From Roseateles oligotrophus (GTDB lineage: Bacteria; Pseudomonadota; Gammaproteobacteria; Burkholderiales; Burkholderiaceae_C), in contig NZ_JAJIRN010000007.1 of assembly GCF_025717515.1 (NCBI RefSeq), positions 124,001 through 188,000 of the forward strand: DNA of 64,000 nucleotides, given 5' to 3'. The notes under the pieces were generated by a model, which ran no database searches, was not told where the DNA came from, and was given only the letters and a program-made list of their open reading frames with translations. The translations under genes and the position numbers were made by a program. This document shows positions 1-64,000 of this stretch, piece by piece; position 1 is the first letter of the stretch, and the number at the start of each line of letters is the position of its first letter.

Positions 1-924
1 ATGGGTTCCTTCCAGCGCCTCGGCACCCGCCAGCTGTGCCGCCATCTGCGCGCGGTGGCGTTGCAGCACGGCGGGCGGCAGCGCCTGTTCGACCGGTTCG
101 TAGATCGCTGCAGCAATGCCGGTCATCGACGGCAAGTAGTAGGCGCGGTGCTGGCACCGCACCTGCGCCGCCAGCGCGCCGCGCATCACCAACCACATGA
201 TGACTTCGGCGCCCTCCAGGCCCCCCAGCGCGGCGTACTCGGCATGGCTGATATCGGCCAGCGACTCGGGGTCGGACTCGAACAGATCGAGAAAGCGCGC
301 ATCCCACTCTGGGTTGTTGAAGCCGGCGCGCTCGCCATGCACCTGGTGCGAGAGTCCGCCGGTGGCGACGATGGCGACCTTCAAGTCCTCGGGATAGCTC
401 TCGATCGCGCGGCGCAGCGCTTGGCCGAGCTTGTAGCAGCGCCGGGCGCTAGGGATGGGAAACTGCAGCACGCCCATTTGCAGTGGCACCAGTTGCACCG
501 GCCAGTCCGGCTCGTGCGGACACATCACGGAAAGTGGCGAGAAACAGCCGTGATCCAGCCCGCGGTCCTGAAAGAAGGACATGTCGAATTCTTCGCTCAT
601 CAGCGACTGCCCGATATGGGCGGCCAGCGCCGGATGCCCCTGGATGGGCGGCAGATCTCGCGCGCCGCCGCCCTCGTCGGCGACCGCCCATTGCTCGCCC
701 ACGCCCAGCGTGAAGGCCGAGTAATGATCAAAGAAAAAGGAGGTGACGTGGTCGTTGTAGATCAGCAGCAGCACATCGGGTTTGCGTTCCGCGATCCAGG
801 CTTGTACCGGCTCGAAGGCCTCGAAGATGGGGGCCCAGACCGGGTCGTTGCGCTTGTCGCGGTCAAAGGCGAAGCCAATGGTCGGCGTGTGGGAGGCGGC
901 AATGCCGCCAATGATTTGTGCCAT
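1..924 (-). CDS. galA: Gallate dioxygenase (GalA/DesB type), C-terminus beyond left edge
   Basis: Class III extradiol dioxygenase that opens the gallate ring using Fe(II), in the cytoplasm. From the ATG at 924 the minus-strand frame is open for all 308 visible codons and runs off the window. His12 (ASHTPTIGF) and His59 (YNDHVTSFFF) match the iron ligands of DesB, a Glu sits in GGLEGAEVI near residue 237-240, and a catalytic-type His lies in ATGGLSHQVHG near 193. The last visible residues (LEGTH) are where GalA/DesB enters its fused LigA-like C-terminal domain, which is why gallate dioxygenase is preferred over a separate LigB subunit. It follows the tannase gene by 67 bp and is probably co-transcribed with it and the TRAP transporter. 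Alternative: another LigB-family dioxygenase such as protocatechuate 4,5-dioxygenase. Confidence 0.88.
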   Translation of the reverse strand, partial: MAQIIGGIAASHTPTIGFAFDRDKRNDPVWAPIFEAFEPVQAWIAERKPDVLLLIYNDHVTSFFFDHYSAFTLGVGEQWAVADEGGGARDLPPIQGHPALAAHIGQSLMSEEFDMSFFQDRGLDHGCFSPLSVMCPHEPDWPVQLVPLQMGVLQFPIPSARRCYKLGQALRRAIESYPEDLKVAIVATGGLSHQVHGERAGFNNPEWDARFLDLFESDPESLADISHAEYAALGGLEGAEVIMWLVMRGALAAQVRCQHRAYYLPSMTGIAAAIYEPVEQALPPAVLQRHRAQMAAQLAGAEALEGTH

Positions 925-991
925 GGTGGTGAGCTGAGGTAAAGCTTTAAACCAGCGGCTAGTACGAGACTGCTGCTGGGACTTCTATCGC

Positions 992-2722
992 TTATGGGTT
1001 GGCGTCCAATTTCGCCTTGATCCAGGCAAAAGCTTCCTGCACGTCGTAGTTGCCGCTGTGCCCAACCAGATATGGGAGCTTGAAGCTCAGGTCCTTGACG
1101 GAGGCGTCGCTCTTGATCGCGTAATAGAGCAGCGTTTGCATCGCGAACGCCGTGTCGCGGTCGACCATGCCGTGGCGCACATACCAGTAAGGCGCGCTAT
1201 CGGCCGCCGTGTTCAGGTAGGCCAGCGGGTTGATCAGCTTGATCTGCTTGCCCAAGGTAGTGGAGCTCAGTGCCATGTACTGCGCGAAGCTCAGGCCGGT
1301 GTCGTCGGTGCCCGAGCCGTCGCCCAGTGCGGCGTTGTTGTTCCAGCTCCACTCGGAGTAGTTGGCGTAGCGCATGTCCGCCGGCCCGAACAGATTGGTC
1401 TCGCCGCTGATGTTCCAGATGCCAGTTGTAGCGTTCTTGTTGCCGGTGACGCCGACGGGGTCGAAGGCCACGGCGGTCTTCAGCGCCTGGTTGGCCGCCA
1501 CATAGTTGACGAATTTGGCGTAGTCGATGCCGGCGACCGTCGCCGTCGTGCTTGAGCCGCTGAGCGTCAGCCAGTCATTGACGAGCGTGGTCGTGGTCGT
1601 CCCGCCGGGCCCGCCGCGCGTGGTGACGAAGTTGCCGCCGATTGCCGGCACGGTCGTGCCCTTGGCGATCTGACGCTCGATCTCTTGTTTGACGAAGGCT
1701 TGAGTGGCGTCTCGCAGGCCTTGTGCGGTCAGCGCCGAACCGTCGTCGGCCTTCAGGTTCAGGCTGCTGACGTAGGCGGCGAACTTGGCCGCGATCGCGG
1801 TCGAGGCAGCAGGCTGCTGGCCGGCCGAGTAGACCACGCCGCCCAGCGCACCGGTGTTCTTGTCGGATCGCACGGCGCTGTACTCGAACTCGTAGCCGAT
1901 GTCCGCGTTGCCAAGGTTGTTGATCGGGCAGTAGGCGACGGCGGCAAACACATCGTCCTTGATCGTGCTGGTGGCTGCCGCGCCGCTGCCGGTGATGCCG
2001 GCGGCGCCGATTTCATCCAGAAAAGGCAGGAAGTCCGCGCTATTGCCGCTGGCCGAGACGGCCGCCGTCAAGCCGCCGCCGCCGCTGGTGCCGGTGACGA
2101 CGATGCGCTCGGCGGAGCCGGGCATCAGCGTGTCATTCAAACGCAGGTAGCGAATGGCCGCCTTGGCGTCGACCACCGGCGCCGGCGCCTTGCCCATCCA
2201 GCGGCCGTCCTCTGCGACGATGCCGCGGCTGCGCGTACCGACGTTGATGAAGACGTAGCCTGCCTTCAAGGCCGCGCCGACGTTGTCGGTGTCGGTCGTG
2301 CTGACGAAGGCCTTGCCCTCGGTGATCGTGGTGGACACGGCGCTGGCCATCCAGCCGCTGTTGTTCACGAGAAAGTAGAGCGCGGCCTTCTGATCGCCGA
2401 CCTTGTCCTCGGGCACCGAGACGATCATGGTCTGGTAGGCATTGGCATCGGTCAGGGTGCTGTTCGACTGTGTGAGCAGCGCCTTGATCGGCTTGGCGAC
2501 GTAAACGATGCGGTACTGGCGCAGCTTGACGGCCAAGCCGTCGACCGTGATGTTGACCGTTGTGTACTTGGTCGCGTCGAACTTCAGCGCCAGGTCTTCG
2601 GCGTCGGTTGCAGCGACAACGACGGCGGGTTCCTCGGCGATGGCGTCCTTGCCGCCACAACCGACCAGCAGGCTGGCGGCAGCGAGCGCCAGGGCGTGGT
2701 GTTTGAAAGTGAGCTTGTTCAT
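992..2722 (-). CDS. Tannase (tannin acyl hydrolase) lipoprotein
   Basis: Serine esterase predicted to hydrolyse galloyl esters, releasing gallate on the outer side of the inner membrane or at the cell surface. The 576-residue protein starts with a lipoprotein signal (lipobox LVGC, Cys22). Ser213 in GTSGG fits the GxSxG nucleophile, followed by an ASGN..DFLPFLDEIGA stretch that I recognise from the Lactobacillus TanA/TanB family. RHGMVDRDT (Asp521 or Asp523) and GHSGNYD (His555) near the C-terminus fit the remaining triad. It lies 20 bp after the TRAP binding protein gene and 67 bp before gallate dioxygenase, so ester cleavage, uptake and ring cleavage are encoded together. A feruloyl-esterase-like activity is the main alternative; the gallate context favours tannase. 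Confidence 0.82.
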   Translation of the reverse strand: MNKLTFKHHALALAAASLLVGCGGKDAIAEEPAVVVAATDAEDLALKFDATKYTTVNITVDGLAVKLRQYRIVYVAKPIKALLTQSNSTLTDANAYQTMIVSVPEDKVGDQKAALYFLVNNSGWMASAVSTTITEGKAFVSTTDTDNVGAALKAGYVFINVGTRSRGIVAEDGRWMGKAPAPVVDAKAAIRYLRLNDTLMPGSAERIVVTGTSGGGGLTAAVSASGNSADFLPFLDEIGAAGITGSGAAATSTIKDDVFAAVAYCPINNLGNADIGYEFEYSAVRSDKNTGALGGVVYSAGQQPAASTAIAAKFAAYVSSLNLKADDGSALTAQGLRDATQAFVKQEIERQIAKGTTVPAIGGNFVTTRGGPGGTTTTTLVNDWLTLSGSSTTATVAGIDYAKFVNYVAANQALKTAVAFDPVGVTGNKNATTGIWNISGETNLFGPADMRYANYSEWSWNNNAALGDGSGTDDTGLSFAQYMALSSTTLGKQIKLINPLAYLNTAADSAPYWYVRHGMVDRDTAFAMQTLLYYAIKSDASVKDLSFKLPYLVGHSGNYDVQEAFAWIKAKLDANP

Positions 2723-2742
2723 GGGTATCTCATGGCTTGGGT

Positions 2743-3774
2743 TCAGCGTGCAGCGGCTTGTTTGGCGATCAGCGCCTTGGCGTCTTCCAGCAACTTCGTG
2801 CCGTTCAGGCCCTTGCCGTCCATTTCCTTGGACCAGTCGGCCGAGAGCTTGTTGCCCAGCAGCTTCCAGTTCGCCAGCTCAGCGGCGGGGATGACGTTGG
2901 TGGTGTTGCGTGTGGTCAGCTTCTTGCCTTCGATGTCGGCCTGCAAAAAAGCCTTGCCGATCTGGCCCGACAGGGCTTGGCCGCTGTTGTTGTCGATGAC
3001 CTTCTTCAGATCAGCAGGCAACGCCTCGTACTTGGCCTTGTTCATAGCGAAGACGAAGGTCGATGTATAGAAGGCCGGCTCGGCCGGATCGGTCTCGGAA
3101 TGGAACTTGGCCAACTCTTGCAGCTTGACCGAGGGCACCACCTCGTAGGGCACGACGGCACCGTCGATCACACCCTTGGCCAGCGCATCGCCGACCTGCG
3201 GCACCGGCATGCTCACCGGCGTGGCGCCCAGCATGGCGATGAACTTGTTGGTCTGGCGGGTCGGCGCGCGTAGCTTCAGGCCGCGCAAATCGGCCATCGT
3301 GCGGATCGGCTTCGCTGCCATGTGGAAGACCCCGTCACCGTGCACATGAAAGGCCAGCGGCTTGACGTCCTTGAACTCGCTCTGGCCATGCAGTTGCATG
3401 TAGTCCCACAGCGCCCGGCTGGTGGCCTCGGGGCTCTGCATCATGAAGGGCAACTCGAAGGCTTCCAACGACGGAAAGCGGCCGGCGGTGTAGCCGGGCA
3501 GCGTCCACACCACATCGGCGACGCCGTCGCGCACTTGGTCGAACAGCTGCGGCGGCGTGCCGCCGAGCTGCATCGACGGATAGATCTGACACTTCATCCG
3601 ATTGGTCGACTCGCGGGCGATCTTCTCGCACCAGGGCTGGATGAAGAGTGTGCTGGCGAACGAGGTGATGGGCAGGTGGAAGTGCAGCTTGAGCGTGACC
3701 TCCTGGGCCTGGGCGGGCAGAGCGGCGGCGGCGAGCAGGCCACCGGCAGCCAGGGCTTGGCGAAGCAATTTCAT
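2743..3774 (-). CDS. dctP: TRAP transporter substrate-binding protein (DctP family)
   Basis: Periplasmic receptor of a tripartite ATP-independent transporter, 343 residues, a normal length for the family. A Sec signal peptide (hydrophobic AAGGLLAAAALP, cleavage near AQA/QEV at 23-24) precedes the mature protein. Arg169 in LKLRAPT is at the usual position of the carboxylate-clamping arginine of DctP proteins, so the ligand is expected to be an organic acid. Its position between the two TRAP membrane genes and tannase/gallate dioxygenase makes gallate or a related aromatic acid the likely ligand (inference). There is a 42-bp gap to the upstream dctM gene. Confidence 0.92.
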   Translation of the reverse strand: MKLLRQALAAGGLLAAAALPAQAQEVTLKLHFHLPITSFASTLFIQPWCEKIARESTNRMKCQIYPSMQLGGTPPQLFDQVRDGVADVVWTLPGYTAGRFPSLEAFELPFMMQSPEATSRALWDYMQLHGQSEFKDVKPLAFHVHGDGVFHMAAKPIRTMADLRGLKLRAPTRQTNKFIAMLGATPVSMPVPQVGDALAKGVIDGAVVPYEVVPSVKLQELAKFHSETDPAEPAFYTSTFVFAMNKAKYEALPADLKKVIDNNSGQALSGQIGKAFLQADIEGKKLTTRNTTNVIPAAELANWKLLGNKLSADWSKEMDGKGLNGTKLLEDAKALIAKQAAAR

Positions 3775-3816
3775 GGGGATGTCTCCTTGGTTTTTGGCTC
3801 TATGGCCGGGGGGTGT

Positions 3817-5139
3817 TCAGGTCAACAGATGCACCAGCCACAGCGTGGTGGCGGGGCAGGCGATCAACAGTGCCAGGCGCAGGCCGTCGGTGATCAGGAA
3901 GGGCACGACGCCCTTGTAGGTCTCGCTCATCGGCACGTCGCGAGCGAGGCCGTTCATGATGTAGACGTTCAGGCCCACCGGCGGGAAGATCATGCCGATC
4001 TCGCAGACGGTCAGGATCAGGATGCCGAACCAGAGCGCCTTGTCGGCAACGCCGAGACCGAAGAAGTCCATGCCCATGACGACCGGGAACAAGGTCGGCA
4101 CGGTCAACAGGATCATGCTCATCTCGTCCATCACGCAGCCGAGCACGATGTAGAAAATCATGATGCCGGTCATCACCATTAGCGGAGGGAGCTGCAGATG
4201 GCCGACCAGATCGGATAGCTGGGCCGGCAGTTGCGACAGCGCCAGCGCCGCGTTGACCATGTCGGCACCAATGAAGATCAGAAAGATCATGCCGCTGGTC
4301 TGCGCCGTCGTGCGCATGGCAGCGACGAACTTGATGGCATTCATCTCGCCGCGCAGCAGCGTGATCACACAGGTCATCAGATTGCCGATGGCCGCGCCCT
4401 CGGTGGCGGTGAACAGGCCGCCGTAAATGCCACCGAACACCACCGCGAAGATGGCCAAGATGGGCCAGACCTTCAGCCCAGCTGCCAGCACCTCGGCGCG
4501 GGAGGCGGCCTGCGCCGTCGGCGCATGCTCGGGTTGCAGGCGCACGACGACGGCGATGGCCGCGATATAGCCGGCGGCGGCGATCAGTGCCGGCACATAG
4601 GCGGCCAGGAACATCTTGGTGATGTTCTGCTCGGTCAGGATGGCATAGACCATCAGCGTGACCGACGGCGGCAGCAGCACGCCCATGGTGCCGCCAGTGG
4701 CCAGCGCGGCGGTGGCGAGGCGCCCCGAGTAGCCGATGCGGCGCATCTGCGGATAGGCGACCTGGGCGATGGTTGCAGTGGTCGCCACCGTCGAGCCCGA
4801 GATCGAGCCGAAGGCCGCGCAGGCCAGCACGCCGGCCATCGCCATGCCGCCCCGAAAGCGCCCCAGCAGCGCGTTGGCAAAGTCGAACAGCGCCTTGGCC
4901 AGGCCGCCCTGCACGGCCACCGCGCCCATCAGCATGAAGAGCGGGATCACGGACAGGTCATACACCGCGACCCGCCCATACACCGCGCCACTCAAGTGGC
5001 CCAGCAGCGGGGACCAGCCGGACAGCACGATATAGCCCAGCGCGCCCGGGACAAACATCGCGATCGCGATCGGCACGCGCACGGCCATCAGCACCAGCAT
5101 GGCGGCGAACATCGCCAAGCCTATCGACATCGTGCTCAT
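3817..5139 (-). CDS. dctM: TRAP transporter large permease (DctM family)
   Basis: Polytopic membrane subunit that carries out sodium- or proton-coupled uptake of the ligand delivered by the DctP protein. The 440 residues are hydrophobic throughout, with the eleven to twelve membrane segments typical of DctM, including a GSISGSTVATTATIAQV loop and a C-terminal IGMIFPPVGLNVYIMN stretch conserved in this family. The ATG at 5139 overlaps the stop of dctQ by 4 bp, showing translational coupling. Aromatic-acid specificity is inferred from the tannase and gallate dioxygenase genes downstream. Confidence 0.93.
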   Translation of the reverse strand: MSTMSIGLAMFAAMLVLMAVRVPIAIAMFVPGALGYIVLSGWSPLLGHLSGAVYGRVAVYDLSVIPLFMLMGAVAVQGGLAKALFDFANALLGRFRGGMAMAGVLACAAFGSISGSTVATTATIAQVAYPQMRRIGYSGRLATAALATGGTMGVLLPPSVTLMVYAILTEQNITKMFLAAYVPALIAAAGYIAAIAVVVRLQPEHAPTAQAASRAEVLAAGLKVWPILAIFAVVFGGIYGGLFTATEGAAIGNLMTCVITLLRGEMNAIKFVAAMRTTAQTSGMIFLIFIGADMVNAALALSQLPAQLSDLVGHLQLPPLMVMTGIMIFYIVLGCVMDEMSMILLTVPTLFPVVMGMDFFGLGVADKALWFGILILTVCEIGMIFPPVGLNVYIMNGLARDVPMSETYKGVVPFLITDGLRLALLIACPATTLWLVHLLT

Positions 5140-5648
5140 TTCAGCACCTCACTCTTCGTGCTCAGCAAGTCCAGGCTCTGGACGGCGCCGATCGCCACGC
5201 ACAAGGCCAACCCCGGCAGCATCAACACATAGGGGATCCACAGCGGCAGATCCATCAACATCGAGCGCTCGTGTGCCGCGTAGATGGATGCACCGCCGGC
5301 TGCCACGCGCCAAGTCACCAGCGCCATCACCCCGGTGTAGAGCAGCACGCCGAAGGCATCCATGCGGCGCTGGGTGCGGGCGCGGGCGCCGGCCGTGAAG
5401 AAATCGACGACGATGTTGGCGCGGCGGAACTGCGTGTAGGGCAAGAAGGAGGCCACCACCACCGCAGCACCGAGCTGCACCAGTTCCACGTCACCAAGGA
5501 TGGGGTGGGAAAAAAAGGCCCGGCCGATCACGCTCACGCTCGTCATGCCGGCCACGGCGGTCAGTACCAGCGCGCCGATCGCGGCACTCGCATCGCACAG
5601 CCATTCCAGGCGGCGCATAACAGGCTTTTCGCCAGGCTTGTTTTGCAT
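5136..5648 (-). CDS. dctQ: TRAP transporter small permease (DctQ family)
   Basis: Small four-helix membrane subunit that partners DctM; first gene of the tannin/gallate operon. Membrane segments are visible at ASAAIGALVLTAVAGM, LVQLGAAVVVASFL, VLLYTGVMALVTWRVAA and WIPYVLMLPGLALCVAIG. I place the start at 5648 (MQNKPGEKP) because an AAGGAG ribosome-binding site lies 9 bases before it. An ATG at 5654 is an alternative, and the in-frame extension to 5711 has no good ribosome site. Predicted length is 170 residues. Confidence 0.88.
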   Translation of the reverse strand: MQNKPGEKPVMRRLEWLCDASAAIGALVLTAVAGMTSVSVIGRAFFSHPILGDVELVQLGAAVVVASFLPYTQFRRANIVVDFFTAGARARTQRRMDAFGVLLYTGVMALVTWRVAAGGASIYAAHERSMLMDLPLWIPYVLMLPGLALCVAIGAVQSLDLLSTKSEVLK

Positions 5649-5775
5649 CAACATTGTCTCCTTCTTGTGCCGCCGCATGCCGGCCATTTGCAGGTGTTTG
5701 ACTTCGGTCAAATCGCTTGGGATCGGAGTGTAGGAAGTGGGTCAAGCATCCGACAGATGCTGCACTCAGGGTCGC

Positions 5776-5792
5776 GATAACAGATGGTTATC
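5776..5792. promoter_or_regulatory. LysR-type operator between dctQ and the LysR gene
   Basis: A perfect 6-bp inverted repeat, GATAAC-N5-GTTATC, embeds the classic T-N11-A motif (T at 5778, A at 5790). It lies in the 152-bp divergent intergenic region, ending 8 bp before the ATG of the LysR gene and about 130 bp before dctQ. This is the expected recognition box of the adjacent regulator, probably for autoregulation and for activation of the tannin/gallate operon when an aromatic inducer is bound. The binding itself is inferred. Confidence 0.7.
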
Positions 5793-5800
5793 ATGGGTTG

Positions 5801-6715
5801 ATGAAACTGACGAATCTGCGCGCCCTGGTGGCAGCCATAGAAGAAGGCAGCTTGCGCGCCGCCGCGAGGCGCATCGGCGTGTCGCAACCGGCGCTGACCA
5901 AGGCGATACGCGAGCTGGAACGCGAGTTGTCGACAACGCTGTTGTTGCGCTCGACCACCGGTGTTTTGGCCTCCGCCCAGGGCATGGTGCTCTATGAGCG
6001 GGCTCGCGCCGCCGAGCGCGAGCTGGCCCAAGCGGTGGAGCAGATCGAGCAGCTCGGCGGTCGCATGACCGGAACGCTGACCATCGGCGCGGTGCCGCTG
6101 GCGGTCATGCTGCTGGTGCCCGAAGCGCTACGAACTTTCGGCCGGGAATTCCCTCAGATTCAGCTGCGCATCTACGAAGAACTTTACATTGAGCAACTGA
6201 CCCGGCTGCGCAAGGGCGAGGTCGATATCGCCCTGGGTCCGTTGCCCGAACATCTGCCGCCGGGCGAGTTCGCATCCGAGATCCTGATGCCTATTGACAT
6301 GGTGGTCGTGGCCCGTCGGGGCAACCCACTGGCACGCTCCAGCTCGCTGGCCGAGCTGGCCGATGCTCCTTGGGTCTACACAGGTGCAAACGCCGATTCC
6401 GGTTATGCCAAGACCTTGTATGAGCGCCATGGCCTGAAGCCGCCGCCGGCTGGCGCACTTGTCAACTCGACCTTGGGTCTGCTGTCCATCGTCGCCAGCG
6501 GCAACTGCCTGGGCCTGCTGCCACGGCAGATTGCTACCCACCCCTTTGCCGGCCAGCATCTTGTGATCGTGCCGGTACGCGAAGGATCGCTGCAACTGAC
6601 CTTGTGTGCCTTGGCGCGTACCGATGCTGCACTCAAGCCCAGCGTGCGGCATTTCCTCGCACATCTGCACCGGGCCGCCCATTTCCTCACCGGCGGATCA
6701 GTCACCACGCTGTAG
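5801..6715 (+). CDS. LysR-family regulator of the tannin/gallate operon
   Basis: Transcriptional regulator of 304 residues. The N-terminal winged helix-turn-helix (NLRALVAAIEEG ... GVSQPALTKAIRELE, residues about 3-50) is followed by a periplasmic-binding-protein-like effector domain. I chose the ATG at 5801 because the protein then begins MKLTNLRAL as LysR proteins do; the extension to 5717 has no support. It is transcribed divergently from dctQMP-tannase-gallate dioxygenase with a T-N11-A box in between, the usual layout for a regulator and its target. The likely inducer is gallate or a breakdown product (inference). No clear Shine-Dalgarno is visible, and the operator nearly abuts the start codon. 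Confidence 0.9.
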   Translation: MKLTNLRALVAAIEEGSLRAAARRIGVSQPALTKAIRELERELSTTLLLRSTTGVLASAQGMVLYERARAAERELAQAVEQIEQLGGRMTGTLTIGAVPLAVMLLVPEALRTFGREFPQIQLRIYEELYIEQLTRLRKGEVDIALGPLPEHLPPGEFASEILMPIDMVVVARRGNPLARSSSLAELADAPWVYTGANADSGYAKTLYERHGLKPPPAGALVNSTLGLLSIVASGNCLGLLPRQIATHPFAGQHLVIVPVREGSLQLTLCALARTDAALKPSVRHFLAHLHRAAHFLTGGSVTTL

Positions 6716-6742
6716 CCTCGGCACGCGGGCAGAATACCGGTC

Positions 6743-7441
6743 ATGACCTCAAAATCTCTGCGCGGCATCTGCTCAATGGCCACCCGTCAGTTGTTGACCG
6801 AACTTGGCGCATCCTTTTCAGAACACAGCGGCATGGTGATCGATATCGTCGCGGTAGGAGGCGTCGACGCGGCGCGACGTGTGCAGGCCGGCGAGCAGTT
6901 TGATGTCGTCGTGCTTGCCGCTGACGCACTCGATGGCCTGATAGCTGCCGGCCATCTGCGAGCCGATGGTCAGCGTGCACTGGTCGATTCGGCTGTGGCC
7001 ATTGCCGTGCCGGCCGGCACGCCGCCGCCCGACATCGGCAGCGAGGAGGCACTGCGGCGCAGCCTGCTAACGGCTAATCGCATTGGCTACTCCACCGGCC
7101 CCAGTGGCACAGCGCTGCTGCGGTTGTTCGAGCGTTGGGGCCTGGCTGAGACCTTGGCTGGGCGACTGCTGCAGGCCCGGCCCGGCGTTCCGGTGGGCAG
7201 CTTGCTGGCCACCAGCCAGGTTGATATCGGCTTTCAACAATTGAGCGAATTGCAAGGTCTAGACGGCATCCACGTGCTGGGCGGTATGCCGCCAGGTCTG
7301 GAGATCGTCACCCGCTTCGTCGGCGCCGTCGGCAGCGCCAGCACGCAGGTTGACGCGGCGCAGGAGCTACTCGATTTCATGGCGGCACCGGCGCACACCG
7401 CGTTGAAACTGCGCCACGGCATGACGGCGCCAACACACTGA
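6743..7441 (+). CDS. ModA-like substrate-binding-domain protein, no signal peptide
   Basis: The 232-residue protein resembles the type 2 periplasmic-binding fold of ModA-like proteins: GEQFDVVVLAADALDGLIAAG, VDSAVAIAVPAGTPPPDI, RIGYSTGPSGTALLRLF and a C-terminal helix LLDFMAAP. Unlike a transporter receptor, it shows no hydrophobic signal peptide at the N-terminus (MTSKSLRGICSMATRQLL) and has no permease or ATPase genes beside it. It begins 27 bp after the LysR gene and is probably co-transcribed with it. A cytoplasmic ligand-binding or sensing role is possible; a start-site error hiding a signal is less likely because no hydrophobic stretch lies upstream in frame. Function unknown. Confidence 0.75.
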   Translation: MTSKSLRGICSMATRQLLTELGASFSEHSGMVIDIVAVGGVDAARRVQAGEQFDVVVLAADALDGLIAAGHLRADGQRALVDSAVAIAVPAGTPPPDIGSEEALRRSLLTANRIGYSTGPSGTALLRLFERWGLAETLAGRLLQARPGVPVGSLLATSQVDIGFQQLSELQGLDGIHVLGGMPPGLEIVTRFVGAVGSASTQVDAAQELLDFMAAPAHTALKLRHGMTAPTH

Positions 7442-7880
7442 TCAAAACGGTCATTGAACCGAGCATCAGCTACGCGGCGCGCGTTCGAATGCATTGCCCA
7501 GGGGTTCACCATGGCAGTTCGGTCGCGCAGGTCAATCGCAATAGTGCGCGACAGGTGACCGTCACCCCCGTAGTCGAACTTCGGCTTTGGGCACAAAGCT
7601 GACTTCCAAATTCATCGGGTAATCAGGTGGGCGGGGCGTTCTGGTTCGAAATCTTGGGCACCTCGGCGCAACTGCGCTACCCGCCCGATGCTGAGGGTCA
7701 GGCTTTGCCTATAGACTTGAGACCCCCGAGACCGCTCTCTGCAAGCTGGGTATCGAACATCAATCCGAAGACCTTGCGACTCTTGAATCCCATTCACTTT
7801 CGATTGTCGGCCGAGCTATGCTGGCAGACACTACGCTCGGGCCGCTGCGCCCGCTCATGCACCTCAACCAGGAGAACCCA
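7442..7880. other. Intergenic region of 439 bp without a supported gene
   Basis: No reading frame here has a ribosome-binding site or recognisable protein. One feature stands out: a perfect 13-bp palindrome, GGTGAC-C-GTCACC, at 7554-7566. The last part must contain the promoter of the carbonic anhydrase gene, but I cannot identify convincing -35/-10 boxes. Confidence 0.6.
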
Positions 7881-8606
7881 ATGACCGCAAATTCGAAAAT
7901 GCTTGCTTTGCTTATTACCCTTGGCCTCGGTGCGGCTCAGGCGTCCGATGATCATGGCGGCCCGGTGCATCCGAAACCCTACACGCCCGGAGTCACGCTG
8001 AGCAAGGCCGTACAGGCCTCGATCACACCGGAACAATCGATCAAAATACTGCAAGCTGGCAATCAACGCTTCGCCGCTGGCCGCTCGCTGAAATACGACC
8101 ACAAGCGCCATGTCCGTCAAACCGCGCTGGGCCAATTTCCTTTCGCCAGCGTGGTCGCTTGCATCGACTCGCGCTCGGCGCCCGAGCAGGTCTTCGACAC
8201 CGGCGTTGGCGATATCTTCACTGCCCGCGTGGCCGGTTCCACCGTCAATGAAGACATGGTTGGCAGCCTGGAATATGCCGCCAAGGTCGGCGGTTCACGC
8301 GCCATCGTCGTGCTCGGTCATAGCAATTGCGGCGCTATCAAGGGGGCTTGCGACGATGTGCAGATGGGCAATCTGACCGGTTTGCTGGCCAAGCTGAAGC
8401 CGGCCGTCGAAGCTACATCAACATCGGGCGAGCGCAATTCCAAAAACTACAGCTTTGTGAACGACGTGAACGAGATGAACGTCAAACTCACCGTCGAGAA
8501 AATCCGCGCCACCAGCCCAATCCTGAAGGAGATGGAAGCCGCCGGGCAGATCAAGATCGTTGGCGCGGTGTACGACACCGCTACGGGCAAGGTGCACTGG
8601 CAATAA
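7881..8606 (+). CDS. Exported beta-class carbonic anhydrase
   Basis: Zinc enzyme that interconverts CO2 and bicarbonate. The zinc site is complete: Cys94 and Asp96-Arg98 in ACIDSRSA, His147 and Cys150 in LGHSNCGA. The N-terminus (MLALLITLGLGAAQAS) is a signal peptide, so the enzyme is predicted to be periplasmic, less common than cytoplasmic beta-CAs. The start at 7881 is supported by AGGAG about 8 bases upstream; 241 residues. It stands alone between two operons. Periplasmic CAs help retain CO2 or buffer the periplasm; a link to the decarboxylating gallate pathway would be speculative. Confidence 0.92.
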   Translation: MTANSKMLALLITLGLGAAQASDDHGGPVHPKPYTPGVTLSKAVQASITPEQSIKILQAGNQRFAAGRSLKYDHKRHVRQTALGQFPFASVVACIDSRSAPEQVFDTGVGDIFTARVAGSTVNEDMVGSLEYAAKVGGSRAIVVLGHSNCGAIKGACDDVQMGNLTGLLAKLKPAVEATSTSGERNSKNYSFVNDVNEMNVKLTVEKIRATSPILKEMEAAGQIKIVGAVYDTATGKVHWQ

Positions 8607-8609
8607 GCG

Positions 8610-8676
8610 GGCGGCCCCAAAACCTCGGCTTGCGTCCGGCTTATGAAGCCTCCGACGGGCCGCCGTCATTGGGGCC
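8610..8676. terminator. Possible convergent terminator with alternative stems
   Basis: Between the converging carbonic anhydrase and LysR genes lie two overlapping 8-bp inverted repeats: GGCGGCCC (8610-8617) with GGGCCGCC (8657-8664), and GGCCCCAA (8613-8620) with TTGGGGCC (8669-8676). A small inner hairpin GGCTT/AAGCC sits at 8638-8650. The mutually exclusive stems suggest a structured transcript end, but there is no T-tract, so an intrinsic terminator is not proven. Confidence 0.35.
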
Positions 8677-8789
8677 ATTCGGGCGGGGCAAACGGCCCTT
8701 GCGCCGACCCTCTATGGCTGAAGCGGGCACATGGCCGTCAACTCAAGTTGAAAGCCATGGCCATGCCGCGTTTGCTCAGCCAAGCCGGG

Positions 8790-9743
8790 TCAATACATCT
8801 CTTTCGCCGCCGCCCTGACCTCCTTTAGCAGCAGCGCAGCTCCGGGCGACATCAGCTGGCTTTGGCGGGTGATGATGCCGAAGGCGTCCATCGTGCAGGG
8901 TAGCTCAATCGGCAAAATGCTCAGCACATTGAGTGAGGCGTAGTAACGTGCTACCTCTACGGGCATGACATGCAGCGAGTCGGTCTGTTGCAGCAGCGCG
9001 GTGATCAGGAGCAGTGCGGTGGTGTCGACCGCATTGGCCGGCGGCTCCAGCGCGGCGCGGCGGAACATCAGCTCCCAGCGGTGGCGCAATAAGCTGCCCG
9101 GCGGCGGCAATATCCAGGCCTGCGTGGCAAGGTCGGCCAGGGTGAGGTTCTTCTCGCCCAGCAGCGGGTGGCCATTGCGTGCCACCGCGCAGGCGGGCTC
9201 TATGGTCAACTCCTCATAGAGCAGACCGCTGGCCCCGTCTTCTTCAAGAATGCGCCCGATCATGAAGTCCAGGCTGCCGCGTTGCAGCAGGTCTAGCAAG
9301 ACCTTGCTGGTCTCCATCTGCACGCCGATGCGAAGCAGCGGAGCGTCCAGTTTGGCGCGCGAGATCGCGCGCGGCAGCAGGCCCATCGCCGGCGTCATGA
9401 TCACGCCCACCTCGACCTGACCGATCAGCCCGGCCTTCAGCGCCACGATGTCTTCATGCGCCAGCGACAGACTGGTCAAAGCCATGCGGGCGTGGCGGAT
9501 CATCGTTTCGCCGTACAAGGTCGGCGTCATGCCGCGCGGCAAGCGCTCGAACAGCTTGACCTCCAGCATGTCCTCCAGGTCTTTCAGCTGCTTGGAGGCG
9601 GCCGGCTGCGTCATGCATAACTCTTCGGCCGCGCGGTGGATATTGCGTTGCTCGTCAAGCGCAATCAGCAACAGCAGTTGGCGCGTCTTCAGGCGGGCAC
9701 GCAAAAACCAATTCGGGTTGGGGCTGGGGCTGGTGCTATCCAT
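8790..9743 (-). CDS. LysR-family regulator, GbpR type
   Basis: Regulator of 317 residues with an N-terminal helix-turn-helix (AAEELCMTQPAASKQLKDLE) and the FERLPRGMTPTLYGETMIRHA signature typical of the GbpR branch. Azospirillum GbpR controls a galactose/arabinose/fucose binding protein, so a pentose or galactose effector fits. I chose the ATG at 9743: it follows the GntR stop by 16 bp and has GGAG 9 bases upstream. It is the last gene of the eleven-gene arabinan operon. A paralogue with the same signature lies at 61233-62192. Confidence 0.88.
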   Translation of the reverse strand: MDSTSPSPNPNWFLRARLKTRQLLLLIALDEQRNIHRAAEELCMTQPAASKQLKDLEDMLEVKLFERLPRGMTPTLYGETMIRHARMALTSLSLAHEDIVALKAGLIGQVEVGVIMTPAMGLLPRAISRAKLDAPLLRIGVQMETSKVLLDLLQRGSLDFMIGRILEEDGASGLLYEELTIEPACAVARNGHPLLGEKNLTLADLATQAWILPPPGSLLRHRWELMFRRAALEPPANAVDTTALLLITALLQQTDSLHVMPVEVARYYASLNVLSILPIELPCTMDAFGIITRQSQLMSPGAALLLKEVRAAAKEMY

Positions 9744-9759
9744 AAGGGTGGGCTCCAAT

Positions 9760-10512
9760 TCAGGCCAGGTTGACGCGGTCCTTGGACAGAATCGTGGAAA
9801 GGTCATCGCCGGTTTCTTCCAGCTGCACGACGGTGGCCTGGCGCGCTCCGAGCGGGTCGCGGTTGCGCAAGGCGGTCAGGATGGCCTTGTGGCGCGGCAG
9901 CGAGAGCGCATGGGTATTGGGCATCTGGCTGCTCAAGATGATCGACTCGCGCAGGGCCAGCGACAGCATATTGCCGATATAGGCGAGCAGGTCGTTGCCG
10001 GTCGCCTCGGCAATGCGGCGGTGAAAGGCGAGATCTGGCTCCAGCAGCTCCTCGGTCGTGGTGGCGGCCTCCATGCCGGCATAGGCGGCGCCGATGGCCT
10101 GCAACTGCGCCTCGGTGGCGGCCTTGGCGGCCAGCGCGGCGGCGGCCGGCTCGAAGATGCGGCGCACTTCCAGCAAGGTGTTGACGAACTCCTGTTGCGG
10201 CTTGGCCTGGATCAACCAATACAGCACATCCGGGTCCAATAAATGCCATTCATTGCGCGGCCGCACGGTGGCGCCCGCGCGTTGCCTCGAGATCACCAGG
10301 CCCTTGGCCACCAGTACCCGGATCGCTTCCCGCAGCACCGGCCGGCTGACCTCGTAACGTTCCAGCAGAGCGGCCTCGGCCGGCAGCCGGTCGCCGGGCT
10401 TGAGCTCACCGCCGACGATGCTCAGACCCAGCTCGCCGACGATGCGGCCGTGCATGCTCTTGCCTTCGGGCTTGAGGCTGTAGGTGGAATGGTCGGCGCG
10501 GGATTTCATCAT
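9760..10512 (-). CDS. GntR-family repressor, FadR/FCD subfamily
   Basis: Regulator with a winged helix at the N-terminus (GDRLPAEAALLERYEVSRPVL, then REAIRVLVAKGLV) and an all-helical FCD effector domain containing the metal-binding pattern (EPDLAFHRRIAEATGN; further His in SLPRHKAIL). FCD regulators of this type usually repress sugar-acid operons and release DNA on binding a pathway intermediate. It is the tenth gene of the arabinan operon, 53 bp after GH97. The start is uncertain: ATGs at 10512 and 10509 are preferred to the one at 10539, none with a strong ribosome site. The GT-N3-AC palindrome at 21165-21179 is a plausible operator. Confidence 0.88.
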   Translation of the reverse strand: MMKSRADHSTYSLKPEGKSMHGRIVGELGLSIVGGELKPGDRLPAEAALLERYEVSRPVLREAIRVLVAKGLVISRQRAGATVRPRNEWHLLDPDVLYWLIQAKPQQEFVNTLLEVRRIFEPAAAALAAKAATEAQLQAIGAAYAGMEAATTTEELLEPDLAFHRRIAEATGNDLLAYIGNMLSLALRESIILSSQMPNTHALSLPRHKAILTALRNRDPLGARQATVVQLEETGDDLSTILSKDRVNLA

Positions 10513-10565
10513 GGGCTGTTTTGATTTTCTCGGCGGCACGCTAACACATGGTCTCGGCGCTGCCT

Positions 10566-12578
10566 CTATTTGAAGACGGCGATGAAGCCGCCCTTGGCTT
10601 GAATCGTCAGCGCCAAGCCAGCCTTGGCCTGGACCGGCGCCTGCGCGAAGTCGCGCGCGCCTTCGCCATCGGTGATCATCAGCCCCTGGCGCTGCCCCAG
10701 AAAGCCCAGGTCCAACGTCAGCGTTTGCGGCAAGGCTTCGGCATTGATGCCGGCCACATACCAGCGCTTGCCGGCGCGCCTGGCGATCACCAGGCCCTTG
10801 CCCGGCTCACCCGTGATGAAACGGCTTTCGTCCCAGCGGCGCGGCAGCTGCTGCAAAAATTCCTTCACATAGGCCGGCACCGTCGCCATGCCTTCGGGCA
10901 CTTCGGCGAAATGCTGGATGCCGGACAGCAGCAAGACCGCTTGGGCCAACTCGAAACCATTGCGGGTGGAGCGCTGGATATTGGGGATGTCGCCGAACAC
11001 CATGGGCGTGAAATCCATCGGGTCGAACAGATTTCGCGCAAAGGGCAGCATCGCCAGATGGCGTGCGACAGCGTCCTGATCCTTTTGCTCGAAGGTGGTG
11101 AACTCGAAGCCCTTGACCGCCTCGGCCGTCATCAGATTCGGGTAGCTGCGGGCCCAGCCGCGCGGCAAGGTGGCGCCGTGGAAGTTGACCAGCAGGCCGT
11201 GCGCCGCCGCGTCGTTCAGGATGTCGACGTAGTACTGGATCATCGACCGGCCGTCGCCGGCGAAGAAGTCGATCTTCAGACCCTTGACGCCCATCGCGGC
11301 CAGGCGCGCGAATTCATGCCGGCGCTGCGCTGCGGTCAGCAAGGCGCTTTTGGGCGTGTACTCGGTTTTGTTCCAGGCGCCCGATGAGTTGTACCAAAGC
11401 AGGATGCCGACGCCCTTGCTGGCGCCGTAGTCGACCAGTTGCTGAATGCCCTCGTAGCCGATCTTGCGATCCCAGTCGGCGTCGATCAAGGCGTAGTTCC
11501 ATTGCATCTCGGCGGCGTAATCGATAAAGCGCTTTTGCACCTCGAAGACGGTCGCGTCATCCTTCAGCAGCGCCCAGCTCCAGGCGGCATGGCCGGGCTG
11601 AATCTTGGCGGCGTCGAAGGCGATCGCCGGCGCGGCCAGGTCGGTGCCCAGCGTGGAGTCCATGACCGTACGCAACGGGCCGATGGCCAACACGCGCCAG
11701 GGCGTGGTCAGGGTGCAAGCAAACGCCGGGCCGTCCCAAGTTTGCTTACCCCCCTCGGGGGGCGGACGACGCTTTGCGTCGGCCTGGGGGCAGTCAGTTC
11801 CCACATCAGCCAGCAGGCCGCCGCCGGTGAAGACCTCGGCCGCCATCGGCTGGCCTAGCCGGTATTCGCCGCCCTCCGAGCTGGCCTGCAGGCGCGAGGC
11901 ATGGAAGCTGCCGTCCATATGCGCCTCGGTCAGCGCAACCCAGTTGTCGCCGCTTTTGAACAGCGCCGGGAAGACCCAGCCCGCCGGTGAGGGCGAGGGC
12001 GTGCCGACGGCAATGTCCATCAGGTAATGCTCTTCATAGGCCGGGTTGACATTGGACCAGCCGGTCTGCGCGACCGACATCGGCTGCAGCCAGGCCCGCG
12101 TGTCCGGGGCAAAGCGAAAGCTGGTCGCCTCGGATTTGAAGCTCTTGCGGGCCAGACCCGCCTCGGCCACTCGGTAGCGAAAGGCGACGCCGTCGTTCGA
12201 GACCCGCGCCGTCAGCTCCATCTCTTGGCCGGCGGCATTGGCGACCCGCCAGTTCTGCTCATTGGCGCGGTAACTGATCTCGCTGCGCTTGCCCACCGCC
12301 AGCCGGTAATGCTCGGCATGTAGGCGCTGCGAGGAGCTTGAAAGCAGGCGCAGGCGCTGGCTTAGATCGGCACCTTCGAGTTGCAGGCCTAACTGTGATT
12401 CCAGGATGACAGGCTTGCCATCGCGCTGCACCGAATAGACCAGGCGCTGCTCGGGCGTGACGCGCAGCTGGAGGCTGAGGTGTTTGTCGGGGCTGCTGAG
12501 GGCGTTGGCCGCGATGGCGGGCGCCGACAGTACCAGGGCCAGCGACAGCAGGGCTGGGTGAAGCAAGGTGCGATTCAT
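10566..12578 (-). CDS. Secreted glycoside hydrolase family 97
   Basis: Periplasmic or exported glycosidase of 670 residues with a Sec signal (ALLSLALVLSAPAIAA). The N-terminal beta-sandwich is followed by a TIM barrel starting near WSWALLKDDATVFEVQ. Asp437 in LKIDFFAGDG and Glu486 in MTAEAVKG match the nucleophile and acid/base positions of the retaining GH97 subgroup (alpha-galactosidase, also beta-L-arabinopyranosidase), rather than the inverting SusB alpha-glucosidases. In an arabinan operon, removal of arabinopyranosyl or galactosyl ends is likely (inference). Residues about 257-288 come from an in-frame palindromic repeat absent from ordinary GH97 proteins. The gene starts 17 bp after the cytoplasmic GH43. 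Confidence 0.88.
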   Translation of the reverse strand: MNRTLLHPALLSLALVLSAPAIAANALSSPDKHLSLQLRVTPEQRLVYSVQRDGKPVILESQLGLQLEGADLSQRLRLLSSSSQRLHAEHYRLAVGKRSEISYRANEQNWRVANAAGQEMELTARVSNDGVAFRYRVAEAGLARKSFKSEATSFRFAPDTRAWLQPMSVAQTGWSNVNPAYEEHYLMDIAVGTPSPSPAGWVFPALFKSGDNWVALTEAHMDGSFHASRLQASSEGGEYRLGQPMAAEVFTGGGLLADVGTDCPQADAKRRPPPEGGKQTWDGPAFACTLTTPWRVLAIGPLRTVMDSTLGTDLAAPAIAFDAAKIQPGHAAWSWALLKDDATVFEVQKRFIDYAAEMQWNYALIDADWDRKIGYEGIQQLVDYGASKGVGILLWYNSSGAWNKTEYTPKSALLTAAQRRHEFARLAAMGVKGLKIDFFAGDGRSMIQYYVDILNDAAAHGLLVNFHGATLPRGWARSYPNLMTAEAVKGFEFTTFEQKDQDAVARHLAMLPFARNLFDPMDFTPMVFGDIPNIQRSTRNGFELAQAVLLLSGIQHFAEVPEGMATVPAYVKEFLQQLPRRWDESRFITGEPGKGLVIARRAGKRWYVAGINAEALPQTLTLDLGFLGQRQGLMITDGEGARDFAQAPVQAKAGLALTIQAKGGFIAVFK
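11717..11790. repeat. Palindromic repeat element inserted in frame in the GH97 gene
   Basis: Three dyads lie in succession: AAGCAAAC (11717-11724) with GTTTGCTT (11740-11747); six C and six G around TC (11749-11762); and CGACGC-TTT-GCGTCG (11767-11781). The block is low in complexity and encodes a Pro/Arg/Asp-rich stretch (residues about 257-288, including AKRRPPPEGG) just before the conserved TTPWRV strand of GH97, without breaking the frame. It resembles the C/G-run palindromes dispersed through Burkholderiales genomes (recalled, not searched). I see no second full copy in this window. Confidence 0.65.
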
Positions 12579-12595
12579 GAGTCCTTGGGGGGGGA

Positions 12596-13537
12596 TTACG
12601 CTGCGTTCGCAGGGTCGTCGGCGAGGGGCTCGCCAAAATCAGGCAGGCCGTCGGCGCGCCAGCCGAAGGGCTGAACGCGGGCATGGCGGTTCGGGTCATT
12701 GAGCGGGTCGCCGACGATGTCGCGGTAGTTGCGCGCGTGGTAGACCAGCAGGTCGACGCTGCCGTCATGGCTGCTGCTGAAACTGTTATGGCCTGGGCCG
12801 AATTGGCCATTCGCCGACGCGAACACCGGCAGCGGCTCCTTTTGCCAGGCGGCCGGGTCGAGCAGATCGGCGTTCTCATCGGCCCACAGCAGACCCATGC
12901 AGTAATTGGCGTCGGTGGCGCTGGCAGAGTAGCTGATCAGCACGCGGCCATGGCGCTGCAGCACCGCCGGCCCTTCGTTGACCAGAAAGCCTATGCATTC
13001 CCAGCTCAACTCCGGTCGGCTCAACAGCACCGGCGCGCCCTTCAGCGTCCAGGGGTCGGCCAGCTCGCACAGATAGAGATTGGTGTTGCCGGCAATCGCC
13101 GGGTCTTTCTGCGCCCAGCTCAGGTAGCGGCGGCCCCGGTGGGCGAAGCTGGTGGCGTCGAGCGCAAAGCTGTCGATCGGCGTGATGAGCTGGCCGCGCT
13201 CGACCCATTCGCCTTGCAGCGGGTCGGCATGCAGGTTCTCCAGCACATAGATGCGCAGCTTCCAGATATCGTCCTTCTCGCTGGCCGCGAAGTAGATGAT
13301 CCAGCGCCCGTCGATCCGGTGCAGCTCGGGCGCCCAAACATGCCAGCTCATTGGACCGGCCTCGTGCTTGCGCCAGATCAGCTGCGGCTGCGCGGCCGCC
13401 AGCGTCTCCAGGCTGTCGGCCGCCCGCAGCTCGATCGCATCAAAGCCGGGCAGCGACGCGGTGAAAAAGTAACGACCATCATGCAGTGACAGATGCGGGT
13501 CGGCGCGTTGCAGGATCAGGGGCTTGGTCCAGTTCAT
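12596..13537 (-). CDS. Cytoplasmic GH43 alpha-L-arabinofuranosidase (exo-1,5 type)
   Basis: Five-bladed propeller glycosidase of 313 residues predicted to remove L-arabinofuranose from arabino-oligosaccharides. The GH43 triad is visible: base Asp13 (RADPHLSLHDG), a middle Asp in FALDATSF, and the acid Glu in LVNEGPAVL. Motifs ASLPGFDAIELR and SWHVWAPELHRI are those of the exo-1,5-arabinofuranosidase subfamily related to Streptomyces Araf43A. There is no signal peptide, so it acts after uptake. The ATG at 13537 overlaps the GH51 stop by 4 bp. Alternative: a beta-xylosidase or another arabinofuranosidase linkage. Confidence 0.87.
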   Translation of the reverse strand: MNWTKPLILQRADPHLSLHDGRYFFTASLPGFDAIELRAADSLETLAAAQPQLIWRKHEAGPMSWHVWAPELHRIDGRWIIYFAASEKDDIWKLRIYVLENLHADPLQGEWVERGQLITPIDSFALDATSFAHRGRRYLSWAQKDPAIAGNTNLYLCELADPWTLKGAPVLLSRPELSWECIGFLVNEGPAVLQRHGRVLISYSASATDANYCMGLLWADENADLLDPAAWQKEPLPVFASANGQFGPGHNSFSSSHDGSVDLLVYHARNYRDIVGDPLNDPNRHARVQPFGWRADGLPDFGEPLADDPANAA

Positions 13538-15060
13538 GATGAGGCGATGGCTTTCGTGACGATCACATTCCAAGAGGCGGCTTGCAGACGAACACGCAGC
13601 GTCTCGCCTTCGATGACGATGCCGGCGAGCGGCGCGGGCCGGACCTTGTCGGGCTCGGCCTCGGTATTGCAGGCTTGCAGGTCGGCGTGCTGCAACTGCT
13701 GGGCTTCGATCAGCCGCTGCTCGCCGCCCAGGCCGCGCAAGTTGACGGTCAAGGCCATCTCCTGCTCCAGATTGCGGTTGAGCAAAAAGATCGCCGTCTT
13801 GCCGCTGGCCGCCTCATGCACGACGCTGGCGCATAGATAGGGCAGCTCACCCTGCTTCGCATCGGTCCAGCCGGGCGAGCGAATCACCGCTCGCAGCACC
13901 ATGCCATGGGCATGGCGCGCCGTCAGCGCAAAGGGGTGAAAGATGGTCTGGCGCCAGGCCGGCCCGCCGGGTGCGGTCATGATGGGCCCGATCACATTGA
14001 CCAGCTGCGCCAGACAGGCAACTTTGACGCGGTCCGCATGGTTGATCATCATCGTCAGCATGCCGCCGATCAGCAGCGCATCCTCGACGTTATAGACCTC
14101 CTCCAGCAAACTCGGCGCCTGTGGCCAGCCTTCCTGCTTCATATGCTCGCCATGGCGGGCCCGGTACCAGACGTTCCACTCGTCGAAGCTCAGCATGATG
14201 CGCTTGGCGGAATGGCGGCGCGCCGCCACCGCGTCGACCACGGCAACCGTGGCCTCGATATAGCGCGCATTGCTTTCTATCTGCGCGAAGAAGCTCGCGG
14301 TGCTCGGGTCGTTCGGCGGTTTGACGAAATAGCTGTGCAGCGACAGATAGTCGACCACCTCGAAGCAATGCTCCAGCACCCGGTCTTCCCAGACGCCATA
14401 GCTCGGCATGTCGTAGGCGGACGAGCCGCAGGCGGCCAGTTCGATGCTGGCGTCGACCATCTTCATCAGCTTGCCCGTTTCCAGCGCCAGGCGGCCGTAC
14501 TCATCCGGCGTCTTGCGGCAGATCTGCCAGGGCCCGTCCATCTCATTGCCCAGGCACCAGAGCTTGATCGCATGCGGCGCGTCCACGCCATGGCTGCGCC
14601 GCAGCTCGGAGCGCGTCGTGCCACCGGGATGGTTGCAATACTCCAGGTATTGACGCGCCTCGTCGGCGCCACGCGTGCCGAGGTTGACGCCGAACATCGG
14701 CTCCATGCCTTGCTGCTTGCACCAGCTCATGAACTCGTTGGTACCGACCTGGTTGGTCTCGGTCGAGAACCAGGCCAGGTCGAGCCGGGTCGGGCGCTGG
14801 TCATGGGGGCCGACGCCGTCCTCCCAGTCGTAGCCGGACATGAAGTTGCCGCCGGGGTAACGCACCAGGGTGGCACCGAGTTCCCGCGTTAGCCCGGCCA
14901 CATCCTGGCGGAAGCCGTCGGCATCGGCGGTCGGGTGATCGGGCTCGTAGATGCCGGTGTAGACGCAGCGACCCAGATGCTCGACGAAAACGCCGAACAG
15001 GCGGCGGTCCAAGGGGCCGATTTCAAAATCGCGGTCTACGGTCAAATGCGCTTCAATCAT
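13534..15060 (-). CDS. abfA: GH51 alpha-L-arabinofuranosidase
   Basis: Retaining intracellular arabinofuranosidase of 508 residues, the usual length for AbfA. Acid/base Glu173 is in CLGNEMDGPWQ and nucleophile Glu294 in SFDEWNVWY. A C-terminal beta domain ends with VRLQAASWNVIV as in other GH51 enzymes. No signal peptide. The ATG at 15060 overlaps the stop of the binding-protein gene by 4 bp; the in-frame extension upstream to 15531 lies antisense-free but wholly inside that gene and is not part of the protein. With the GH43 enzyme it degrades imported arabino-oligosaccharides to L-arabinose. Confidence 0.95.
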   Translation of the reverse strand: MIEAHLTVDRDFEIGPLDRRLFGVFVEHLGRCVYTGIYEPDHPTADADGFRQDVAGLTRELGATLVRYPGGNFMSGYDWEDGVGPHDQRPTRLDLAWFSTETNQVGTNEFMSWCKQQGMEPMFGVNLGTRGADEARQYLEYCNHPGGTTRSELRRSHGVDAPHAIKLWCLGNEMDGPWQICRKTPDEYGRLALETGKLMKMVDASIELAACGSSAYDMPSYGVWEDRVLEHCFEVVDYLSLHSYFVKPPNDPSTASFFAQIESNARYIEATVAVVDAVAARRHSAKRIMLSFDEWNVWYRARHGEHMKQEGWPQAPSLLEEVYNVEDALLIGGMLTMMINHADRVKVACLAQLVNVIGPIMTAPGGPAWRQTIFHPFALTARHAHGMVLRAVIRSPGWTDAKQGELPYLCASVVHEAASGKTAIFLLNRNLEQEMALTVNLRGLGGEQRLIEAQQLQHADLQACNTEAEPDKVRPAPLAGIVIEGETLRVRLQAASWNVIVTKAIASS

Positions 15061-16415
15061 CGTCTGGCCTTCTGCAGCGCCTTGTTGACGCGCTTTTCGA
15101 TACTGGCCTGCACCTCGGCGATAGGCTTGCCCGAGACCATCAGATTGGCGATGTCCTCGCCGATCAGCAACTCGATTGCGCGCTGCGTTGGCACATTGCC
15201 TGGCATGCCGACGCCGGTCTCGGTGATCTCGGCCAGCTCGGCGCGCAGCGGCAGGGCGCGGAAGGCCTCGCTGCCCGCCACCGACCGGCGTACCGGCAGA
15301 TGGCCGGTGCGTGACCATTCGGCGCTGTGCTCCCAGATGAATTTCAGCAGCTTGACGCCGGCGGCGCGGGTCTTCTCGTCGGCCGAACCGGCCTTGAACA
15401 TCGCCCAGGCATGACCATCGGCGAACACTGCCTTGCGCTCGAATAACTGTGCAAACGGTCTGACCGCATAGCCGCCTTCGAAGGGCGATCCGGCGTTTCT
15501 GGATTCGCGCAGGTACTGGTCTATGGTCCAAGTGCCAACCACGCTGACGCCGGCCTCGCCGTTCAAAAACGCCTGGTTCGCGCCCGCATAGTCGAGATTG
15601 GGTTTGATATGACCCTCGGCATAGAGCTGCTGCATCAGGCTCAGCGCCTTGGTCACCGCCGGCTGATGCATATCGACCGACTTGCCGTTGGTGGCGAAGA
15701 GCCGGGCGTTTTGCTGCGCCAGCAGGGTCAGGAAGGTGCGATTGTTGGCGGCGGTCTCGTTGACCACGGCCCAGGCGAAGTAGGGCTTGCCGGTCTTGGC
15801 GCGGAACTGCCGCGCATGGGCCAGCAACTCCTCGGGCGAGCGCGGCAGCATGGGCTGCCCATCGGCGCCGAGCAGCTGGGCTTGGCCCATCAGCCGGGTG
15901 TTGATATGCCAGAGCCAGGCCCAGGTGTCGAAGGGCAAGGCATAACTGTCGCTTCCCGCGGGGCCGTCAAAACCGACGCCGCGGCGCGCATGGTCGGTGA
16001 AATCGGCAGTATCAATGCCGGCGGCCTTGAACTCGGCGTCGAGCGGCAGCAGCAGGCCGCGTCGTACATAGTCGCCTAGCGCCGACTCATGCATCACCGC
16101 CACCGTCGGCACATCCTTGGCGACCAGGCGGGCGGTCAGCTGGTCGTAATACGGCCCCCATTCGGCCACCTGCGTGCGCACATGGATGCCGTCGGTATTG
16201 GTGGCGTTGAACTGATTGACCAGGGTGGTGATGATGCCGCACTCGCCCAGGCCAAGGGCGGCGTCATTGACCGCGCCGTACTTGGCGTCGCAGCTGCCGA
16301 AGAAGCGCATCAGCGTGATCTCGGTCTTGGCTTCTTGCGTCTCGGTCTTGGCGCCGCAGGCTGCCAGCATCGTGAGCGTTAGCATGGCGAAAATTTTCAA
16401 CAAGCTCATCATCAT
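15057..16415 (-). CDS. ABC transporter sugar-binding lipoprotein (arabino-oligosaccharide)
   Basis: Extracellular solute-binding protein of family 1, 452 residues. The lipobox LAAC places the lipidated Cys at residue 20, so the mature protein is membrane anchored in the periplasm. Family features include NQFNATNTDGIHVRTQ, LPFDTWAWLWHINTRLM and NGEAGVSVVGTWTIDQYL. The start at 16415 overlaps the permease stop by one base (TGATG). Position between permeases and arabinofuranosidases indicates arabinan oligosaccharides as ligand (inference). Confidence 0.9.
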   Translation of the reverse strand: MMMSLLKIFAMLTLTMLAACGAKTETQEAKTEITLMRFFGSCDAKYGAVNDAALGLGECGIITTLVNQFNATNTDGIHVRTQVAEWGPYYDQLTARLVAKDVPTVAVMHESALGDYVRRGLLLPLDAEFKAAGIDTADFTDHARRGVGFDGPAGSDSYALPFDTWAWLWHINTRLMGQAQLLGADGQPMLPRSPEELLAHARQFRAKTGKPYFAWAVVNETAANNRTFLTLLAQQNARLFATNGKSVDMHQPAVTKALSLMQQLYAEGHIKPNLDYAGANQAFLNGEAGVSVVGTWTIDQYLRESRNAGSPFEGGYAVRPFAQLFERKAVFADGHAWAMFKAGSADEKTRAAGVKLLKFIWEHSAEWSRTGHLPVRRSVAGSEAFRALPLRAELAEITETGVGMPGNVPTQRAIELLIGEDIANLMVSGKPIAEVQASIEKRVNKALQKARR

Positions 16416-17248
16416 CAGCGCCCCGTGCCGGCCACGGCCGTGACCAGATATTTCTGGAAGAAGAAGTAGATGATCAAGACCGGCAGGCCGGCGAAGACCG
16501 CCTGCGACATCAAGAATCCCAGACCTTCGGACTGCGCGAAATTGGTCTGCGTGGACGCCAGGCCGCGGGTCAGCGTGTACATGTCCGGGTTGGTCGCGAT
16601 CACCAGCGGCCACAGATAGTCGTTCCAGCAGCCGAGGAAGGTGAAGATGCCTAAAGTGGCCTGGGCCGGCAGCGTCAGCGGCAGGATCACGGTCAGAAAA
16701 GTCTTCAGCCGCGAGGCGTTGTCCAGCATCGCCGCTTCCTCCAGGTCCATCGGTATGGCCTTGAAATACTGCGTCATCAGATAGACGCCGAACGGTGCGG
16801 CCAGGCCCGGCAGGATCAGGCCGGCGAAGGTGTTCTGCAGATTCCAGTCCGAAAAAAGCCGGTGCAGCGGGATGAAGGTGGACTGCGGCGGCACCGCCAG
16901 GCCAAACATCACAATCGCGAATATCAGCTTGCGGCCCGGGAACTCGGTGCGAGCAAAACCGTAGCCCGCCAGCGAGGACAAGACCAGCACGCCCACCGTC
17001 TGGCACAGCGCCACCCAGGCGCTATTGCCCAGCCAGCGGAACACCTGCGAGCTTTGCACAATGTCCAAATAATTGGCCAGCGTATAGGGCGGCGCAAAGA
17101 CCAGGTCGGTGCGGATCTGCAGCAGTTCATTGGGCTTGAAGGACAGGCCCAGCACCCACAGCAGCGGCAACATCCAGGCCAATGCCAGCAGGCACAGGCC
17201 CAGCATCAACAAGCGGTCAAACCAACCGCGTCGCAGCATGGCATTCAT
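16415..17248 (-). CDS. ABC sugar permease, MalG/AraQ type
   Basis: Inner-membrane subunit of the arabino-oligosaccharide importer, 277 residues with six predicted membrane helices. The cytoplasmic EAA loop, which docks on the ATPase, is visible as EEAAMLDNASRLKTFLTVI. The C-terminal FFQKYLVTAVAGTGR ending resembles MalG/AraQ proteins. It overlaps the upstream permease by 4 bp and the downstream binding-protein gene by 1 bp. Confidence 0.93.
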   Translation of the reverse strand: MNAMLRRGWFDRLLMLGLCLLALAWMLPLLWVLGLSFKPNELLQIRTDLVFAPPYTLANYLDIVQSSQVFRWLGNSAWVALCQTVGVLVLSSLAGYGFARTEFPGRKLIFAIVMFGLAVPPQSTFIPLHRLFSDWNLQNTFAGLILPGLAAPFGVYLMTQYFKAIPMDLEEAAMLDNASRLKTFLTVILPLTLPAQATLGIFTFLGCWNDYLWPLVIATNPDMYTLTRGLASTQTNFAQSEGLGFLMSQAVFAGLPVLIIYFFFQKYLVTAVAGTGR

Positions 17249-18132
17249 TGGCGAACTCCTTTGCGGTCACGCTCCAGCCAGAGCTGCAAGGACACGCCTA
17301 TCAGCATCACCGCGAACAAGACCTGCGAGGCGGCGGTGGCGTAGCCCAGCGACAGCTGCATAAAGGCCTGTTCGTAGATGAATTGCACGATAGGCCGGGT
17401 GCTGTTGTTCGGCCCGCCATTGGTCATCAGCATGATTTGCGGAAAGACCTGGAACTCTCGTATCACCTCGATCACCGCAACCAGCACGATGGTACGGCTC
17501 AGGGACGGCAGGGTGATGCGGGTCAGCGTGCGCCAGCGGCTGGTGTTGTCCAGGGCGGCGGCCTCGTAGATATCACTCGGAATCTGCTGCAGCGCCGACA
17601 GGAACAGAATCATCGGCAGGCCGATGATCCACCACACCGTCACCAGGGCGATGGTCGGCAGCGCCAAGGCGTCGCTGCTCAGCAGCGCCATATCGGGCAG
17701 GCCCAGCTTGTTCAGAAATTGCGAGACCAGGCCACGCTCGGGCATCAGCGCTAACTTCCAGACCAGCGTGATTATGGTGACGGAGAACACCGAGGCGCAA
17801 AAAAAGGTGCCGCGCAAGAGCGCGCCGAGACGGCCGGGCCGGTTCAGCGCCAAGGCCAAGGCCAAGGACACGATGACGAAGATCGGCGTGCTGATCAAGA
17901 CGAACTTGACGGTGTTCCACATCACCTGGTGGAAGACCTCGTCGCCGGCGAGCTGAACATAATTGTCCAAACCGACGTAGAAGCTGTCGTCGGACAAAAG
18001 GTCATGGTCATGCAGGCTGATCGCCATGCCCTTGGCCAGCGGCCACAGCACCAGCAGCGCATAGATGGCCACAAAGGGCAGCACGAACAAGCCGTTGGAA
18101 AGGCGCGAACGGCGCAGGCCGACGGCGCTCAT
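17245..18132 (-). CDS. ABC sugar permease, MalF/AraP type
   Basis: Inner-membrane permease of 295 residues with six helices; EAA loop YEAAALDNTSRWRTLTRITL. Pairs with the AraQ-like permease. I chose the ATG at 18132 (MSAVGLRRSRLSNGLF) because it overlaps the ATPase stop by 4 bp; the longer in-frame extension to 18471 falls inside the ATPase gene. Substrate specificity for arabino-oligosaccharides comes from context. Confidence 0.93.
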   Translation of the reverse strand: MSAVGLRRSRLSNGLFVLPFVAIYALLVLWPLAKGMAISLHDHDLLSDDSFYVGLDNYVQLAGDEVFHQVMWNTVKFVLISTPIFVIVSLALALALNRPGRLGALLRGTFFCASVFSVTIITLVWKLALMPERGLVSQFLNKLGLPDMALLSSDALALPTIALVTVWWIIGLPMILFLSALQQIPSDIYEAAALDNTSRWRTLTRITLPSLSRTIVLVAVIEVIREFQVFPQIMLMTNGGPNNSTRPIVQFIYEQAFMQLSLGYATAASQVLFAVMLIGVSLQLWLERDRKGVRQ

Positions 18133-19229
18133 GTCAAGTCGACGCGCGCATGATGGGCGCGGCCCTGGCTGTCGAACAGATGGGCCTCGGCCAGATCGAC
18201 CGCGATGCCGATGCGCTCGCCGGGGGTTGGCTGGCTGCCGTTCAGGGTGATGGTTAGCGGGCTGCCGTCGTCCAGTTTCAGATGGGCCAAGGAGCGCTCG
18301 CCCAGAAACTCGACCATCTCGACCCGGCCGCTCATTGCGCTCTGGGCGCCGGCGGCGGCGGGGTGCAGGTTCTCGGGCCGCACGCCCAAGCTGAATCCGG
18401 CGTCGGCGGGCAGGCCCTGCAGCGGCACGCGGGTCGCGAGGCTGCCGCCGCCCGGGGTTTGCACGCGGCATAAGTCGCCTTCGCCGGCCACGCGCTGCAC
18501 CGGGATGAAGTTCATGCCCGGCGTGCCGATGAAGCCGGCAACGAAGCGGGTAGCCGGGCGCCGGTAGACCTCGGCCGGCGTGCCGATCTGCTCGATCGCG
18601 CCGCCGTTCATTACCACGATGCGGGTGGCCAGCGTCATCGCTTCCAACTGGTCATGGGTAACGAAGATCATCGTGGCGCCGAGGCGCTGGTGCAGTTGCG
18701 CCAGCTCCAGCCTGGTGCGGCCACGCAAGGCCGCGTCCAGATTGGAGAGCGGCTCGTCGAACAAAAACAGGCCCGGCTCCTTGACCACCGCGCGGCCTAT
18801 CGCCACCCGCTGGCGCTGGCCGCCGCTGAGCTGCCCCGGCTTGCGCGCCAGCAGCGGCGTCAGCTCCAGCATGCGGGCGGACTCGCTGATGCGGTCGTCG
18901 ATTTCCGACGGCGGCAGGCCGATATTGCGCAGGCCGAAGGCGAGGTTGTCGCGCACCGTCATATGCGGGTAGAGCGCGTAGTGCTGGAACACCATGGCCA
19001 GATTGCGCTGGCCCGGCGCGGCATGGGTCACATCCTTGCCGCCAATCAGGATACGGCCGCCGCTGACTTCTTCCAGCCCGGCGACCATCCGCAGCAGACT
19101 GGTTTTGCCGCAACCGGACGGGCCCAGAAAGACGATGAATTCGCCCTGTTCGACGTCGAGCGATAGCTTGTCTATCACCTGCACGGCGCCGTAGCGCTTG
19201 CTGACTTGTTCTAATTTGAGTGCCGCCAC
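18129..19229 (-). CDS. ABC sugar importer ATPase (MalK/UgpC family)
   Basis: Nucleotide-binding subunit of 366 residues that energises the arabinan-oligosaccharide importer. Walker A GPSGCGKTS (36-44), signature LSGGQ (134-138), Walker B LFLFDEP and a C-terminal TOBE regulatory domain (GVRPENLHP, then the beta-barrel) are all present. Start is a GTG at 19229 with GGAG 5 bases upstream; this fits the conserved N-terminus AALKLEQVSKRYG. The in-frame extension to 19370 lies in the neighbouring arabinanase gene. The gap to that gene is 28 bp. Confidence 0.93.
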   Translation of the reverse strand: MAALKLEQVSKRYGAVQVIDKLSLDVEQGEFIVFLGPSGCGKTSLLRMVAGLEEVSGGRILIGGKDVTHAAPGQRNLAMVFQHYALYPHMTVRDNLAFGLRNIGLPPSEIDDRISESARMLELTPLLARKPGQLSGGQRQRVAIGRAVVKEPGLFLFDEPLSNLDAALRGRTRLELAQLHQRLGATMIFVTHDQLEAMTLATRIVVMNGGAIEQIGTPAEVYRRPATRFVAGFIGTPGMNFIPVQRVAGEGDLCRVQTPGGGSLATRVPLQGLPADAGFSLGVRPENLHPAAAGAQSAMSGRVEMVEFLGERSLAHLKLDDGSPLTITLNGSQPTPGERIGIAVDLAEAHLFDSQGRAHHARVDLT

Positions 19230-19257
19230 TGTGTCTCCAAATCTTCTACTTGTGCTT

Positions 19258-20190
19258 TTAAAGCGAGGGCCAGCCGTCGGCGCTCCAGCGCAGCTCGTCG
19301 ATGCGCAAATGCGGCCGGCCGCCGTCTTCGGCGTCATAGGCATGTCGGGCCAGCTTGTTGCCGAATACATCCTGGTGGCCGGGGCCCTTCCAGCGCGGCC
19401 CGCCGGCCTCGATCAGGCTGCCGCCACCGTCCAGCATAGGCCTGCCTTCGCGGTCCACAAAGGGGCCCATCGCCTGCTTGGAGCGGCCGACGCGGATGTT
19501 GTAGCTGCTGGCCACGCCGCGGCAGCATTTGTCATGCGAGACGAAGAGGTAGTACCAGTCGCCACGGCGGATCAGCGTCGGCGCTTCGATGCCGCCTGGG
19601 TGGTTCGCGATAAAGCGGGTTTCACCTTGCGGGCGCAGGCTGAGCGGGTCCAGGGCGGTGATGCGGATACCGCCCCAGAACGAGCCATAACTCAGCCAGA
19701 CCCGGCCGTCGGTGTCGATCAAAACATCCGGGTCGATGGCGTTGAATTTGTCCGTTACGGCGCTGGCCAGCAAGATGCCTTCGTCCCGCCAGTCGCTGGC
19801 GTCGGCTGTGCCGGCGCTGGCTAGGCCGATGGCCGACACATTCTTGCCGAAGGTCGAAATCGAATACGCCAGCCAGAACTTGTCGCGATGCTGGAACAGC
19901 TTGGGTGCCCAGACGTCCAGGCCCTGGTGGGCCGGCACGGCGCTGTCCCACCAGGCGGGCCGATTCGCCGCGCTGAAGATGGGGGCCATGCGGCTCCAGT
20001 TCAGGCCGTCGGCGGAGCGCAGGCGCTGCAGCCCTTCGCCGGTGGCAAAAACATAATGCTCACCGCTGGCGGCTATCCACAGGCTCGGGTCGTGGGCCAG
20101 GGTGTCGCCCGTCAGCGGCTCGGCAGCAAGCTGCTGCAGCGTCAGCAACAGCAGCGTGGCCAGCCCGACGCGGGCCAGGCGTTTTTTCAT
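19258..20190 (-). CDS. Secreted GH43 endo-1,5-alpha-L-arabinanase
   Basis: Exported propeller glycosidase of 310 residues predicted to cut the alpha-1,5-arabinan backbone. A signal peptide (ATLLLLTLQQLAAEP) precedes the catalytic domain. The triad is Asp34 (AHDPSLW), Asp153 (NAIDPDV) and Glu202 (GIEAPTL); the GLDVWAPKLFQ and HPGGIEAPT strings are those of GH43 arabinanases. It works upstream of the importer: products enter through the ABC transporter and are finished by the cytoplasmic GH43 and GH51 enzymes. The ATG at 20190 overlaps the dehydratase stop. Confidence 0.9.
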   Translation of the reverse strand: MKKRLARVGLATLLLLTLQQLAAEPLTGDTLAHDPSLWIAASGEHYVFATGEGLQRLRSADGLNWSRMAPIFSAANRPAWWDSAVPAHQGLDVWAPKLFQHRDKFWLAYSISTFGKNVSAIGLASAGTADASDWRDEGILLASAVTDKFNAIDPDVLIDTDGRVWLSYGSFWGGIRITALDPLSLRPQGETRFIANHPGGIEAPTLIRRGDWYYLFVSHDKCCRGVASSYNIRVGRSKQAMGPFVDREGRPMLDGGGSLIEAGGPRWKGPGHQDVFGNKLARHAYDAEDGGRPHLRIDELRWSADGWPSL

Positions 20191-21122
20191 TTGCCCCAAC
20201 GCAGCACCATCGGGTCGAGCCGGCGGGCGGCGTCGAGCAGGCCGGCGCGGGTCTCGGCGCTCATTGCGGGGAAGGGGTGGCGCGGGGCGTCGCACTGGAT
20301 CACGCCGCCCGCCAGCATCAAGGCCTTGGCGGCCAGAATGCCGGCCTGGCGGTTTTCGTAATTGATCAGCGGCAGCCAGCGGGCGTAATAGGCCACTGCC
20401 TCGTCGCGCCGGCCGGCGGCATAGGCGTCGACGATTTGCCGGATGCCGTCCGGGTAGGCGCCGCCCGTCATCGCGCCGGTCGCACCCGCGTCGAGGTCGG
20501 CCAGCAGCGTGATCGCTTCTTCGCCGTCCCAAGGGCCTTCGATGGCGGCTCCGCCGACGCGAATCAGCTCGCGCAGCTTGGCCGCAGCACCGGCGGTTTC
20601 GATCTTGAAATAGCAGACGTTCTCGATCTGCTGCGCCATCCGCGCCAGCAGCGCGACCGACAGCGGCGTGCCGGCGACCGGCGCGTCCTGGATCATGATG
20701 GGGATGTTGATCGCATCGGACAGGCGGGCGTAGAAGGATTCGATCTGCGGCTCGGCGACCCGGAAGGTGGCACCGTGGTAGGGAGGCATCACCATCACCA
20801 TCGCCGCACCCATGTCCTGCGCCGAACGGCTACGCTCGGCGCAGATTTGCGTGCTGTAGTGGGTGGTGGTGACGATCACCGGCACGCGGCCGGCCACATG
20901 GGCAAGAATGGCGCGGGTCAGGGTCTGGCGCTCTTCGTCCGACAGCACAAACTGCTCGGAGAAATTGGCCAGGATGCACAGGCCGGTCGAGCCCGCGTCG
21001 ATCATGAAATCAATGCAGCGCAATTGGCTGGGCAGGTCAAGGCCGCCGGCTTCGTTGAAGGTGGTCGGCACGACCGGGAATACGCCCTTGAAGCGTGGGG
21101 TGGGTGTGGATGTGATGGTCAT
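20187..21122 (-). CDS. L-2-keto-3-deoxyarabonate dehydratase (DapA/NAL superfamily)
   Basis: Class I aldolase-fold enzyme, 311 residues. Lys173 in CYFKIETAG is the Schiff-base lysine of the superfamily. The CILANFSEQFVLSDEER segment and operon context match the Azospirillum-type dehydratase that converts L-2-keto-3-deoxyarabonate to 2-ketoglutarate semialdehyde in the non-phosphorylative L-arabinose pathway. It is the first gene of the minus-strand arabinan operon and is divergent from an aldose 1-dehydrogenase. Alternatives in the superfamily are KDG/KDX aldolases or dihydrodipicolinate synthase, neither favoured by context. Confidence 0.85.
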   Translation of the reverse strand: MTITSTPTPRFKGVFPVVPTTFNEAGGLDLPSQLRCIDFMIDAGSTGLCILANFSEQFVLSDEERQTLTRAILAHVAGRVPVIVTTTHYSTQICAERSRSAQDMGAAMVMVMPPYHGATFRVAEPQIESFYARLSDAINIPIMIQDAPVAGTPLSVALLARMAQQIENVCYFKIETAGAAAKLRELIRVGGAAIEGPWDGEEAITLLADLDAGATGAMTGGAYPDGIRQIVDAYAAGRRDEAVAYYARWLPLINYENRQAGILAAKALMLAGGVIQCDAPRHPFPAMSAETRAGLLDAARRLDPMVLRWGK

Positions 21123-21164
21123 TGGGTTGCTCGGGCGAAAGGTCTGTCAAAGCCGGTGTCGAAT

Positions 21165-21179
21165 TAAAGTATGACTTTA
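21165..21179. promoter_or_regulatory. GntR/FadR-type operator in the divergent arabinose promoter
   Basis: A perfect 15-bp palindrome, TAAAGT-ATG-ACTTTA, lies in the AT-rich 175-bp gap between the dehydratase operon and the aldose dehydrogenase operon. Its core GT-N3-AC matches the recognition pattern of FadR-family regulators, so the GntR repressor encoded at the end of the arabinan operon is a likely ligand (inference). The palindrome lies 43 bp before the minus-strand start at 21122. A weaker dyad, CTATT-N7-AATAG, is at 21216-21232. Confidence 0.6.
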
Positions 21180-21297
21180 TATTTCAACAAATGGGTGAAA
21201 ACCCCAATAAAACCGCTATTCAAGTGAAATAGTATTACTACTTTCGGCTTTGTGTCGGCCGGGTTCGGTGCGTCCCCTTTTGTTTTTGGAGTTCTTG

Positions 21298-22074
21298 ATG
21301 TCCTCTTTCGCTCGCTATCCCAGCCTGCAAAATCGCAGCGTATTGATCACCGGTGGTGCGACCGGCATCGGCGCGACCTTGGTGGAACAGTTCACGCGCC
21401 AGGGCGCCCGCGTCGGCTTTGTCGACCTGGACGCCGCCAGCGGCGAGGCCTTGGCCGCCAAGCTGGCGGCAGGCTTGTCGGCGGACCAATTTGCGCCGCA
21501 GTTCCTGGCCGCCGACCTGACCGACATCGCCGCGCTGCGTGCCGCGGTCGAGCGCCTGCGCGCCGCGATCGGCCCGGTTACGGTGCTGCTGAACAATGCG
21601 GCCAATGACAAGCGGCAGGCCATCGAGCAGATCAGCCCCGAGTTTTGGGACGCCAGCCTGGCGGTCAATCTGCGCAGCCAGTTTTTCGCGGCCCAGGCGG
21701 TGATGGCCGATATGCGGGCGGCCGGCGGCGGCAGCATCATCAACTTTGGCTCCATCAGCTGGATGCTCAAGCAAGGCGGCATGCCGGCCTACACCACCTC
21801 GAAAGCAGCCATCCAGGGCTTGACCCGCTCGCTGGCGCGTGATCTGGGGGCGCATGGCGTCCGCGTCAACACGCTGGTGCCCGGCTGGGTGATGACCGAA
21901 AAGCAGATCAAGTTATGGGTTGACGAGGCCGCCAAGGCCGACATCGCCAAAGGTCAATGCATCAACAAGCCCTTGGAGGCCGAGCATATTGCCCATATGG
22001 CCTTGTTCCTGGCGGCCGACGACAGCGCGATGTGCACGGCGCAGGACTTCATCGTCGACGGGGGCTGGGCATGA
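21298..22074 (+). CDS. SDR aldose 1-dehydrogenase (L-arabinose/D-xylose type)
   Basis: NAD(P)-dependent short-chain dehydrogenase of 258 residues predicted to oxidise an aldose to its lactone, the first step of non-phosphorylative pentose catabolism. GGATGIG binds the cofactor; Ser152, Tyr165 and Lys169 form the catalytic set (Y-T-T-S-K). The NFGSISWML string and overall pattern closely resemble Caulobacter XylB D-xylose dehydrogenase. The start at 21298 has GGAG 7 bases upstream. Sharing a promoter region with the L-KDA dehydratase operon suggests L-arabinose as substrate, but xylose or galactose are possible. Confidence 0.85.
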   Translation: MSSFARYPSLQNRSVLITGGATGIGATLVEQFTRQGARVGFVDLDAASGEALAAKLAAGLSADQFAPQFLAADLTDIAALRAAVERLRAAIGPVTVLLNNAANDKRQAIEQISPEFWDASLAVNLRSQFFAAQAVMADMRAAGGGSIINFGSISWMLKQGGMPAYTTSKAAIQGLTRSLARDLGAHGVRVNTLVPGWVMTEKQIKLWVDEAAKADIAKGQCINKPLEAEHIAHMALFLAADDSAMCTAQDFIVDGGWA

Positions 22075-23189
22075 TGGCTGCGCAGCCGAGCGCCAGCCCG
22101 ACCATCAGCCGGCGCGAGTTTGGGCAGATGCCTGACGGCCGCCCGGTGCATGAGTACACGCTGGACAACGGCGCCGGCCTGGTGCTCAGCGCCATCACCT
22201 ATGGCGGCATCGTCACCGCGCTGTGGCTGCCGGACGGCGCCGGGCGGCGCGCCAATGTGGTGCTGGGTTTTGACAATCTGCGCGACTATCTGGAGCGCAA
22301 TCCGCATTTCGGCGTGATCGTCGGCCGCTTCGGCAACCGCATTGCGCGGGGCCAATTCACGCTCGACGGCCACAGCCATCAACTGGATCTGAATGATGGG
22401 CCTAACTGCCTGCATGGCGGTGCGAGCGGCTTCGGCACGCGGCTATGGGAGGCCGAGATCGAGCCGGCTGGCCTTGCCGGCCATGGTCCGGCGCTGCTGC
22501 TGCGCTACACCAGCCCGGACGGCGAGGGCGGTTTCCCCGGGACGATGGCGGTCAAGGTGCGCTACAGCCTGACGGCCGAGCAGACCTGGCGCATCGACTA
22601 CGAGGCAAGCTGCGACAAGCCGACCGTCGTCAATCTGACCCACCATGATTACTTCAATCTGGCCGGGCGCGGCTCGGCGATGAGTCAGCGCTTGATGATT
22701 GCCGCCAGCCGTTACACCGAGGTGGATGGGGGGCGCATTCCGACCGGCATCGCGTCGGTCGAGGGCACGCCCTTCGATTTCCGCCTGCCCTCCGAGATCG
22801 AGCCACGCCTGCGTCTGCCCCACCCGCAACTGCTCTCGGCTCGGGGCTTTGATCACAACTGGCTGCTTGATCACCCCTTCGATGGGGGCCTGCATTTGGC
22901 CGCCAGCCTGGAAGACCCGCTATCCGGCCGCAAGATGGAAATCCACAGCAGCGAGCCGGCGCTGCAGTTCTATTCCGGCAACTTCCTCGACGCCAGCTTG
23001 GTCGGCTCGGGCGGCGAGGCCTATAGACAGGGCGACGGCCTTTGTCTGGAAACTCAGCACAGCCCGGATTCTCCGAATCACGCCTCGACCGACCCGGACT
23101 GGCCGTCCACCTTGCTGCGGCTCGGCGAGGTCTATCGCAGTTGCACCGAGCATCGCTTTGGTGGTGGCAACATTGGCATTCCCGGCTGA
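22071..23189 (+). CDS. galM: Aldose 1-epimerase (galactose mutarotase)
   Basis: Interconverts alpha and beta anomers of aldoses, feeding the adjacent aldose 1-dehydrogenase. 372 residues with GVIVGRFGNRIARGQF and the catalytic-type His in VNLTHHDYFNLAG, plus the C-terminal Glu in CLETQHSPDSPNH, all standard for GalM. The ATG at 22071 overlaps the dehydrogenase stop by 4 bp. No signal peptide, so cytoplasmic. Confidence 0.94.
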   Translation: MMAAQPSASPTISRREFGQMPDGRPVHEYTLDNGAGLVLSAITYGGIVTALWLPDGAGRRANVVLGFDNLRDYLERNPHFGVIVGRFGNRIARGQFTLDGHSHQLDLNDGPNCLHGGASGFGTRLWEAEIEPAGLAGHGPALLLRYTSPDGEGGFPGTMAVKVRYSLTAEQTWRIDYEASCDKPTVVNLTHHDYFNLAGRGSAMSQRLMIAASRYTEVDGGRIPTGIASVEGTPFDFRLPSEIEPRLRLPHPQLLSARGFDHNWLLDHPFDGGLHLAASLEDPLSGRKMEIHSSEPALQFYSGNFLDASLVGSGGEAYRQGDGLCLETQHSPDSPNHASTDPDWPSTLLRLGEVYRSCTEHRFGGGNIGIPG

Positions 23190-23221
23190 CGGTTTGGGCC
23201 CGAAACAAGAAGGTATTCACA

Positions 23222-23707
23222 ATGACCGTACCCGTTCATGAATTGTCGATGACCGTGCTGATGACCCCCGACATGGCCAATTTCTCCGGCAATGTGCATG
23301 GCGGCACGGTGTTGAAGTTTCTGGATCAGGTCGCCTATGCCTGCGCGAGCCGCTACGCCGGCTGCTATGTGGTGACGCTGTCGGTCGATCAGGTGATGTT
23401 CCGCCAACCGATTCATGTCGGCGAGCTGGTGACATTTCTCGCCTCGGTCAACTACACCGGCTCTTCGTCGATGGAGGTCGGCATCAAGGTGCTGGCCGAG
23501 AACATCCGCAGCCAGCAGACGCGGCATGCGAATAGCTGCTTCTTCACCATGGTGGCGGTTGACGACGAGCGCAAGCCGGTGCCGGTGCGCGCGCTGCAGG
23601 TCGTGACGCCCGACCAGCAGCGGCGCCATGCCGCGGCCCTGGTGCGCAGGCAATTGCGCCAGGAGTTCAACGCCCGTTTCGAGGCCTTGCGCGCGCCCCC
23701 GGCCTGA
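23222..23707 (+). CDS. YciA-like acyl-CoA thioesterase
   Basis: Single hotdog-domain protein of 161 residues that hydrolyses acyl-CoA. The catalytic loop is recognisable in MANFSGNVHGGTVLKFLDQ, followed by the long helix VAYACASRYAG and a core strand VTLSVDQVMFRQPI. It starts 32 bp after galM and so may be read through from the aldose dehydrogenase promoter, although its role in sugar metabolism is unclear. The adjacent GcvP-like unit, separated by a large palindrome, could also be the functional partner. Confidence 0.88.
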   Translation: MTVPVHELSMTVLMTPDMANFSGNVHGGTVLKFLDQVAYACASRYAGCYVVTLSVDQVMFRQPIHVGELVTFLASVNYTGSSSMEVGIKVLAENIRSQQTRHANSCFFTMVAVDDERKPVPVRALQVVTPDQQRRHAAALVRRQLRQEFNARFEALRAPPA

Positions 23708-23784
23708 CTCGACGCCATTCGTTGCGGCCCGCCTCCGCTTGATCAAGCGCCCGAGGCTTGGGCGGGCTGGGGGTATTTTTCATC

Positions 23785-23817
23785 TGCGCATGAATTAGCT
23801 GGGCTAATCCATGCGCA
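23785..23817. promoter_or_regulatory. 33-bp interrupted palindrome upstream of the GcvP-like operon
   Basis: Outer arms TGCGCATG (23785-23792) and CATGCGCA (23810-23817) and inner arms ATTAG (23794-23798) and CTAAT (23104 equivalent; 23804-23808) pair exactly around a CTGGG centre, with one mismatch between the blocks. It lies 80 bp before the GcvPA-like start in a 189-bp gap and is far more AT-rich than the flanks. A regulator operator is most likely; an RNA hairpin is possible. No T-tract follows, so it is not a simple terminator. Confidence 0.55.
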
Positions 23818-23896
23818 AATATTTCTCGTTTGTCAGCGCGCCGGCGGCGGCGTGAAATGCGGGCTCGCCAACGATCACAGCAGCAGGCCCGCGAAC

Positions 23897-25291
23897 ATGA
23901 CAAGCAAGCCCCAGGTCTACCCCTATATTCCGAACTCCGTGCCGGCCGTCAAGGCCGCGATGCTGGCCGCCACCGGCGCCGCCTCGGTCGAAGAGTTCTA
24001 TGCCGATGTGCCGACCGAGTTGCGCATGGACCGGCCGCTGAATTTGCCGGCGCCGCTGCTGTCCGAGGCGCGCTTGAAGCGCCATGTGCAGGCCATCCTG
24101 GCGCGCAACCGGCATTGCGGCGAGGTCTTGAGCTTTTTGGGCGGCGGCTGCTACCAGCACCATGTGCCGGCCATCTGCGACGAGATCAACGGGCGCAGCG
24201 AATTCCTGACCGCCTATGCCGGCGAGCCCTATGACGACCATGGCCGCTTCCAGGCGCTGTGGGAATATTGCTCGATGATGGGCGAGCTGCTGAACCTGGA
24301 CGTGGTCAGCGTGCCGACCTATGACGGCATGCAGGCCGCAGCCACCGCCTGCTGCATGGCGGCGCGCCACAGCGGGCGCCGCCTTGTGCTGCTGGCCGCC
24401 AACACCAGCGCCGACAAGCGCTCGCATATCAAGACCTATGGCCGCAGCGAGATCGACTTCGTCGAGGTCGCGTTTGATCCCATCACCGGCCTCTTGGACC
24501 GGGGCGACCTGCGCGCCAAGTTGAGCCAAGAGGTGGCGGCCCTTTATCTGGATGTACCGAATTACTTCGGCGGTATCGACGAGGGGCAGGCGATTGCCGG
24601 CTTGGTCAAGTCGGCCGGCGCGATGCTGATCGTCGGCGTTGATCCGCTCTCGCTTGGGGTGCTGACTCCCCCTGGAGACTATGGCGCGGACATCGTCTGC
24701 GGCGACATCCAGTCCCTGGGCATGCATATGAGCTATGGCGGCGGCCATGGCGGCTTCATCGCCAGCCGCGACGAGGAGGCCTTGCTGATGCAATACCCGT
24801 CGCGCCTGTTCGGCATCGCGCCGACCTCGGTGCCGGGTCAATACGGCTTTGGCGATGTCGCCTACCAGCGCACCTCTTTCGACAAGCGCGAGCAGGGCAA
24901 CGAGTTTGTCGGCACGGCCGCGGCCCTGTGGGGCATCACCGCCGGGGTCTTCCTGGCCAGCCAGGGCCCGCAAGGCATGGTGGAGTTGGGCGAAGGCATC
25001 ATGAAGCGCGTCGCCTATGCGCGCCAGCGCTTAAGCACCTTGCCCGGCCTGCGGCTGGCCCATCCCGGCGCTGTGCATTTCAAGGAGTTCGTGCTCGACT
25101 TTTCGGCCACCGGCAAGACGGTGGCCGAGGTGAACGCGGGCTTGCGCGAGCGTGCCATCTTCGGCGGCCATGATTTGTCCGAGGCCTTCCCCGCGCTCGG
25201 CCAGTCCGCGCTTTATGCCTTCACCGAGGTCCACAGTCAGGCCGATATCGATGCCTTGGTGGACGCCCTTCGCGAGGTCCTCGCTTCATGA
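23897..25291 (+). CDS. gcvPA: Glycine decarboxylase subunit 1-like protein (divergent GcvPA)
   Basis: PLP-enzyme subunit of 464 residues related to the N-terminal half of the P-protein. Start at 23897 gives the family N-terminus YPYIPNSV; an ATG at 23852 is an alternative. The fold is recognisable (SFLGGGCYQHHVPAICDEI, VPTYDGMQAAATA), but the motif that normally reads YTPYQ..SQG is YAGEPYDDHG here, and the following FEYQT is WEYCS. GcvPA in its normal role decarboxylates glycine with GcvPB and passes aminomethyl to H-protein; no gcvT or gcvH is in the window. Betaproteobacteria normally use a single-chain GcvP, so this two-subunit paralogue may act on another amino acid. It overlaps the next gene by 4 bp. 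Confidence 0.82.
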   Translation: MTSKPQVYPYIPNSVPAVKAAMLAATGAASVEEFYADVPTELRMDRPLNLPAPLLSEARLKRHVQAILARNRHCGEVLSFLGGGCYQHHVPAICDEINGRSEFLTAYAGEPYDDHGRFQALWEYCSMMGELLNLDVVSVPTYDGMQAAATACCMAARHSGRRLVLLAANTSADKRSHIKTYGRSEIDFVEVAFDPITGLLDRGDLRAKLSQEVAALYLDVPNYFGGIDEGQAIAGLVKSAGAMLIVGVDPLSLGVLTPPGDYGADIVCGDIQSLGMHMSYGGGHGGFIASRDEEALLMQYPSRLFGIAPTSVPGQYGFGDVAYQRTSFDKREQGNEFVGTAAALWGITAGVFLASQGPQGMVELGEGIMKRVAYARQRLSTLPGLRLAHPGAVHFKEFVLDFSATGKTVAEVNAGLRERAIFGGHDLSEAFPALGQSALYAFTEVHSQADIDALVDALREVLAS

Positions 25292-26922
25292 ATCCCGTCA
25301 ATATGGAAAACATCTCCGCCCACCGCTTCACCGACGGCAAACCCAATCTGCGCCGCTACCAGCAAGCCCGCTGGGACGAGCCGGTGATCTTCGAACTCAG
25401 CCAGCCGGGTGAGCGCGCTTTGCTGACGCCCGAGCTGGAGCCGGCCATCGAAGCCGCCGCGCATGATGTGCTGTTCACGCTGCCGCCCGGCATGCGCCGC
25501 AAGCTGGCGCCCGCGCTGCCGGAGTTGAGCCAGAACCGCGTGCTGCGCCACTATCTGCGCTTGTCGCAGGAGACCTTGGGCGCCGACTTCAATGTCGACG
25601 TCGGCCAGGGCACTTGCACGATGAAGTACAACCCCAAGGTCAACGAACATCTGGCCCGCGATGCGCGCATGAGCGAGCTGCATCCGCTGCAAGACGAGAG
25701 CACGGTGCAGGGCATCTTGCATGTGATGCATGAGATGGAAGGCGTGTTGAAGGAGGTCTCCGGCATGGACGCGGTGAGCCTGCAGCCCCGCTCGGGCTCG
25801 CAGGCGATCTATGCCAATCTGGCGATGATCCGGGCCTGGTTCGAAGCGCGCGGCGAGGCTGGCGAGCGGGACGAGATCATCACGACCATCTTCAGTCACC
25901 CGTCCGACGCGGCCTGCGCCAAGGTCTTGGGCTACAAGGTCATCACGCTCTACCCGGATGCAGAGGGCTACCCCGATCTGGCAGCGATGCAGGCGGCGGT
26001 CGGCCCGCGCACCGCCGCGCTGATCATCACCAACCCGGAAGACACCGGCATCTTCAACGCCAAGATCCGCGAGTTCGTGGCCGCCGCCCATGGAGTCGGC
26101 GCGCTGGCTTGCTATGACCAGGCCAATGCAAACGGCCTTTTAGGCATCACCCGGGCGCGCGAGGCCGGTTTCGATCTCAGCCATTTCAATCTGCACAAGA
26201 CTTTTTCAACCCCGCACGCCTGCGGCGGCCCTGCGGTCGGGGCCTGCGCGGTGACGGCGGCGCTGGCGCCGTTTCTCCCCCGACCCGTGATCGTCAAGGA
26301 GCCGGACGGTCGCTACCGCATAGAACAGGGCGGCGAGCGCTCGATCGGCAAGGTGGCGGCCTTTATGGGCACGGCCAGCATTGTCTTGCGCGCCTATGCC
26401 TGGGTGATGAATCTGGGCGCGGCGGGCCTGCGCGAGGTGGCCGAGATCGCGGTCTTGAACAACAACTACATGATGGCGCAATTGCTGAAGATTCGCGGCC
26501 TGTCGGCGCCTTATGCGCCGGGCAAGCGGCGTATCGAGCAGGTGCGCTACAGCTGGGCCGAGCTCTGCGCCGAGACCGGCGTGCACTCGGGTGATATCGG
26601 CCTGCGTGCCGCCGACTACGGCGTCCATTACTGGACCAGCCACCACCCCTATGTGGTGCCCGAGCCGGCCACCATCGAGCCGACCGAGTCTTACTCGCGT
26701 GCCGATCTGGATGAGTTCGCGCAGATCATGAGCCGCGTCGCCGACGAGGCCAGAGCCGACCCCGAGATGCTGCGCAGCGCCCCGCATAACTGCCCGACAA
26801 GGCGCATTGACGAATCCTGCCTGGATGACCCCAAGCGCTGGGCCATCACCTGGCGCGGCTGGCAGCGCAAGCTGGCCGAGCATGGCGTGGCCACGCCCAC
26901 CGCGATGGACCGGGCATTTTGA
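25288..26922 (+). CDS. gcvPB: Glycine decarboxylase subunit 2-like protein (divergent GcvPB)
   Basis: Catalytic PLP subunit of 544 residues. Lys304 in HFNLHKTFSTPH is the PLP lysine and CTMKYNPKVNE near residue 110 is family-typical. Several normally fixed motifs are altered: HGGGGPG after the lysine is HACGGPA; the SAHGTNPAS segment reads FSHPSDAACA; QPAAGA reads QPRSGSQ. The enzyme therefore probably keeps PLP chemistry with a changed substrate pocket (inference). Start at 25288 overlaps gcvPA (ATGA). The downstream AcoX-like gene begins one base after its stop, so the three are one unit. Confidence 0.82.
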   Translation: MNPVNMENISAHRFTDGKPNLRRYQQARWDEPVIFELSQPGERALLTPELEPAIEAAAHDVLFTLPPGMRRKLAPALPELSQNRVLRHYLRLSQETLGADFNVDVGQGTCTMKYNPKVNEHLARDARMSELHPLQDESTVQGILHVMHEMEGVLKEVSGMDAVSLQPRSGSQAIYANLAMIRAWFEARGEAGERDEIITTIFSHPSDAACAKVLGYKVITLYPDAEGYPDLAAMQAAVGPRTAALIITNPEDTGIFNAKIREFVAAAHGVGALACYDQANANGLLGITRAREAGFDLSHFNLHKTFSTPHACGGPAVGACAVTAALAPFLPRPVIVKEPDGRYRIEQGGERSIGKVAAFMGTASIVLRAYAWVMNLGAAGLREVAEIAVLNNNYMMAQLLKIRGLSAPYAPGKRRIEQVRYSWAELCAETGVHSGDIGLRAADYGVHYWTSHHPYVVPEPATIEPTESYSRADLDEFAQIMSRVADEARADPEMLRSAPHNCPTRRIDESCLDDPKRWAITWRGWQRKLAEHGVATPTAMDRAF

Positions 26923-26923
26923 G

Positions 26924-28042
26924 ATGAACCCTCGCGTCGGCCTGATCATCAACCCGCTGGCGGGCGCCGGCGGCAAGCTGGGTTTGCACGGCAGCGATGG
27001 GCTGCACAGCGCAGCGGCCTCGGCCTGGTCCGGCGAGCGGGCCGCGCTGGCGCTGGCCGGCTTTGGCGCGGGCTTGGCGGTCGACTGGGTCAGCGGGCCG
27101 GGGGTGATGGGCGCGGATTTGTTGCGGGCCTTGGGAGCCGAACCGCAAGTGCTGAGTCTGGCGTCTGCCGGCTCCAGCAGCGCGGCGGACACGCGCGAGC
27201 TGGTGGCTCGGATGCAGCAAGTCGGCCTTGATCTGCTCTTGTTTGCCGGCGGTGACGGCACGGCGCGGGATGTGCTGGACGCGCTGGCCACCGACGCCGC
27301 GCTGCCGGTGCTGGGCATTCCGGCCGGGGTCAAAATGCAGTCGGCCTGTTTTGGCGTCAGTCCGGCGGCGGCCGGTCGGCTGGCGATGGGATTTCTGGCC
27401 ACGCAGCGGCGCTGCACCGAGCCGCGTGAGGTGATGGATCTGGATGAGGGCGCGCTGCGCCAGGGTCGGGTCTTGCCTCGCTTGTACGGCTACCTGGCCA
27501 CGCCGACCGACCCGCGCCTGTTGCAGGGACGCAAGACGCGCAGCGCGCCGGCCGACGCCGAGGCCGCAGCGGCCTTGGCGGCCAGCTTGTTGCCGCAACT
27601 GCAGCAGGGCTTGCATCTGATCGGGCCGGGCAGCACGACCTGGGCCTTGAAGTCGGCGCTGGGCCTGGCCGGTAGTTTGATTGGTGTCGATGTCGTCATT
27701 GACGGCCGCCTCTGGTTGCGCGATGCCAATGAGGCGCAGCTGTTGGAATTGCTGGCCGCCATGCCGGGGCGGGCGCGGCTGTGGCTGACGGCGATAGGTG
27801 GCCAGGGCCATGTGATCGGGCGCGGCAATGCGCCGCTCAGCGCCAGAGTCTTGCGCCAACTCGGCCCAGCGGCGTTGACGGTGTTGATGACGCCGACCAA
27901 GCTGCAAGCGATGGCGGGTCAAGGCGGCGGGGTGCTGCGCGTGGACAGCGGCTGCGCCGAGGTGGACGCCTTGTTCAGCGGCCCGGTGCGGGTGCTGACC
28001 GGGCCGCGTGATCGGGCGATCTTGAGATTGGTGGCAGAGTAG
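26924..28042 (+). CDS. AcoX/NAD-kinase-like protein
   Basis: Protein of 372 residues in the NAD-kinase/AcoX-like group. The N-terminal VGLIINPLAGAGGKLGL and FAGGDGTARDVLDAL (GGDGT) motifs and GIPAGVKMQSACFGVSP are characteristic. AcoX proteins accompany acetoin and other 2-oxo-acid dehydrogenase complexes in Burkholderiales, but their reaction is unsettled; a kinase acting on NAD or another small molecule is likely from the fold. It starts one base after the GcvPB-like stop, which argues for a functional link with the divergent decarboxylase. The in-frame extension to 26807 lies inside gcvPB. Confidence 0.8.
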   Translation: MNPRVGLIINPLAGAGGKLGLHGSDGLHSAAASAWSGERAALALAGFGAGLAVDWVSGPGVMGADLLRALGAEPQVLSLASAGSSSAADTRELVARMQQVGLDLLLFAGGDGTARDVLDALATDAALPVLGIPAGVKMQSACFGVSPAAAGRLAMGFLATQRRCTEPREVMDLDEGALRQGRVLPRLYGYLATPTDPRLLQGRKTRSAPADAEAAAALAASLLPQLQQGLHLIGPGSTTWALKSALGLAGSLIGVDVVIDGRLWLRDANEAQLLELLAAMPGRARLWLTAIGGQGHVIGRGNAPLSARVLRQLGPAALTVLMTPTKLQAMAGQGGGVLRVDSGCAEVDALFSGPVRVLTGPRDRAILRLVAE

Positions 28043-28094
28043 TCCCCGGCCCAAAGAATCAAACCGAAAAAATATCAAATTGGAGATGACGACG

Positions 28095-28889
28095 ATGCAA
28101 GCAACAACACAAATGAGCGCCGGTGAACTGCGCGGCAAGGTGGCCTTGATCACCGGCGCCGGCTCCGGCATTGGCCGCGCCACCGCGCTGCTGTTCGCCG
28201 CGGAAGGCGCCCGCGTGGTGGTCTGCGATTTGAACGCCGAGGGCGCGGCGGCGACCGTGGGCGAGATCGAGGCGGCCGGCGGCGAGGCCTTGGCTGTGCA
28301 GGCGAATGTGGCGCTGGCCGCCGATTGCCAGCGCAGCGTGCAAGAGACGCTGGCCGCTTATGGCCGGCTCGATGTGCTGTTCAATAACGCCGGCATTACG
28401 CGGCGTGCGAATGTGGTGGACACCAGCGAGGCCGATTGGGACGCGGTGATGGCCGTCAACGTCAAGTCGATTTTCCTGATGAGCAAATACGCGGTGCCGG
28501 TGATGGTGAGCCAAGGCGGCGGCAGCATCATCAATTCGGGCTCCGGTTGGGGCCTGGTCGGCGGCAAGGACGCTGTTTCTTATTGCGCCTCCAAGGGGGC
28601 GGTGGTGAACATGACGCGGGCGATGGCGGTTGACCATGGGCCGCAGCAGATCCGCGTCAACAGCGTTTGCCCCGGCGACACCGACACCGCGATGCTGCGC
28701 AACGAGGCACAGCAACTCGGCCTGGCCGACATGGCGCTGGTCGAAGCCGGCAATGCAAGGCCGCTGATGCGGGTCGGGCAGGCGCGCGAGATTGCGCAGG
28801 TGGTGCTGTTTCTGGCCAGTGACCGCTCATCCTTTGTCACCGGCTCGGCCTATGTGGTGGACGGTGGCGGGCTGGCGGGTTCGGCCTGA
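28095..28889 (+). CDS. SDR-family oxidoreductase
   Basis: NAD(P)-dependent short-chain dehydrogenase of 264 residues: GAGSGIG cofactor loop (21-27), NNAG, catalytic Ser150, Tyr163 and Lys167. ATG at 28095 has GGAG 9 bases upstream and is preferred to the ones at 28080 and 28086. It lies 52 bp after the AcoX-like gene and 120 bp before the glycoside operon, so it probably ends the GcvP-like unit. Substrate unknown; similar SDRs act on sugars, acetoin or sugar acids. Confidence 0.85.
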   Translation: MQATTQMSAGELRGKVALITGAGSGIGRATALLFAAEGARVVVCDLNAEGAAATVGEIEAAGGEALAVQANVALAADCQRSVQETLAAYGRLDVLFNNAGITRRANVVDTSEADWDAVMAVNVKSIFLMSKYAVPVMVSQGGGSIINSGSGWGLVGGKDAVSYCASKGAVVNMTRAMAVDHGPQQIRVNSVCPGDTDTAMLRNEAQQLGLADMALVEAGNARPLMRVGQAREIAQVVLFLASDRSSFVTGSAYVVDGGGLAGSA

Positions 28890-28981
28890 CGGGACTGCTC
28901 TGTGGCTTTGCATGACCTCAGACACAGCGGGTTTTCACTGCTGTTCTGAACGGCATGCCGGAAATATATTTGTCACATTCA

Positions 28982-29003
28982 TAAATCATAACGTTTCAAT
29001 TTA
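28982..29003. promoter_or_regulatory. LacI-type operator before the glycoside operon
   Basis: A 22-bp dyad centred on CG at 28992/28993: core AACGTT (28990-28995) flanked by TAAAT (28982-28986) and ATTTA (28999-29003), with three mismatched bases per side in between. Central-CG dyads with AACGTT cores are typical of LacI-family operators. It ends 6 bp before the first start codon of the operon that encodes a LacI regulator at 38866-39939, so repression by that protein is a reasonable inference. Confidence 0.5.
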
Positions 29004-29009
29004 CACATC

Positions 29010-31052
29010 ATGCTCAATTGGGGAATCATCGGCGCCGGCAACATCTCGGGCGCTTTCGCACAGGGTTTGACGCAGACCGACAGTGGCGCGCTGGTGGCGG
29101 TGGCCAGCCGTGACGCCGTCAAGGCCCAGGCCTTTGCCGACAAACATGGCTCGCTGGCCTGTCCGCCACAGGCGCATGGCAGCTACGAGGCCTTACTGGC
29201 CGACCCGGCCGTGCAGGCGGTCTATATCGGCCTGCCGCACACCGAACATCTGCACTGGACGGTGCTGGCGTTGCGGGCCGGCAAGCATGTGCTGTGCGAG
29301 AAGCCGCTGGGCCTGAACCATGCCGAGGCGATGATCGCCTTCGACGAGGCCGAGCGGGCCGGCCGCCTGCTGATGGAAGCCTTTATGTACCGCTGCCTGC
29401 CGCAAACGGCCAAGCTGGTGGAACTGCTGCGCGCCGGCACCATCGGCGAGGTGCGCCACATCCAGGCCTCGTTTTGCTACAGCTCGACGCCGCGTGTCGG
29501 CTCGCGCACCTGGGAGGCCTCGCTGGCCGGCGGCGCGATTCTGGATGTCGGCTGCTATCCCGTCTCGATGGCGCGTTTGATTGCCGGCGTGGCGCAGGGC
29601 CAGCCCTTCGCCGAGCCGCTCAAGCTGACGGCGATGGGCAAGCTGCACGAGGGCGCCAGCGGTCCGGTCGATGAATGGGCCACCGCCACCCTGCTGTTCC
29701 CCGGCGACATCGTCGCGCAGCTGAGCACGGCGGTGCGCTTCGAGCAGGAGGAGTCGCTGCGCATTGGCGGCACGCAAGGTGCGCTGGTGGTGCCCAATCC
29801 CTGGTACGGTGCGGGCGCCGAAGCGGGCGAAAGCCGCATCGAGCTCTATGTGGACGAGGCGCTGGCGCAAAGCTGGACCATCCCAACCGATCGTGGCCTC
29901 TATGCCTACGAGGCCGATGCGTTTGCGCAGGCGGTGAAGGCGGCCGCTATTCCCCATCCGGCCATGAACTCTGCGGATTCGCTAGCCAATCTGGCCGTGA
30001 TGGACCGCTGGCGTCAGGCCATCGGCCTGTCCTATCCCAAAGAAGCCGAAGCCGCCATGCAGGGCCGCCAAACGCTGGCCGGCCTGCGGCTCGCCCGCCG
30101 CGCCGATGCGCTGATGAGTTATGGCCAGGTGCCGGGGCTTGAGGGTAAGCCGGTGTCGCGCCTGATCATGGGTGTCGACAACCAGGAAAATCTCAGCCAT
30201 GCGGCGGCGCTGTTCGATGACTACATCGAGCGCGGCGGCAATGCTTTCGACACCGCCTGGGTCTATGACTTCGAGGGTGGCCACAGCGAGGCGATTCTGG
30301 GTCAGTGGCTGCGAGCGCGCGGCATCCGCGACGAGATCGTCTTGATCGCCAAGGGCGCCCACACGCCTAACTGCACACCCGAAGGCATGCGCAGCGAGTT
30401 GGCCGAGAGCCTGGAGCGCCTGCAGACCGATCATGCCGACCTCTACATCCTGCACCGCGACAACCCCGAGGTGCCGGTGGGCGAGTTTGTCGAGGCGCTG
30501 AACGAGCAGCGCCGCCTCGGCCGCTTCAAGGCCTTTGGCGGCTCTAACTGGTCATTGGAGCGGGTGGCGCAGGCCAATGCCTACGCGGCGGCCAAGGGTC
30601 TGCAGGGTTTCTCTTTGCTCAATAACCAGCTCAGCCTTGCGCGCATGCAGGCGCCGATCTGGCGCGGTTGCGTGTCGGCCGGCGACCCGGCCTCGCGCCA
30701 GCGGCTGGCCGAGCAGGGGCTGGCCTTGTTCGCCTGGTCCTCGCAGGCGCGTGGCTTCTTCACCGACCGCGCCGGCCCGGATCGCCGTGAGGACGAAGAG
30801 CTGGTGCGTTGCTGGTATAGCGCCGCCAACTTCGAGCGTCGCGCCCGCGCCCAGAAATTGGCCGCCGAGAAAGGTGTGCAGGCGATCAATATCGCGCTGG
30901 CCTGGGTGCTGGCGCAGGCCTTCCCGGCCTTCAGCCTGATCGGTCCGCGCAGCATTGCCGAGACTGCCAGTTCGATGCGGGCCTTGAGCGTGCAGTTGAC
31001 GGCCGAAGAAATGGCCTGGTTAGACCTCGCCGAGCAAGGATCACCGGCATGA
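29010..31052 (+). CDS. Gfo/Idh/MocA dehydrogenase fused to aldo/keto reductase
   Basis: Single 680-residue chain joining two oxidoreductases. Residues 1-340 form a Gfo/Idh/MocA domain: GIIGAGN (5-11) for NAD(P), catalytic Lys in CEKPLG (98), and a DVGCYPV segment. Residues about 370-680 form an aldo/keto reductase with the full tetrad Asp414, Tyr419, Lys448 and His482; the usual N-terminal strand of AKRs is modified to VSRLIMGVDNQ. The linker AMQGRQTLAGLRLARRADAL joins them without a stop. One domain could oxidise and the other reduce a sugar with local cofactor recycling (inference). The ATG at 29010 follows an AT-rich region and lacks a strong ribosome site; the next gene overlaps by 4 bp. 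Confidence 0.88.
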   Translation: MLNWGIIGAGNISGAFAQGLTQTDSGALVAVASRDAVKAQAFADKHGSLACPPQAHGSYEALLADPAVQAVYIGLPHTEHLHWTVLALRAGKHVLCEKPLGLNHAEAMIAFDEAERAGRLLMEAFMYRCLPQTAKLVELLRAGTIGEVRHIQASFCYSSTPRVGSRTWEASLAGGAILDVGCYPVSMARLIAGVAQGQPFAEPLKLTAMGKLHEGASGPVDEWATATLLFPGDIVAQLSTAVRFEQEESLRIGGTQGALVVPNPWYGAGAEAGESRIELYVDEALAQSWTIPTDRGLYAYEADAFAQAVKAAAIPHPAMNSADSLANLAVMDRWRQAIGLSYPKEAEAAMQGRQTLAGLRLARRADALMSYGQVPGLEGKPVSRLIMGVDNQENLSHAAALFDDYIERGGNAFDTAWVYDFEGGHSEAILGQWLRARGIRDEIVLIAKGAHTPNCTPEGMRSELAESLERLQTDHADLYILHRDNPEVPVGEFVEALNEQRRLGRFKAFGGSNWSLERVAQANAYAAAKGLQGFSLLNNQLSLARMQAPIWRGCVSAGDPASRQRLAEQGLALFAWSSQARGFFTDRAGPDRREDEELVRCWYSAANFERRARAQKLAAEKGVQAINIALAWVLAQAFPAFSLIGPRSIAETASSMRALSVQLTAEEMAWLDLAEQGSPA

Positions 31053-32170
31053 TGGCGGCATCTCAGATCAAGCCGACGGCTGTCGCCATCATCGGCGCCG
31101 GCGACATCTTCCCGGCCTATGCCAAGGGCCTGGCCCAGTTCGGCAATTTGCGTCTGATCGGCGTGGCCGACGCTAAGCCCGAGGCCGCGCAGAGTCGCGC
31201 CGCCGAGTTCGATCTGCCTTTGATGAGCCTGGATCAGTTGCTCGGCAGCGAGGCCGAAATCATCATCAACCTGACCCCGCCGCTTGCTCACCGGGCGGTT
31301 GGCGAGGCGGTTCTGAAGGCCGGCAAGCATCTCTATACCGAGAAACCGCTGGCAGGCAGTTTTGCCGACGGAGCCGCCTTGATGGAGAAGGCTGCTGCGC
31401 TTGGCCTGCGCATCGGCTGCGCGCCCGACACATTCCTGGGTGGTGCGGGCCAGGCCGCGCGCGCGCTGGTCGACGCAAACGGCATTGGCCGCATCGTCGC
31501 CGGCCAAGCCACGATGATGGAGCGCGGCCCCGATGACTGGCATCCCAACCCCGAGTTTTTCTACCGCCCTGGCGCCGGGCCGCTGATGGACATGGGCGTC
31601 TATTACCTGACGCAGCTGGTGCAACTGCTGGGCCCGATCACGCTCGTCAGCGGCTTGGCCCACACGAGTTGGCCGCTGCGGCAGATTCCGCGTGGCCCGC
31701 GCCAGGGCGAGCACATCAAGGTCGAAACGCCGACCCATCTGGTCGCCGGCCTGACGTTTGAGCAGGGCGCCTTCATCACGCTGAGCACCAGCTTCGATGT
31801 CTGGAAGCACAAGAGCAGCCATATCGAGTTGTTCGGCGAGCTGGGCAGCCTGGTGTTGCCGGACCCGAACCAGTTCGGCGGTGAGCTTGAGCTGTGTGTG
31901 GCCGATGGCGACTGGGCGGCGCAAGCGCCGCTGGCCTTCACCGGCCGGCACCGGGGCCTGGGCGTGGCCGAGATGGCCGATGCCTTGCGCAGCGGCCGGC
32001 CGCACCGCGCGAGCGGCGAGATGGCGTTGCATGTGCTTGAGGCGATGGACGCGATTCTGCGGTCGGCCGAGCAGCAGGCTCCGCTGGCGCTGCAGACCCG
32101 CTGCGCAAGACCCGACCCCGTCCCGGCCGGTTTTGCCGCCAGCCTTCAGATGCAGGAGCAATGCGCATGA
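31049..32170 (+). CDS. Gfo/Idh/MocA-family oxidoreductase
   Basis: NAD(P)-dependent sugar oxidoreductase of 373 residues. Rossmann motif VAIIGAGDIFPAYAKGL at the N-terminus, active-site Lys in LYTEKPLAG, and a C-terminal substrate-binding sheet with GAGPLMDMGVYYLTQL. Enzymes of this family oxidise or reduce a sugar hydroxyl, often at C3. It is translationally coupled to the fusion gene before it and the TIM-barrel gene after it (both ATGA overlaps), the pairing seen in 3-keto-glycoside pathways. Substrate not known. Confidence 0.87.
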   Translation: MMAASQIKPTAVAIIGAGDIFPAYAKGLAQFGNLRLIGVADAKPEAAQSRAAEFDLPLMSLDQLLGSEAEIIINLTPPLAHRAVGEAVLKAGKHLYTEKPLAGSFADGAALMEKAAALGLRIGCAPDTFLGGAGQAARALVDANGIGRIVAGQATMMERGPDDWHPNPEFFYRPGAGPLMDMGVYYLTQLVQLLGPITLVSGLAHTSWPLRQIPRGPRQGEHIKVETPTHLVAGLTFEQGAFITLSTSFDVWKHKSSHIELFGELGSLVLPDPNQFGGELELCVADGDWAAQAPLAFTGRHRGLGVAEMADALRSGRPHRASGEMALHVLEAMDAILRSAEQQAPLALQTRCARPDPVPAGFAASLQMQEQCA

Positions 32171-32943
32171 CTTCGAATCAAACCGGGGTTCGCATCGCCC
32201 TGCAGCTCTACACCGTGCGCGCCGTCGGCGATCTGGTGGCCCGACTGGAACTCGCGAAGCAGGTCGGCTATGCCTGGGTCGAGACCGAAGCCTTGCATGG
32301 CTTGAGCCGCAGCGACTTTGTTGCCGCGCTGCAGGCCTCGGGCCTGAGGCTGGCTTCCATGCATGTGGAAATGAGCGATCTGGCCGAGCGACTGGACGAG
32401 ATCGTCGCCTCGCTCAAGGCCTGTGCCTGCACGCAGCTGGTGATGCCCTGGCTGGACGAGACCGAGCGGCCGCAGGACAGCGCCGGCTGGTTGGCCTTGG
32501 CAGCCACCTTGCAAGCCCATGCGCTGGTATTGCAGGGCCAGGGCATCACGCTGGCCTATCACAACCATGCCTTCGAGTTCGAGCGGCTTGGGCAAGACGG
32601 CCGCACGGTCTTGGAGACCTTGCTGGAGGCCGCGCCGAGCTTGCGCTGGCAAGCCGATGTGGCCTGGGTAGCCCGGGCGGGCGAGGCGCCGATGGCATGG
32701 CTGGAACGCTACGCCTTGCGCCTGCAGTCGGTGCATGTGAAGGACCTGGCCAAGCCTGGAGCCGAGTTGGGCGAGATCGAACAAGGCTGGGCCACGTTGG
32801 GCGAGGGGCGTCTGGATTGGCCGGCCTGGCTGCCTTGGCTGAGCCAGCGCGTGAACACCTTCATCGTCGAGCATGACCAGCCCAGCCAGCCGGCGCGCAC
32901 CGCAGCGCAGGGCCTGCGCTATCTGGCCGGTCTTTTGGCCTAA
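32167..32943 (+). CDS. Sugar phosphate isomerase/epimerase-like TIM barrel
   Basis: Xylose-isomerase-like TIM barrel of 258 residues. Starts with IALQLYTVR as in this family; metal ligands are likely His in YHNHAFEF, Asp in QADVAWVAR, His in SVHVKD and Glu in VEHDQP. ATG at 32167 is chosen: it overlaps the preceding stop (ATGA) and has AGGAG 8 bases upstream, whereas an ATG at 32161 would be only 2 bases from it. Relatives catalyse epimerisation, isomerisation or the elimination/hydration of 3-keto-glycosides. Placement beside Gfo/Idh/MocA genes supports the last role (inference). Confidence 0.83.
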   Translation: MTSNQTGVRIALQLYTVRAVGDLVARLELAKQVGYAWVETEALHGLSRSDFVAALQASGLRLASMHVEMSDLAERLDEIVASLKACACTQLVMPWLDETERPQDSAGWLALAATLQAHALVLQGQGITLAYHNHAFEFERLGQDGRTVLETLLEAAPSLRWQADVAWVARAGEAPMAWLERYALRLQSVHVKDLAKPGAELGEIEQGWATLGEGRLDWPAWLPWLSQRVNTFIVEHDQPSQPARTAAQGLRYLAGLLA

Positions 32944-32967
32944 AGAAGAATAGAAGAGGGCGACACC

Positions 32968-34059
32968 ATGGCGAATCTTTCACTGCGCGGCCTGCGCAAA
33001 AGCTACGGAACGGTTGACGTGCTGAAGGGCATAGACCTGGAGATTGCCGACCGTGAATTCGTCTGCTTTCTGGGCCCCTCGGGTTGCGGCAAGTCGACGC
33101 TCTTGCGCTGCATTGCTGGCCTGGAAGCGATGCAGAGCGGTGAGCTGATGATTGGCGGCTTGCGCATGAACGAGGTGCCGCCGGCCGAGCGCGACCTCGC
33201 CATGGTGTTCCAGAACTACGCGCTCTATCCGCATATGACGGTGCGCAAGAACCTGTCGTTTGGGCTCTCGCTGCGGCGCTTCTCCAAGGCCGAAATCGAC
33301 AGCCGCATCATCGAGGCGGCGCGCATGTTGCAGCTCGAAGCGCTGCTCGAGCGCAAGCCCAAACAGCTGTCCGGCGGCCAGCGTCAGCGGGTGGCGATAG
33401 GCCGCGCCATCGTGCGCAATCCGCGCGTGTTTTTGTTCGATGAGCCCTTGTCGAATCTGGACGCGGCGCTGCGCGAGAACACCCGCGCCGAGCTGGCGCG
33501 CCTGCACAAGGCGCTGCAGGCCACGATGATTTACGTCACGCATGATCAGGTCGAGGCGATGACGCTGGCCGACAAGGTGGTGGTCTTGAATCAGGGCCGC
33601 ATCGCGCAGGTTGGTCGGCCCTTGGAGCTTTATCACAGCCCGGCCGATCTCTTTGTGGCCGGCTTCATCGGCACGCCAAGGATGAACTTTTTGCCGGCCC
33701 AAGCCTTGGCGACGTTGCAAGCCTTGTTGCAAGGCTTGTTACCACTGGAATTGCACGGCGCGGCGCAGACGCTTGGCATACGGCCCGAACATATTCGCCT
33801 GCTGGCCGCAGAAGACAGCGCCGCACACATCCAGGCTCGCGTTCACGGTGTCGAACGCCTGGGTGCGCAAAGCATGGTGCATCTGAGCGCGGGCCCGGAT
33901 CAAAACCTGACGGTCTGTGTCGACGGTGGTCAACTGGTGCGCAGCGGTGATGCCGTCGGCCTGCAATTCGACTTGGAACACGTCCATGTGTTTGGCGCCG
34001 ATGGTCGGGCCTTGCCGAGGCGCTTGAGCCCGGCCGTGCAAAGGGCGCTGGCGCAATGA
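32968..34059 (+). CDS. ABC sugar importer ATPase (MalK/UgpC family)
   Basis: Nucleotide-binding subunit, 363 residues, of a second CUT1-type sugar importer. Walker A GPSGCGKST (36-44), Q-loop Gln82, LSGGQ (134-138), Walker B with Asp158 (FLFDEP) and a C-terminal TOBE domain (GIRPEHIRLL). It lies 24 bp after the TIM-barrel gene and overlaps the binding-protein gene by 4 bp. Imports the glycoside metabolised by this operon. Confidence 0.93.
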   Translation: MANLSLRGLRKSYGTVDVLKGIDLEIADREFVCFLGPSGCGKSTLLRCIAGLEAMQSGELMIGGLRMNEVPPAERDLAMVFQNYALYPHMTVRKNLSFGLSLRRFSKAEIDSRIIEAARMLQLEALLERKPKQLSGGQRQRVAIGRAIVRNPRVFLFDEPLSNLDAALRENTRAELARLHKALQATMIYVTHDQVEAMTLADKVVVLNQGRIAQVGRPLELYHSPADLFVAGFIGTPRMNFLPAQALATLQALLQGLLPLELHGAAQTLGIRPEHIRLLAAEDSAAHIQARVHGVERLGAQSMVHLSAGPDQNLTVCVDGGQLVRSGDAVGLQFDLEHVHVFGADGRALPRRLSPAVQRALAQ

Positions 34060-35303
34060 ATCTGTTGAACAGCCTTCGAGCCCTGCTGCTGTGCCTGTTC
34101 GGTGCCTGCACTGCTGCCGCCGCAGCCGAGTCGCAGTTGCTGCGTTTCGCGACCTGGGACGGCAGCGAAAGCCTCTTGATCCAGCAGCGCATTGCCGCCG
34201 CCTTCGAGGCCAGGCATCCGGGCGTGAAGGTGCAGATGGAAGCCTATGGCGGCGGCTACAACCAGAAGCTCTCGGCCGCTTTCGGCGCCAAGAACCCGCC
34301 CGATGTGATGTATATGTGGAACTTCCCGCAATACCAGCGGGTGCTGGAACCGCTGGATGACTATCTGGCCCGCGATGCCCGCATAGACCGCAGCGACTTC
34401 GTGCCGGGACTATTTCGCTTCGCGACGGTCGGCGATGCTGACGGCAAGACCCAGCGCATCTATGGAGTGCCGGCCGGCTTCACCGCTCAAGTGATCTATT
34501 ACAACAAAGACATGTTTGACCACGCCGGCCTGGCCTATCCGCAGGAGGGTTGGAGTTGGGACGATCTGCGCCGCATGGCGATTCAGTTGCGCAAGCCGGC
34601 CACCAAGGCCTTCGGTTTCGGCCTCGATGTGAACCCCGACCCCTATGACTTTCAGAGTTATCTCTGGAGCGCCGGCGGCCGCATGTTGGGTCCGGACGGT
34701 GTGAGTGTGCAGGGCCATCTGAACGGCGCGCCGTCCAAGGCGATGTTCGCGATGCTGCTGGCGCTGCTGCAGCAGGATGTTGCGGCCACCTTGGGGCTGG
34801 GCGATGGCCGCAACCAGCGCCAGATGTTCACCTCCGACAAGGTCGCGATGCTGCTTGACGGCGCGGCTTTCCGGGTCGAGTTGGCACAGGACGGCAAGCG
34901 CTACGGCGTCGTCGGGTTGCCGAGCTTTCAGGGCCGGCCGGCGCAGAGCGTGGTCAGTGTGTCGGCGCTGGCGATGGCGCGTGAGTCCAAGCAAAAGGCA
35001 CTGGCCTGGGACTTCATCCAATTCTTCAGCAGCGCCGAGGCGGTGCGTCTGCGCAGCAATGATCTGCCGGTGCTGCTGAGCGTGGCGGCGCAGCAGGGCT
35101 TGCAAGATGACCCTTTGGTGAGGCCTTTTTACGCGATGGTGGAAAGCATGAAGGAGACGCCCGCGCACTTGCTGAACCCACGTTGGATGCGTGCACAAGA
35201 CGTGGTGCGCGACGCGATCCAGGAGGTTTTTCTCAGCAAGCAGGGCGACAGCGGCGCCATTCTCGACCGCGCCGCCATCAAGGCCGAGCGCAAGCTGCGC
35301 TGA
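34056..35303 (+). CDS. ABC transporter sugar-binding protein
   Basis: Periplasmic family 1 solute-binding protein of 415 residues. Signal peptide LRALLLCLFGACTAAAAA with likely cleavage before ESQLLRF; despite a Cys in the signal there is no convincing lipobox. Family hallmarks: LLRFATWDGSESLL, AYGGGYNQKLSAAF, NPPDVMYMWN, GVPAGFTAQVIYYNKDMF. Ligand is unknown; a glucoside is inferred from the downstream glucokinase. Confidence 0.9.
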   Translation: MNLLNSLRALLLCLFGACTAAAAAESQLLRFATWDGSESLLIQQRIAAAFEARHPGVKVQMEAYGGGYNQKLSAAFGAKNPPDVMYMWNFPQYQRVLEPLDDYLARDARIDRSDFVPGLFRFATVGDADGKTQRIYGVPAGFTAQVIYYNKDMFDHAGLAYPQEGWSWDDLRRMAIQLRKPATKAFGFGLDVNPDPYDFQSYLWSAGGRMLGPDGVSVQGHLNGAPSKAMFAMLLALLQQDVAATLGLGDGRNQRQMFTSDKVAMLLDGAAFRVELAQDGKRYGVVGLPSFQGRPAQSVVSVSALAMARESKQKALAWDFIQFFSSAEAVRLRSNDLPVLLSVAAQQGLQDDPLVRPFYAMVESMKETPAHLLNPRWMRAQDVVRDAIQEVFLSKQGDSGAILDRAAIKAERKLR

Positions 35304-35314
35304 GGGACAGGACC

Positions 35315-36322
35315 ATGCATAAATCTCAATTGATGGACGCCCAGAGCGAGATGCTGATGCCGATCTCCGATCCGGTTCCTGGCAAGGCCAAAACGGCTGG
35401 CAAGCGGCGCGCCCGCTCCTGGTCGAGTTGGCTGCCCTATCTCTTCATCGCCCCCTGGCTGATCGGCTTTCTCGCCTTCACCGTCGGCCCCTTGCTGTAC
35501 TCGCTCTATATGAGCTTTTTCGATTGGCCGCTGATGGGCGGCGAGCGTTTTGTCGGCCTGCAGAACTACCAGCGTGTGCTGTTCCAAGATGACGATTTCT
35601 GGGAGGCGCTGGGCGTGACGGCGCGCTTCGCGCTGCTCTATGTGCCGACCCATCTGGCCGCTTCCCTGGGCCTGGCGCTGCTCTTGAACCGGCGCTGCCT
35701 GGGCGAGGGTCTGTTCCGCACGATCTTCTATCTGCCCTCGATGCTGTCGGGGGTGGCGCTGGTCAGCATCTGGTCCTGGATCTATAGCCGCGAGTACGGG
35801 CTCTTGAACTATGCGCTGGCGCTGCTGGGCCTGCCGGCGGTTGATTGGCTGGGCAGCCCGGATTGGGCGATGAGCGCGGTGGTGATCGCCAGTCTGTGGA
35901 GTCTGGGCGGCACGATGCTGGTGTTTTTGGCCGGGCTGAAGGGCATCTCGGTCGAACTCTATGAGGCGGCCGAGATGAGCGGCGTCTCCAAGCTCAAGCA
36001 GTTCACTCACATCACCTTGCCGCTGCTCTCGCCGGTGATTCTGTTCAACCTGGTCACCACCTTGATCGCGGCCTTCCAGCAACTGACCATGGCCCTGCTC
36101 CTGACCGGCGGCGGCCCGATGAAATCGACCTATATGTTGGCCATGTATATCTACGACACCGCGTTCAAATACTTCGACATGGGCTATGCGGCGGCGATGT
36201 CCTGGCTGATGTTTGCGCTGATTCTGTTGCTGTCCGCCTCGGTGATGCGCTTCTCCAGCCTGTGGGTGTTTTACGAGAACGAAGTGAAGTCCGAGGCGCC
36301 CGCCGACAGGAGCGCAACATGA
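35315..36322 (+). CDS. ABC sugar permease, MalF/UgpA type
   Basis: Membrane permease of 335 residues with six helices after a hydrophilic N-terminus (KTAGKRRARSWSSW). EAA loop YEAAEMSGVSKLKQFTHITL. ATG at 35315 has an AGGGACAGG purine-rich region upstream and follows the binding-protein stop by 11 bp. It overlaps the next permease by 4 bp. Confidence 0.92.
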   Translation: MHKSQLMDAQSEMLMPISDPVPGKAKTAGKRRARSWSSWLPYLFIAPWLIGFLAFTVGPLLYSLYMSFFDWPLMGGERFVGLQNYQRVLFQDDDFWEALGVTARFALLYVPTHLAASLGLALLLNRRCLGEGLFRTIFYLPSMLSGVALVSIWSWIYSREYGLLNYALALLGLPAVDWLGSPDWAMSAVVIASLWSLGGTMLVFLAGLKGISVELYEAAEMSGVSKLKQFTHITLPLLSPVILFNLVTTLIAAFQQLTMALLLTGGGPMKSTYMLAMYIYDTAFKYFDMGYAAAMSWLMFALILLLSASVMRFSSLWVFYENEVKSEAPADRSAT

Positions 36323-37152
36323 TCAGCTTGGCCGCTCGCAGCCGCCGATTGGCCTTCTACAGCCTGATGCTGTTGCTGGTCTTGGCCTTCGCCGCACCGC
36401 TGTACTGGACCCTGCTGACCGCGCTGAAGGCCAAGAGCGAGCTCTATGCCTGGCCGCCGATTTGGTGGCCGGCCGAGCCGCGCTGGGGCAATTTTGTCGA
36501 GGCTTGGACAGCCCAGCCTTTTGCCGTCTTCCTGAGCAATTCGCTCTGGGTCGCGCTGCTGTCCACCATCGGCCAGATCTTTTCGTCCAGCCTGGTGGCC
36601 TATGGTTTTGCGCGCTTCGACTTCAAGGGCCGCAATGCCTTGTTCATGATCGTGCTCGGCTCGATGATGATTCCCTGGGATGTGAGCATGATCCCGCTCT
36701 ATATGGAGTTCAACGCGCTGGGCTGGATCAACACGCTCAAGCCGCTGATCGTGCCGTCCTTCTTTGCCGCCCCGTTCTTCATCTTCTTGTTGCGTCAATT
36801 CATCTCGAGCATCCCGCGCGAGCTGGATGAGGCGGCGCGCATGGACGGCGCCAATGCCTGGCAGATCTACTGGCGCATTCACCTGCCGCTGATGGCGCCG
36901 GCGCTGGTGCTGGTCGGCACCTTCCAGTTCCTCGGCAGCTGGAACGACTATCTCGGCCCGCTGATCTTCTTGAATGATCAAAGCCTATACACGCTGGCCT
37001 TGGGCCTGGCCCAGTTCAAGGGCCTGCACTCGAACAATGTGACGGCGATCGCCGCGATGACGGTGCTTTTGTGCCTGCCGCCGCTGCTGTTGTTCTTCCT
37101 GGCCCAGCGCCACATCATGGACGGCGCCACCAGCGCGGCGGTCAAAGGTTGA
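36319..37152 (+). CDS. ABC sugar permease, MalG/UgpE type
   Basis: Second membrane permease, 277 residues, six helices. EAA loop DEAARMDGANAWQIYWRIHL and the C-terminal AQRHIMDGATSAAVKG are characteristic of CUT1 permeases. ATG at 36319 overlaps the upstream stop (ATGA) and is preceded by AGGAG. Completes the importer encoded from 32968. Confidence 0.93.
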   Translation: MISLAARSRRLAFYSLMLLLVLAFAAPLYWTLLTALKAKSELYAWPPIWWPAEPRWGNFVEAWTAQPFAVFLSNSLWVALLSTIGQIFSSSLVAYGFARFDFKGRNALFMIVLGSMMIPWDVSMIPLYMEFNALGWINTLKPLIVPSFFAAPFFIFLLRQFISSIPRELDEAARMDGANAWQIYWRIHLPLMAPALVLVGTFQFLGSWNDYLGPLIFLNDQSLYTLALGLAQFKGLHSNNVTAIAAMTVLLCLPPLLLFFLAQRHIMDGATSAAVKG

Positions 37153-37157
37153 TTCGC

Positions 37158-38882
37158 GTGAACCTTCTATTGTTCGACCCCTACAAAGTTCCGTTCTCGC
37201 GCCGCGAGAGCTGGCTATGCGTTTCTTGGCTGGCCGAGGACGAGTCCTTTTGGCTGCGCAATCTGCGCGGCGGCGATGAGCATACCGATCTGGGTCGGCT
37301 GTTTCGCCTCAGCCCTATCGACGCTGCGGGCTTGCCGCTGCAAGGCGAGTGGACGCTGCGGCCCGAAGCCCTGAGCTTTCGCTGCGAGCAGGGCCGCCTC
37401 GAGCTGGCCTTCGCCGACGCCGACACGCTCGCGCTGACGGCCCAAGGCATCGGCCTGCGCCTGTCCCTGCAAAGCAAGCGTTATGACTATGCGCAGCGCT
37501 TGGCTGCTGCCGTGCATATCAGCTGCGCCACGCAAGACCTGTCGGCGCGCTTGATGCTGGGCGAGGGCGAGCTGCAGCTGGACGCGCCCTGGCAGGGCCA
37601 GCGCGCCGAGCGCATTGCCTGCGAGCTGCAGCCTAACCGGCAGGGCCGCATGACAGCGGCGCTGCATCTCTACCGGGTGCAGCCGCTGCGCCTGGACCTT
37701 GCCGAATTCGAGCCGGCGCAAGCCTCGGCCGCCGCCGACTTTGCCGACTGGCTGGCGCTGACCCTGGGCGTGACGCCGGAGCTTGAGGCGGCGCGCGAAC
37801 TGGCCGCCTACATCACCTGGTCTTGCCTGGTGCCGGCCGAGGGTCAGCTGAAGCACCCGGCCATGTATATGTCCAAGAACTGGATGACGAATATCTGGAG
37901 CTGGGACCATTGCTTCAACGCCTTGGCGCTGGGTGCGGCACAGCCCGAGCTGGCTTGGCAGCAATTGGCGGTTTTGTTCGAACATCAACATGCCAGCGGT
38001 CGTTTGCCCGACTTCGTCAATGACCGCTATGCCTATTGGCGATTCACCAAGCCGCCGGTGCATGGCTGGACGGTCGCGCAGCTGCGCCGCATGGCGCCGG
38101 AGGCCTGGCCCGCTGAGCGCTGTGCGCAGGCCTATGGCTGGTTGGCCGCGCAGGCCGACAGCTGGTTGGATGGAACAGGGGAGGGCCTGCCCGCCTATGA
38201 CCATGGCAACGACGCCGGCTGGGACAACGCCACCACCTTCCTCACCGGCACGCCGCTGCAAAGCCCCGATCTCAGCAGCTTTCTGATCTTGCAGATGGAG
38301 GAGTTGGTGGCGCTGGCTGACTTGCTTGATCGGCCCGAAGCCGCCGCGCAATGGCGCCAGCGCGCCGATGCCTTGTTTGAGCGTCTGATGGACAGGCTTT
38401 GGGACGGCGAGCGCTTTGTCGCGATCTGCGCAGGCGGCTTGCCGAGCGAGCCGGGCGCCGACAGCCTGATTGCCTTCATGCCGCTGCTCTTGGGCGAACG
38501 CTTGGGCCAGCGCCTGAGCGAGTCGCAGCGCCAATCCTTGCTGCAGCGCTTGTTCGAGCCGGGCCGTTTTTTCACCGCTCATGGTCTGGCGACCGAATCG
38601 CAGACCAGCCCCTTCTATCAGGCCGATGGCTATTGGCGCGGCCCGATCTGGGCACCGACCATGCTGCTGTTTGTCGACGCGATGGACCGCTGCGGCCGCG
38701 CCGATCTGGGCGACGAGCTGGCGCGGCGTTTCACCGCGATGGCGGCGCGTTCCGGCATGGCTGAAAACTACGACGCACAGACCGGCGCCGGTCTGCGCGA
38801 CCCCGCCTTCACCTGGACCTCGAGCGTGTTCTTGCTGCTCGGCCATCGCCTTAAAGATTGCAGCCATGTCGAATCCCTTTGA
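37158..38882 (+). CDS. MGH1/GH63-like glycoside hydrolase, cytoplasmic
   Basis: Protein of 574 residues with an N-terminal beta domain and a C-terminal (alpha/alpha)6 barrel like GH63 and related mannosyl-oligosaccharide glucosidase/debranching enzymes. Recognisable strings: YMSKNWMTNIWSWDHCFN, DHGNDAGWDNATTF (candidate acid Asp) and GYWRGPIWAPTMLL. No signal peptide, so it acts on the imported sugar. Start is a GTG at 37158 with AAAGG 9 bases upstream; a TTG at 37149 is possible. The gene overlaps the LacI gene by 17 bp. Likely releases glucose or another hexose from an alpha-linked glycoside; exact linkage unknown. Confidence 0.78.
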   Translation: MNLLLFDPYKVPFSRRESWLCVSWLAEDESFWLRNLRGGDEHTDLGRLFRLSPIDAAGLPLQGEWTLRPEALSFRCEQGRLELAFADADTLALTAQGIGLRLSLQSKRYDYAQRLAAAVHISCATQDLSARLMLGEGELQLDAPWQGQRAERIACELQPNRQGRMTAALHLYRVQPLRLDLAEFEPAQASAAADFADWLALTLGVTPELEAARELAAYITWSCLVPAEGQLKHPAMYMSKNWMTNIWSWDHCFNALALGAAQPELAWQQLAVLFEHQHASGRLPDFVNDRYAYWRFTKPPVHGWTVAQLRRMAPEAWPAERCAQAYGWLAAQADSWLDGTGEGLPAYDHGNDAGWDNATTFLTGTPLQSPDLSSFLILQMEELVALADLLDRPEAAAQWRQRADALFERLMDRLWDGERFVAICAGGLPSEPGADSLIAFMPLLLGERLGQRLSESQRQSLLQRLFEPGRFFTAHGLATESQTSPFYQADGYWRGPIWAPTMLLFVDAMDRCGRADLGDELARRFTAMAARSGMAENYDAQTGAGLRDPAFTWTSSVFLLLGHRLKDCSHVESL

Positions 38883-39939
38883 GCTAACGCCAACGCCAAC
38901 GCCGACCGTGACCCTGAAGACGCTGGTGCGCCACACCGGCCTCTCGCTGGGCACCGTGTCCAAAGCCTTGAAAAATGCGCCCGAGGTCAAGCCGGAGACG
39001 CGTGAACGCGTGCAGCGCGCCGCCGCCGAGTTGGGCTATAGCGTCAATCTGGCCGGCGTCAAGCTGCGCACCGGCAAGACCTACACGCTGTGCATCGTCT
39101 TGCCGGTCGAAGACGCCGAGCAGGACTTCAGCGACAGCGGCTATATGGCGCTGGTGTCGGGCCTGTATGCCGCGCTGGCCGGCAGTTACTACAGCCTGGT
39201 CGTGCACCCGCAGCTGCCCGGAGAAAGCCCGCTGGAAGGCCTGCGTCAGCTGGTCGAGTCGCGCCGCGTCGACGGGCTGATCCTGACGCAGACCCGCCCG
39301 CAGGACGAGCGCATCCGCTATCTGCTGCAGCAGGACATGCCTTTCGTCAGTTATGGCCGCAGCGAGTTGGCGCAGCCTCATCCCTGGTTCGACACCGATC
39401 ACGAGGACATGGCCTATCAAGCCACGCGCCGGCTGATTGAGCGTGGCCACCGCCGCATCGCCATGCTCAACCCCAGCCCCGAGCTGATGTATGCGCGGCA
39501 CCGCGAACAAGGCTACCGGCGTGCGCTGGCCTTGGCCGGGATTGAATTCGAGGCCGATCTGCTGCGCAGCTCGGGCCTGTCCGCCGGCGATGGGCGGCGC
39601 ATCACGTTGGAGCTCAGCCAGCGAAAGCAGCGCCCGACGGCCTTTGTCTGCGCGAATGAATTCACCGCTTTAGGTGCCTTGTCGGCCTTTGCCGAACTGG
39701 GCTGGCAGGCCGGCCGCGAGGCGGCCGTGGTGGCCACCGACGACAGCAATATCAGCGCCTTTTTTGTGCCGCCGATCAGCACCTACTTTGCCTCCTTGCA
39801 CCATGCGGGCCGCCAACTCGGCAGCCTCTTGCTGCGCCGCCTGGGCGGCGAGGCGGTGGAGCGTTTGCAAATCCTGGAATGCGCCGAATTGATCGAGCGC
39901 CAGAGCGACCTGGCGGTTGTGACCGGAGCCACAGAATGA
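38866..39939 (+). CDS. LacI-family repressor of the glycoside operon
   Basis: Regulator of 357 residues. N-terminal LacI helix-turn-helix VTLKTLVRHTGLSLGTVSKALKN with hinge (AAAELGYSVN), followed by a sugar-binding domain (RVDGLILTQTRP, VSYGRSEL, TAFVCANEFTALGAL). Encoded within the operon it probably controls; the dyad at 28982-29003 is a candidate operator. The effector is likely the transported glycoside or a keto-intermediate (inference). Confidence 0.92.
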   Translation: MSNPFELTPTPTPTVTLKTLVRHTGLSLGTVSKALKNAPEVKPETRERVQRAAAELGYSVNLAGVKLRTGKTYTLCIVLPVEDAEQDFSDSGYMALVSGLYAALAGSYYSLVVHPQLPGESPLEGLRQLVESRRVDGLILTQTRPQDERIRYLLQQDMPFVSYGRSELAQPHPWFDTDHEDMAYQATRRLIERGHRRIAMLNPSPELMYARHREQGYRRALALAGIEFEADLLRSSGLSAGDGRRITLELSQRKQRPTAFVCANEFTALGALSAFAELGWQAGREAAVVATDDSNISAFFVPPISTYFASLHHAGRQLGSLLLRRLGGEAVERLQILECAELIERQSDLAVVTGATE

Positions 39940-40997
39940 TGAAAACCATGCAAGGACCGGGGATCTTCCTGGCTCAGTTCGCCGGCGACGCGGCACCGTT
40001 CAACAGCCTGGACGGCATCGCCGCCTGGGCCGCCGGTCTGGGTTTCAAGGCCCTGCAAATTCCGAGCTGGGACGCGCGCCTGTTCGATCTGGCGCTGGCG
40101 GCCGAGAGCCAGAGTTATTGCGACGATCTGCGCGGGCGCTTGGCGGCTCATGGCTTGCAGATCAGCGAGCTGTCCAGCCATCTGCAAGGGCAGTTGCTGG
40201 CCGTGCATCCGGCCTATGACAGGCCGCTGGATGGCTTTGCCGCCGCTGCGGTGCGAGGCAATCCGGCCGCTCGTCAGGCCTGGGCGGCCGAGCAGCTGCG
40301 TCTGGCGGCCAAGGCCTCGGCCAGGCTGGGCCTGAAGGCGCACGCGACCTTTTCCGGCGCCTTGGCCTGGCCGTTTCTCTACCCCTGGCCGCCGCGTCCC
40401 CCTGGCCTCATCGATGAAGCCTTTGCCGAGTTGGCACGGCGTTGGACGCCGATTCTCAATGCTTTTGATGAGGCCGGCGTTGATGTCTGCTACGAGTTGC
40501 ATCCGGGCGAAGACCTGTTCGACGGTGTGAGCTTCGAGCGCTTTCTGGACGCCGTGGGCCAGCACCCGCGCGCCTGCATTCTTTACGACCCCAGCCACTT
40601 CTTGCTGCAGCAGCTCGACTACCTGGCCTTCATCGACCTCTATCACCCGCGCATCCGCGCCTTCCACGTCAAGGATGCCGAGTTCCGCCCGAATGGCCGC
40701 CAAGGCGTTTACGGTGGTTATGCCGACTGGGCCGATAGAGCCGGGCGTTTCCGCTCGCTCGGCGATGGGCAGATCGACTTCGGCGCCATCTTCTCCAAGC
40801 TGACCCGCCATGGCTACCCCGGCTGGGCGGTGCTGGAATGGGAATGCTGCCTGAAGCACCCGGAGGACGGTGCGCGCGAGGGCGCGGCCTTTATTCAAAA
40901 GCAGATCATCCGTGTGGCCGAAAAGTCCTTTGATGATTTCGCTAACGCGGCAAGCGATCGCAGTGAGGTGCGCAGCATGCTGGGCCTACAAGCATGA
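39936..40997 (+). CDS. Xylose-isomerase-like TIM barrel (sugar isomerase/epimerase/lyase)
   Basis: Protein of 353 residues, longer than the other TIM barrel in the operon. Metal-site candidates: Glu in CYELHPGEDLFDG, Asp in LYDPSHF, His in FHVKDAEF and Glu in VLEWEC. The C-terminal extension after RSLGDGQIDFGAIF is shared by proteins I recall next to Gfo/Idh/MocA genes. ATG at 39936 overlaps the LacI stop, and the gene overlaps the next Gfo gene by 4 bp, so the two proteins are made together. Isomerase, epimerase or keto-glycoside eliminase/hydratase cannot be distinguished by eye. Confidence 0.82.
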   Translation: MMKTMQGPGIFLAQFAGDAAPFNSLDGIAAWAAGLGFKALQIPSWDARLFDLALAAESQSYCDDLRGRLAAHGLQISELSSHLQGQLLAVHPAYDRPLDGFAAAAVRGNPAARQAWAAEQLRLAAKASARLGLKAHATFSGALAWPFLYPWPPRPPGLIDEAFAELARRWTPILNAFDEAGVDVCYELHPGEDLFDGVSFERFLDAVGQHPRACILYDPSHFLLQQLDYLAFIDLYHPRIRAFHVKDAEFRPNGRQGVYGGYADWADRAGRFRSLGDGQIDFGAIFSKLTRHGYPGWAVLEWECCLKHPEDGAREGAAFIQKQIIRVAEKSFDDFANAASDRSEVRSMLGLQA

Positions 40998-42211
40998 GCG
41001 TCGATCAAAGTTACCAACGCCCTTTGCTGCTGGGCATGGTTGGCGGCGGCGAGGGCGCTTTCATCGGCGCGGTGCACCGGATTGCTGCGCGGCTGGACGG
41101 CGAGTTCGAGCTGGTGGCCGGCGCGCTGTCCAGCCAGCCGGAACGCGCCGCCGCCAGTGGCGCGGCGCTGGGTCTGGCGCCCGAGCGCTGCTACGCCGAT
41201 TGGCGCGAGATGGCGCGCGTCGAGGCGGCAAGGCCGGACGGCATCGAGCTGGTCGCGATCGTCACGCCGAATCATCTGCATGCGCCGGTGGCGCGGGCTT
41301 TTCTGGAGGCCGGCATCGATGTGCTTTGCGACAAGCCGCTGGCCATCTCGGTGCAAGAGGGTCGCGAGCTGGCCGCCTTGGCGCAGGCCCGCAAGCGGCT
41401 GCTGGCGGTCAGCTACAACTACAGCGCCTATCCGATGCTGCGCCATGCGCGCGAGTTGGTGCGTGCCGGCGAACTCGGTGAGTTGCGCCTGATCCAGGTC
41501 GAATATGCGCAGGACTGGTTGGCCTTGCCAGTCGAGAAGGAGGGGCAAAAGCAAGCCAGCTGGCGCTGCGATCCGGCCTTGGCCGGGCCGGCCGGTGCGC
41601 TCGGTGATATCGGCACCCATGCCTATCAATTGGCCTGCTTTGTCAGCGGCCTGCGGGCGGTGGCCGTCTGTGCCGAGCTGAGCAGCTTTGTGCCGGGGCG
41701 GCGGCTCGATGACAACGCGCAGCTGATGCTGCGCTTTGCCGGCGGCGCCCGTGGTGCGCTGTGGGCCAGCCAGGTGGCGAGCGGTTGCGAGAACGCGCTG
41801 CGTCTGCGCATCTATGGCAGCAAGGCCGGGCTGGAGTTTGAGCAAGAGCAGCCCAATCGGCTGCGCCTGACCTGCCTGGGCGGCAGCAGCGAGTGGCTCA
41901 GCCGCGGCCGCGTCGACAGTGCGGCGGCCATTGCCGCCACGCGCCTGCCGCCCGGCCACCCCGAGGGCTATCTGGAAGCCTTCGCGCAGATCTACCGGGA
42001 GGCGGCCGAGCATATCCGCGCGCGCCAGCAGGGCCGCTCACCGGCCCCGCAAAGCCTGGCCTTGCCGCAAGTCGGCGATGGGCTGGCCGGTCTGCTCTTT
42101 GTCGACGCGGCGCTGCGCAGCCACCGCGCGGGCGGCATTTGGAGCCGGCTCGAAGCATCAATTGAGGAAGATGTGGGCCCCATGCCCACCCATGAGGAGA
42201 TGGCGAAATGA
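40994..42211 (+). CDS. Gfo/Idh/MocA-family oxidoreductase
   Basis: NAD(P)-dependent oxidoreductase, 405 residues. N-terminal GMVGGGEGAFIGAVHRIA, active-site Lys in LCDKPLAIS, and GPAGALGDIGTHAYQLACF with the His used in catalysis by this family. Third Gfo/Idh/MocA domain of the operon and coupled to the 353-residue TIM barrel (ATGA overlap), a recurrent pair. It probably oxidises the glycoside or reduces the 3-keto product (inference). Confidence 0.88.
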   Translation: MSVDQSYQRPLLLGMVGGGEGAFIGAVHRIAARLDGEFELVAGALSSQPERAAASGAALGLAPERCYADWREMARVEAARPDGIELVAIVTPNHLHAPVARAFLEAGIDVLCDKPLAISVQEGRELAALAQARKRLLAVSYNYSAYPMLRHARELVRAGELGELRLIQVEYAQDWLALPVEKEGQKQASWRCDPALAGPAGALGDIGTHAYQLACFVSGLRAVAVCAELSSFVPGRRLDDNAQLMLRFAGGARGALWASQVASGCENALRLRIYGSKAGLEFEQEQPNRLRLTCLGGSSEWLSRGRVDSAAAIAATRLPPGHPEGYLEAFAQIYREAAEHIRARQQGRSPAPQSLALPQVGDGLAGLLFVDAALRSHRAGGIWSRLEASIEEDVGPMPTHEEMAK

Positions 42212-43227
42212 TTGAAATCGGGTGTAAACGCCAAGGCCAGTCCGGCCCCAGCCTGCTGGGCGATGTGGGCGGCAGCAATGTAAGGCTGGCCTGGCAGGGG
42301 GCGGCGGGCGCCGCGATCGAGCGGGTCAGGGTGACGCCTTGCGCCGACTTTCCCAATCTTACCGCTTGCATACAGGATTACCTGAACGGACTTTCTCGCG
42401 CCGGCCTGGCCGCACCGAGCCAGGCGGCCTTGGGGGTGGCCACGCCGGTGTTGCGGGACCGCATCAGCCTGACCAACCGCGACTGGAGCTTCTCCGCGCA
42501 AGCGCTGCGCGCCGAGCTGGACTTGAAGCGCCTGGTGGTGATGAATGACTTCACCGCCTTGGCGCTGGCCATACCGGCCTTGCCGGAGGCCGAGCTCTGG
42601 CATTGCGGCGGCCCCAAGCCGGGCGGCGCGGCTTGCGCCGGCGGCGCCATCGCCGTGCTGGGGCCGGGCACCGGCCTGGGCGTCTCGGGCTTGATCGCGA
42701 CCGGCGAGCGCCAATGGACGGCGCTGCAGACCGAGGGTGGCCATGTCAGCCTGGCAGCGCAAAGCGAACGCGAGCATCGCTTGATCGGCCAATTGGCCAA
42801 GCGTTTCGGCCATGTGTCGGCCGAGCGGGTGTTGTCGGGGCCAGGCCTGCTCAATATGGTTGAGGCGCTGTGCGAGTTGGACGGCGTTGCGATGCCTCCC
42901 AAGCTGACGCCGGCGGCGGTGATTGCGGCGGCGCTGGGCTCAGATGCGCATCCCACGCAGCCGCAATGCGCCGAGGCGCTGGACATGTTCGGCGCGTTTT
43001 TGGGCGATGTGGCCGGAGACCTGGTGCTCTCGCTCGGCGCGCGCGGTGGTGTCTATATCGGCGGCGGCATGGTGCCGCGCCTCGGGCGTGAATGGTTGCA
43101 GGCCTCGCGCTTCAGGCTGCGTTTCGAGGCCAAGGGCCGCATGGCCGGCTATCTGGCCGATGTGCCCAGTTTGGTGATCGCCAGCCAGGAGCCGCCGGCC
43201 CTGCTGGGTGCGAGCCGCGCTTTATGA
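42208..43227 (+). CDS. glk: Glucokinase
   Basis: ATP-dependent glucokinase of the ROK-unrelated Glk family, 339 residues. Phosphate-1 loop LLGDVGGSNVRLAW, catalytic Asp in MNDFTALALA, GPGTGLGVSGL and TEGGHVSLAAQ sugar-binding motifs are present. Phosphorylates glucose to glucose 6-phosphate. As the last soluble enzyme of the operon it indicates that the pathway delivers free glucose. ATG at 42208 overlaps the oxidoreductase stop by 4 bp. Confidence 0.95.
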   Translation: MIEIGCKRQGQSGPSLLGDVGGSNVRLAWQGAAGAAIERVRVTPCADFPNLTACIQDYLNGLSRAGLAAPSQAALGVATPVLRDRISLTNRDWSFSAQALRAELDLKRLVVMNDFTALALAIPALPEAELWHCGGPKPGGAACAGGAIAVLGPGTGLGVSGLIATGERQWTALQTEGGHVSLAAQSEREHRLIGQLAKRFGHVSAERVLSGPGLLNMVEALCELDGVAMPPKLTPAAVIAAALGSDAHPTQPQCAEALDMFGAFLGDVAGDLVLSLGARGGVYIGGGMVPRLGREWLQASRFRLRFEAKGRMAGYLADVPSLVIASQEPPALLGASRAL

Positions 43228-43458
43228 AGCCGCAGAGGCCGCCAGTGCCGCGCCGCCCAAAAAGCTTTTTGCCGCCTCCTCGGGGGGGCTGAGGCCTGAG
43301 CTCAACCCGGCGCGTCTGGACGAGGCGTGACCGTTCCCTTGAAAAGCCAATCAATCAAGCAAGCGCGCGGCCATCGCCGACCTGTGCTGGGTGGCTTTTT
43401 TCGTCCGTTTTTCCCTTCCTCTTCCCTTCCCAAAAGCAAAACATCTGGAGACATCATG

Positions 43459-46086
43459 ATGAACAAGAGAAGCAAGACCGGTCTGTACCCAATCAATCCA
43501 ATGCCGCAGCGCCTGCGCCTCAAGCAGGTCTGGATGGCTTGCGCGCTGCTGACGCTGAGTGCCTTGCCGGCGCTGGCTCAACAGGCCCCGGCAGCCGAAG
43601 ACGCCAGCGCCGAGAAAAAGGACGCATCAAGCAGCCAGCTCGACCGCGTCGTCGTCACCGGCAGCACCGGCCTGAACCGCACCGTGCGCAACAGCTCGGT
43701 CGCCATCACCGTGGCCGACCGCGACGATCTGGACCGCAAGGCGCCGCGCTCGACCGCCGAGGCGATGGAGCTGATTCCGGGCATGTATGTGGAGGCCTCG
43801 GGCGGCGAGATGTCGAACAACTACTCGGTGCGCGGCATGTCGGGCGGCAACCAGCGTTGGGTGCAGCTGCAAGAAGACGGCCTGCCGGTTTTCTACTACC
43901 CGAGCTGGACTGCAGACGGCTTGGTCAAGCAGGAGATCGGCATCGACCGGCTGGAGGCGGTGCGCGGCGGCACCTCGGCGATTCTGACCACCAATGGCGC
44001 CGGTGCCACCGTCAACTTTCTGACCTATCGCAACAAGGCTGCGCCCGAGGGTGCCGTGCGCCTAACGACCTCGGACTACGGCACCAAGCGCATCGACCTG
44101 CGCTATGCGGGTGGCTTTGGCGACGGCTGGTTTGCCGGCGCCTCGGGCTTCTACCGCCGCGATGACGGCATCCGTAACCCCGAGTTCACCGCCAACTTCG
44201 GCGGCACGCTGCGCGCCCATCTGGGCAAGAAGATCGAAGGCGGCGAGTGGAGCATCAATGCCAAGCTGGTCGATGACCACAACACCTTCTATCTGCCGAT
44301 TCCGGTTCAAGGCAAGGACAAGCCGCGCAGCCTGCCGGGCATCAATGCGAACTACGGCACCATGATCGGCCTGGACTCGGGCGTGCAGAACGTGCGCACC
44401 TCGCTGGTGCCGGGGACCTTCAGCCAACTGAACGATTCGCGCGACGGCTTTCACGTCAAGGCCAGCGCGATCGGTTACAGCTTCGAGAAGGCGCTCAGCA
44501 AGGAGCTGACGCTGCGCTCGAAGGGCCGCTACACCGACAGCGATGTGACGGCCAGCGTGGTGTTCTCCTCCAGCAACAACAGCCTGCGCCCGGCCGTCAA
44601 CCGGCTCGATCCGAGCAAATTCGGCTATGTGGGCGAGATGCTTGACCGCTTTGCGGCGGCCTGCGGCGGTCAATGCACACCGGCGTTACGGGTGGTGTCG
44701 ACGGGCGAGATTCTGTCCACACCGGCCCAGCTGAACGCCTTGAATGGCAATGGGCTTTTGTCCGACAACGTGCTGCAGGCCGACAAGCAGGCGCAGCGCG
44801 AGGCGGTCAACGATTTGTCGCTGAGCTGGAACACGGCGAGCAACAGCCTGACCGCAGGCCTGCTGGCCTTTGATACCCGCATCGGTCCGAACGGCAGCCC
44901 GGCCACCGCGCGCTTTGTCACCGATGTGCGCACGCATGCGCGGCGCATGGACATTGTGGCGCTGGACCCTTCCGGCAAGGTGGTCGGCGCGCATACCGAG
45001 AACGGCGTGCGGGAATATTCGACCTGGGGCGACGGTAACTCCACCATGCACAACCGCTCGACCTCGCTCTATCTGAATAACGAGTTCAAAGCGAGTGAGC
45101 GCCTGCGCCTGGACGCCGGTCTGCGCATCGAGCAGTACAAATACCGCGAGCAGCGCGCCGGTTACAACGAGTACACGGCGATTCCCGGCGCCTTCAAGCC
45201 CGGCTGCGATGTGGACAAGCTCGGCGACGCGGCCTGTGATGTGGACAACATCATCTCCAACAACCGCTGGGCCTACCCGACCAACGGCCAATACGAATCG
45301 ATCCGCAACGATTGGCGCGAACCATCCTGGACCTTGGGCGGCAACTATCTGCTCAATGACAATATGGCGGTCTACGGCCGCTTCGCCAAGAGCTATCAGG
45401 CCACCGGCGATTTGCCGGTGACGAAAATTCAGTTCGCCGAGGCCGGCCTGCGCTACCAGGGCCATGGCTTCACCGGCACTTTCACCTTCTACAAGGCCGA
45501 CTTCAAGGGCGACCCCAACTCGGCCGAGGTGGACAACGCACAGGTCGAGATGCGGCAAGGCGTGAAGTCGCATGGGCTGGAGTTCGAGCTGAACTGGCGC
45601 CCGGTCAAATGGGCGCAGCTGAACGCGGTCGGCGTGGTGCAACGCTCCAAGTTCAGCGTCAATGACCTGCGTGTGCTGCGCGGCTCGGGCACCGATCTGG
45701 AGGAACTGCGCAAGGAGGCGACCAGTTGGAACGGCAACCGCCCCGAGCGCACACCCGAGCTCAATTACACGATTGCCCCCAGTGTGTTCTTCAATGACAA
45801 CAAGGGCGAGCTGACCTTGGGCTATCGCTACACCGGCATGCGTTTTGCCGATGTTTCAAATTCGGTGAAGCTGCCCGCCTACAGCACCTGGGACCTGAGC
45901 CTGCGCTATGAGCTGACGCCCAAGCTGACGCTCAATGCCAGCGTACAGAACCTCAGCAACGCGATCGGCCTGACCGAAGGCAATCCGCGTTCTGGCTTTG
46001 TGCAGGCGCCGGGCGGCAGCGACTATTACTATGCCCGCCCTATCTTGGGGCGTAACGCGCAGCTGTCACTGACCATGAACTTCTAA
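43459..46086 (+). CDS. TonB-dependent outer-membrane receptor
   Basis: Outer-membrane transporter of 875 residues. Signal peptide (CALLTLSALPALAQQ), TonB-box-like RVVVTGSTG, plug domain (IPGMYVEASGGEMSNNYSVR, RLEAVRGGTSAILTTNG) and a beta barrel ending in the aromatic LTMNF. ATG at 43459 is 8 bases after GGAG; the adjacent ATG at 43456 is possible, and the frame upstream is not translated. The gene follows glk by 231 bp with a perfect CAAAAAGCTTTTTG palindrome (43258-43271) in the gap. Probably carries the operon's glycoside across the outer membrane rather than iron (inference). Confidence 0.9.
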   Translation: MNKRSKTGLYPINPMPQRLRLKQVWMACALLTLSALPALAQQAPAAEDASAEKKDASSSQLDRVVVTGSTGLNRTVRNSSVAITVADRDDLDRKAPRSTAEAMELIPGMYVEASGGEMSNNYSVRGMSGGNQRWVQLQEDGLPVFYYPSWTADGLVKQEIGIDRLEAVRGGTSAILTTNGAGATVNFLTYRNKAAPEGAVRLTTSDYGTKRIDLRYAGGFGDGWFAGASGFYRRDDGIRNPEFTANFGGTLRAHLGKKIEGGEWSINAKLVDDHNTFYLPIPVQGKDKPRSLPGINANYGTMIGLDSGVQNVRTSLVPGTFSQLNDSRDGFHVKASAIGYSFEKALSKELTLRSKGRYTDSDVTASVVFSSSNNSLRPAVNRLDPSKFGYVGEMLDRFAAACGGQCTPALRVVSTGEILSTPAQLNALNGNGLLSDNVLQADKQAQREAVNDLSLSWNTASNSLTAGLLAFDTRIGPNGSPATARFVTDVRTHARRMDIVALDPSGKVVGAHTENGVREYSTWGDGNSTMHNRSTSLYLNNEFKASERLRLDAGLRIEQYKYREQRAGYNEYTAIPGAFKPGCDVDKLGDAACDVDNIISNNRWAYPTNGQYESIRNDWREPSWTLGGNYLLNDNMAVYGRFAKSYQATGDLPVTKIQFAEAGLRYQGHGFTGTFTFYKADFKGDPNSAEVDNAQVEMRQGVKSHGLEFELNWRPVKWAQLNAVGVVQRSKFSVNDLRVLRGSGTDLEELRKEATSWNGNRPERTPELNYTIAPSVFFNDNKGELTLGYRYTGMRFADVSNSVKLPAYSTWDLSLRYELTPKLTLNASVQNLSNAIGLTEGNPRSGFVQAPGGSDYYYARPILGRNAQLSLTMNF

Positions 46087-46097
46087 GGAGGATATCC

Positions 46098-46481
46098 ATG
46101 TCGAATAAGCATTCAAGCACGCTTTGGGATCACCACAGCGCCGTGGCCGGTGCGCCGGCCGGCTTCACCATGCGCGGCTGTGTGCCGGCCCATCCGGACG
46201 GCGTCGAGGTGATGCTCGAGCGCTGGCAGGCCGGCAGCAGCGAGCCGCCGCACAGCCATCCCGGCAACGATATGACGGTGGTGGTGGAGGGGCAAATGCG
46301 CATCCAGTTCTTCAAGCGCGGCGAGGCTGGCGCCTTGCTGCCGGATGGTGCGCCGCTGACCCTCAATGCCGGCGAGACCGGCTATGTCGGCGCCGGGCGC
46401 ATCCACGACGCCCAGTACTTGCAAGACTGCAAGCTGGTCTATGTGCATGAGCGAGCCTTCGGCTTCAAGCAAGAGGGCTGA
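46098..46481 (+). CDS. Small cupin-domain protein
   Basis: Single-domain cupin of 127 residues. Cupin motif 1 reads HSHPGNDMTVVVEGQMRI and motif 2 GYVGAGRIHDAQYL, giving three His as likely metal ligands. AAGGAGG lies 6-7 bases before the ATG, a strong ribosome site, and the gene begins 11 bp after the TonB receptor. Role unknown; a sugar-binding, epimerising or quality-control function in the glycoside pathway is possible. Confidence 0.82.
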   Translation: MSNKHSSTLWDHHSAVAGAPAGFTMRGCVPAHPDGVEVMLERWQAGSSEPPHSHPGNDMTVVVEGQMRIQFFKRGEAGALLPDGAPLTLNAGETGYVGAGRIHDAQYLQDCKLVYVHERAFGFKQEG

Positions 46482-46506
46482 GCTGATGCGCTCAGGGGGC
46501 CGGCGC

Positions 46507-47421
46507 TCAGTCTTGCTGGCTGGCAGCTTGGGCCTGGGCCTGTGATTGCAGAAAGGCCGCGAGCGCCTTGAATCGCGGCTGTTCGGCGGTCGCGCTGGAG
46601 GCGATCAACCAGTAGGCGCCGTCGGCTGCAATGGTCTGCGCAAAGGGCTGAATCAATCGGCCGCTGCGCAGATCATCTTCGATCAGGGCGAGCCGGCCCA
46701 GCGCCACGCCGCGGCCCGCCATCGCCGCCATCAGCAGTGCATTGCTGTCGTCGATGATGGGGCCACTTTGCACCTGCGCCTCGCTGACGTCGGCCGCCAG
46801 CATCCAGCGCCGCCAGTCGTCGACGCTGTCTTCATGCAGCAGCGGGTAATGCTTGAGTGCCTGCGGCTTGCTCAGCGGATGCTCGGGCCGTGCCAGCGAG
46901 GGGGAGCAGACCGGGCTCAGCTGCGTTCCGAACAGGCGCTGCGCCCACAGGCGCTCCGGCTTGTCGGGTTTGCCGCTGGTCCAGACGATGGCCGCATCGG
47001 CCGCGCCGCGTGCCAGGGCATCGCCTTGCGCCGTGTGATGCAGATGCAGCTCGATCTCGGGATGCGCGTCCCAGAACCGGGGCAGTCGCGGCATCAGCCA
47101 GCGGCTCGAAAAAGACGGCGTCACGGCCAGTTGAAGGCTGCTGCGGCTTTGCTGTTTGAGCTCGGCCAAGACTTGCTCGATGCGGTCAAAACTGCTCGAC
47201 AACACGGCGAGCAGACGCGCCCCGGCGGCGGTCAAATGGACTTGGCGTGGCCGGCGCTCGAACAGTTGCAACTCCAATGCCTCCTCCAGCGCCCGCACCT
47301 GGTGGCTGACCGCCGCCTGCGTCACGCATAACTCCTGCGCCGCACGGGTAAAAGAAAGCTGACGTGCCGCGGCTTCGAAAAAGCGCAGGCCGCTGAGATG
47401 ATGTTGGAGGTTTCGGCGCAT
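46507..47421 (-). CDS. LysR-family regulator, GcvA type
   Basis: Regulator of 304 residues whose N-terminus (LRFFEAAARQLSFTRAAQEL, then CVTQAAVSHQVRALE) is typical of the GcvA/AmpR branch of LysR proteins. The effector domain follows (TPSFSSRWLMPRLPRFW). Convergent with the cupin gene and in tandem with ArsR, it has no divergent partner, so its targets are not obvious. GcvA-type proteins control glycine cleavage in some bacteria, but this alone does not link it to the GcvP-like genes 20 kb away. A strong dyad lies beside its start codon. Confidence 0.88.
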   Translation of the reverse strand: MRRNLQHHLSGLRFFEAAARQLSFTRAAQELCVTQAAVSHQVRALEEALELQLFERRPRQVHLTAAGARLLAVLSSSFDRIEQVLAELKQQSRSSLQLAVTPSFSSRWLMPRLPRFWDAHPEIELHLHHTAQGDALARGAADAAIVWTSGKPDKPERLWAQRLFGTQLSPVCSPSLARPEHPLSKPQALKHYPLLHEDSVDDWRRWMLAADVSEAQVQSGPIIDDSNALLMAAMAGRGVALGRLALIEDDLRSGRLIQPFAQTIAADGAYWLIASSATAEQPRFKALAAFLQSQAQAQAASQQD

Positions 47422-47423
47422 GA

Positions 47424-47447
47424 GCGGCGATGCTAATGCATTGCCGC
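47424..47447. promoter_or_regulatory. Dyad at the LysR (GcvA-type) start
   Basis: Outer arms GCGGC (47424-47428) and GCCGC (47443-47447) and inner arms ATGC (47430-47433) and GCAT (47438-47441) pair around TAAT. It begins two bases upstream of the start codon of the minus-strand LysR gene and is a candidate autoregulatory site. It does not contain a centred T-N11-A. The rest of the 206-bp gap to ArsR holds nothing I can identify. Confidence 0.4.
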
Positions 47448-47627
47448 AAAAACTCTCAAATCAGACGTGTTTTGCCTGCTATCGAACAGATGCACGGCCG
47501 CCGCGGCCTATTGCTTGCTCAGATTTCATGCGCATGATGCCGGCCCGGTCGGCTTTGCGGCCAACTGATCATTCTTCAGGGTCAAGGCGTAGCCTCCGGC
47601 CGAGAAGCCCTGCCCGGGGCAGCCCAG

Positions 47628-48071
47628 CTATGGCTTGCCGCTGCTCTTCTTGCGCGCCGCCGTGAGCTTAGGCGTCGGTGAATGCGCAGGGGCCAGAAAG
47701 GCTGCACGCTGCTGGGCCTGCTGCTGGGCCTGTCGGCCGATGCTGCCGCAGACCAGATCACACAATTGGTAGACCGCAGGATCGGCGATGCGGTAGAAGG
47801 CGCTGGTGCCCCGGCTCTCTCTAGCCACCAGACCATGCTGCTGCAGAACGCTGAGGTGGCGCGACACATTGGCGGCGCTGAAGCCGCACAAATCGGCCAA
47901 TTCACCCACCTTGCGCTCCTGCGTTCGCAAGAGATTGAGAATCTGCAAGCGTGTCGGCTCGGACAGCGCCTGAAAATAGGCTGCCACCTGCAGCAAGGCT
48001 TCCTGCGGTAGATCTTCCATCAGAGAACAGGCCCGGCCTGCGGCCGCAGCCAAGTTGTGATCGGCTTTCAT
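47628..48071 (-). CDS. ArsR-family repressor of the RND efflux operon
   Basis: Winged-helix repressor of 147 residues. HTH segment KVGELADLCGFSAANVSRHL, wing REGTSAFYRI-like sequence GTSAFYRIADPAV. Possible sensing cysteines are in the recognition-helix region (ADLCGF) and as a C-x3-C pair in the following helix (YQLCDLVCGS); the CXC arsenite motif is absent. It is divergent from an RND efflux system with a perfect palindrome between, so it probably represses both directions. Start at 48071 (ATG) rather than TTG at 48080. The C-terminal tail is long and basic. Confidence 0.88.
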   Translation of the reverse strand: MKADHNLAAAAGRACSLMEDLPQEALLQVAAYFQALSEPTRLQILNLLRTQERKVGELADLCGFSAANVSRHLSVLQQHGLVARESRGTSAFYRIADPAVYQLCDLVCGSIGRQAQQQAQQRAAFLAPAHSPTPKLTAARKKSSGKP

Positions 48072-48105
48072 TCTACTCAAGTAGTTGCGAATTGTTGTAG
48101 TTGAC

Positions 48106-48127
48106 TATTTGCGTGATTACGCAAATA
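48106..48127. promoter_or_regulatory. ArsR operator between arsR and the RND operon
   Basis: Perfect inverted repeat with 9-bp arms TATTTGCGT and ACGCAAATA separated by GATT. It lies midway in the 111-bp divergent region and is strikingly AT-rich against the genome background. A 7-bp direct repeat GTAGTTG (48081-48087, 48097-48103) is next to it. ArsR-family dimers bind palindromes of this size; identity of the binder is inferred from position. Confidence 0.75.
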
Positions 48128-48182
48128 ATGAAGTATGGATTGAATTTTGTCCACCCCCAATTCCTGTTTCTACCGAGTCGCC

Positions 48183-49286
48183 ATGAGCCATAGCCGATAC
48201 GCCTCAAACTTCCTGCATCGCATGCTGCTGGGCCTTGCCTTGTTATTTGCAATGACAGCACAGGCGCAGACGCAAGCACAGACCCCAGCGCTGGCCGGGC
48301 TCACCGTGCAGCCGGCCGCCAAGCTTCAAAGCGCCAGCTTCGACGCCGTGGTCGAGGCGGTGCGCCAGACCGTGGTGGCGGCCCAGGTGAGCGGGGCGAT
48401 TCAACAACTCGAGGTCAAGGCCGGCGACCGCGTCAAGGTCGGTCAGGTTTTGTTGCGCATCGACGACCGCGCCGCCGCGCAGACCGCCGATGCGGCCGTG
48501 GCGCAGGGCGAGGCCTTGCGCGCCGCGCTGCATCTGGCCACGCGCGAATTCGAGCGCCAGCAATTGCTGTTCAAGCAGCAATTCATCAGCCAGGCGGCGC
48601 TGGATCAGGCCGAGAGCCAGTTCAAGGCCAGCCAGGCGCAGATGAAGGCGCAACTGGCTCAATTGGCGGTGGCGCGCACGCAAACCGGCTTGCATGTGGT
48701 GCGCAGCCCCTATGCCGGCGTGGTGGCCGAGTTGCCGGTGGCGGTCGGGGACATGGCGCTGCCGGGTCGCCCTTTGCTGACGCTTTATGACCCCGCGGCG
48801 CTGCGGGTCAGCGCCCATCTGCCGCAAAGTGCCGCCACCGCGCTGCGCCCCGACAGCGTGCTGGCGATCGAGATTCCCGGCTTGCCGGGGGGGGCGAAAC
48901 AAAGGCTGACGCCCAGCCTTGTGCAGCTGCTGCCCAGCGTGGACGCCGCCACCCACACGATGGAGCTGCGCCTCGACTTGCCGGCCGGCATCGGCGGCGT
49001 CAGCCCCGGCATGTTCGCGCGGGTCTGGGTCGGCGATCGCCTGGGGGCAGAGCTCAGCGCAAGCGACTCAAGCCCATCAAGCGGCGCGGCACTGTGGGTG
49101 CCCCGCACGGCCCTGATCCGCCGCGCCGAGCTGGACGCGCTCTATGTGCTGGACAAAACCGGCAAGCCGCTGCTGCGCCAGGTGCGCCTGGGTGCCACGC
49201 AGGGCGAGCGGGTTGAAGTCCTCAGCGGCCTGAGTGCCGGCGAACGCATTGCCACCGACCCGGCCGCTGCGGCCCGGGTGCGCTGA
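48183..49286 (+). CDS. RND efflux membrane-fusion protein (HlyD/AcrA family)
   Basis: Periplasmic adaptor of 367 residues linking the inner-membrane RND pump to an outer-membrane channel. Signal peptide LLGLALLFAMTAQAQ; lipoyl-like halves VSGAIQQLEVKAGDRVKVGQ and VRSPYAGVVAELPVAVGD flank a coiled-coil hairpin (about residues 95-160, rich in Gln/Ala). ATG at 48183 precedes the signal; the frame upstream is unsupported. No outer-membrane channel gene is present here. Confidence 0.92.
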   Translation: MSHSRYASNFLHRMLLGLALLFAMTAQAQTQAQTPALAGLTVQPAAKLQSASFDAVVEAVRQTVVAAQVSGAIQQLEVKAGDRVKVGQVLLRIDDRAAAQTADAAVAQGEALRAALHLATREFERQQLLFKQQFISQAALDQAESQFKASQAQMKAQLAQLAVARTQTGLHVVRSPYAGVVAELPVAVGDMALPGRPLLTLYDPAALRVSAHLPQSAATALRPDSVLAIEIPGLPGGAKQRLTPSLVQLLPSVDAATHTMELRLDLPAGIGGVSPGMFARVWVGDRLGAELSASDSSPSSGAALWVPRTALIRRAELDALYVLDKTGKPLLRQVRLGATQGERVEVLSGLSAGERIATDPAAAARVR

Positions 49287-49292
49287 AAGCCG

Positions 49293-52200
49293 ATGATGGA
49301 ATCAAATCGATTGGGTGTTTCCGGGCGCATCGCCGCCTTCTTCCAGGCCGCGCAGATCACGCCCTTGCTGGCCTTGCTGGCCTTGCTGCTGGGCGTCTTC
49401 GCGGTGCTGGTCACGCCGCGCGAGGAAGAGCCGCAGATCAATGTCACGATGGCCAATGTGCTGATCGCCTTCCCCGGCGCTGGCGTCGCTAATGTGGAGC
49501 AGATGGTCGCCACGCCGGCCGAGCAGGTGTTGTCGCAGATCGCCGGGGTCGAGCATGTGATGTCGGTCTCGCGGCCGGGCATGGCGATCCTGACGGTGCA
49601 ATTCAAGGTCGGCGTGCCGCGCACCGAGGCGCTGGTGCGTCTCTATGACACCGTCAATTCCAACGCGGACTGGCTGCCCCAAGGCCTCGGCGTGCAGCCG
49701 CCGCTGATCAAACCGCGCGGCATCGACGATGTGCCCATCGTCAGCCTGACGCTGTTCAGCAAGAACCCCGAGATCGGCGCTTATGCGCTGGAGCGGGTGG
49801 CCCACAGCATGGAGATCGAACTCAAGCGCGTGCCCGGCACACGCGAGGTCAGCAGCATCGGCGGCCCCGGCCGGGCCATCACGATCGCGGTCGACCCGGC
49901 GCGGCTGAACGCTGCGGGCCTGACGATAGCCGACTTGCGCCAGTCCCTGCGCTCCGCCAATGCCGGCATGCCCCTGGGCGACTTGCTCGGTGCCAACCAG
50001 ACGCTGGCCTTGGAAGCCGGGCCGTTTCTGCGTTCGGCCCAGGAGGTCGGAGAGTTGGTGGTCGGCATGCGCGATGCCAAACCGATACAGCTGCGCGATC
50101 TGGCCCAGATCAACGACGGACCCATCACGGCCTCGCGTTATGTCTGGCATGGTCTGGGCAAAGCGGCGGGTGCTGATGGCGGCGGCGACTATCCGGCCAT
50201 CACGCTCGCGATCACCAAGAAGGCGGGTGAAAACGCGATCGATGTCGCCAATGCGGTGATGGCGCGGGTCGCGGATCTGCGCAACACCGTCATTCCGGCG
50301 GAGATTGAGGTTAGCGAGACCCGCAACTACGGCAGCAGCGCCAACGACAAGGCCATCAAGCTGATCCAGAAGCTGCTGTTCGCGACCTCGGCCGTGGTTG
50401 CCCTGGTCTTCATCGCGCTGGGCCGGCGCGAAGCGGCCATCGTCGGCGCGGCGGTGATCCTGACGCTGACCGTCACCTTGTTCGCCAGCTGGGCCTGGGG
50501 CTTCACGCTGAACCGGGTGTCGCTGTTTGCGCTGATTTTCTCGATCGGCATTCTGGTCGATGACGCCATCGTGGTGGTCGAGAACATCCATCGCCATCAG
50601 CAGTTATTCCCCGGCCGGGCCCTGAAGGACATCATTCCCGGTGCTGTGGATGAGGTCGGCGGGCCGACCATTCTGGCCACGCTGACCGTCATCGCGGCGC
50701 TGCTGCCGATGGCCTTTGTGTCCGGCCTGATGGGCCCGTACATGAGCCCGATTCCAATCAATGCCAGCATGGGCATGCTGCTGTCGCTGGCGATCGCCTT
50801 CATTGTCACGCCCTGGCTGGCGCGGATCTGGATGAAGGCTCATCCGCCCGGCAAGGCCGTCACAGCCGCCCCCGGCAAGGCGCCCGACTCGGAGGGCTTG
50901 CATGGCCTGAGCGCCAAGCTGGCGCCCTTGTTCGAGCGGATTTTCAAGCCGCTGCTGGACGCCCAGCGCGGCCAGCGCAGCCGTCGTTGGCTGGGTTTGG
51001 GCCTGGCCGCCTTGATCGGCTTTTCATTGCTGCTGCCGGCGCTCGGACTGGTGCGGCTGAAGATGCTGCCGTTTGACAACAAGTCCGAATTCCAGCTCGT
51101 CGTCGACATGCCGGCCGGCACGCCGCTGGAGCAGACCGCCGCGGTGATGCGCGAGCTCGGCGCCTATCTCGCCGAGGTGCCCGAGGTGGTTCACTACCAG
51201 GCCTATGTGGGCAGCGCCTCGCCGATCAACTTCAACGGACTTGTGCGTCAGTACTATCTGCGCGCGGGGCCGGAGCAGGGCGACATCCAGGTCAACCTGG
51301 TCGACAAGCACCAGCGCAACGAACAAAGCCATGCCATTGCGACGCGGCTGCGGCCCGCGCTGCAGCAAATCGGCCGCCGCCATGGCGCCAACGTCAAGGT
51401 CGTCGAGGTGCCGCCCGGGCCGCCGGTGCTGTCGCCCATCGTCGCCGAAATCTATGGGCCGGAAAGCGCCGGTCGCCAGCAGATGGCGGCCCGGGTGCGC
51501 GCGCTGTTCGAGCGCAGCGAGGGCCTGGTTGATGTGGACGACAGCAGCATCGCGGCCGCCCCCCGCAAGGTCTTGCTGGTGGACCGCCGCAAGGCCGCCC
51601 TGGCAGGGGTCACGCAAGAGGCGATCGTGACCACGCTGCGTACGGGGCTGGCCGGCGAGGCCGTCACCTATCTGCATGATCAGAGCAAATACCCGGCCGC
51701 CGTGCGGCTGCAACTGCCGGCCACGGCGCAAGGCGATTTGAACGCGCTGCTGTCGCTGACGGTGCGCTCGGACAAGGGCCGCTTGCTGCCGATCAAGGAA
51801 CTCGTCACGATCAGCGACACGCTGCGCGAACAGCCCATCCATCACAAGGATTTGCTGCCGGTGAATTACGTCTTTGCCGACATGGCGGGTAAGGTCGACA
51901 GCCCGCTTTACGGCATGTTCGCGATGCGCAAGGGCCTGGCCGATATCGTCACGCCCGGTGGCGGCCGGCTGCTTGAATACTTCATCAGCCAGCCCAACGA
52001 CGCCTACCGCGACTACGCGATCAAATGGGACGGCGAATGGCAGATCACCTTCGAGACCTTCCGCGATATGGGCTTGGCCTATGCGGTTGGGTTGGTGCTG
52101 ATCTATCTGCTGGTGGTGGCGCAGTTCGGCTCCTACCTGACGCCGCTGATCATCATGGCGCCGATCCCGCTGACCATCATCGGCGTGATGCCTGGCCATG

Positions 52201-52607
52201 CCTTGCTGGGCGCGCAGTACACGGCCACCAGCATGATTGGCATGATCGCGCTGGCCGGCATCATCGTGCGCAACTCCATCCTGCTGGTCGACTTCATCAA
52301 TCTGCAATTGCGCAATGGCATGCCGTTTGAGCGCGCCATCGTCAACTCGGCGATCACCCGTGCGCAACCGATCATGCTGACCGGGCTGGCCGCGATGTTG
52401 GGCGCCTTCTTCATCCTCGATGACCCGATCTTCAACGGCCTGGCGATCTCGCTGATCTTCGGCATCTTCGTGTCCACCGTGCTGACCCTGGTGGTGATTC
52501 CTCTGCTGTACTTCATCGCCTACCGCCATCGCCTCGACGCGCTGATCGATGGCGACAGTTCTTCCACACCCACCTCTTCTTCTCCCTCTTCACCTCAAGG
52601 AAATTGA
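49293..52607 (+). CDS. RND efflux pump, AcrB/HAE family
   Basis: Proton-driven inner-membrane efflux pump of 1104 residues, full length. N-terminal TM1 (PLLALLALLLGVFAVLVTP), FPGAGVANVEQMVATPAE at the porter domain, the TM4 proton-relay GILVDDAIVVVEN with paired Asp near residue 421, and the C-terminal GMIALAGIIVRNSILLVDF are all present. It follows the adaptor by 6 bp. Export substrate is unknown; ArsR control suggests a metal, thiol-reactive or oxidising stress. Confidence 0.95.
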   Translation: MMESNRLGVSGRIAAFFQAAQITPLLALLALLLGVFAVLVTPREEEPQINVTMANVLIAFPGAGVANVEQMVATPAEQVLSQIAGVEHVMSVSRPGMAILTVQFKVGVPRTEALVRLYDTVNSNADWLPQGLGVQPPLIKPRGIDDVPIVSLTLFSKNPEIGAYALERVAHSMEIELKRVPGTREVSSIGGPGRAITIAVDPARLNAAGLTIADLRQSLRSANAGMPLGDLLGANQTLALEAGPFLRSAQEVGELVVGMRDAKPIQLRDLAQINDGPITASRYVWHGLGKAAGADGGGDYPAITLAITKKAGENAIDVANAVMARVADLRNTVIPAEIEVSETRNYGSSANDKAIKLIQKLLFATSAVVALVFIALGRREAAIVGAAVILTLTVTLFASWAWGFTLNRVSLFALIFSIGILVDDAIVVVENIHRHQQLFPGRALKDIIPGAVDEVGGPTILATLTVIAALLPMAFVSGLMGPYMSPIPINASMGMLLSLAIAFIVTPWLARIWMKAHPPGKAVTAAPGKAPDSEGLHGLSAKLAPLFERIFKPLLDAQRGQRSRRWLGLGLAALIGFSLLLPALGLVRLKMLPFDNKSEFQLVVDMPAGTPLEQTAAVMRELGAYLAEVPEVVHYQAYVGSASPINFNGLVRQYYLRAGPEQGDIQVNLVDKHQRNEQSHAIATRLRPALQQIGRRHGANVKVVEVPPGPPVLSPIVAEIYGPESAGRQQMAARVRALFERSEGLVDVDDSSIAAAPRKVLLVDRRKAALAGVTQEAIVTTLRTGLAGEAVTYLHDQSKYPAAVRLQLPATAQGDLNALLSLTVRSDKGRLLPIKELVTISDTLREQPIHHKDLLPVNYVFADMAGKVDSPLYGMFAMRKGLADIVTPGGGRLLEYFISQPNDAYRDYAIKWDGEWQITFETFRDMGLAYAVGLVLIYLLVVAQFGSYLTPLIIMAPIPLTIIGVMPGHALLGAQYTATSMIGMIALAGIIVRNSILLVDFINLQLRNGMPFERAIVNSAITRAQPIMLTGLAAMLGAFFILDDPIFNGLAISLIFGIFVSTVLTLVVIPLLYFIAYRHRLDALIDGDSSSTPTSSSPSSPQGN

Positions 52608-52608
52608 C

Positions 52609-52818
52609 ATGAGCTCTTGGCAAATCGTACGCGTCGTCGCAGGCGCTTTCATTCTGTTGTCGCTCGCCCTGGGCGTGCCCGGCAGCCCGCTCTTCGTCTC
52701 GCAATGGTGGCTGGCCTTCACCGCCTTCGTCGGCCTCAACCTGCTGCAAAGCGGCATCACGCGCTGGTGCATGATGGAGACGCTGCTGCGCAAGCTGGGC
52801 GCACGCCCCGGGGCTTGA
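52609..52818 (+). CDS. DUF2892 (YgaP-like) small membrane protein
   Basis: Protein of 69 residues with two predicted membrane helices (VAGAFILLSLALGV and WWLAFTAFVGLNLLQSGI) and the ITRWCMMETLLRKLG tail typical of DUF2892. It starts one base after the RND stop, with AAGGA 7-8 bases upstream, and so belongs to the efflux operon. The same domain is fused to rhodanese in YgaP and often travels with ArsR-type thiol regulators, hinting at sulfur or thiol stress (inference). Confidence 0.88.
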   Translation: MSSWQIVRVVAGAFILLSLALGVPGSPLFVSQWWLAFTAFVGLNLLQSGITRWCMMETLLRKLGARPGA

Positions 52819-52831
52819 AGCCGGTCTTTGC

Positions 52832-53644
52832 TCACGCCCCGAAAAAAGCCTCCAGCAAGCCCAGATAGACCGCCACGCGGGTGCTCAGCAAGGGATTGCT
52901 TTCTGCGTTCAGCAGCAGCTCCGTGGTGATCACCGGTGTGCAGCCGCGTTTGCGGGCCAGCAGTTCGTCGATCGAGCCGTCCGCCGAATCGACAATCATG
53001 CCGCCATCCAGGCTCTCGCCGAAGCGGGTCTCGCCCTGCATCACCAAGGGCAGCGGGCAACGCTGCAGATAGGCCGCCACCCGCTGCGTGATCGGATGGG
53101 TGGCGGCGCCCGGCCCGGCCACGTAGAAATAGGACCCCTGCGCTTCAAAGCGGTAATCAGGCGCCTCGTAGACCGGATCTTCGTGCAGGTCCAGGACCGC
53201 CGCAGCCGGCGCCAGATCGGCCCGCTCCATCAGCCAGGCCGTGATGGCCTTGGCCTCGGGGCAGATGGCTGCCTCCGAGCGACCCAGCCAATGCTCGCTA
53301 TCGGACACGCTTTGACCGGCCGGACCATAGCGCTGATGCTGCTGATAGCCCCAGGGATTGAGCAGCGGCAGCAGCAGGATGGGGCGCGTCGAGGCGTGAG
53401 CGATGAGGCGGTCGACATGCTCGGCCAAGGCGATCGCACCGGCCGGTTCGCGCCCGTGGATGCCGGCGATCAGCACCGTTTTCGCCTTGGCCCCGCTGGC
53501 ATAGGCATGGATGGGCAGCGGCGCGCCGCTGTCCAGCGCCTGCTCGGCAATCTGATGCCTGGTCCAACCGGCCTCGACCAGGCGCTCATAGGCGGCGAGC
53601 AGTTCGGCCACGGTGGGGCGGCCGTCCTTGGCCAGCGGCCTCAT
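52832..53644 (-). CDS. M14-type zinc carboxypeptidase/deacylase-like protein
   Basis: Protein of 270 residues related to M14 metallopeptidases and aspartoacylase/succinylglutamate desuccinylase-like enzymes. Zinc ligands are likely His63 and Glu66 (AGIHGREPAG) and His154 (LDLHEDP); Glu242 (ITTELLLN) matches the catalytic Glu. No signal peptide. It lies 28 bp after the hydratase/dehydrogenase gene and is the last gene of the beta-oxidation operon, where an amide- or peptide-cleaving enzyme is unexpected. Substrate unknown. Confidence 0.78.
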   Translation of the reverse strand: MRPLAKDGRPTVAELLAAYERLVEAGWTRHQIAEQALDSGAPLPIHAYASGAKAKTVLIAGIHGREPAGAIALAEHVDRLIAHASTRPILLLPLLNPWGYQQHQRYGPAGQSVSDSEHWLGRSEAAICPEAKAITAWLMERADLAPAAAVLDLHEDPVYEAPDYRFEAQGSYFYVAGPGAATHPITQRVAAYLQRCPLPLVMQGETRFGESLDGGMIVDSADGSIDELLARKRGCTPVITTELLLNAESNPLLSTRVAVYLGLLEAFFGA

Positions 53645-53672
53645 GATTTTCTTCTCATCAATGTCGGCCTTC

Positions 53673-55808
53673 TCAATCGCTGAAATTAGTCGCCTGCGCA
53701 GCCTTCACGCGAACGATTTCGGCGGGCTTGAATCGATCACCAAAGGCCGCCGCCAGTTGTTCGCTGCGCTGGATAAAGCGCGGCAGGCCCATCGCATTGA
53801 TGAACTGCAGCGCGCCGCCCTGGAAAGGCGCAAAGCCCCAGCCAAAGATCGACCCGATATTGGCATCCGCCACCGAGCGCAACACGCCTTCCTCCAGGCA
53901 ACGCGCCGCCTCATTGGCCTGCGCGAACATCAGCCGGTCCATCAACTCGGCCTGCTCCGCTTGGCTAGCGGCCAGCGGGTAATGTTCGGCCAAGCCGGGC
54001 CACAGGGTCTTGTCGCCTTCGCGGTAGTCATAGAAGCCCAGTCCGGCCTTCTTGCCGATGCGGCCGAGCGCGCACATCTGCCGCAGCACGCTCTCACCGG
54101 GATGTTCGACATAACTTTGACCTTCCGCGGCCAGATCCTTGCGGGTCTGGTCGGCCACATGCAGGCCCAGGCTCAGCGACACCTCATCCTGCAGGGCCAG
54201 GGGCGGCATGGGCATGCCGGCCTGCAAGCCCGCTTGCTCAATGGCCCTGGGGTGCACGCCTTCCTTGAGCATGGCCAGGCCTTCCATTACATAGGTGGCG
54301 AAGACCCGCGAGGTATAGAAACCGCGGCTGTCGTTGACGACGATGGGCGTCTTGCCGATTTGCAGCACGAAGTCGAAGCTCCGCGCCAGGGTTTCGTCCG
54401 AGGTCTGCGCACCGACGATGATTTCCACCAAGGGCATCTTGTCCACCGGCGAAAAGAAATGCAGGCCGATGAAGTTCGCCGGCCGGCTGCTCGCCCGCGC
54501 CAGCCCGCTGATCGGCAGCGTCGAGGTGTTGGAGGCAAAGACCGCATCGGCGCTGATCACGGCCTCGGCCTGTTGCGTCACCTCGGCCTTGACCGCCCGG
54601 TCCTCGAAGACCGCCTCGATGAGCAGATCACAGCCGGCCAGCTTCGCGTAATCGGTGGTCGGCGTGATCAAGGCCAGCAGCGCCTCGCGCTTCTCGGGCG
54701 TGCTGCGGCCCTTTTTGACGGCCTTGTCGAGCAGGCCTTGGGAATAGGCCAGGCCGCGCAAGGCGGCGGCCTGCGTGCTGTCCAGCAGCACGACTTCGAT
54801 GCCGGCCTTGGCAGCCGCATAGGCAATACCTGCTCCCATCATGCCGGCGCCCAAAATCCCCAGCTTGCCGACCTTGGTGGTGGCAAAACCAGCGGGGCGC
54901 GACTGGCCCTTTTTGATGGCGGCCAATTGATACCAGAGCGTGCCGATCAGATTGCGCGACTCGGGGCTGATCGCGCAGGCGGCAAAGTAGCGTGACTCGA
55001 TCGCGAGGGCCGCGTCGAAACCGACCACGCCGCCTTCGAACACCGAGCTCATGATGTGGGTGACGGCCGGATAGTTGCCGAAGCTCTTGGCGCTGGCCAT
55101 CGAGGGCGCGACCGCGAACAGCTGTGCCGCGGCCGGCGTGCGCGAGTCGCCGCCGGGGTAGCGGAACTTGGGTAGGTCCCAGGGCTGCTTGGGGCGCGGG
55201 TTGGCCAGGCACCAGGCCCTGGCTTGCTGCAATGCTTCGTCCTTGCTGGCCGCCAATTGGTTGACCAAGCCGCTGGCCAAGGCCTGGGCAGCGCGGACCT
55301 CGGTGCCCTCGGCCATCCATTGCAAGGCCTGCTGCATGCCGACCAAACGCGGCATCCGCACGGTGCCGCCGCCACCGGGCAAGAGGCCCAGCTTGACCTC
55401 GGGCAGCCCGAGCTGGGCCTTGCCGTCATCGACAACGATGCGCCAATGGCAGCCCATCGCGATCTCCAGGCCGCCGCCCAGACACATGCCGTGAATCGCG
55501 GCCACCACCGGCTTGCCGCATAGCTCGAGCCGGCGGATGAAGGCCTTCAGCTGCATCGATTCATCGAAGGCTTCTTGCGCGCTGCCGATGGCCCAGAGCC
55601 TGTCCACATCGGCGCCGGCCAGAAAGTCCTTCTTGGCCGAAGTCAGGATCAGGCCCTTGATGGCCGGGTCGGCCTCCAGGCGGTCGACGATTTCGGCCAG
55701 CGGGCCGGCCATCGCCTCATTGAGGATATTCATCGGCCGGCCGGCCGAGTCCATGGTGGCGACGAGGATGCCGTCGTCGCCGAGCAGGGTCGTGATGTCT
55801 GAAGTCAT
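53673..55808 (-). CDS. Enoyl-CoA hydratase/3-hydroxyacyl-CoA dehydrogenase (FadB/FadJ-like)
   Basis: Bifunctional beta-oxidation enzyme of 711 residues. The hydratase domain (1-190) carries catalytic Glu115 (GLEIAMGC) and Glu137 (GLPEVKLG). The dehydrogenase domain has the NAD motif GAGMMGAG (320-327) and catalytic His450/Glu462 ([14 protein letters not shown]), followed by tandem C-terminal helical domains. ATG at 55808 is preferred to the extension at 55883, which would overlap thiolase. Lies 14 bp after the thiolase gene. Confidence 0.94.
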
Positions 55809-55822
55809 GTCGATGGCCTCCG

Positions 55823-57028
55823 TCAAACTCGTTCGATGATGGTCGCGATACCCATGCCGCCGCCGACGCACAGCGTCGCGCAACCGGTGGAGAGATCGCG
55901 CCGCTCCAACTCGTCGAGCAGGGTGCCGAGGATGATGGAACCGGTGGCACCGAGCGGGTGACCCATCGCAATTGCGCCGCCATTGACGTTGACCCGCTCG
56001 AGGTCAAGGCCCAGATCACGCGCCGTCTGCAGCGGCACGACGGCGAAGGCCTCGTTGATCTCCCACAGGTCGATGTCGGCCGCCACCATGCCGGCGCGGG
56101 CCAGCGCTTTGCGGCAGGCCGGCGTGGGGCCGGTCAACATGATGGTCGGCTCCGAGCCGACCACCGCCATGGCGCGAATCACCGCGCGGGGCTTCAGCCC
56201 GGCCTTGGTGCCGCCGGCGGCGTTGCCCATCAGCATCAGCGCCGCGCCGTCCACGATGCCCGAAGAATTGCCGGCATGGTGGACATGGTTGATGCGCTCG
56301 ACGGTGGTGTATTTCCTCAGAGCGGTGGCATCAAAACCCATGCCGCCCATCATGGCGAAGGAGGGCTCCAGCTTGGCCAATGTGGCCGGCGTGGTGTCAG
56401 GGCGAATGGTCTCGTCTTCGGCCAGCATCAGCAGGCCGGCGATGTCGTACACCGCTTGCACCGAGCGGCCGAAGTAGCCGGCGGCGCGGGCGGCTGCGGC
56501 CAGCCGATGCGAGCGGGCCGCAAAAGCATCGACCGCGGCGCGGTCAAAACCGGCCAGCGTGGCGATCAGATCGGCGCCGACGCCTTGCGGCACGAAGCCG
56601 AGTTTCTGGTTGATGCGCGGGTCCATGAACCAGGCGCCGCCGTCGCTGCCCATCGCCCAGCGGCTCATCGATTCGACCCCTCCGCCGACGACCAGATCCT
56701 CGAAACCGCTGGCCACCTTGGCCGCCGCCAGATTGACCGACTCCAGGCCCGAGGCGCAAAAACGCGACTGTGTCATGCCGGCCACCGACTGCGCCCAATC
56801 GGCGTCGAGCACGGCGGTGCGGGCGATATCGGCGCCTTGCTCGCCCAACGGCGTCACGCAGCCGAGCACCAGGTCGTCGACCATTGCGGTGTCCAGCTCA
56901 TTGCGCCGCTGCAGCGCTTTGAGCAAACCGCGCAGCAGCCAGACCGGCGTGGCTTGGTGCAGGCCGCCGTCTTTTTTGCCCTTGCCACGCGGCGTGCGCA
57001 GATGGTCGTAGATGAAGGCTTGGTTCAT
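55823..57028 (-). CDS. Acetyl-CoA C-acyltransferase (3-ketoacyl-CoA thiolase)
   Basis: Thiolase of 401 residues that cleaves 3-ketoacyl-CoA. Nucleophile Cys91 ([10 protein letters not shown]), His357 ([14 protein letters not shown]) and second Cys387 (LCVGGGMG) are all present. Together with the following hydratase/dehydrogenase it makes the trifunctional beta-oxidation set; the acyl-CoA dehydrogenase lies 34 bp upstream. Confidence 0.95.
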
Positions 57029-57062
57029 GGCTTTTTTTCACCCTGTAGATTCGCGGAAGCTC

Positions 57063-58241
57063 TCACATATAACGGGAGGCGAGTTCTTTCATGATCTCAT
57101 TGGTGCCGCCGTAAATGCGCTGCACGCGCGCGTCGGCATACAGCTCGGCGATCGGGTACTCCATCATGTAGCCATAGCCGCCAAACAGCTGCAGGCATTC
57201 GTCCATCACCTTGCATTGCAGATCGGTCACCCAGGCCTTGACCAAGGCGGCCCGGGCGGGGTCCAGCGTGCCGCTCAAATGCGCCGTCATGCAGGCGTCG
57301 ACAAAGGTACGCGCGGCCAGCACATGGGACTGCACCTCGGCGAGCTTGAAGCGGGTGTTCTGAAAGTTCCAGATCGGCTGGCCAAAGGCCATCCTCTGCT
57401 TGGTATAGGCCAAGGTATCGGCCAAGGCGCGCTCCATCGCGCCGATCGCGCTGACGGCGATGATCAGCCGCTCCTGCGGCAGCTCCTGCATCAGCTGTAT
57501 GAAGCCCTGGCCCTCCTGGCCGTTTTCGCCGCCTAACAGGTTCTCCACCGGCACCCGCAGCTCATCAAAGAAAAGCTCCGAGGTGTCTTGCGCCTTCATG
57601 CCGATTTTTTCAAGATTGCGGCCGCGCTGGTAGCCGGGGCGCAATTTGCCGTCGGCGTCTTCCACCTCGACGACCAGCAGCGAGATGCCTTTGGCGCCTT
57701 GCGCCTTGTCGGTCTTGCAGACGACGATGAGCAGATTGGCCGTTTGCCCATTGGTGATGAAGACCTTCTGGCCCGACAAGACATAGTGATCGCCGTCGCG
57801 GCGGGCCAGCGTTCGCACGCTTTGCAGGTCGCTGCCGGTGCCGGGTTCGGTCATCGCGATGGCGCCGATCAACTCTCCGGTCGCCATCTTCGGCAGCCAG
57901 CGCTGCTTTTGCGCCTCGTTGCCGTGATGCAGGATATAGGGCGCCACGATGGCCGAATGCAGGCCGCCGCCAAAGCCCGACAAGTTGGCCCGACCCTGTT
58001 CCATCAGCATCACCGCGTCATGGCCGAAGTCGCCGCCGGCGCCGCCATAGGCCTCGGGCATGGACATGCACAGCAGGCCCTGGCGGCCGGCCTCGCGCCA
58101 GGCCTCCGCGCCCATCACGCCGGCGGCGCGGAACTCGGCCGCACGCGGCACCCAACGCTCGCGGAAAAAGCGCGCCGCCGATTCCTGCAGCATGCGGTGT
58201 TCTTCGGTGATCCAAGCGGACGGAAAGAGTTCGATGGCCAT
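57063..58241 (-). CDS. Acyl-CoA dehydrogenase
   Basis: FAD enzyme of 392 residues catalysing the first step of beta-oxidation. FAD/substrate motifs IAMTEPGTGSDLQ and FITNG are present, and the C-terminal RIYGGTNEIMKELASR is typical. The medium-chain catalytic Glu position in IYEGT is Gly378 here, so the base is probably Glu270 in the IGAMERALADT helix, as in long-chain-type dehydrogenases (inference). Start ATG at 58241 (MAIELFPSAW); first gene of the beta-oxidation operon. Confidence 0.94.
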   Translation of the reverse strand: MAIELFPSAWITEEHRMLQESAARFFRERWVPRAAEFRAAGVMGAEAWREAGRQGLLCMSMPEAYGGAGGDFGHDAVMLMEQGRANLSGFGGGLHSAIVAPYILHHGNEAQKQRWLPKMATGELIGAIAMTEPGTGSDLQSVRTLARRDGDHYVLSGQKVFITNGQTANLLIVVCKTDKAQGAKGISLLVVEVEDADGKLRPGYQRGRNLEKIGMKAQDTSELFFDELRVPVENLLGGENGQEGQGFIQLMQELPQERLIIAVSAIGAMERALADTLAYTKQRMAFGQPIWNFQNTRFKLAEVQSHVLAARTFVDACMTAHLSGTLDPARAALVKAWVTDLQCKVMDECLQLFGGYGYMMEYPIAELYADARVQRIYGGTNEIMKELASRYM

Positions 58242-58371
58242 GATGATGCTGCCCTGGTTCGGGGTTGATGGGGTCGCTGCAAATTGTCTGTGCATGCTAA
58301 AGCGTTCTGCTTGCGCTTTGGCAGGACTTGATAACTTCGAGTTGCCGACCTCCGCGCAGTTCTAGCCGACG

Positions 58372-58388
58372 TATCTGAATTCAGGATA
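58372..58388. promoter_or_regulatory. Palindrome in the promoter region between acyl-CoA dehydrogenase and TonB receptor
   Basis: CTGAATTCAG (58375-58384) is a perfect 10-bp palindrome framed by TATC (58372-58375) and GATA (58385-58388). It lies in the 285-bp divergent gap, which otherwise shows no gene. A regulator site for the TonB receptor or the beta-oxidation operon is possible; nothing identifies the protein. Confidence 0.35.
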
Positions 58389-58526
58389 TTTCCTCGGACA
58401 TAAGTGATACGAAGCCGCATCGCTCTGTCCTTACATTGAATCCACCCGGCGGAACTCACAAGCGGTTCAGCAGTGGCGAGGACTTCTCGCCCAAGCGCTG
58501 CCGGTCAATATAAAAACGGACATTCC

Positions 58527-61190
58527 ATGAGACAGAAAAAATTATCCTGGTTGATTCAAGCAATCTTCGTCATGCCGGCCATCGGCACTAACGCCTTGGC
58601 GCAGCAGGCAGCGCCCGCCGCTCCGAACAACCCGAGCGCGCCGAATGCGCCGAAAGCGGAATTGGAAGCAGTGGTCGTGACCGGCATCCGCGCCTCGGTG
58701 CGCAGCGCGCTGTCGACCAAAGAAATGTCTAACAGCATGGTGGAAGTGATCGCGTCGGAAGACATCGGCAAGCTGCCCGACACCACCATCGCCGAGTCGC
58801 TGGCCCGCCTGCCCGGCTTGTCCGCCGGCATCGACCGCGGCAATGCCAGCCAGATCGTGGCGCGTGGCCTCGGCCCGCGCTTCGTCGGCGCGACGCTCAA
58901 TGGCCGCGAGTTCGCCTCCAGTGAGCCCGACCGCGCGGTGCGCTTCGAGATGTTCCCGTCCGAATCGGTGTCGGGTGCTACCGTCTACAAGACCCAGTCG
59001 GCCGAGCTGATCGAAGGCGGCATTGCCACCACCATTGACTTGCAGACCGTCCAGCCCTTGGCCTACAAGGAGCGCCAGTTGGCGCTGAAGGCCGACGCGC
59101 TGTTTTACCAAATGGGCAGCAAGATCGACGGCGCCAAGACCACGGCACCGCGCCTGGGCGGCATCTATGTCGACCAGTTTGCCAACCGCACCGTCGGCGT
59201 GGCGGTGGCCTTCAGCTACTACGACCAGCCGTCGCTGGAAGACCGGGTCGAGAGCTGGAGTTTCAATGAAGACCATTCCGCCGATATCACCGGCGACGGC
59301 AAGGTCGACAAGACCCGCTGGGGCTTCCAGACCGGCATGAAGAAGGGCAGCAACAAGCGTTCCAGCGCCACCGGCAAGCTTGAGTACAAGCCCAATGCCA
59401 ACCTCGCCATCACCGGCGATGTCTATATGGCCAGGTCCAATATCGAAGAGCCGGCGTTGACCCATGTTCAAGACGGCATCGGCAACTGGGATGGCTGGCA
59501 AAGCGGCAATTTCAGCAATGTCAAGACCGATGGCGGCTACGTCACGGCGGCAACGGTCAAGGACGTCACCCTGCAGACGCTGAACTCGCTGTGGAAGCAG
59601 GACATGAAGAATTTCGCCACCGGTTTGAACGGCAAGTTCAAGACCGATGGCTGGCAGCTCGATGCCGATATTGCCCATTCAACCGCAAGCCGTGACACGC
59701 TGTGGTCGGCTGTTGAATTGAAGAACCTGAAGTCCGGCGCAACAACGTTTGACTTCGGCAAAGACCAATGGATGAGCTATTCGTCCAGCCAAGATACCGG
59801 CAATCCGGCCAACTATTCGAACCAGGTCAGTGAGACCTGGGGCCCGACCAAGGGCGGCCGACTGGACGACAAGTTGGACTCCCAGCAACTGAGCGCCAGC
59901 CGCCTGGTGAGCTGGGGCGATGTCAACAAGATCAAGTTCGGCGCGCGCGCCACGCAGCGCGAGAAGTCCTACGAAGCGATCTCCTGGAACCTCGGCTCGA
60001 CGGCGACGATTCCCACTTCGGGCTTCCAGCGCGTGACGGTCGATGGCCGGCCCGACTTTGTCGAGTTGGTCGGCGGCTTCGCCGATGCCGTGGGCAAGTA
60101 CTTCGGCCCAGCAGCCTTGAGCTCGGAGGGCCGCAGCTCGACCGATGCCAATCTGGTGCAAGACAATTGGCGGGCGAAAGAGAGCAATTCGGCCGTTTAC
60201 GCCCAGGCCGATCTGGCCGGCCAGACCTTCGGCGGCATGAGCTACCGCGGCAACGCCGGCCTGCGCGCCATCCACAGCAGCCAGACCGGCTATGGCTATG
60301 AGCAGCGCAATGGCGGCAAGCCCAGCGCCGTCTCCGATGGCACCAGCTACACAAAGTTCCTGCCCAGCATGAACTTGATCCTGAATCTGGATGAAGAAGA
60401 AGTGAACCAGGTCCGCTTCGGACTGGCGCGTGCGATGTCGCGCGCACCGCTGGACGTGATGAACAACGCCCACACGGTCACCATCGATCCCAAGGGCATA
60501 GACCCGACCATCGTGAGCGGCGGCAACCCGCGACTCAAGCCGATGATGGCGGACCAGATCGACCTGACCTTTATGCGTTTCTTCGGCAAGGGCAGCTTGG
60601 TCTCGGCCGGTCTGTTCTACAAGGAGATCAGCGACTACATCGGCATCGCCTCGGTCAAGGGCAGCTTCGAAGGCAAGCCGGCCTATTTCACCCAACAGGT
60701 CAACCGCGACGGCGGCCATGTGCAGGGCTTCGAACTGGTCTATCAGCAGGCCTTCACCACCTTGCCGGCGCCGTTCAACGGCCTGGGCTTGCTGAGCAAC
60801 TACACCTACTCCGACAGCAATATCAAGGAGAACGGTGACCGCAGCGGCCAGAGCTTCAGTCCCATCGCCACCAACGGTTTGATGAAGCACAACGGCGGCC
60901 TGACGCTCTGGTACGAGCATGACGGCTTCGAGGCACGCCTGGCGGCCAACTACCACTCGGCGTTCAACCGCGCCCCGACCTGGGACTCGACCGCCTTCCA
61001 GCTCAACGGTGCGGAAACCTGGGTGTCCTTGAACCTGTCCAAGCAGATCACGCAGCAGATGCAGGTTCGCTTCGGGGTCGAGAATTTGACCAATCAAAAG
61101 GTCATCTACACCGATCCGATGAATGCCTACCACCAGACTAACTTCCAGTTCGGTAGGCGCTTCAATGTGGGGCTTTCTTTCAAGCTCTAA
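58527..61190 (+). CDS. TonB-dependent receptor of the Xanthomonas/Caulobacter carbohydrate type
   Basis: Outer-membrane receptor of 887 residues. After a signal peptide (LIQAIFVMPAIGTNALAQ) comes a TonB box region (AVVVTGIRASVRSAL) and a plug with TTIAESLARLPGLSAGIDRG, SQIVARGLGPRF and SAELIEGGIATTIDL, the hallmark of TIGR01782-type receptors involved in plant-polysaccharide uptake. The barrel ends NVGLSFKL. ATG at 58527 is chosen; the frame upstream is unsupported. Its convergent neighbours include GH53 galactanase, so (arabino)galactan oligosaccharides are a likely substrate (inference). Confidence 0.92.
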   Translation: MRQKKLSWLIQAIFVMPAIGTNALAQQAAPAAPNNPSAPNAPKAELEAVVVTGIRASVRSALSTKEMSNSMVEVIASEDIGKLPDTTIAESLARLPGLSAGIDRGNASQIVARGLGPRFVGATLNGREFASSEPDRAVRFEMFPSESVSGATVYKTQSAELIEGGIATTIDLQTVQPLAYKERQLALKADALFYQMGSKIDGAKTTAPRLGGIYVDQFANRTVGVAVAFSYYDQPSLEDRVESWSFNEDHSADITGDGKVDKTRWGFQTGMKKGSNKRSSATGKLEYKPNANLAITGDVYMARSNIEEPALTHVQDGIGNWDGWQSGNFSNVKTDGGYVTAATVKDVTLQTLNSLWKQDMKNFATGLNGKFKTDGWQLDADIAHSTASRDTLWSAVELKNLKSGATTFDFGKDQWMSYSSSQDTGNPANYSNQVSETWGPTKGGRLDDKLDSQQLSASRLVSWGDVNKIKFGARATQREKSYEAISWNLGSTATIPTSGFQRVTVDGRPDFVELVGGFADAVGKYFGPAALSSEGRSSTDANLVQDNWRAKESNSAVYAQADLAGQTFGGMSYRGNAGLRAIHSSQTGYGYEQRNGGKPSAVSDGTSYTKFLPSMNLILNLDEEEVNQVRFGLARAMSRAPLDVMNNAHTVTIDPKGIDPTIVSGGNPRLKPMMADQIDLTFMRFFGKGSLVSAGLFYKEISDYIGIASVKGSFEGKPAYFTQQVNRDGGHVQGFELVYQQAFTTLPAPFNGLGLLSNYTYSDSNIKENGDRSGQSFSPIATNGLMKHNGGLTLWYEHDGFEARLAANYHSAFNRAPTWDSTAFQLNGAETWVSLNLSKQITQQMQVRFGVENLTNQKVIYTDPMNAYHQTNFQFGRRFNVGLSFKL

Positions 61191-61232
61191 GCCTTGCCGT
61201 GGCCCTCAGCGATATGAAATCCTTGGGGGCGC

Positions 61233-62192
61233 TTAGAAGGTGGCCCGCCTCCCAGCCACCTCCTGCAGCGCCTGCAGCATGGCGGCGGCGGCGGGGGATA
61301 ACTGGCTGTTCTTGCGGGTCACGATGCCGTAGGAATCCATTCTTATGCCGAGATCGAAGGGCAGCACGGTCAGCAGGCCGGTATCCAGATAGGCCTGCAC
61401 CAACTCGACCGGCAGGGCCACGACCATATCGCTGCCCATCAATAAATTCGCGACCACGGGCAGCGCCACGGTTTCCACCAACTCGGCCGGCGGATCCAAG
61501 CCTTGCGCCAGAAATAGCGCGGTCAGGCGGTCACGCAGGATGCTTCCGCTGGGCGGCAAGATCCAGCCCGTGCCGACCAGATCGCCAAGTTGCAGATCCG
61601 GATGCTTGGCCAAGGGATGGGCGGCGCGCGCGATCAATTGATGGGGCTCATCATTGAGGGGTTCGAAATTGAGTGCGGCGGCCGAATCGGCGTCAAGAAT
61701 GCGGCCTATCACCAGGTCCAGCTCACCCGCACGCAAGCGCTGTATCAACAGCTTGCTGGCGTCCACCGTGATCGACACATTGACCCTGGTCTGCCGGGCC
61801 TTCAACAGCTTGACGGCCTCGGGCACCAGCGCGATCGAGGGCGTCATCACCGTGCCGACCGCCACCCGCCCGCTCATGCCCGACTGCAACTCCATCACCT
61901 CTTGATGGGCGGCATCCATCTCGGCCAGCGCGGCGCCTGCGCGGCGGATCATCACATCGCCATAAAGCGTTGGGGCGACACCGCGCGGCAAGCGCTCGAA
62001 CAGCTGCACGCCCAGCGCATGCTCCAGCTCGGCCAGCAGCTTGGAGGCGGCCGGCTGAGTCAGGTTGGCGGCTTGCGCCGCGTGCAGGATGGACCCATGC
62101 CGGCCAAGTTCCACCAGCAGCACCATCTGCCGCAGTTTCAGGTGAGAACGAACGAAGCGGTCTGAGGGTTGGGTCAATCGGGGGGCGCTCAT
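61233..62192 (-). CDS. LysR-family regulator, GbpR type
   Basis: Regulator of 319 residues with HTH AAQAANLTQPAASKLLAELE and the FERLPRGVAPTLYGDVMIRRA signature shared with the paralogue at 8790-9743. The effector domain (GRVAVGTVMTPSIALVPEAV) is also alike. It lies 41 bp downstream of the SDR gene, in the galactan operon, and is convergent with the TonB receptor. A galactose- or arabinose-type effector is expected from the GbpR family (inference). Confidence 0.88.
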   Translation of the reverse strand: MSAPRLTQPSDRFVRSHLKLRQMVLLVELGRHGSILHAAQAANLTQPAASKLLAELEHALGVQLFERLPRGVAPTLYGDVMIRRAGAALAEMDAAHQEVMELQSGMSGRVAVGTVMTPSIALVPEAVKLLKARQTRVNVSITVDASKLLIQRLRAGELDLVIGRILDADSAAALNFEPLNDEPHQLIARAAHPLAKHPDLQLGDLVGTGWILPPSGSILRDRLTALFLAQGLDPPAELVETVALPVVANLLMGSDMVVALPVELVQAYLDTGLLTVLPFDLGIRMDSYGIVTRKNSQLSPAAAAMLQALQEVAGRRATF

Positions 62193-62233
62193 GGGGGCAG
62201 TGTAGGCCGTCGAGATTCGAAGGACCGAAGCGG

Positions 62234-63019
62234 CTAATCGTGATAAAGCTGACTGCGGCCGCCGTCGATCAAGATGTCGGCGGCGGTGATGAAACGGGCC
62301 TCATCGCTGGCCAGGAAGAGCGCGGTGTAGGCCACTTCGATCGGTTCGCCCAAGCGTTTGACCGGCAGCAGCTCGGCCTGGCGCTGGGCCTCGGCGTCCG
62401 GGTCGGCAAAGCCGGCCAGCCAGGCCTGGTTCGACTCGGTCATGATGAATCCGGGCGAAATCGAGTTGACCCGCACGCCGCGGCTCGCGTATTCGATGCC
62501 CAGCGACTTGGTCAAGCCCAGCAGCGCATGTTTGGCCACCGGGTAGGGGAAGCAGCCGGGAATGATGCGGTGGCCATGGACCGAGGCGATGTTGACGATG
62601 CTGCCCGCGCCCTGCATCAGCATATGCGGCAGGGCGGCGCGTGCGCAATGCCAGGCGCCGTCCAGGTCGACCGCAAAGCAGCGCTGCCATTGCTCGGGCG
62701 TCATCAAGAGCGGGTCGGCAAACACATTCATGCCGGCGTTGTTGATCAGGATGTCGAGCCGGCCGAAGCGCCGCACCGCCTGCGCCATCATTGCGTTGAC
62801 GGCGCCGGCATCGGCCACATCGGCCTGCACGAACAGGCAGCGGCCGTCCGTCCGGTCAGCGCCCAGCTCGGCACGCAAGTCGGCAGCCGCTTCGTCATCG
62901 CGGTGGCTGTTGATGACGACAAAGGCACCTTCGGCCAGAAACAGTCGGGCGATGGCGCGGCCGATGCCGAGCGTGGAGCCGGTCACCAGCGCGACCTTGT
63001 TTTGCAGTCTGAGGGTCAT
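62234..63019 (-). CDS. SDR-family sugar dehydrogenase (galactose/glucose 1-dehydrogenase type)
   Basis: Short-chain dehydrogenase of 261 residues. Cofactor loop GSTLGIG, NNAG, Ser in NIASVHG and Y-P-V-A-K catalytic pair. It overlaps the GH53 stop by 4 bp, so its product acts on the sugar released from galactan; oxidation of D-galactose to galactonolactone (De Ley-Doudoroff-type route) is the simplest reading, though L-arabinose is possible. Confidence 0.83.
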   Translation of the reverse strand: MTLRLQNKVALVTGSTLGIGRAIARLFLAEGAFVVINSHRDDEAAADLRAELGADRTDGRCLFVQADVADAGAVNAMMAQAVRRFGRLDILINNAGMNVFADPLLMTPEQWQRCFAVDLDGAWHCARAALPHMLMQGAGSIVNIASVHGHRIIPGCFPYPVAKHALLGLTKSLGIEYASRGVRVNSISPGFIMTESNQAWLAGFADPDAEAQRQAELLPVKRLGEPIEVAYTALFLASDEARFITAADILIDGGRSQLYHD

Positions 63020-64000
63020 GGTTTTTGTTGGATTGTTGCGTCACTCGGGGACAGCGCGCGCCAGGCATCGAGCACCGGCAAGGCCTGACCCTTGAAATCG
63101 AACAGGGTGGTATTGGATACGGCGTTAGGTCCGGCTTTGGCATCGCTCTCTCGTAGCGCCCAGCCGACGCCGGGCGTGGCGATCATCACCGGGTCCCAAT
63201 AGAGCAGGCCCAGCACACGCGGCTCGCGTTTGAGCAGATCGAACAGCTCGCGCATGAAGTCGCGCTGGCCCTTGGGTGAGCTCATCAAAGGCGGATAGGG
63301 GCCGTTGTCGCTCAATTGGCCCGGGCTGCCGTCCGGCAGTGTCGGGCTCCAGTTGAAGCCGACTTCCATCAAGAGCAGGTCCTTGTCGTAATGAGTGCTG
63401 ACCGCGCGGCTGAAGGCGGCCATTTGGGCGGCCGTCTTCCGGGTCCAGAAGGGGTAGTAGGACGAGCCAATGACGTCCCACTCGACGCCGTGCGCCTGGG
63501 CCTGATCAAACCAGTCGCGGTACTTGGCCAGATTGCCGCCGTCGTCCAGATGCAAGACGATCTTGCTCTTAGGCGCCACCGACTTGACCGCCGCGTGGCC
63601 GGCGCGCAAGAGCGCCGCCAAGCCGGGCCAGCCCTGCGCGCCGGGTGGCGATATCGCGCCGTAAGGGTAGAGCATGCCATGCTCGATCTCATTGCCCAGC
63701 GAGATGAACTCGGGGCTGGTGCCCTGGGCTTGCAGGGCCAGCATGACCTCGCGGGTGCGCTCGAACACCAGCTCGGCCAAGCGAGTGCGCCGCGCCGCTT
63801 CGTCCGCTAAGGGCTGCAACTCGGCGCGCCATTTTGTCGGCAGACCTTGTGTTTTGGAGTTGGTCCAGAAGTCGCTGTAATGCAGGGTCAGCTGAATCTG
63901 CATCTGCAGCGCCTTGGCGCGGCGCGCCATGCGCAGCAGATCGGGCAGATCCATCGAACCCTCGGGCCAGTAATAGCCTTCGGCGCCGCTGCCCGGGCCG
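63016..64000 (-). CDS. GH53 endo-beta-1,4-galactanase, N-terminus beyond right edge
   Basis: Arabinogalactan endo-beta-1,4-galactanase that cuts the pectic galactan backbone. The frame is open from the stop at 63016 to the window end (about 328 residues visible), with the N-terminal strands and any signal peptide missing. The acid/base Glu is in SLGNEIEHG and the nucleophile Glu in MEVGFNWSP; YYWPEGSMDLPDLLRMARRA and LHYSDFW are standard GH53 strings. An internal ATG at 63954 is not the true start, because conserved sequence (GYYWPEGS) continues upstream. Confidence 0.92.
   Translation of the reverse strand, partial: GPGSGAEGYYWPEGSMDLPDLLRMARRAKALQMQIQLTLHYSDFWTNSKTQGLPTKWRAELQPLADEAARRTRLAELVFERTREVMLALQAQGTSPEFISLGNEIEHGMLYPYGAISPPGAQGWPGLAALLRAGHAAVKSVAPKSKIVLHLDDGGNLAKYRDWFDQAQAHGVEWDVIGSSYYPFWTRKTAAQMAAFSRAVSTHYDKDLLLMEVGFNWSPTLPDGSPGQLSDNGPYPPLMSSPKGQRDFMRELFDLLKREPRVLGLLYWDPVMIATPGVGWALRESDAKAGPNAVSNTTLFDFKGQALPVLDAWRALSPSDATIQQKP

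Follow-up and report, generated by a model that had tools for sequence, protein, structure and literature searches.

This locus raises the question of whether a gene pair that resembles the two subunits of the glycine-cleaving P-protein, and that runs directly into an AcoX-like gene, still works within the glycine cleavage system. The genes lie in a 64,000-nucleotide stretch of DNA from Roseateles oligotrophus, which was analysed as a whole (the window, Table 1). PA and PB exceed the NCBIfam cut-offs for GcvPA (462.5 versus 364) and GcvPB (566.8 versus 441), and match the solved structures 1wyt_A (213.8 bits) and 1wyt_B (296.9 bits), respectively; the best sequence matches of the module among solved structures are glycine dehydrogenases. 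PB folded alone gave a mean pLDDT of 68, and this model was left unused. The third protein scores over the Pfam thresholds for NAD_kinase (54.7 versus 25.5) and NAD_kinase_C (35.3 versus 23.7), also reaches that for DAGK_cat, and reaches no NCBIfam cut-off. Its label follows the initial annotation and refers to AcoX of acetoin operons, of which it would be a putative relative. PA and PB overlap by 4 bp, a single base separates PB from the AcoX-like gene, and all three share the + strand. PB has an intact PLP lysine motif (NLHKTFS) and reads FSHPSDAACA and HACGGPA in place of canonical motifs, and the YTPYQ..SQG position of PA reads Y-AG-EPYDDHG (YAGEPYDDHG). The contiguity, the intact lysine motif and the motif changes described in the initial annotation were thus all reproduced, and so was its statement that gcvT and gcvH do not adjoin the module, as neither is found among the 10 neighbour proteins scanned in the window.

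Table 1. Features of the module and its surroundings, in window coordinates
Feature	Position	Strand	Basis or remark
PA, GcvPA-like subunit, 464 residues, ATG start	23897..25291	+	In-frame reading, stop outside; profile and motif matches
PB, GcvPB-like PLP subunit, 544 aa	25288..26922	+	Profile match; NLHKTFS including Lys304 at 26188-26208
AcoX-like protein, NAD-kinase/diacylglycerol-kinase superfamily, GGDGT, 372 aa	26924..28042	+	Pfam matches
Classical SDR, orthologous to the module-adjacent SDR of other phyla	28095..28889	+	45-67% identity beyond close relatives
4HBT thioesterase, neighbour, probably outside the module	23141..23707	+	Gene lists of related loci
Gfo/Idh-AKR fusion	29010-31052	+	Neighbour common to six close relatives only
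Gfo/Idh oxidoreductase	31049-32170	+	Neighbour common to six close relatives only
260-aa ORF	32161-32943	+	Neighbour common to six close relatives only; outside the family scan

The canonical genes are elsewhere in the same genome. On another contig (C45), gcvT, gcvH and a one-chain GcvP of 981 aa adjoin one another, so the pair in the window is a second, different P-protein-like enzyme, and the second gcvTHP set envisaged in the initial annotation is indeed there. This GcvP, like 6i33 and 4lgl, belongs to the same families as the module and shares its PLP site; it differs from the module in being one chain encoded beside gcvT and gcvH. Within the window's own family, GcvP is mostly a single chain, as had been supposed for betaproteobacteria in general. 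For the order the generalization is too strong, since 46 of 399 genomes drawn evenly across it have a two-subunit-type PB match (435-461 bits). These 46 are presumably canonical; motifs were read in about ten of them.

We located the module in few relatives of R. oligotrophus and in many distant organisms. When 98 other relatives were searched, 6 had a PB orthologue (78-99% identity), which in one case is a 91-residue fragment at a contig end; counting the window's genome, close PB relatives are present in 7 of 99 genomes, and these 7 are also the ones with the AcoX-like gene. Among the 399 genomes of the order, with at most four candidates per genome scored in the AcoX search and at most three in the PB search, a module PB (895-911 bits) and AcoX are found in the same two, all other PB matches staying at or below 461 bits. 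A scan of species genomes with a five-sequence alignment returned 357 related stretches, canonical ones possibly included, and the best 80 of the 357 were retained. They share 51-93% identity, come in many cases from metagenome assemblies, and span Betaproteobacteria, Gammaproteobacteria, Bacillota, Chloroflexota, Bipolaricaulota, Aminicenantes, Bathyarchaeota, Hodarchaeota and more. A more distant, plasmid-borne branch (about 42-45% identity) occurs in Rhodococcus, Sphingomonas, Gemmobacter, Roseicitreum, Antarctobacter, Paracoccus aminophilus and Natronosalvus; in the latter, AcoX lies about 54 kb away from PA-PB. In three Rhodobacterales plasmid loci, PA-PB has sugar ABC genes in its vicinity, together with DHDPS-family and SDR genes. 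In a phage collection, 23 records contain GcvPB-like matches, with 37-39% identity among the five matches listed. The gene set is thus patchy yet widely scattered through Bacteria and Archaea, and the presence of PB orthologues in relatives, together with a gene order that recurs across phyla, argues against a chance assembly. Titles and opening abstract lines of open-licence papers contained no account of the module clade or of an AcoX-GcvP pair, which does not imply their absence from print.

These PB sequences form a lineage of their own. A quick tree was built from 113 rows, of which 81 are from the module, 6 from the plasmid branch and 26 canonical (calculated without bootstrap and with a long-branch warning among the canonical rows). 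In it, the 87 module and plasmid rows share one branch with a length of 2.09 and an SH-aLRT value of 100; the module rows alone form one group, weakly supported (58) against the plasmid branch. Typical module motifs are (D/E)xGQGTCTMKYNP, SHPxxA, YDQAN, PHGCGGP, RxEQxRYS and HYWxSHHPxxVPEP, where the canonical rows have PLGSCTMK, SAHGTNPA, DGAN, PHGGGGPG, HE and HAPTxxFP. Lys304, Asp277, His204 and His310 are retained in all 81 module PBs, and Gln278, Pro205, Thr109, Glu417, Arg420 and His452 replace canonical residues in all 81; the retained set comprises the PLP lysine (Lys304), the ring Asp (Asp277) and the His residues of the PLP site. Judged by sequence, PA-PB is a clade apart from canonical GcvP that has kept the PLP lysine. 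The separate clade with its own motif set bears out what the initial annotation had suspected, and the outcome that would have spoken against it, a position inside canonical GcvP in a genome lacking another glycine cleavage system, was not obtained. Compared with the two-subunit GcvPA/GcvPB enzymes (PDB 1wyt, 1wyu, 1wyv), the module is likewise made of two subunits and shares the PLP lysine motif. It differs in its replaced residues on the substrate and H-protein sides, in its separate clade, in the lack of adjoining H, T or L genes in the window, and in occurring without detected lipoylation genes.

The side of the enzyme that would face the H-protein is altered. In a study of human GLDC (PMC7259800), Y161 and Y164 are active-site positions, and Q366, I372, R373 and K376 lie at the modelled H-protein interface. 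The four interface residues do not vary among 28 canonical rows, 25 of which are distinct because 3 rows repeat one gene. In all 76 module rows, Q366 is replaced by Y, F, N, W or T and I372 by A, D, G, S or E; R373 is mostly K or S, and R in about 4; K376 is altered in 50 of the 76 (to N, Q and others). Y164 is a glycine in all 74 aligned module rows, which all retain Y161. The neighbouring canonical invariants E369, Q370, S379 and N380 become T/C, S, E/D and F/Y/W, respectively, and R368 and R374 are retained in nearly all module rows. The interface is thus changed and not wholly erased; the initial annotation had rightly placed changes on this side.

A divergent P-protein could still feed an ordinary glycine cleavage system by way of the housekeeping H-protein. 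We consider this unlikely, although both subunits pass the NCBIfam cut-offs of ordinary P-proteins, two loci (L099, L115) have a canonical set with GcvH and lipoyl ligase upstream, and 26 of 76 rows retain K376. The other interface residues are gone, the window's genome already possesses a canonical P-protein, and four genomes carry the module without a detected H-protein (one has a weak match) or lipoylation enzymes. A GcvH match exists in 43 of 48 module-bearing genomes, where the enzyme may still use an H-protein, and in none of G118, G128, G133, G136 and G139; the sole GcvH match of G112 scores 22.6 bits, just over the cut-off of 22.2. We examined 11 genomes more closely, the six without a clear GcvH, four others and G000. 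The six each yield only one P-protein match, which coincides with the module PA. GcvT was not detected in G112, G136 and G139, and is partial in G133 (99.6 bits), a scrap in G128 (26.6 bits) and full in G118 (327 bits). LipA over its cut-off is absent from G112, G133, G136, G139 and the comparison genome G111, and present in the other six; ligases of the LplA/LipB type are absent from four of the 11 genomes (G112, G133, G136 and G139) and occur in each of the remaining seven. Four lineages thus bear the enzyme without clear sign of lipoylation. All four are metagenome assemblies of unstated completeness, so that the absences may be gaps, but chance gaps in the same functions across four assemblies are unlikely. 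A search of 198 genomes from the order of G133 (E 1e-150) matched G133 alone and yielded no more complete genome with the module.

Regulation suggests what the enzyme responds to. We scanned 63 of the 80 loci and the window with Rfam (L036-L043, L045-L051, L054 and L057 were left out) and found glycine riboswitches just upstream of the module PA in five of the 63 (L099, L105, L106, L113, L115), at a distance of 250-412 bases from where the ORF picker starts PA. All five loci are from Bacillota and fall into two tree groups. Neither the window nor the other 58 loci, several of which begin within PA or a short distance from it, gave a glycine riboswitch at the gathering threshold. The canonical set just upstream of the module in L099 and L115 comprises GcvH, PA, PB and the lipoyl ligase. 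L106 belongs to G136, in which no component of glycine cleavage was detected, and its riboswitch is thus not attributable to a canonical neighbour. Many proteobacterial loci have a divergent LysR gene before PA; for the seven proteobacterial LysR neighbours tested, GcvA was the best family in every case and over the cut-off in six. Three LysR genes tested from plasmid loci are of other kinds. GcvA of E. coli responds to glycine. The riboswitches of the Bacillota and the GcvA-type regulators hence point to glycine as the signal, and probably as the substrate.

The initial annotation had proposed a paralogous decarboxylase for another amino acid. Paralogy is supported by the clade; the riboswitches and the GcvA-type LysR genes favour glycine, and a binding protein of the Lys/Arg/Orn type points the other way. 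This rival would be a decarboxylase built in the same way and likewise independent of lipoate, but acting on a basic or hydroxylated amino acid, glycine control in some Bacillota being a local recruitment. It would explain the altered substrate-side residues and several sets of neighbours. Five gammaproteobacterial loci have an ABC transporter, and the binding protein of L056, with four others in its cluster, is nearest to Lys/Arg/Orn/His proteins; compared with LAO, it retains the two residues, Arg and Asp, that contact the alpha groups of the ligand and has Glu for Asp11. Four Polaromonas-type loci contain an acetylpolyamine amidohydrolase (one tested, L052), and plasmid loci contain an ArgE/DapE deacylase and an amine oxidase. 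It would account less well for the GcvA-type regulators, or for riboswitches that occur in two distinct groups of Bacillota and, in one case, in a genome where no glycine cleavage part was detected. We weighed direct cis-regulation above neighbours that vary with lineage; glycine is therefore preferred and a basic amino acid kept as the main rival, possible though doubtful.

We then considered which genes accompany the pair. In 58 loci with enough flanking sequence, PB is near PA (within 2.6 kb) in all 58, AcoX (3.5 kb) in 50 and an SDR of the window type (4.5 kb) in 25, some query genes having been taken from the counted loci; for 8 of the 58 no nearby AcoX was detected, and for 33 no nearby SDR. 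Over all loci, AcoX was counted in 58 of 81 by our in-house ORF picker, on which the neighbour-gene clusters also rest, and in 61 of 80 by tblastn. The AcoX-like gene is thus a regular partner, as first supposed, but its adjacency is not universal; the SDR, also put forward as a partner, is a frequent one. The window-type SDR is one orthologous group, and some module-adjacent SDRs outside the 25 are of a second kind (32-38% identity to the window SDR). GGDGT is present in 30 of 30 AcoX-like proteins. A fold search with the AcoX model (pLDDT 86) was led by diacylglycerol kinases, in rows mainly covering residues 1-292, and unrelated periplasmic binding proteins reach similar Z-scores (6hni, 11.4); by sequence, matches to solved kinases are marginal (best E 0.033). 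In Peptoclostridium, an AcoX homologue overlaps a HisC/CobD-like gene that scores below both cut-offs. Acyl-CoA synthetase or CoA-transferase genes lie close to some module copies.

Other neighbours were set aside. The thioesterase, which precedes PA in the window and had been suggested as a partner, does not qualify, since gene lists of related loci show that genes upstream of PA vary by locus and are often LysR. The downstream sugar and ABC genes form clusters restricted to six close relatives, and a glycyl radical enzyme that follows AcoX in L066 is an ordinary pyruvate formate-lyase, which lies with its activase downstream of a ZTP riboswitch and gives no clue to the module.

Type I PLP folds can accommodate a wide range of reactions, and an aldol-type cleavage, a condensation or a transamination on a glycine-related compound would suit the company of an SDR, a kinase-family protein and, in some copies, acyl-CoA synthetase or CoA-transferase genes. 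We regard such a reaction as quite improbable, as the leading structural matches are glycine dehydrogenases and nothing points to it directly. In our preferred reading, to which we give an even chance, PA-PB would be a PLP enzyme that needs no lipoate, responds to glycine and probably uses it as substrate, and AcoX and the SDR would be its partners; we commit ourselves to the glycine-responsive and lipoate-independent half of it. A two-subunit enzyme of the GcvP fold would have departed from the glycine cleavage system, and PB would bind glycine as an external aldimine and then decarboxylate it, the aminomethyl group not being passed to a lipoyl-H-protein. The carbanion could be protonated to give methylamine and CO2, the amine being exported or oxidised. 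Alternatively, it could be added to a small acceptor, either a carbonyl or an acyl compound, and so yield an amino ketone or amino alcohol that the SDR and the AcoX protein would use.

A full version of the latter, which we think rather unlikely, would be a third glycine route in addition to glycine reductase and the lipoate-dependent cleavage system: an H-protein-free GcvP homologue adds the aminomethyl carbanion to an acyl or carbonyl acceptor, the SDR interconverts amino ketone and alcohol, and AcoX phosphorylates the product. Sphingoid base metabolism uses a trio of PLP synthase, SDR reductase and DAGK-fold kinase, of which this route would be a small-molecule counterpart. The L-threonine-phosphate route of cobalamin synthesis, with a kinase and the PLP decarboxylase CobD, shares the logic of kinase plus PLP decarboxylase, but its protein families differ from those of the module.

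The initial outline, a distinct PLP-competent GcvP relative with AcoX-like and SDR partners, is right as far as sequences can tell. New here are the breadth of the family, its occurrence without detected lipoylation and, in some Bacillota, its position behind glycine riboswitches. Plasmid copies are annotated as aminomethyl-transferring glycine dehydrogenase, and because module proteins pass the NCBIfam cut-offs, lipoate-free genomes are assigned a portion of the glycine cleavage system that they could not run. Taken together, the module may represent an undescribed way of using glycine. If so, glycine would be used without lipoate in Bacteria and Archaea, and an H-protein-free glycine decarboxylase would be useful in synthetic C1 pathways. 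The AcoX family would gain a testable partner and role, and, were the third route correct, its first function.

The arrangement found in the window extends beyond its family: a carrier from a different family of the same order (locus L010), with a PB identity of 78%, keeps the order PA-PB-AcoX, followed by the beginning of an SDR-like frame, as judged by eye from the translations. Beside the module in the window lies a fusion gene (see the table). When the ORFs from the compared loci were clustered, six close relatives likewise had members of its cluster (678-680 aa) in the neighborhood of the module.

Two Anaerolineae loci (L072 and L090) carry a class III CoA-transferase gene between PA and PB. 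The closest named model for the L090 protein is succinate-glutarate CoA-transferase, with a score below the cut-off. At an Anaerolineaceae locus (L060), a gene for an MttB-family methyltransferase is located upstream of PA, and its product scores too low to pass the model for the trimethylamine enzyme.

AcoX homologues also occur with no PA/PB nearby at a Pseudoalteromonas (L130) and a Peptoclostridium (L121) locus. The Pseudoalteromonas gene overlaps that of EpmC, the elongation factor P hydroxylase, and the Peptoclostridium gene overlaps a HisC/CobD-like PLP gene.

Five consecutive glycine riboswitch aptamer matches precede PA in Syntrophomonas (L105), compared with the usual tandem pair. 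A further set of four is found elsewhere in this locus, upstream of an ORF that by eye resembles a pyridine-nucleotide reductase. Molybdenum/tungsten cofactor riboswitches are located close to the module at two loci (L083 and L087), and the one in L087 sits where a cluster 18 ORF begins; this cluster seems to resemble aldehyde ferredoxin oxidoreductase.

Coordinates of the module relatives, neighboring genes and riboswitches
Feature	Location	Length	Basis
Gfo/Idh/MocA oxidoreductase and aldo/keto reductase in a single ORF	window 29010-31052	680 aa	domain matches
Module in a different family	L010 (G071:C4:232089-236687)		
PA, CoA-transferase, PB	L072:7212-11479		
PA, CoA-transferase, PB	L090:2-3855		
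MttB-family gene	L060:142-1617		
AcoX homologue and EpmC genes	L130:5034-6726		
AcoX homologue and HisC/CobD-like genes	L121:8620-10696		
Glycine aptamers, first set	L105:7689-8292		
Glycine aptamers, second set	L105:17454-17884		
Molybdenum/tungsten cofactor riboswitch	L083:12310-12426		
Molybdenum/tungsten cofactor riboswitch	L087:11823-11944
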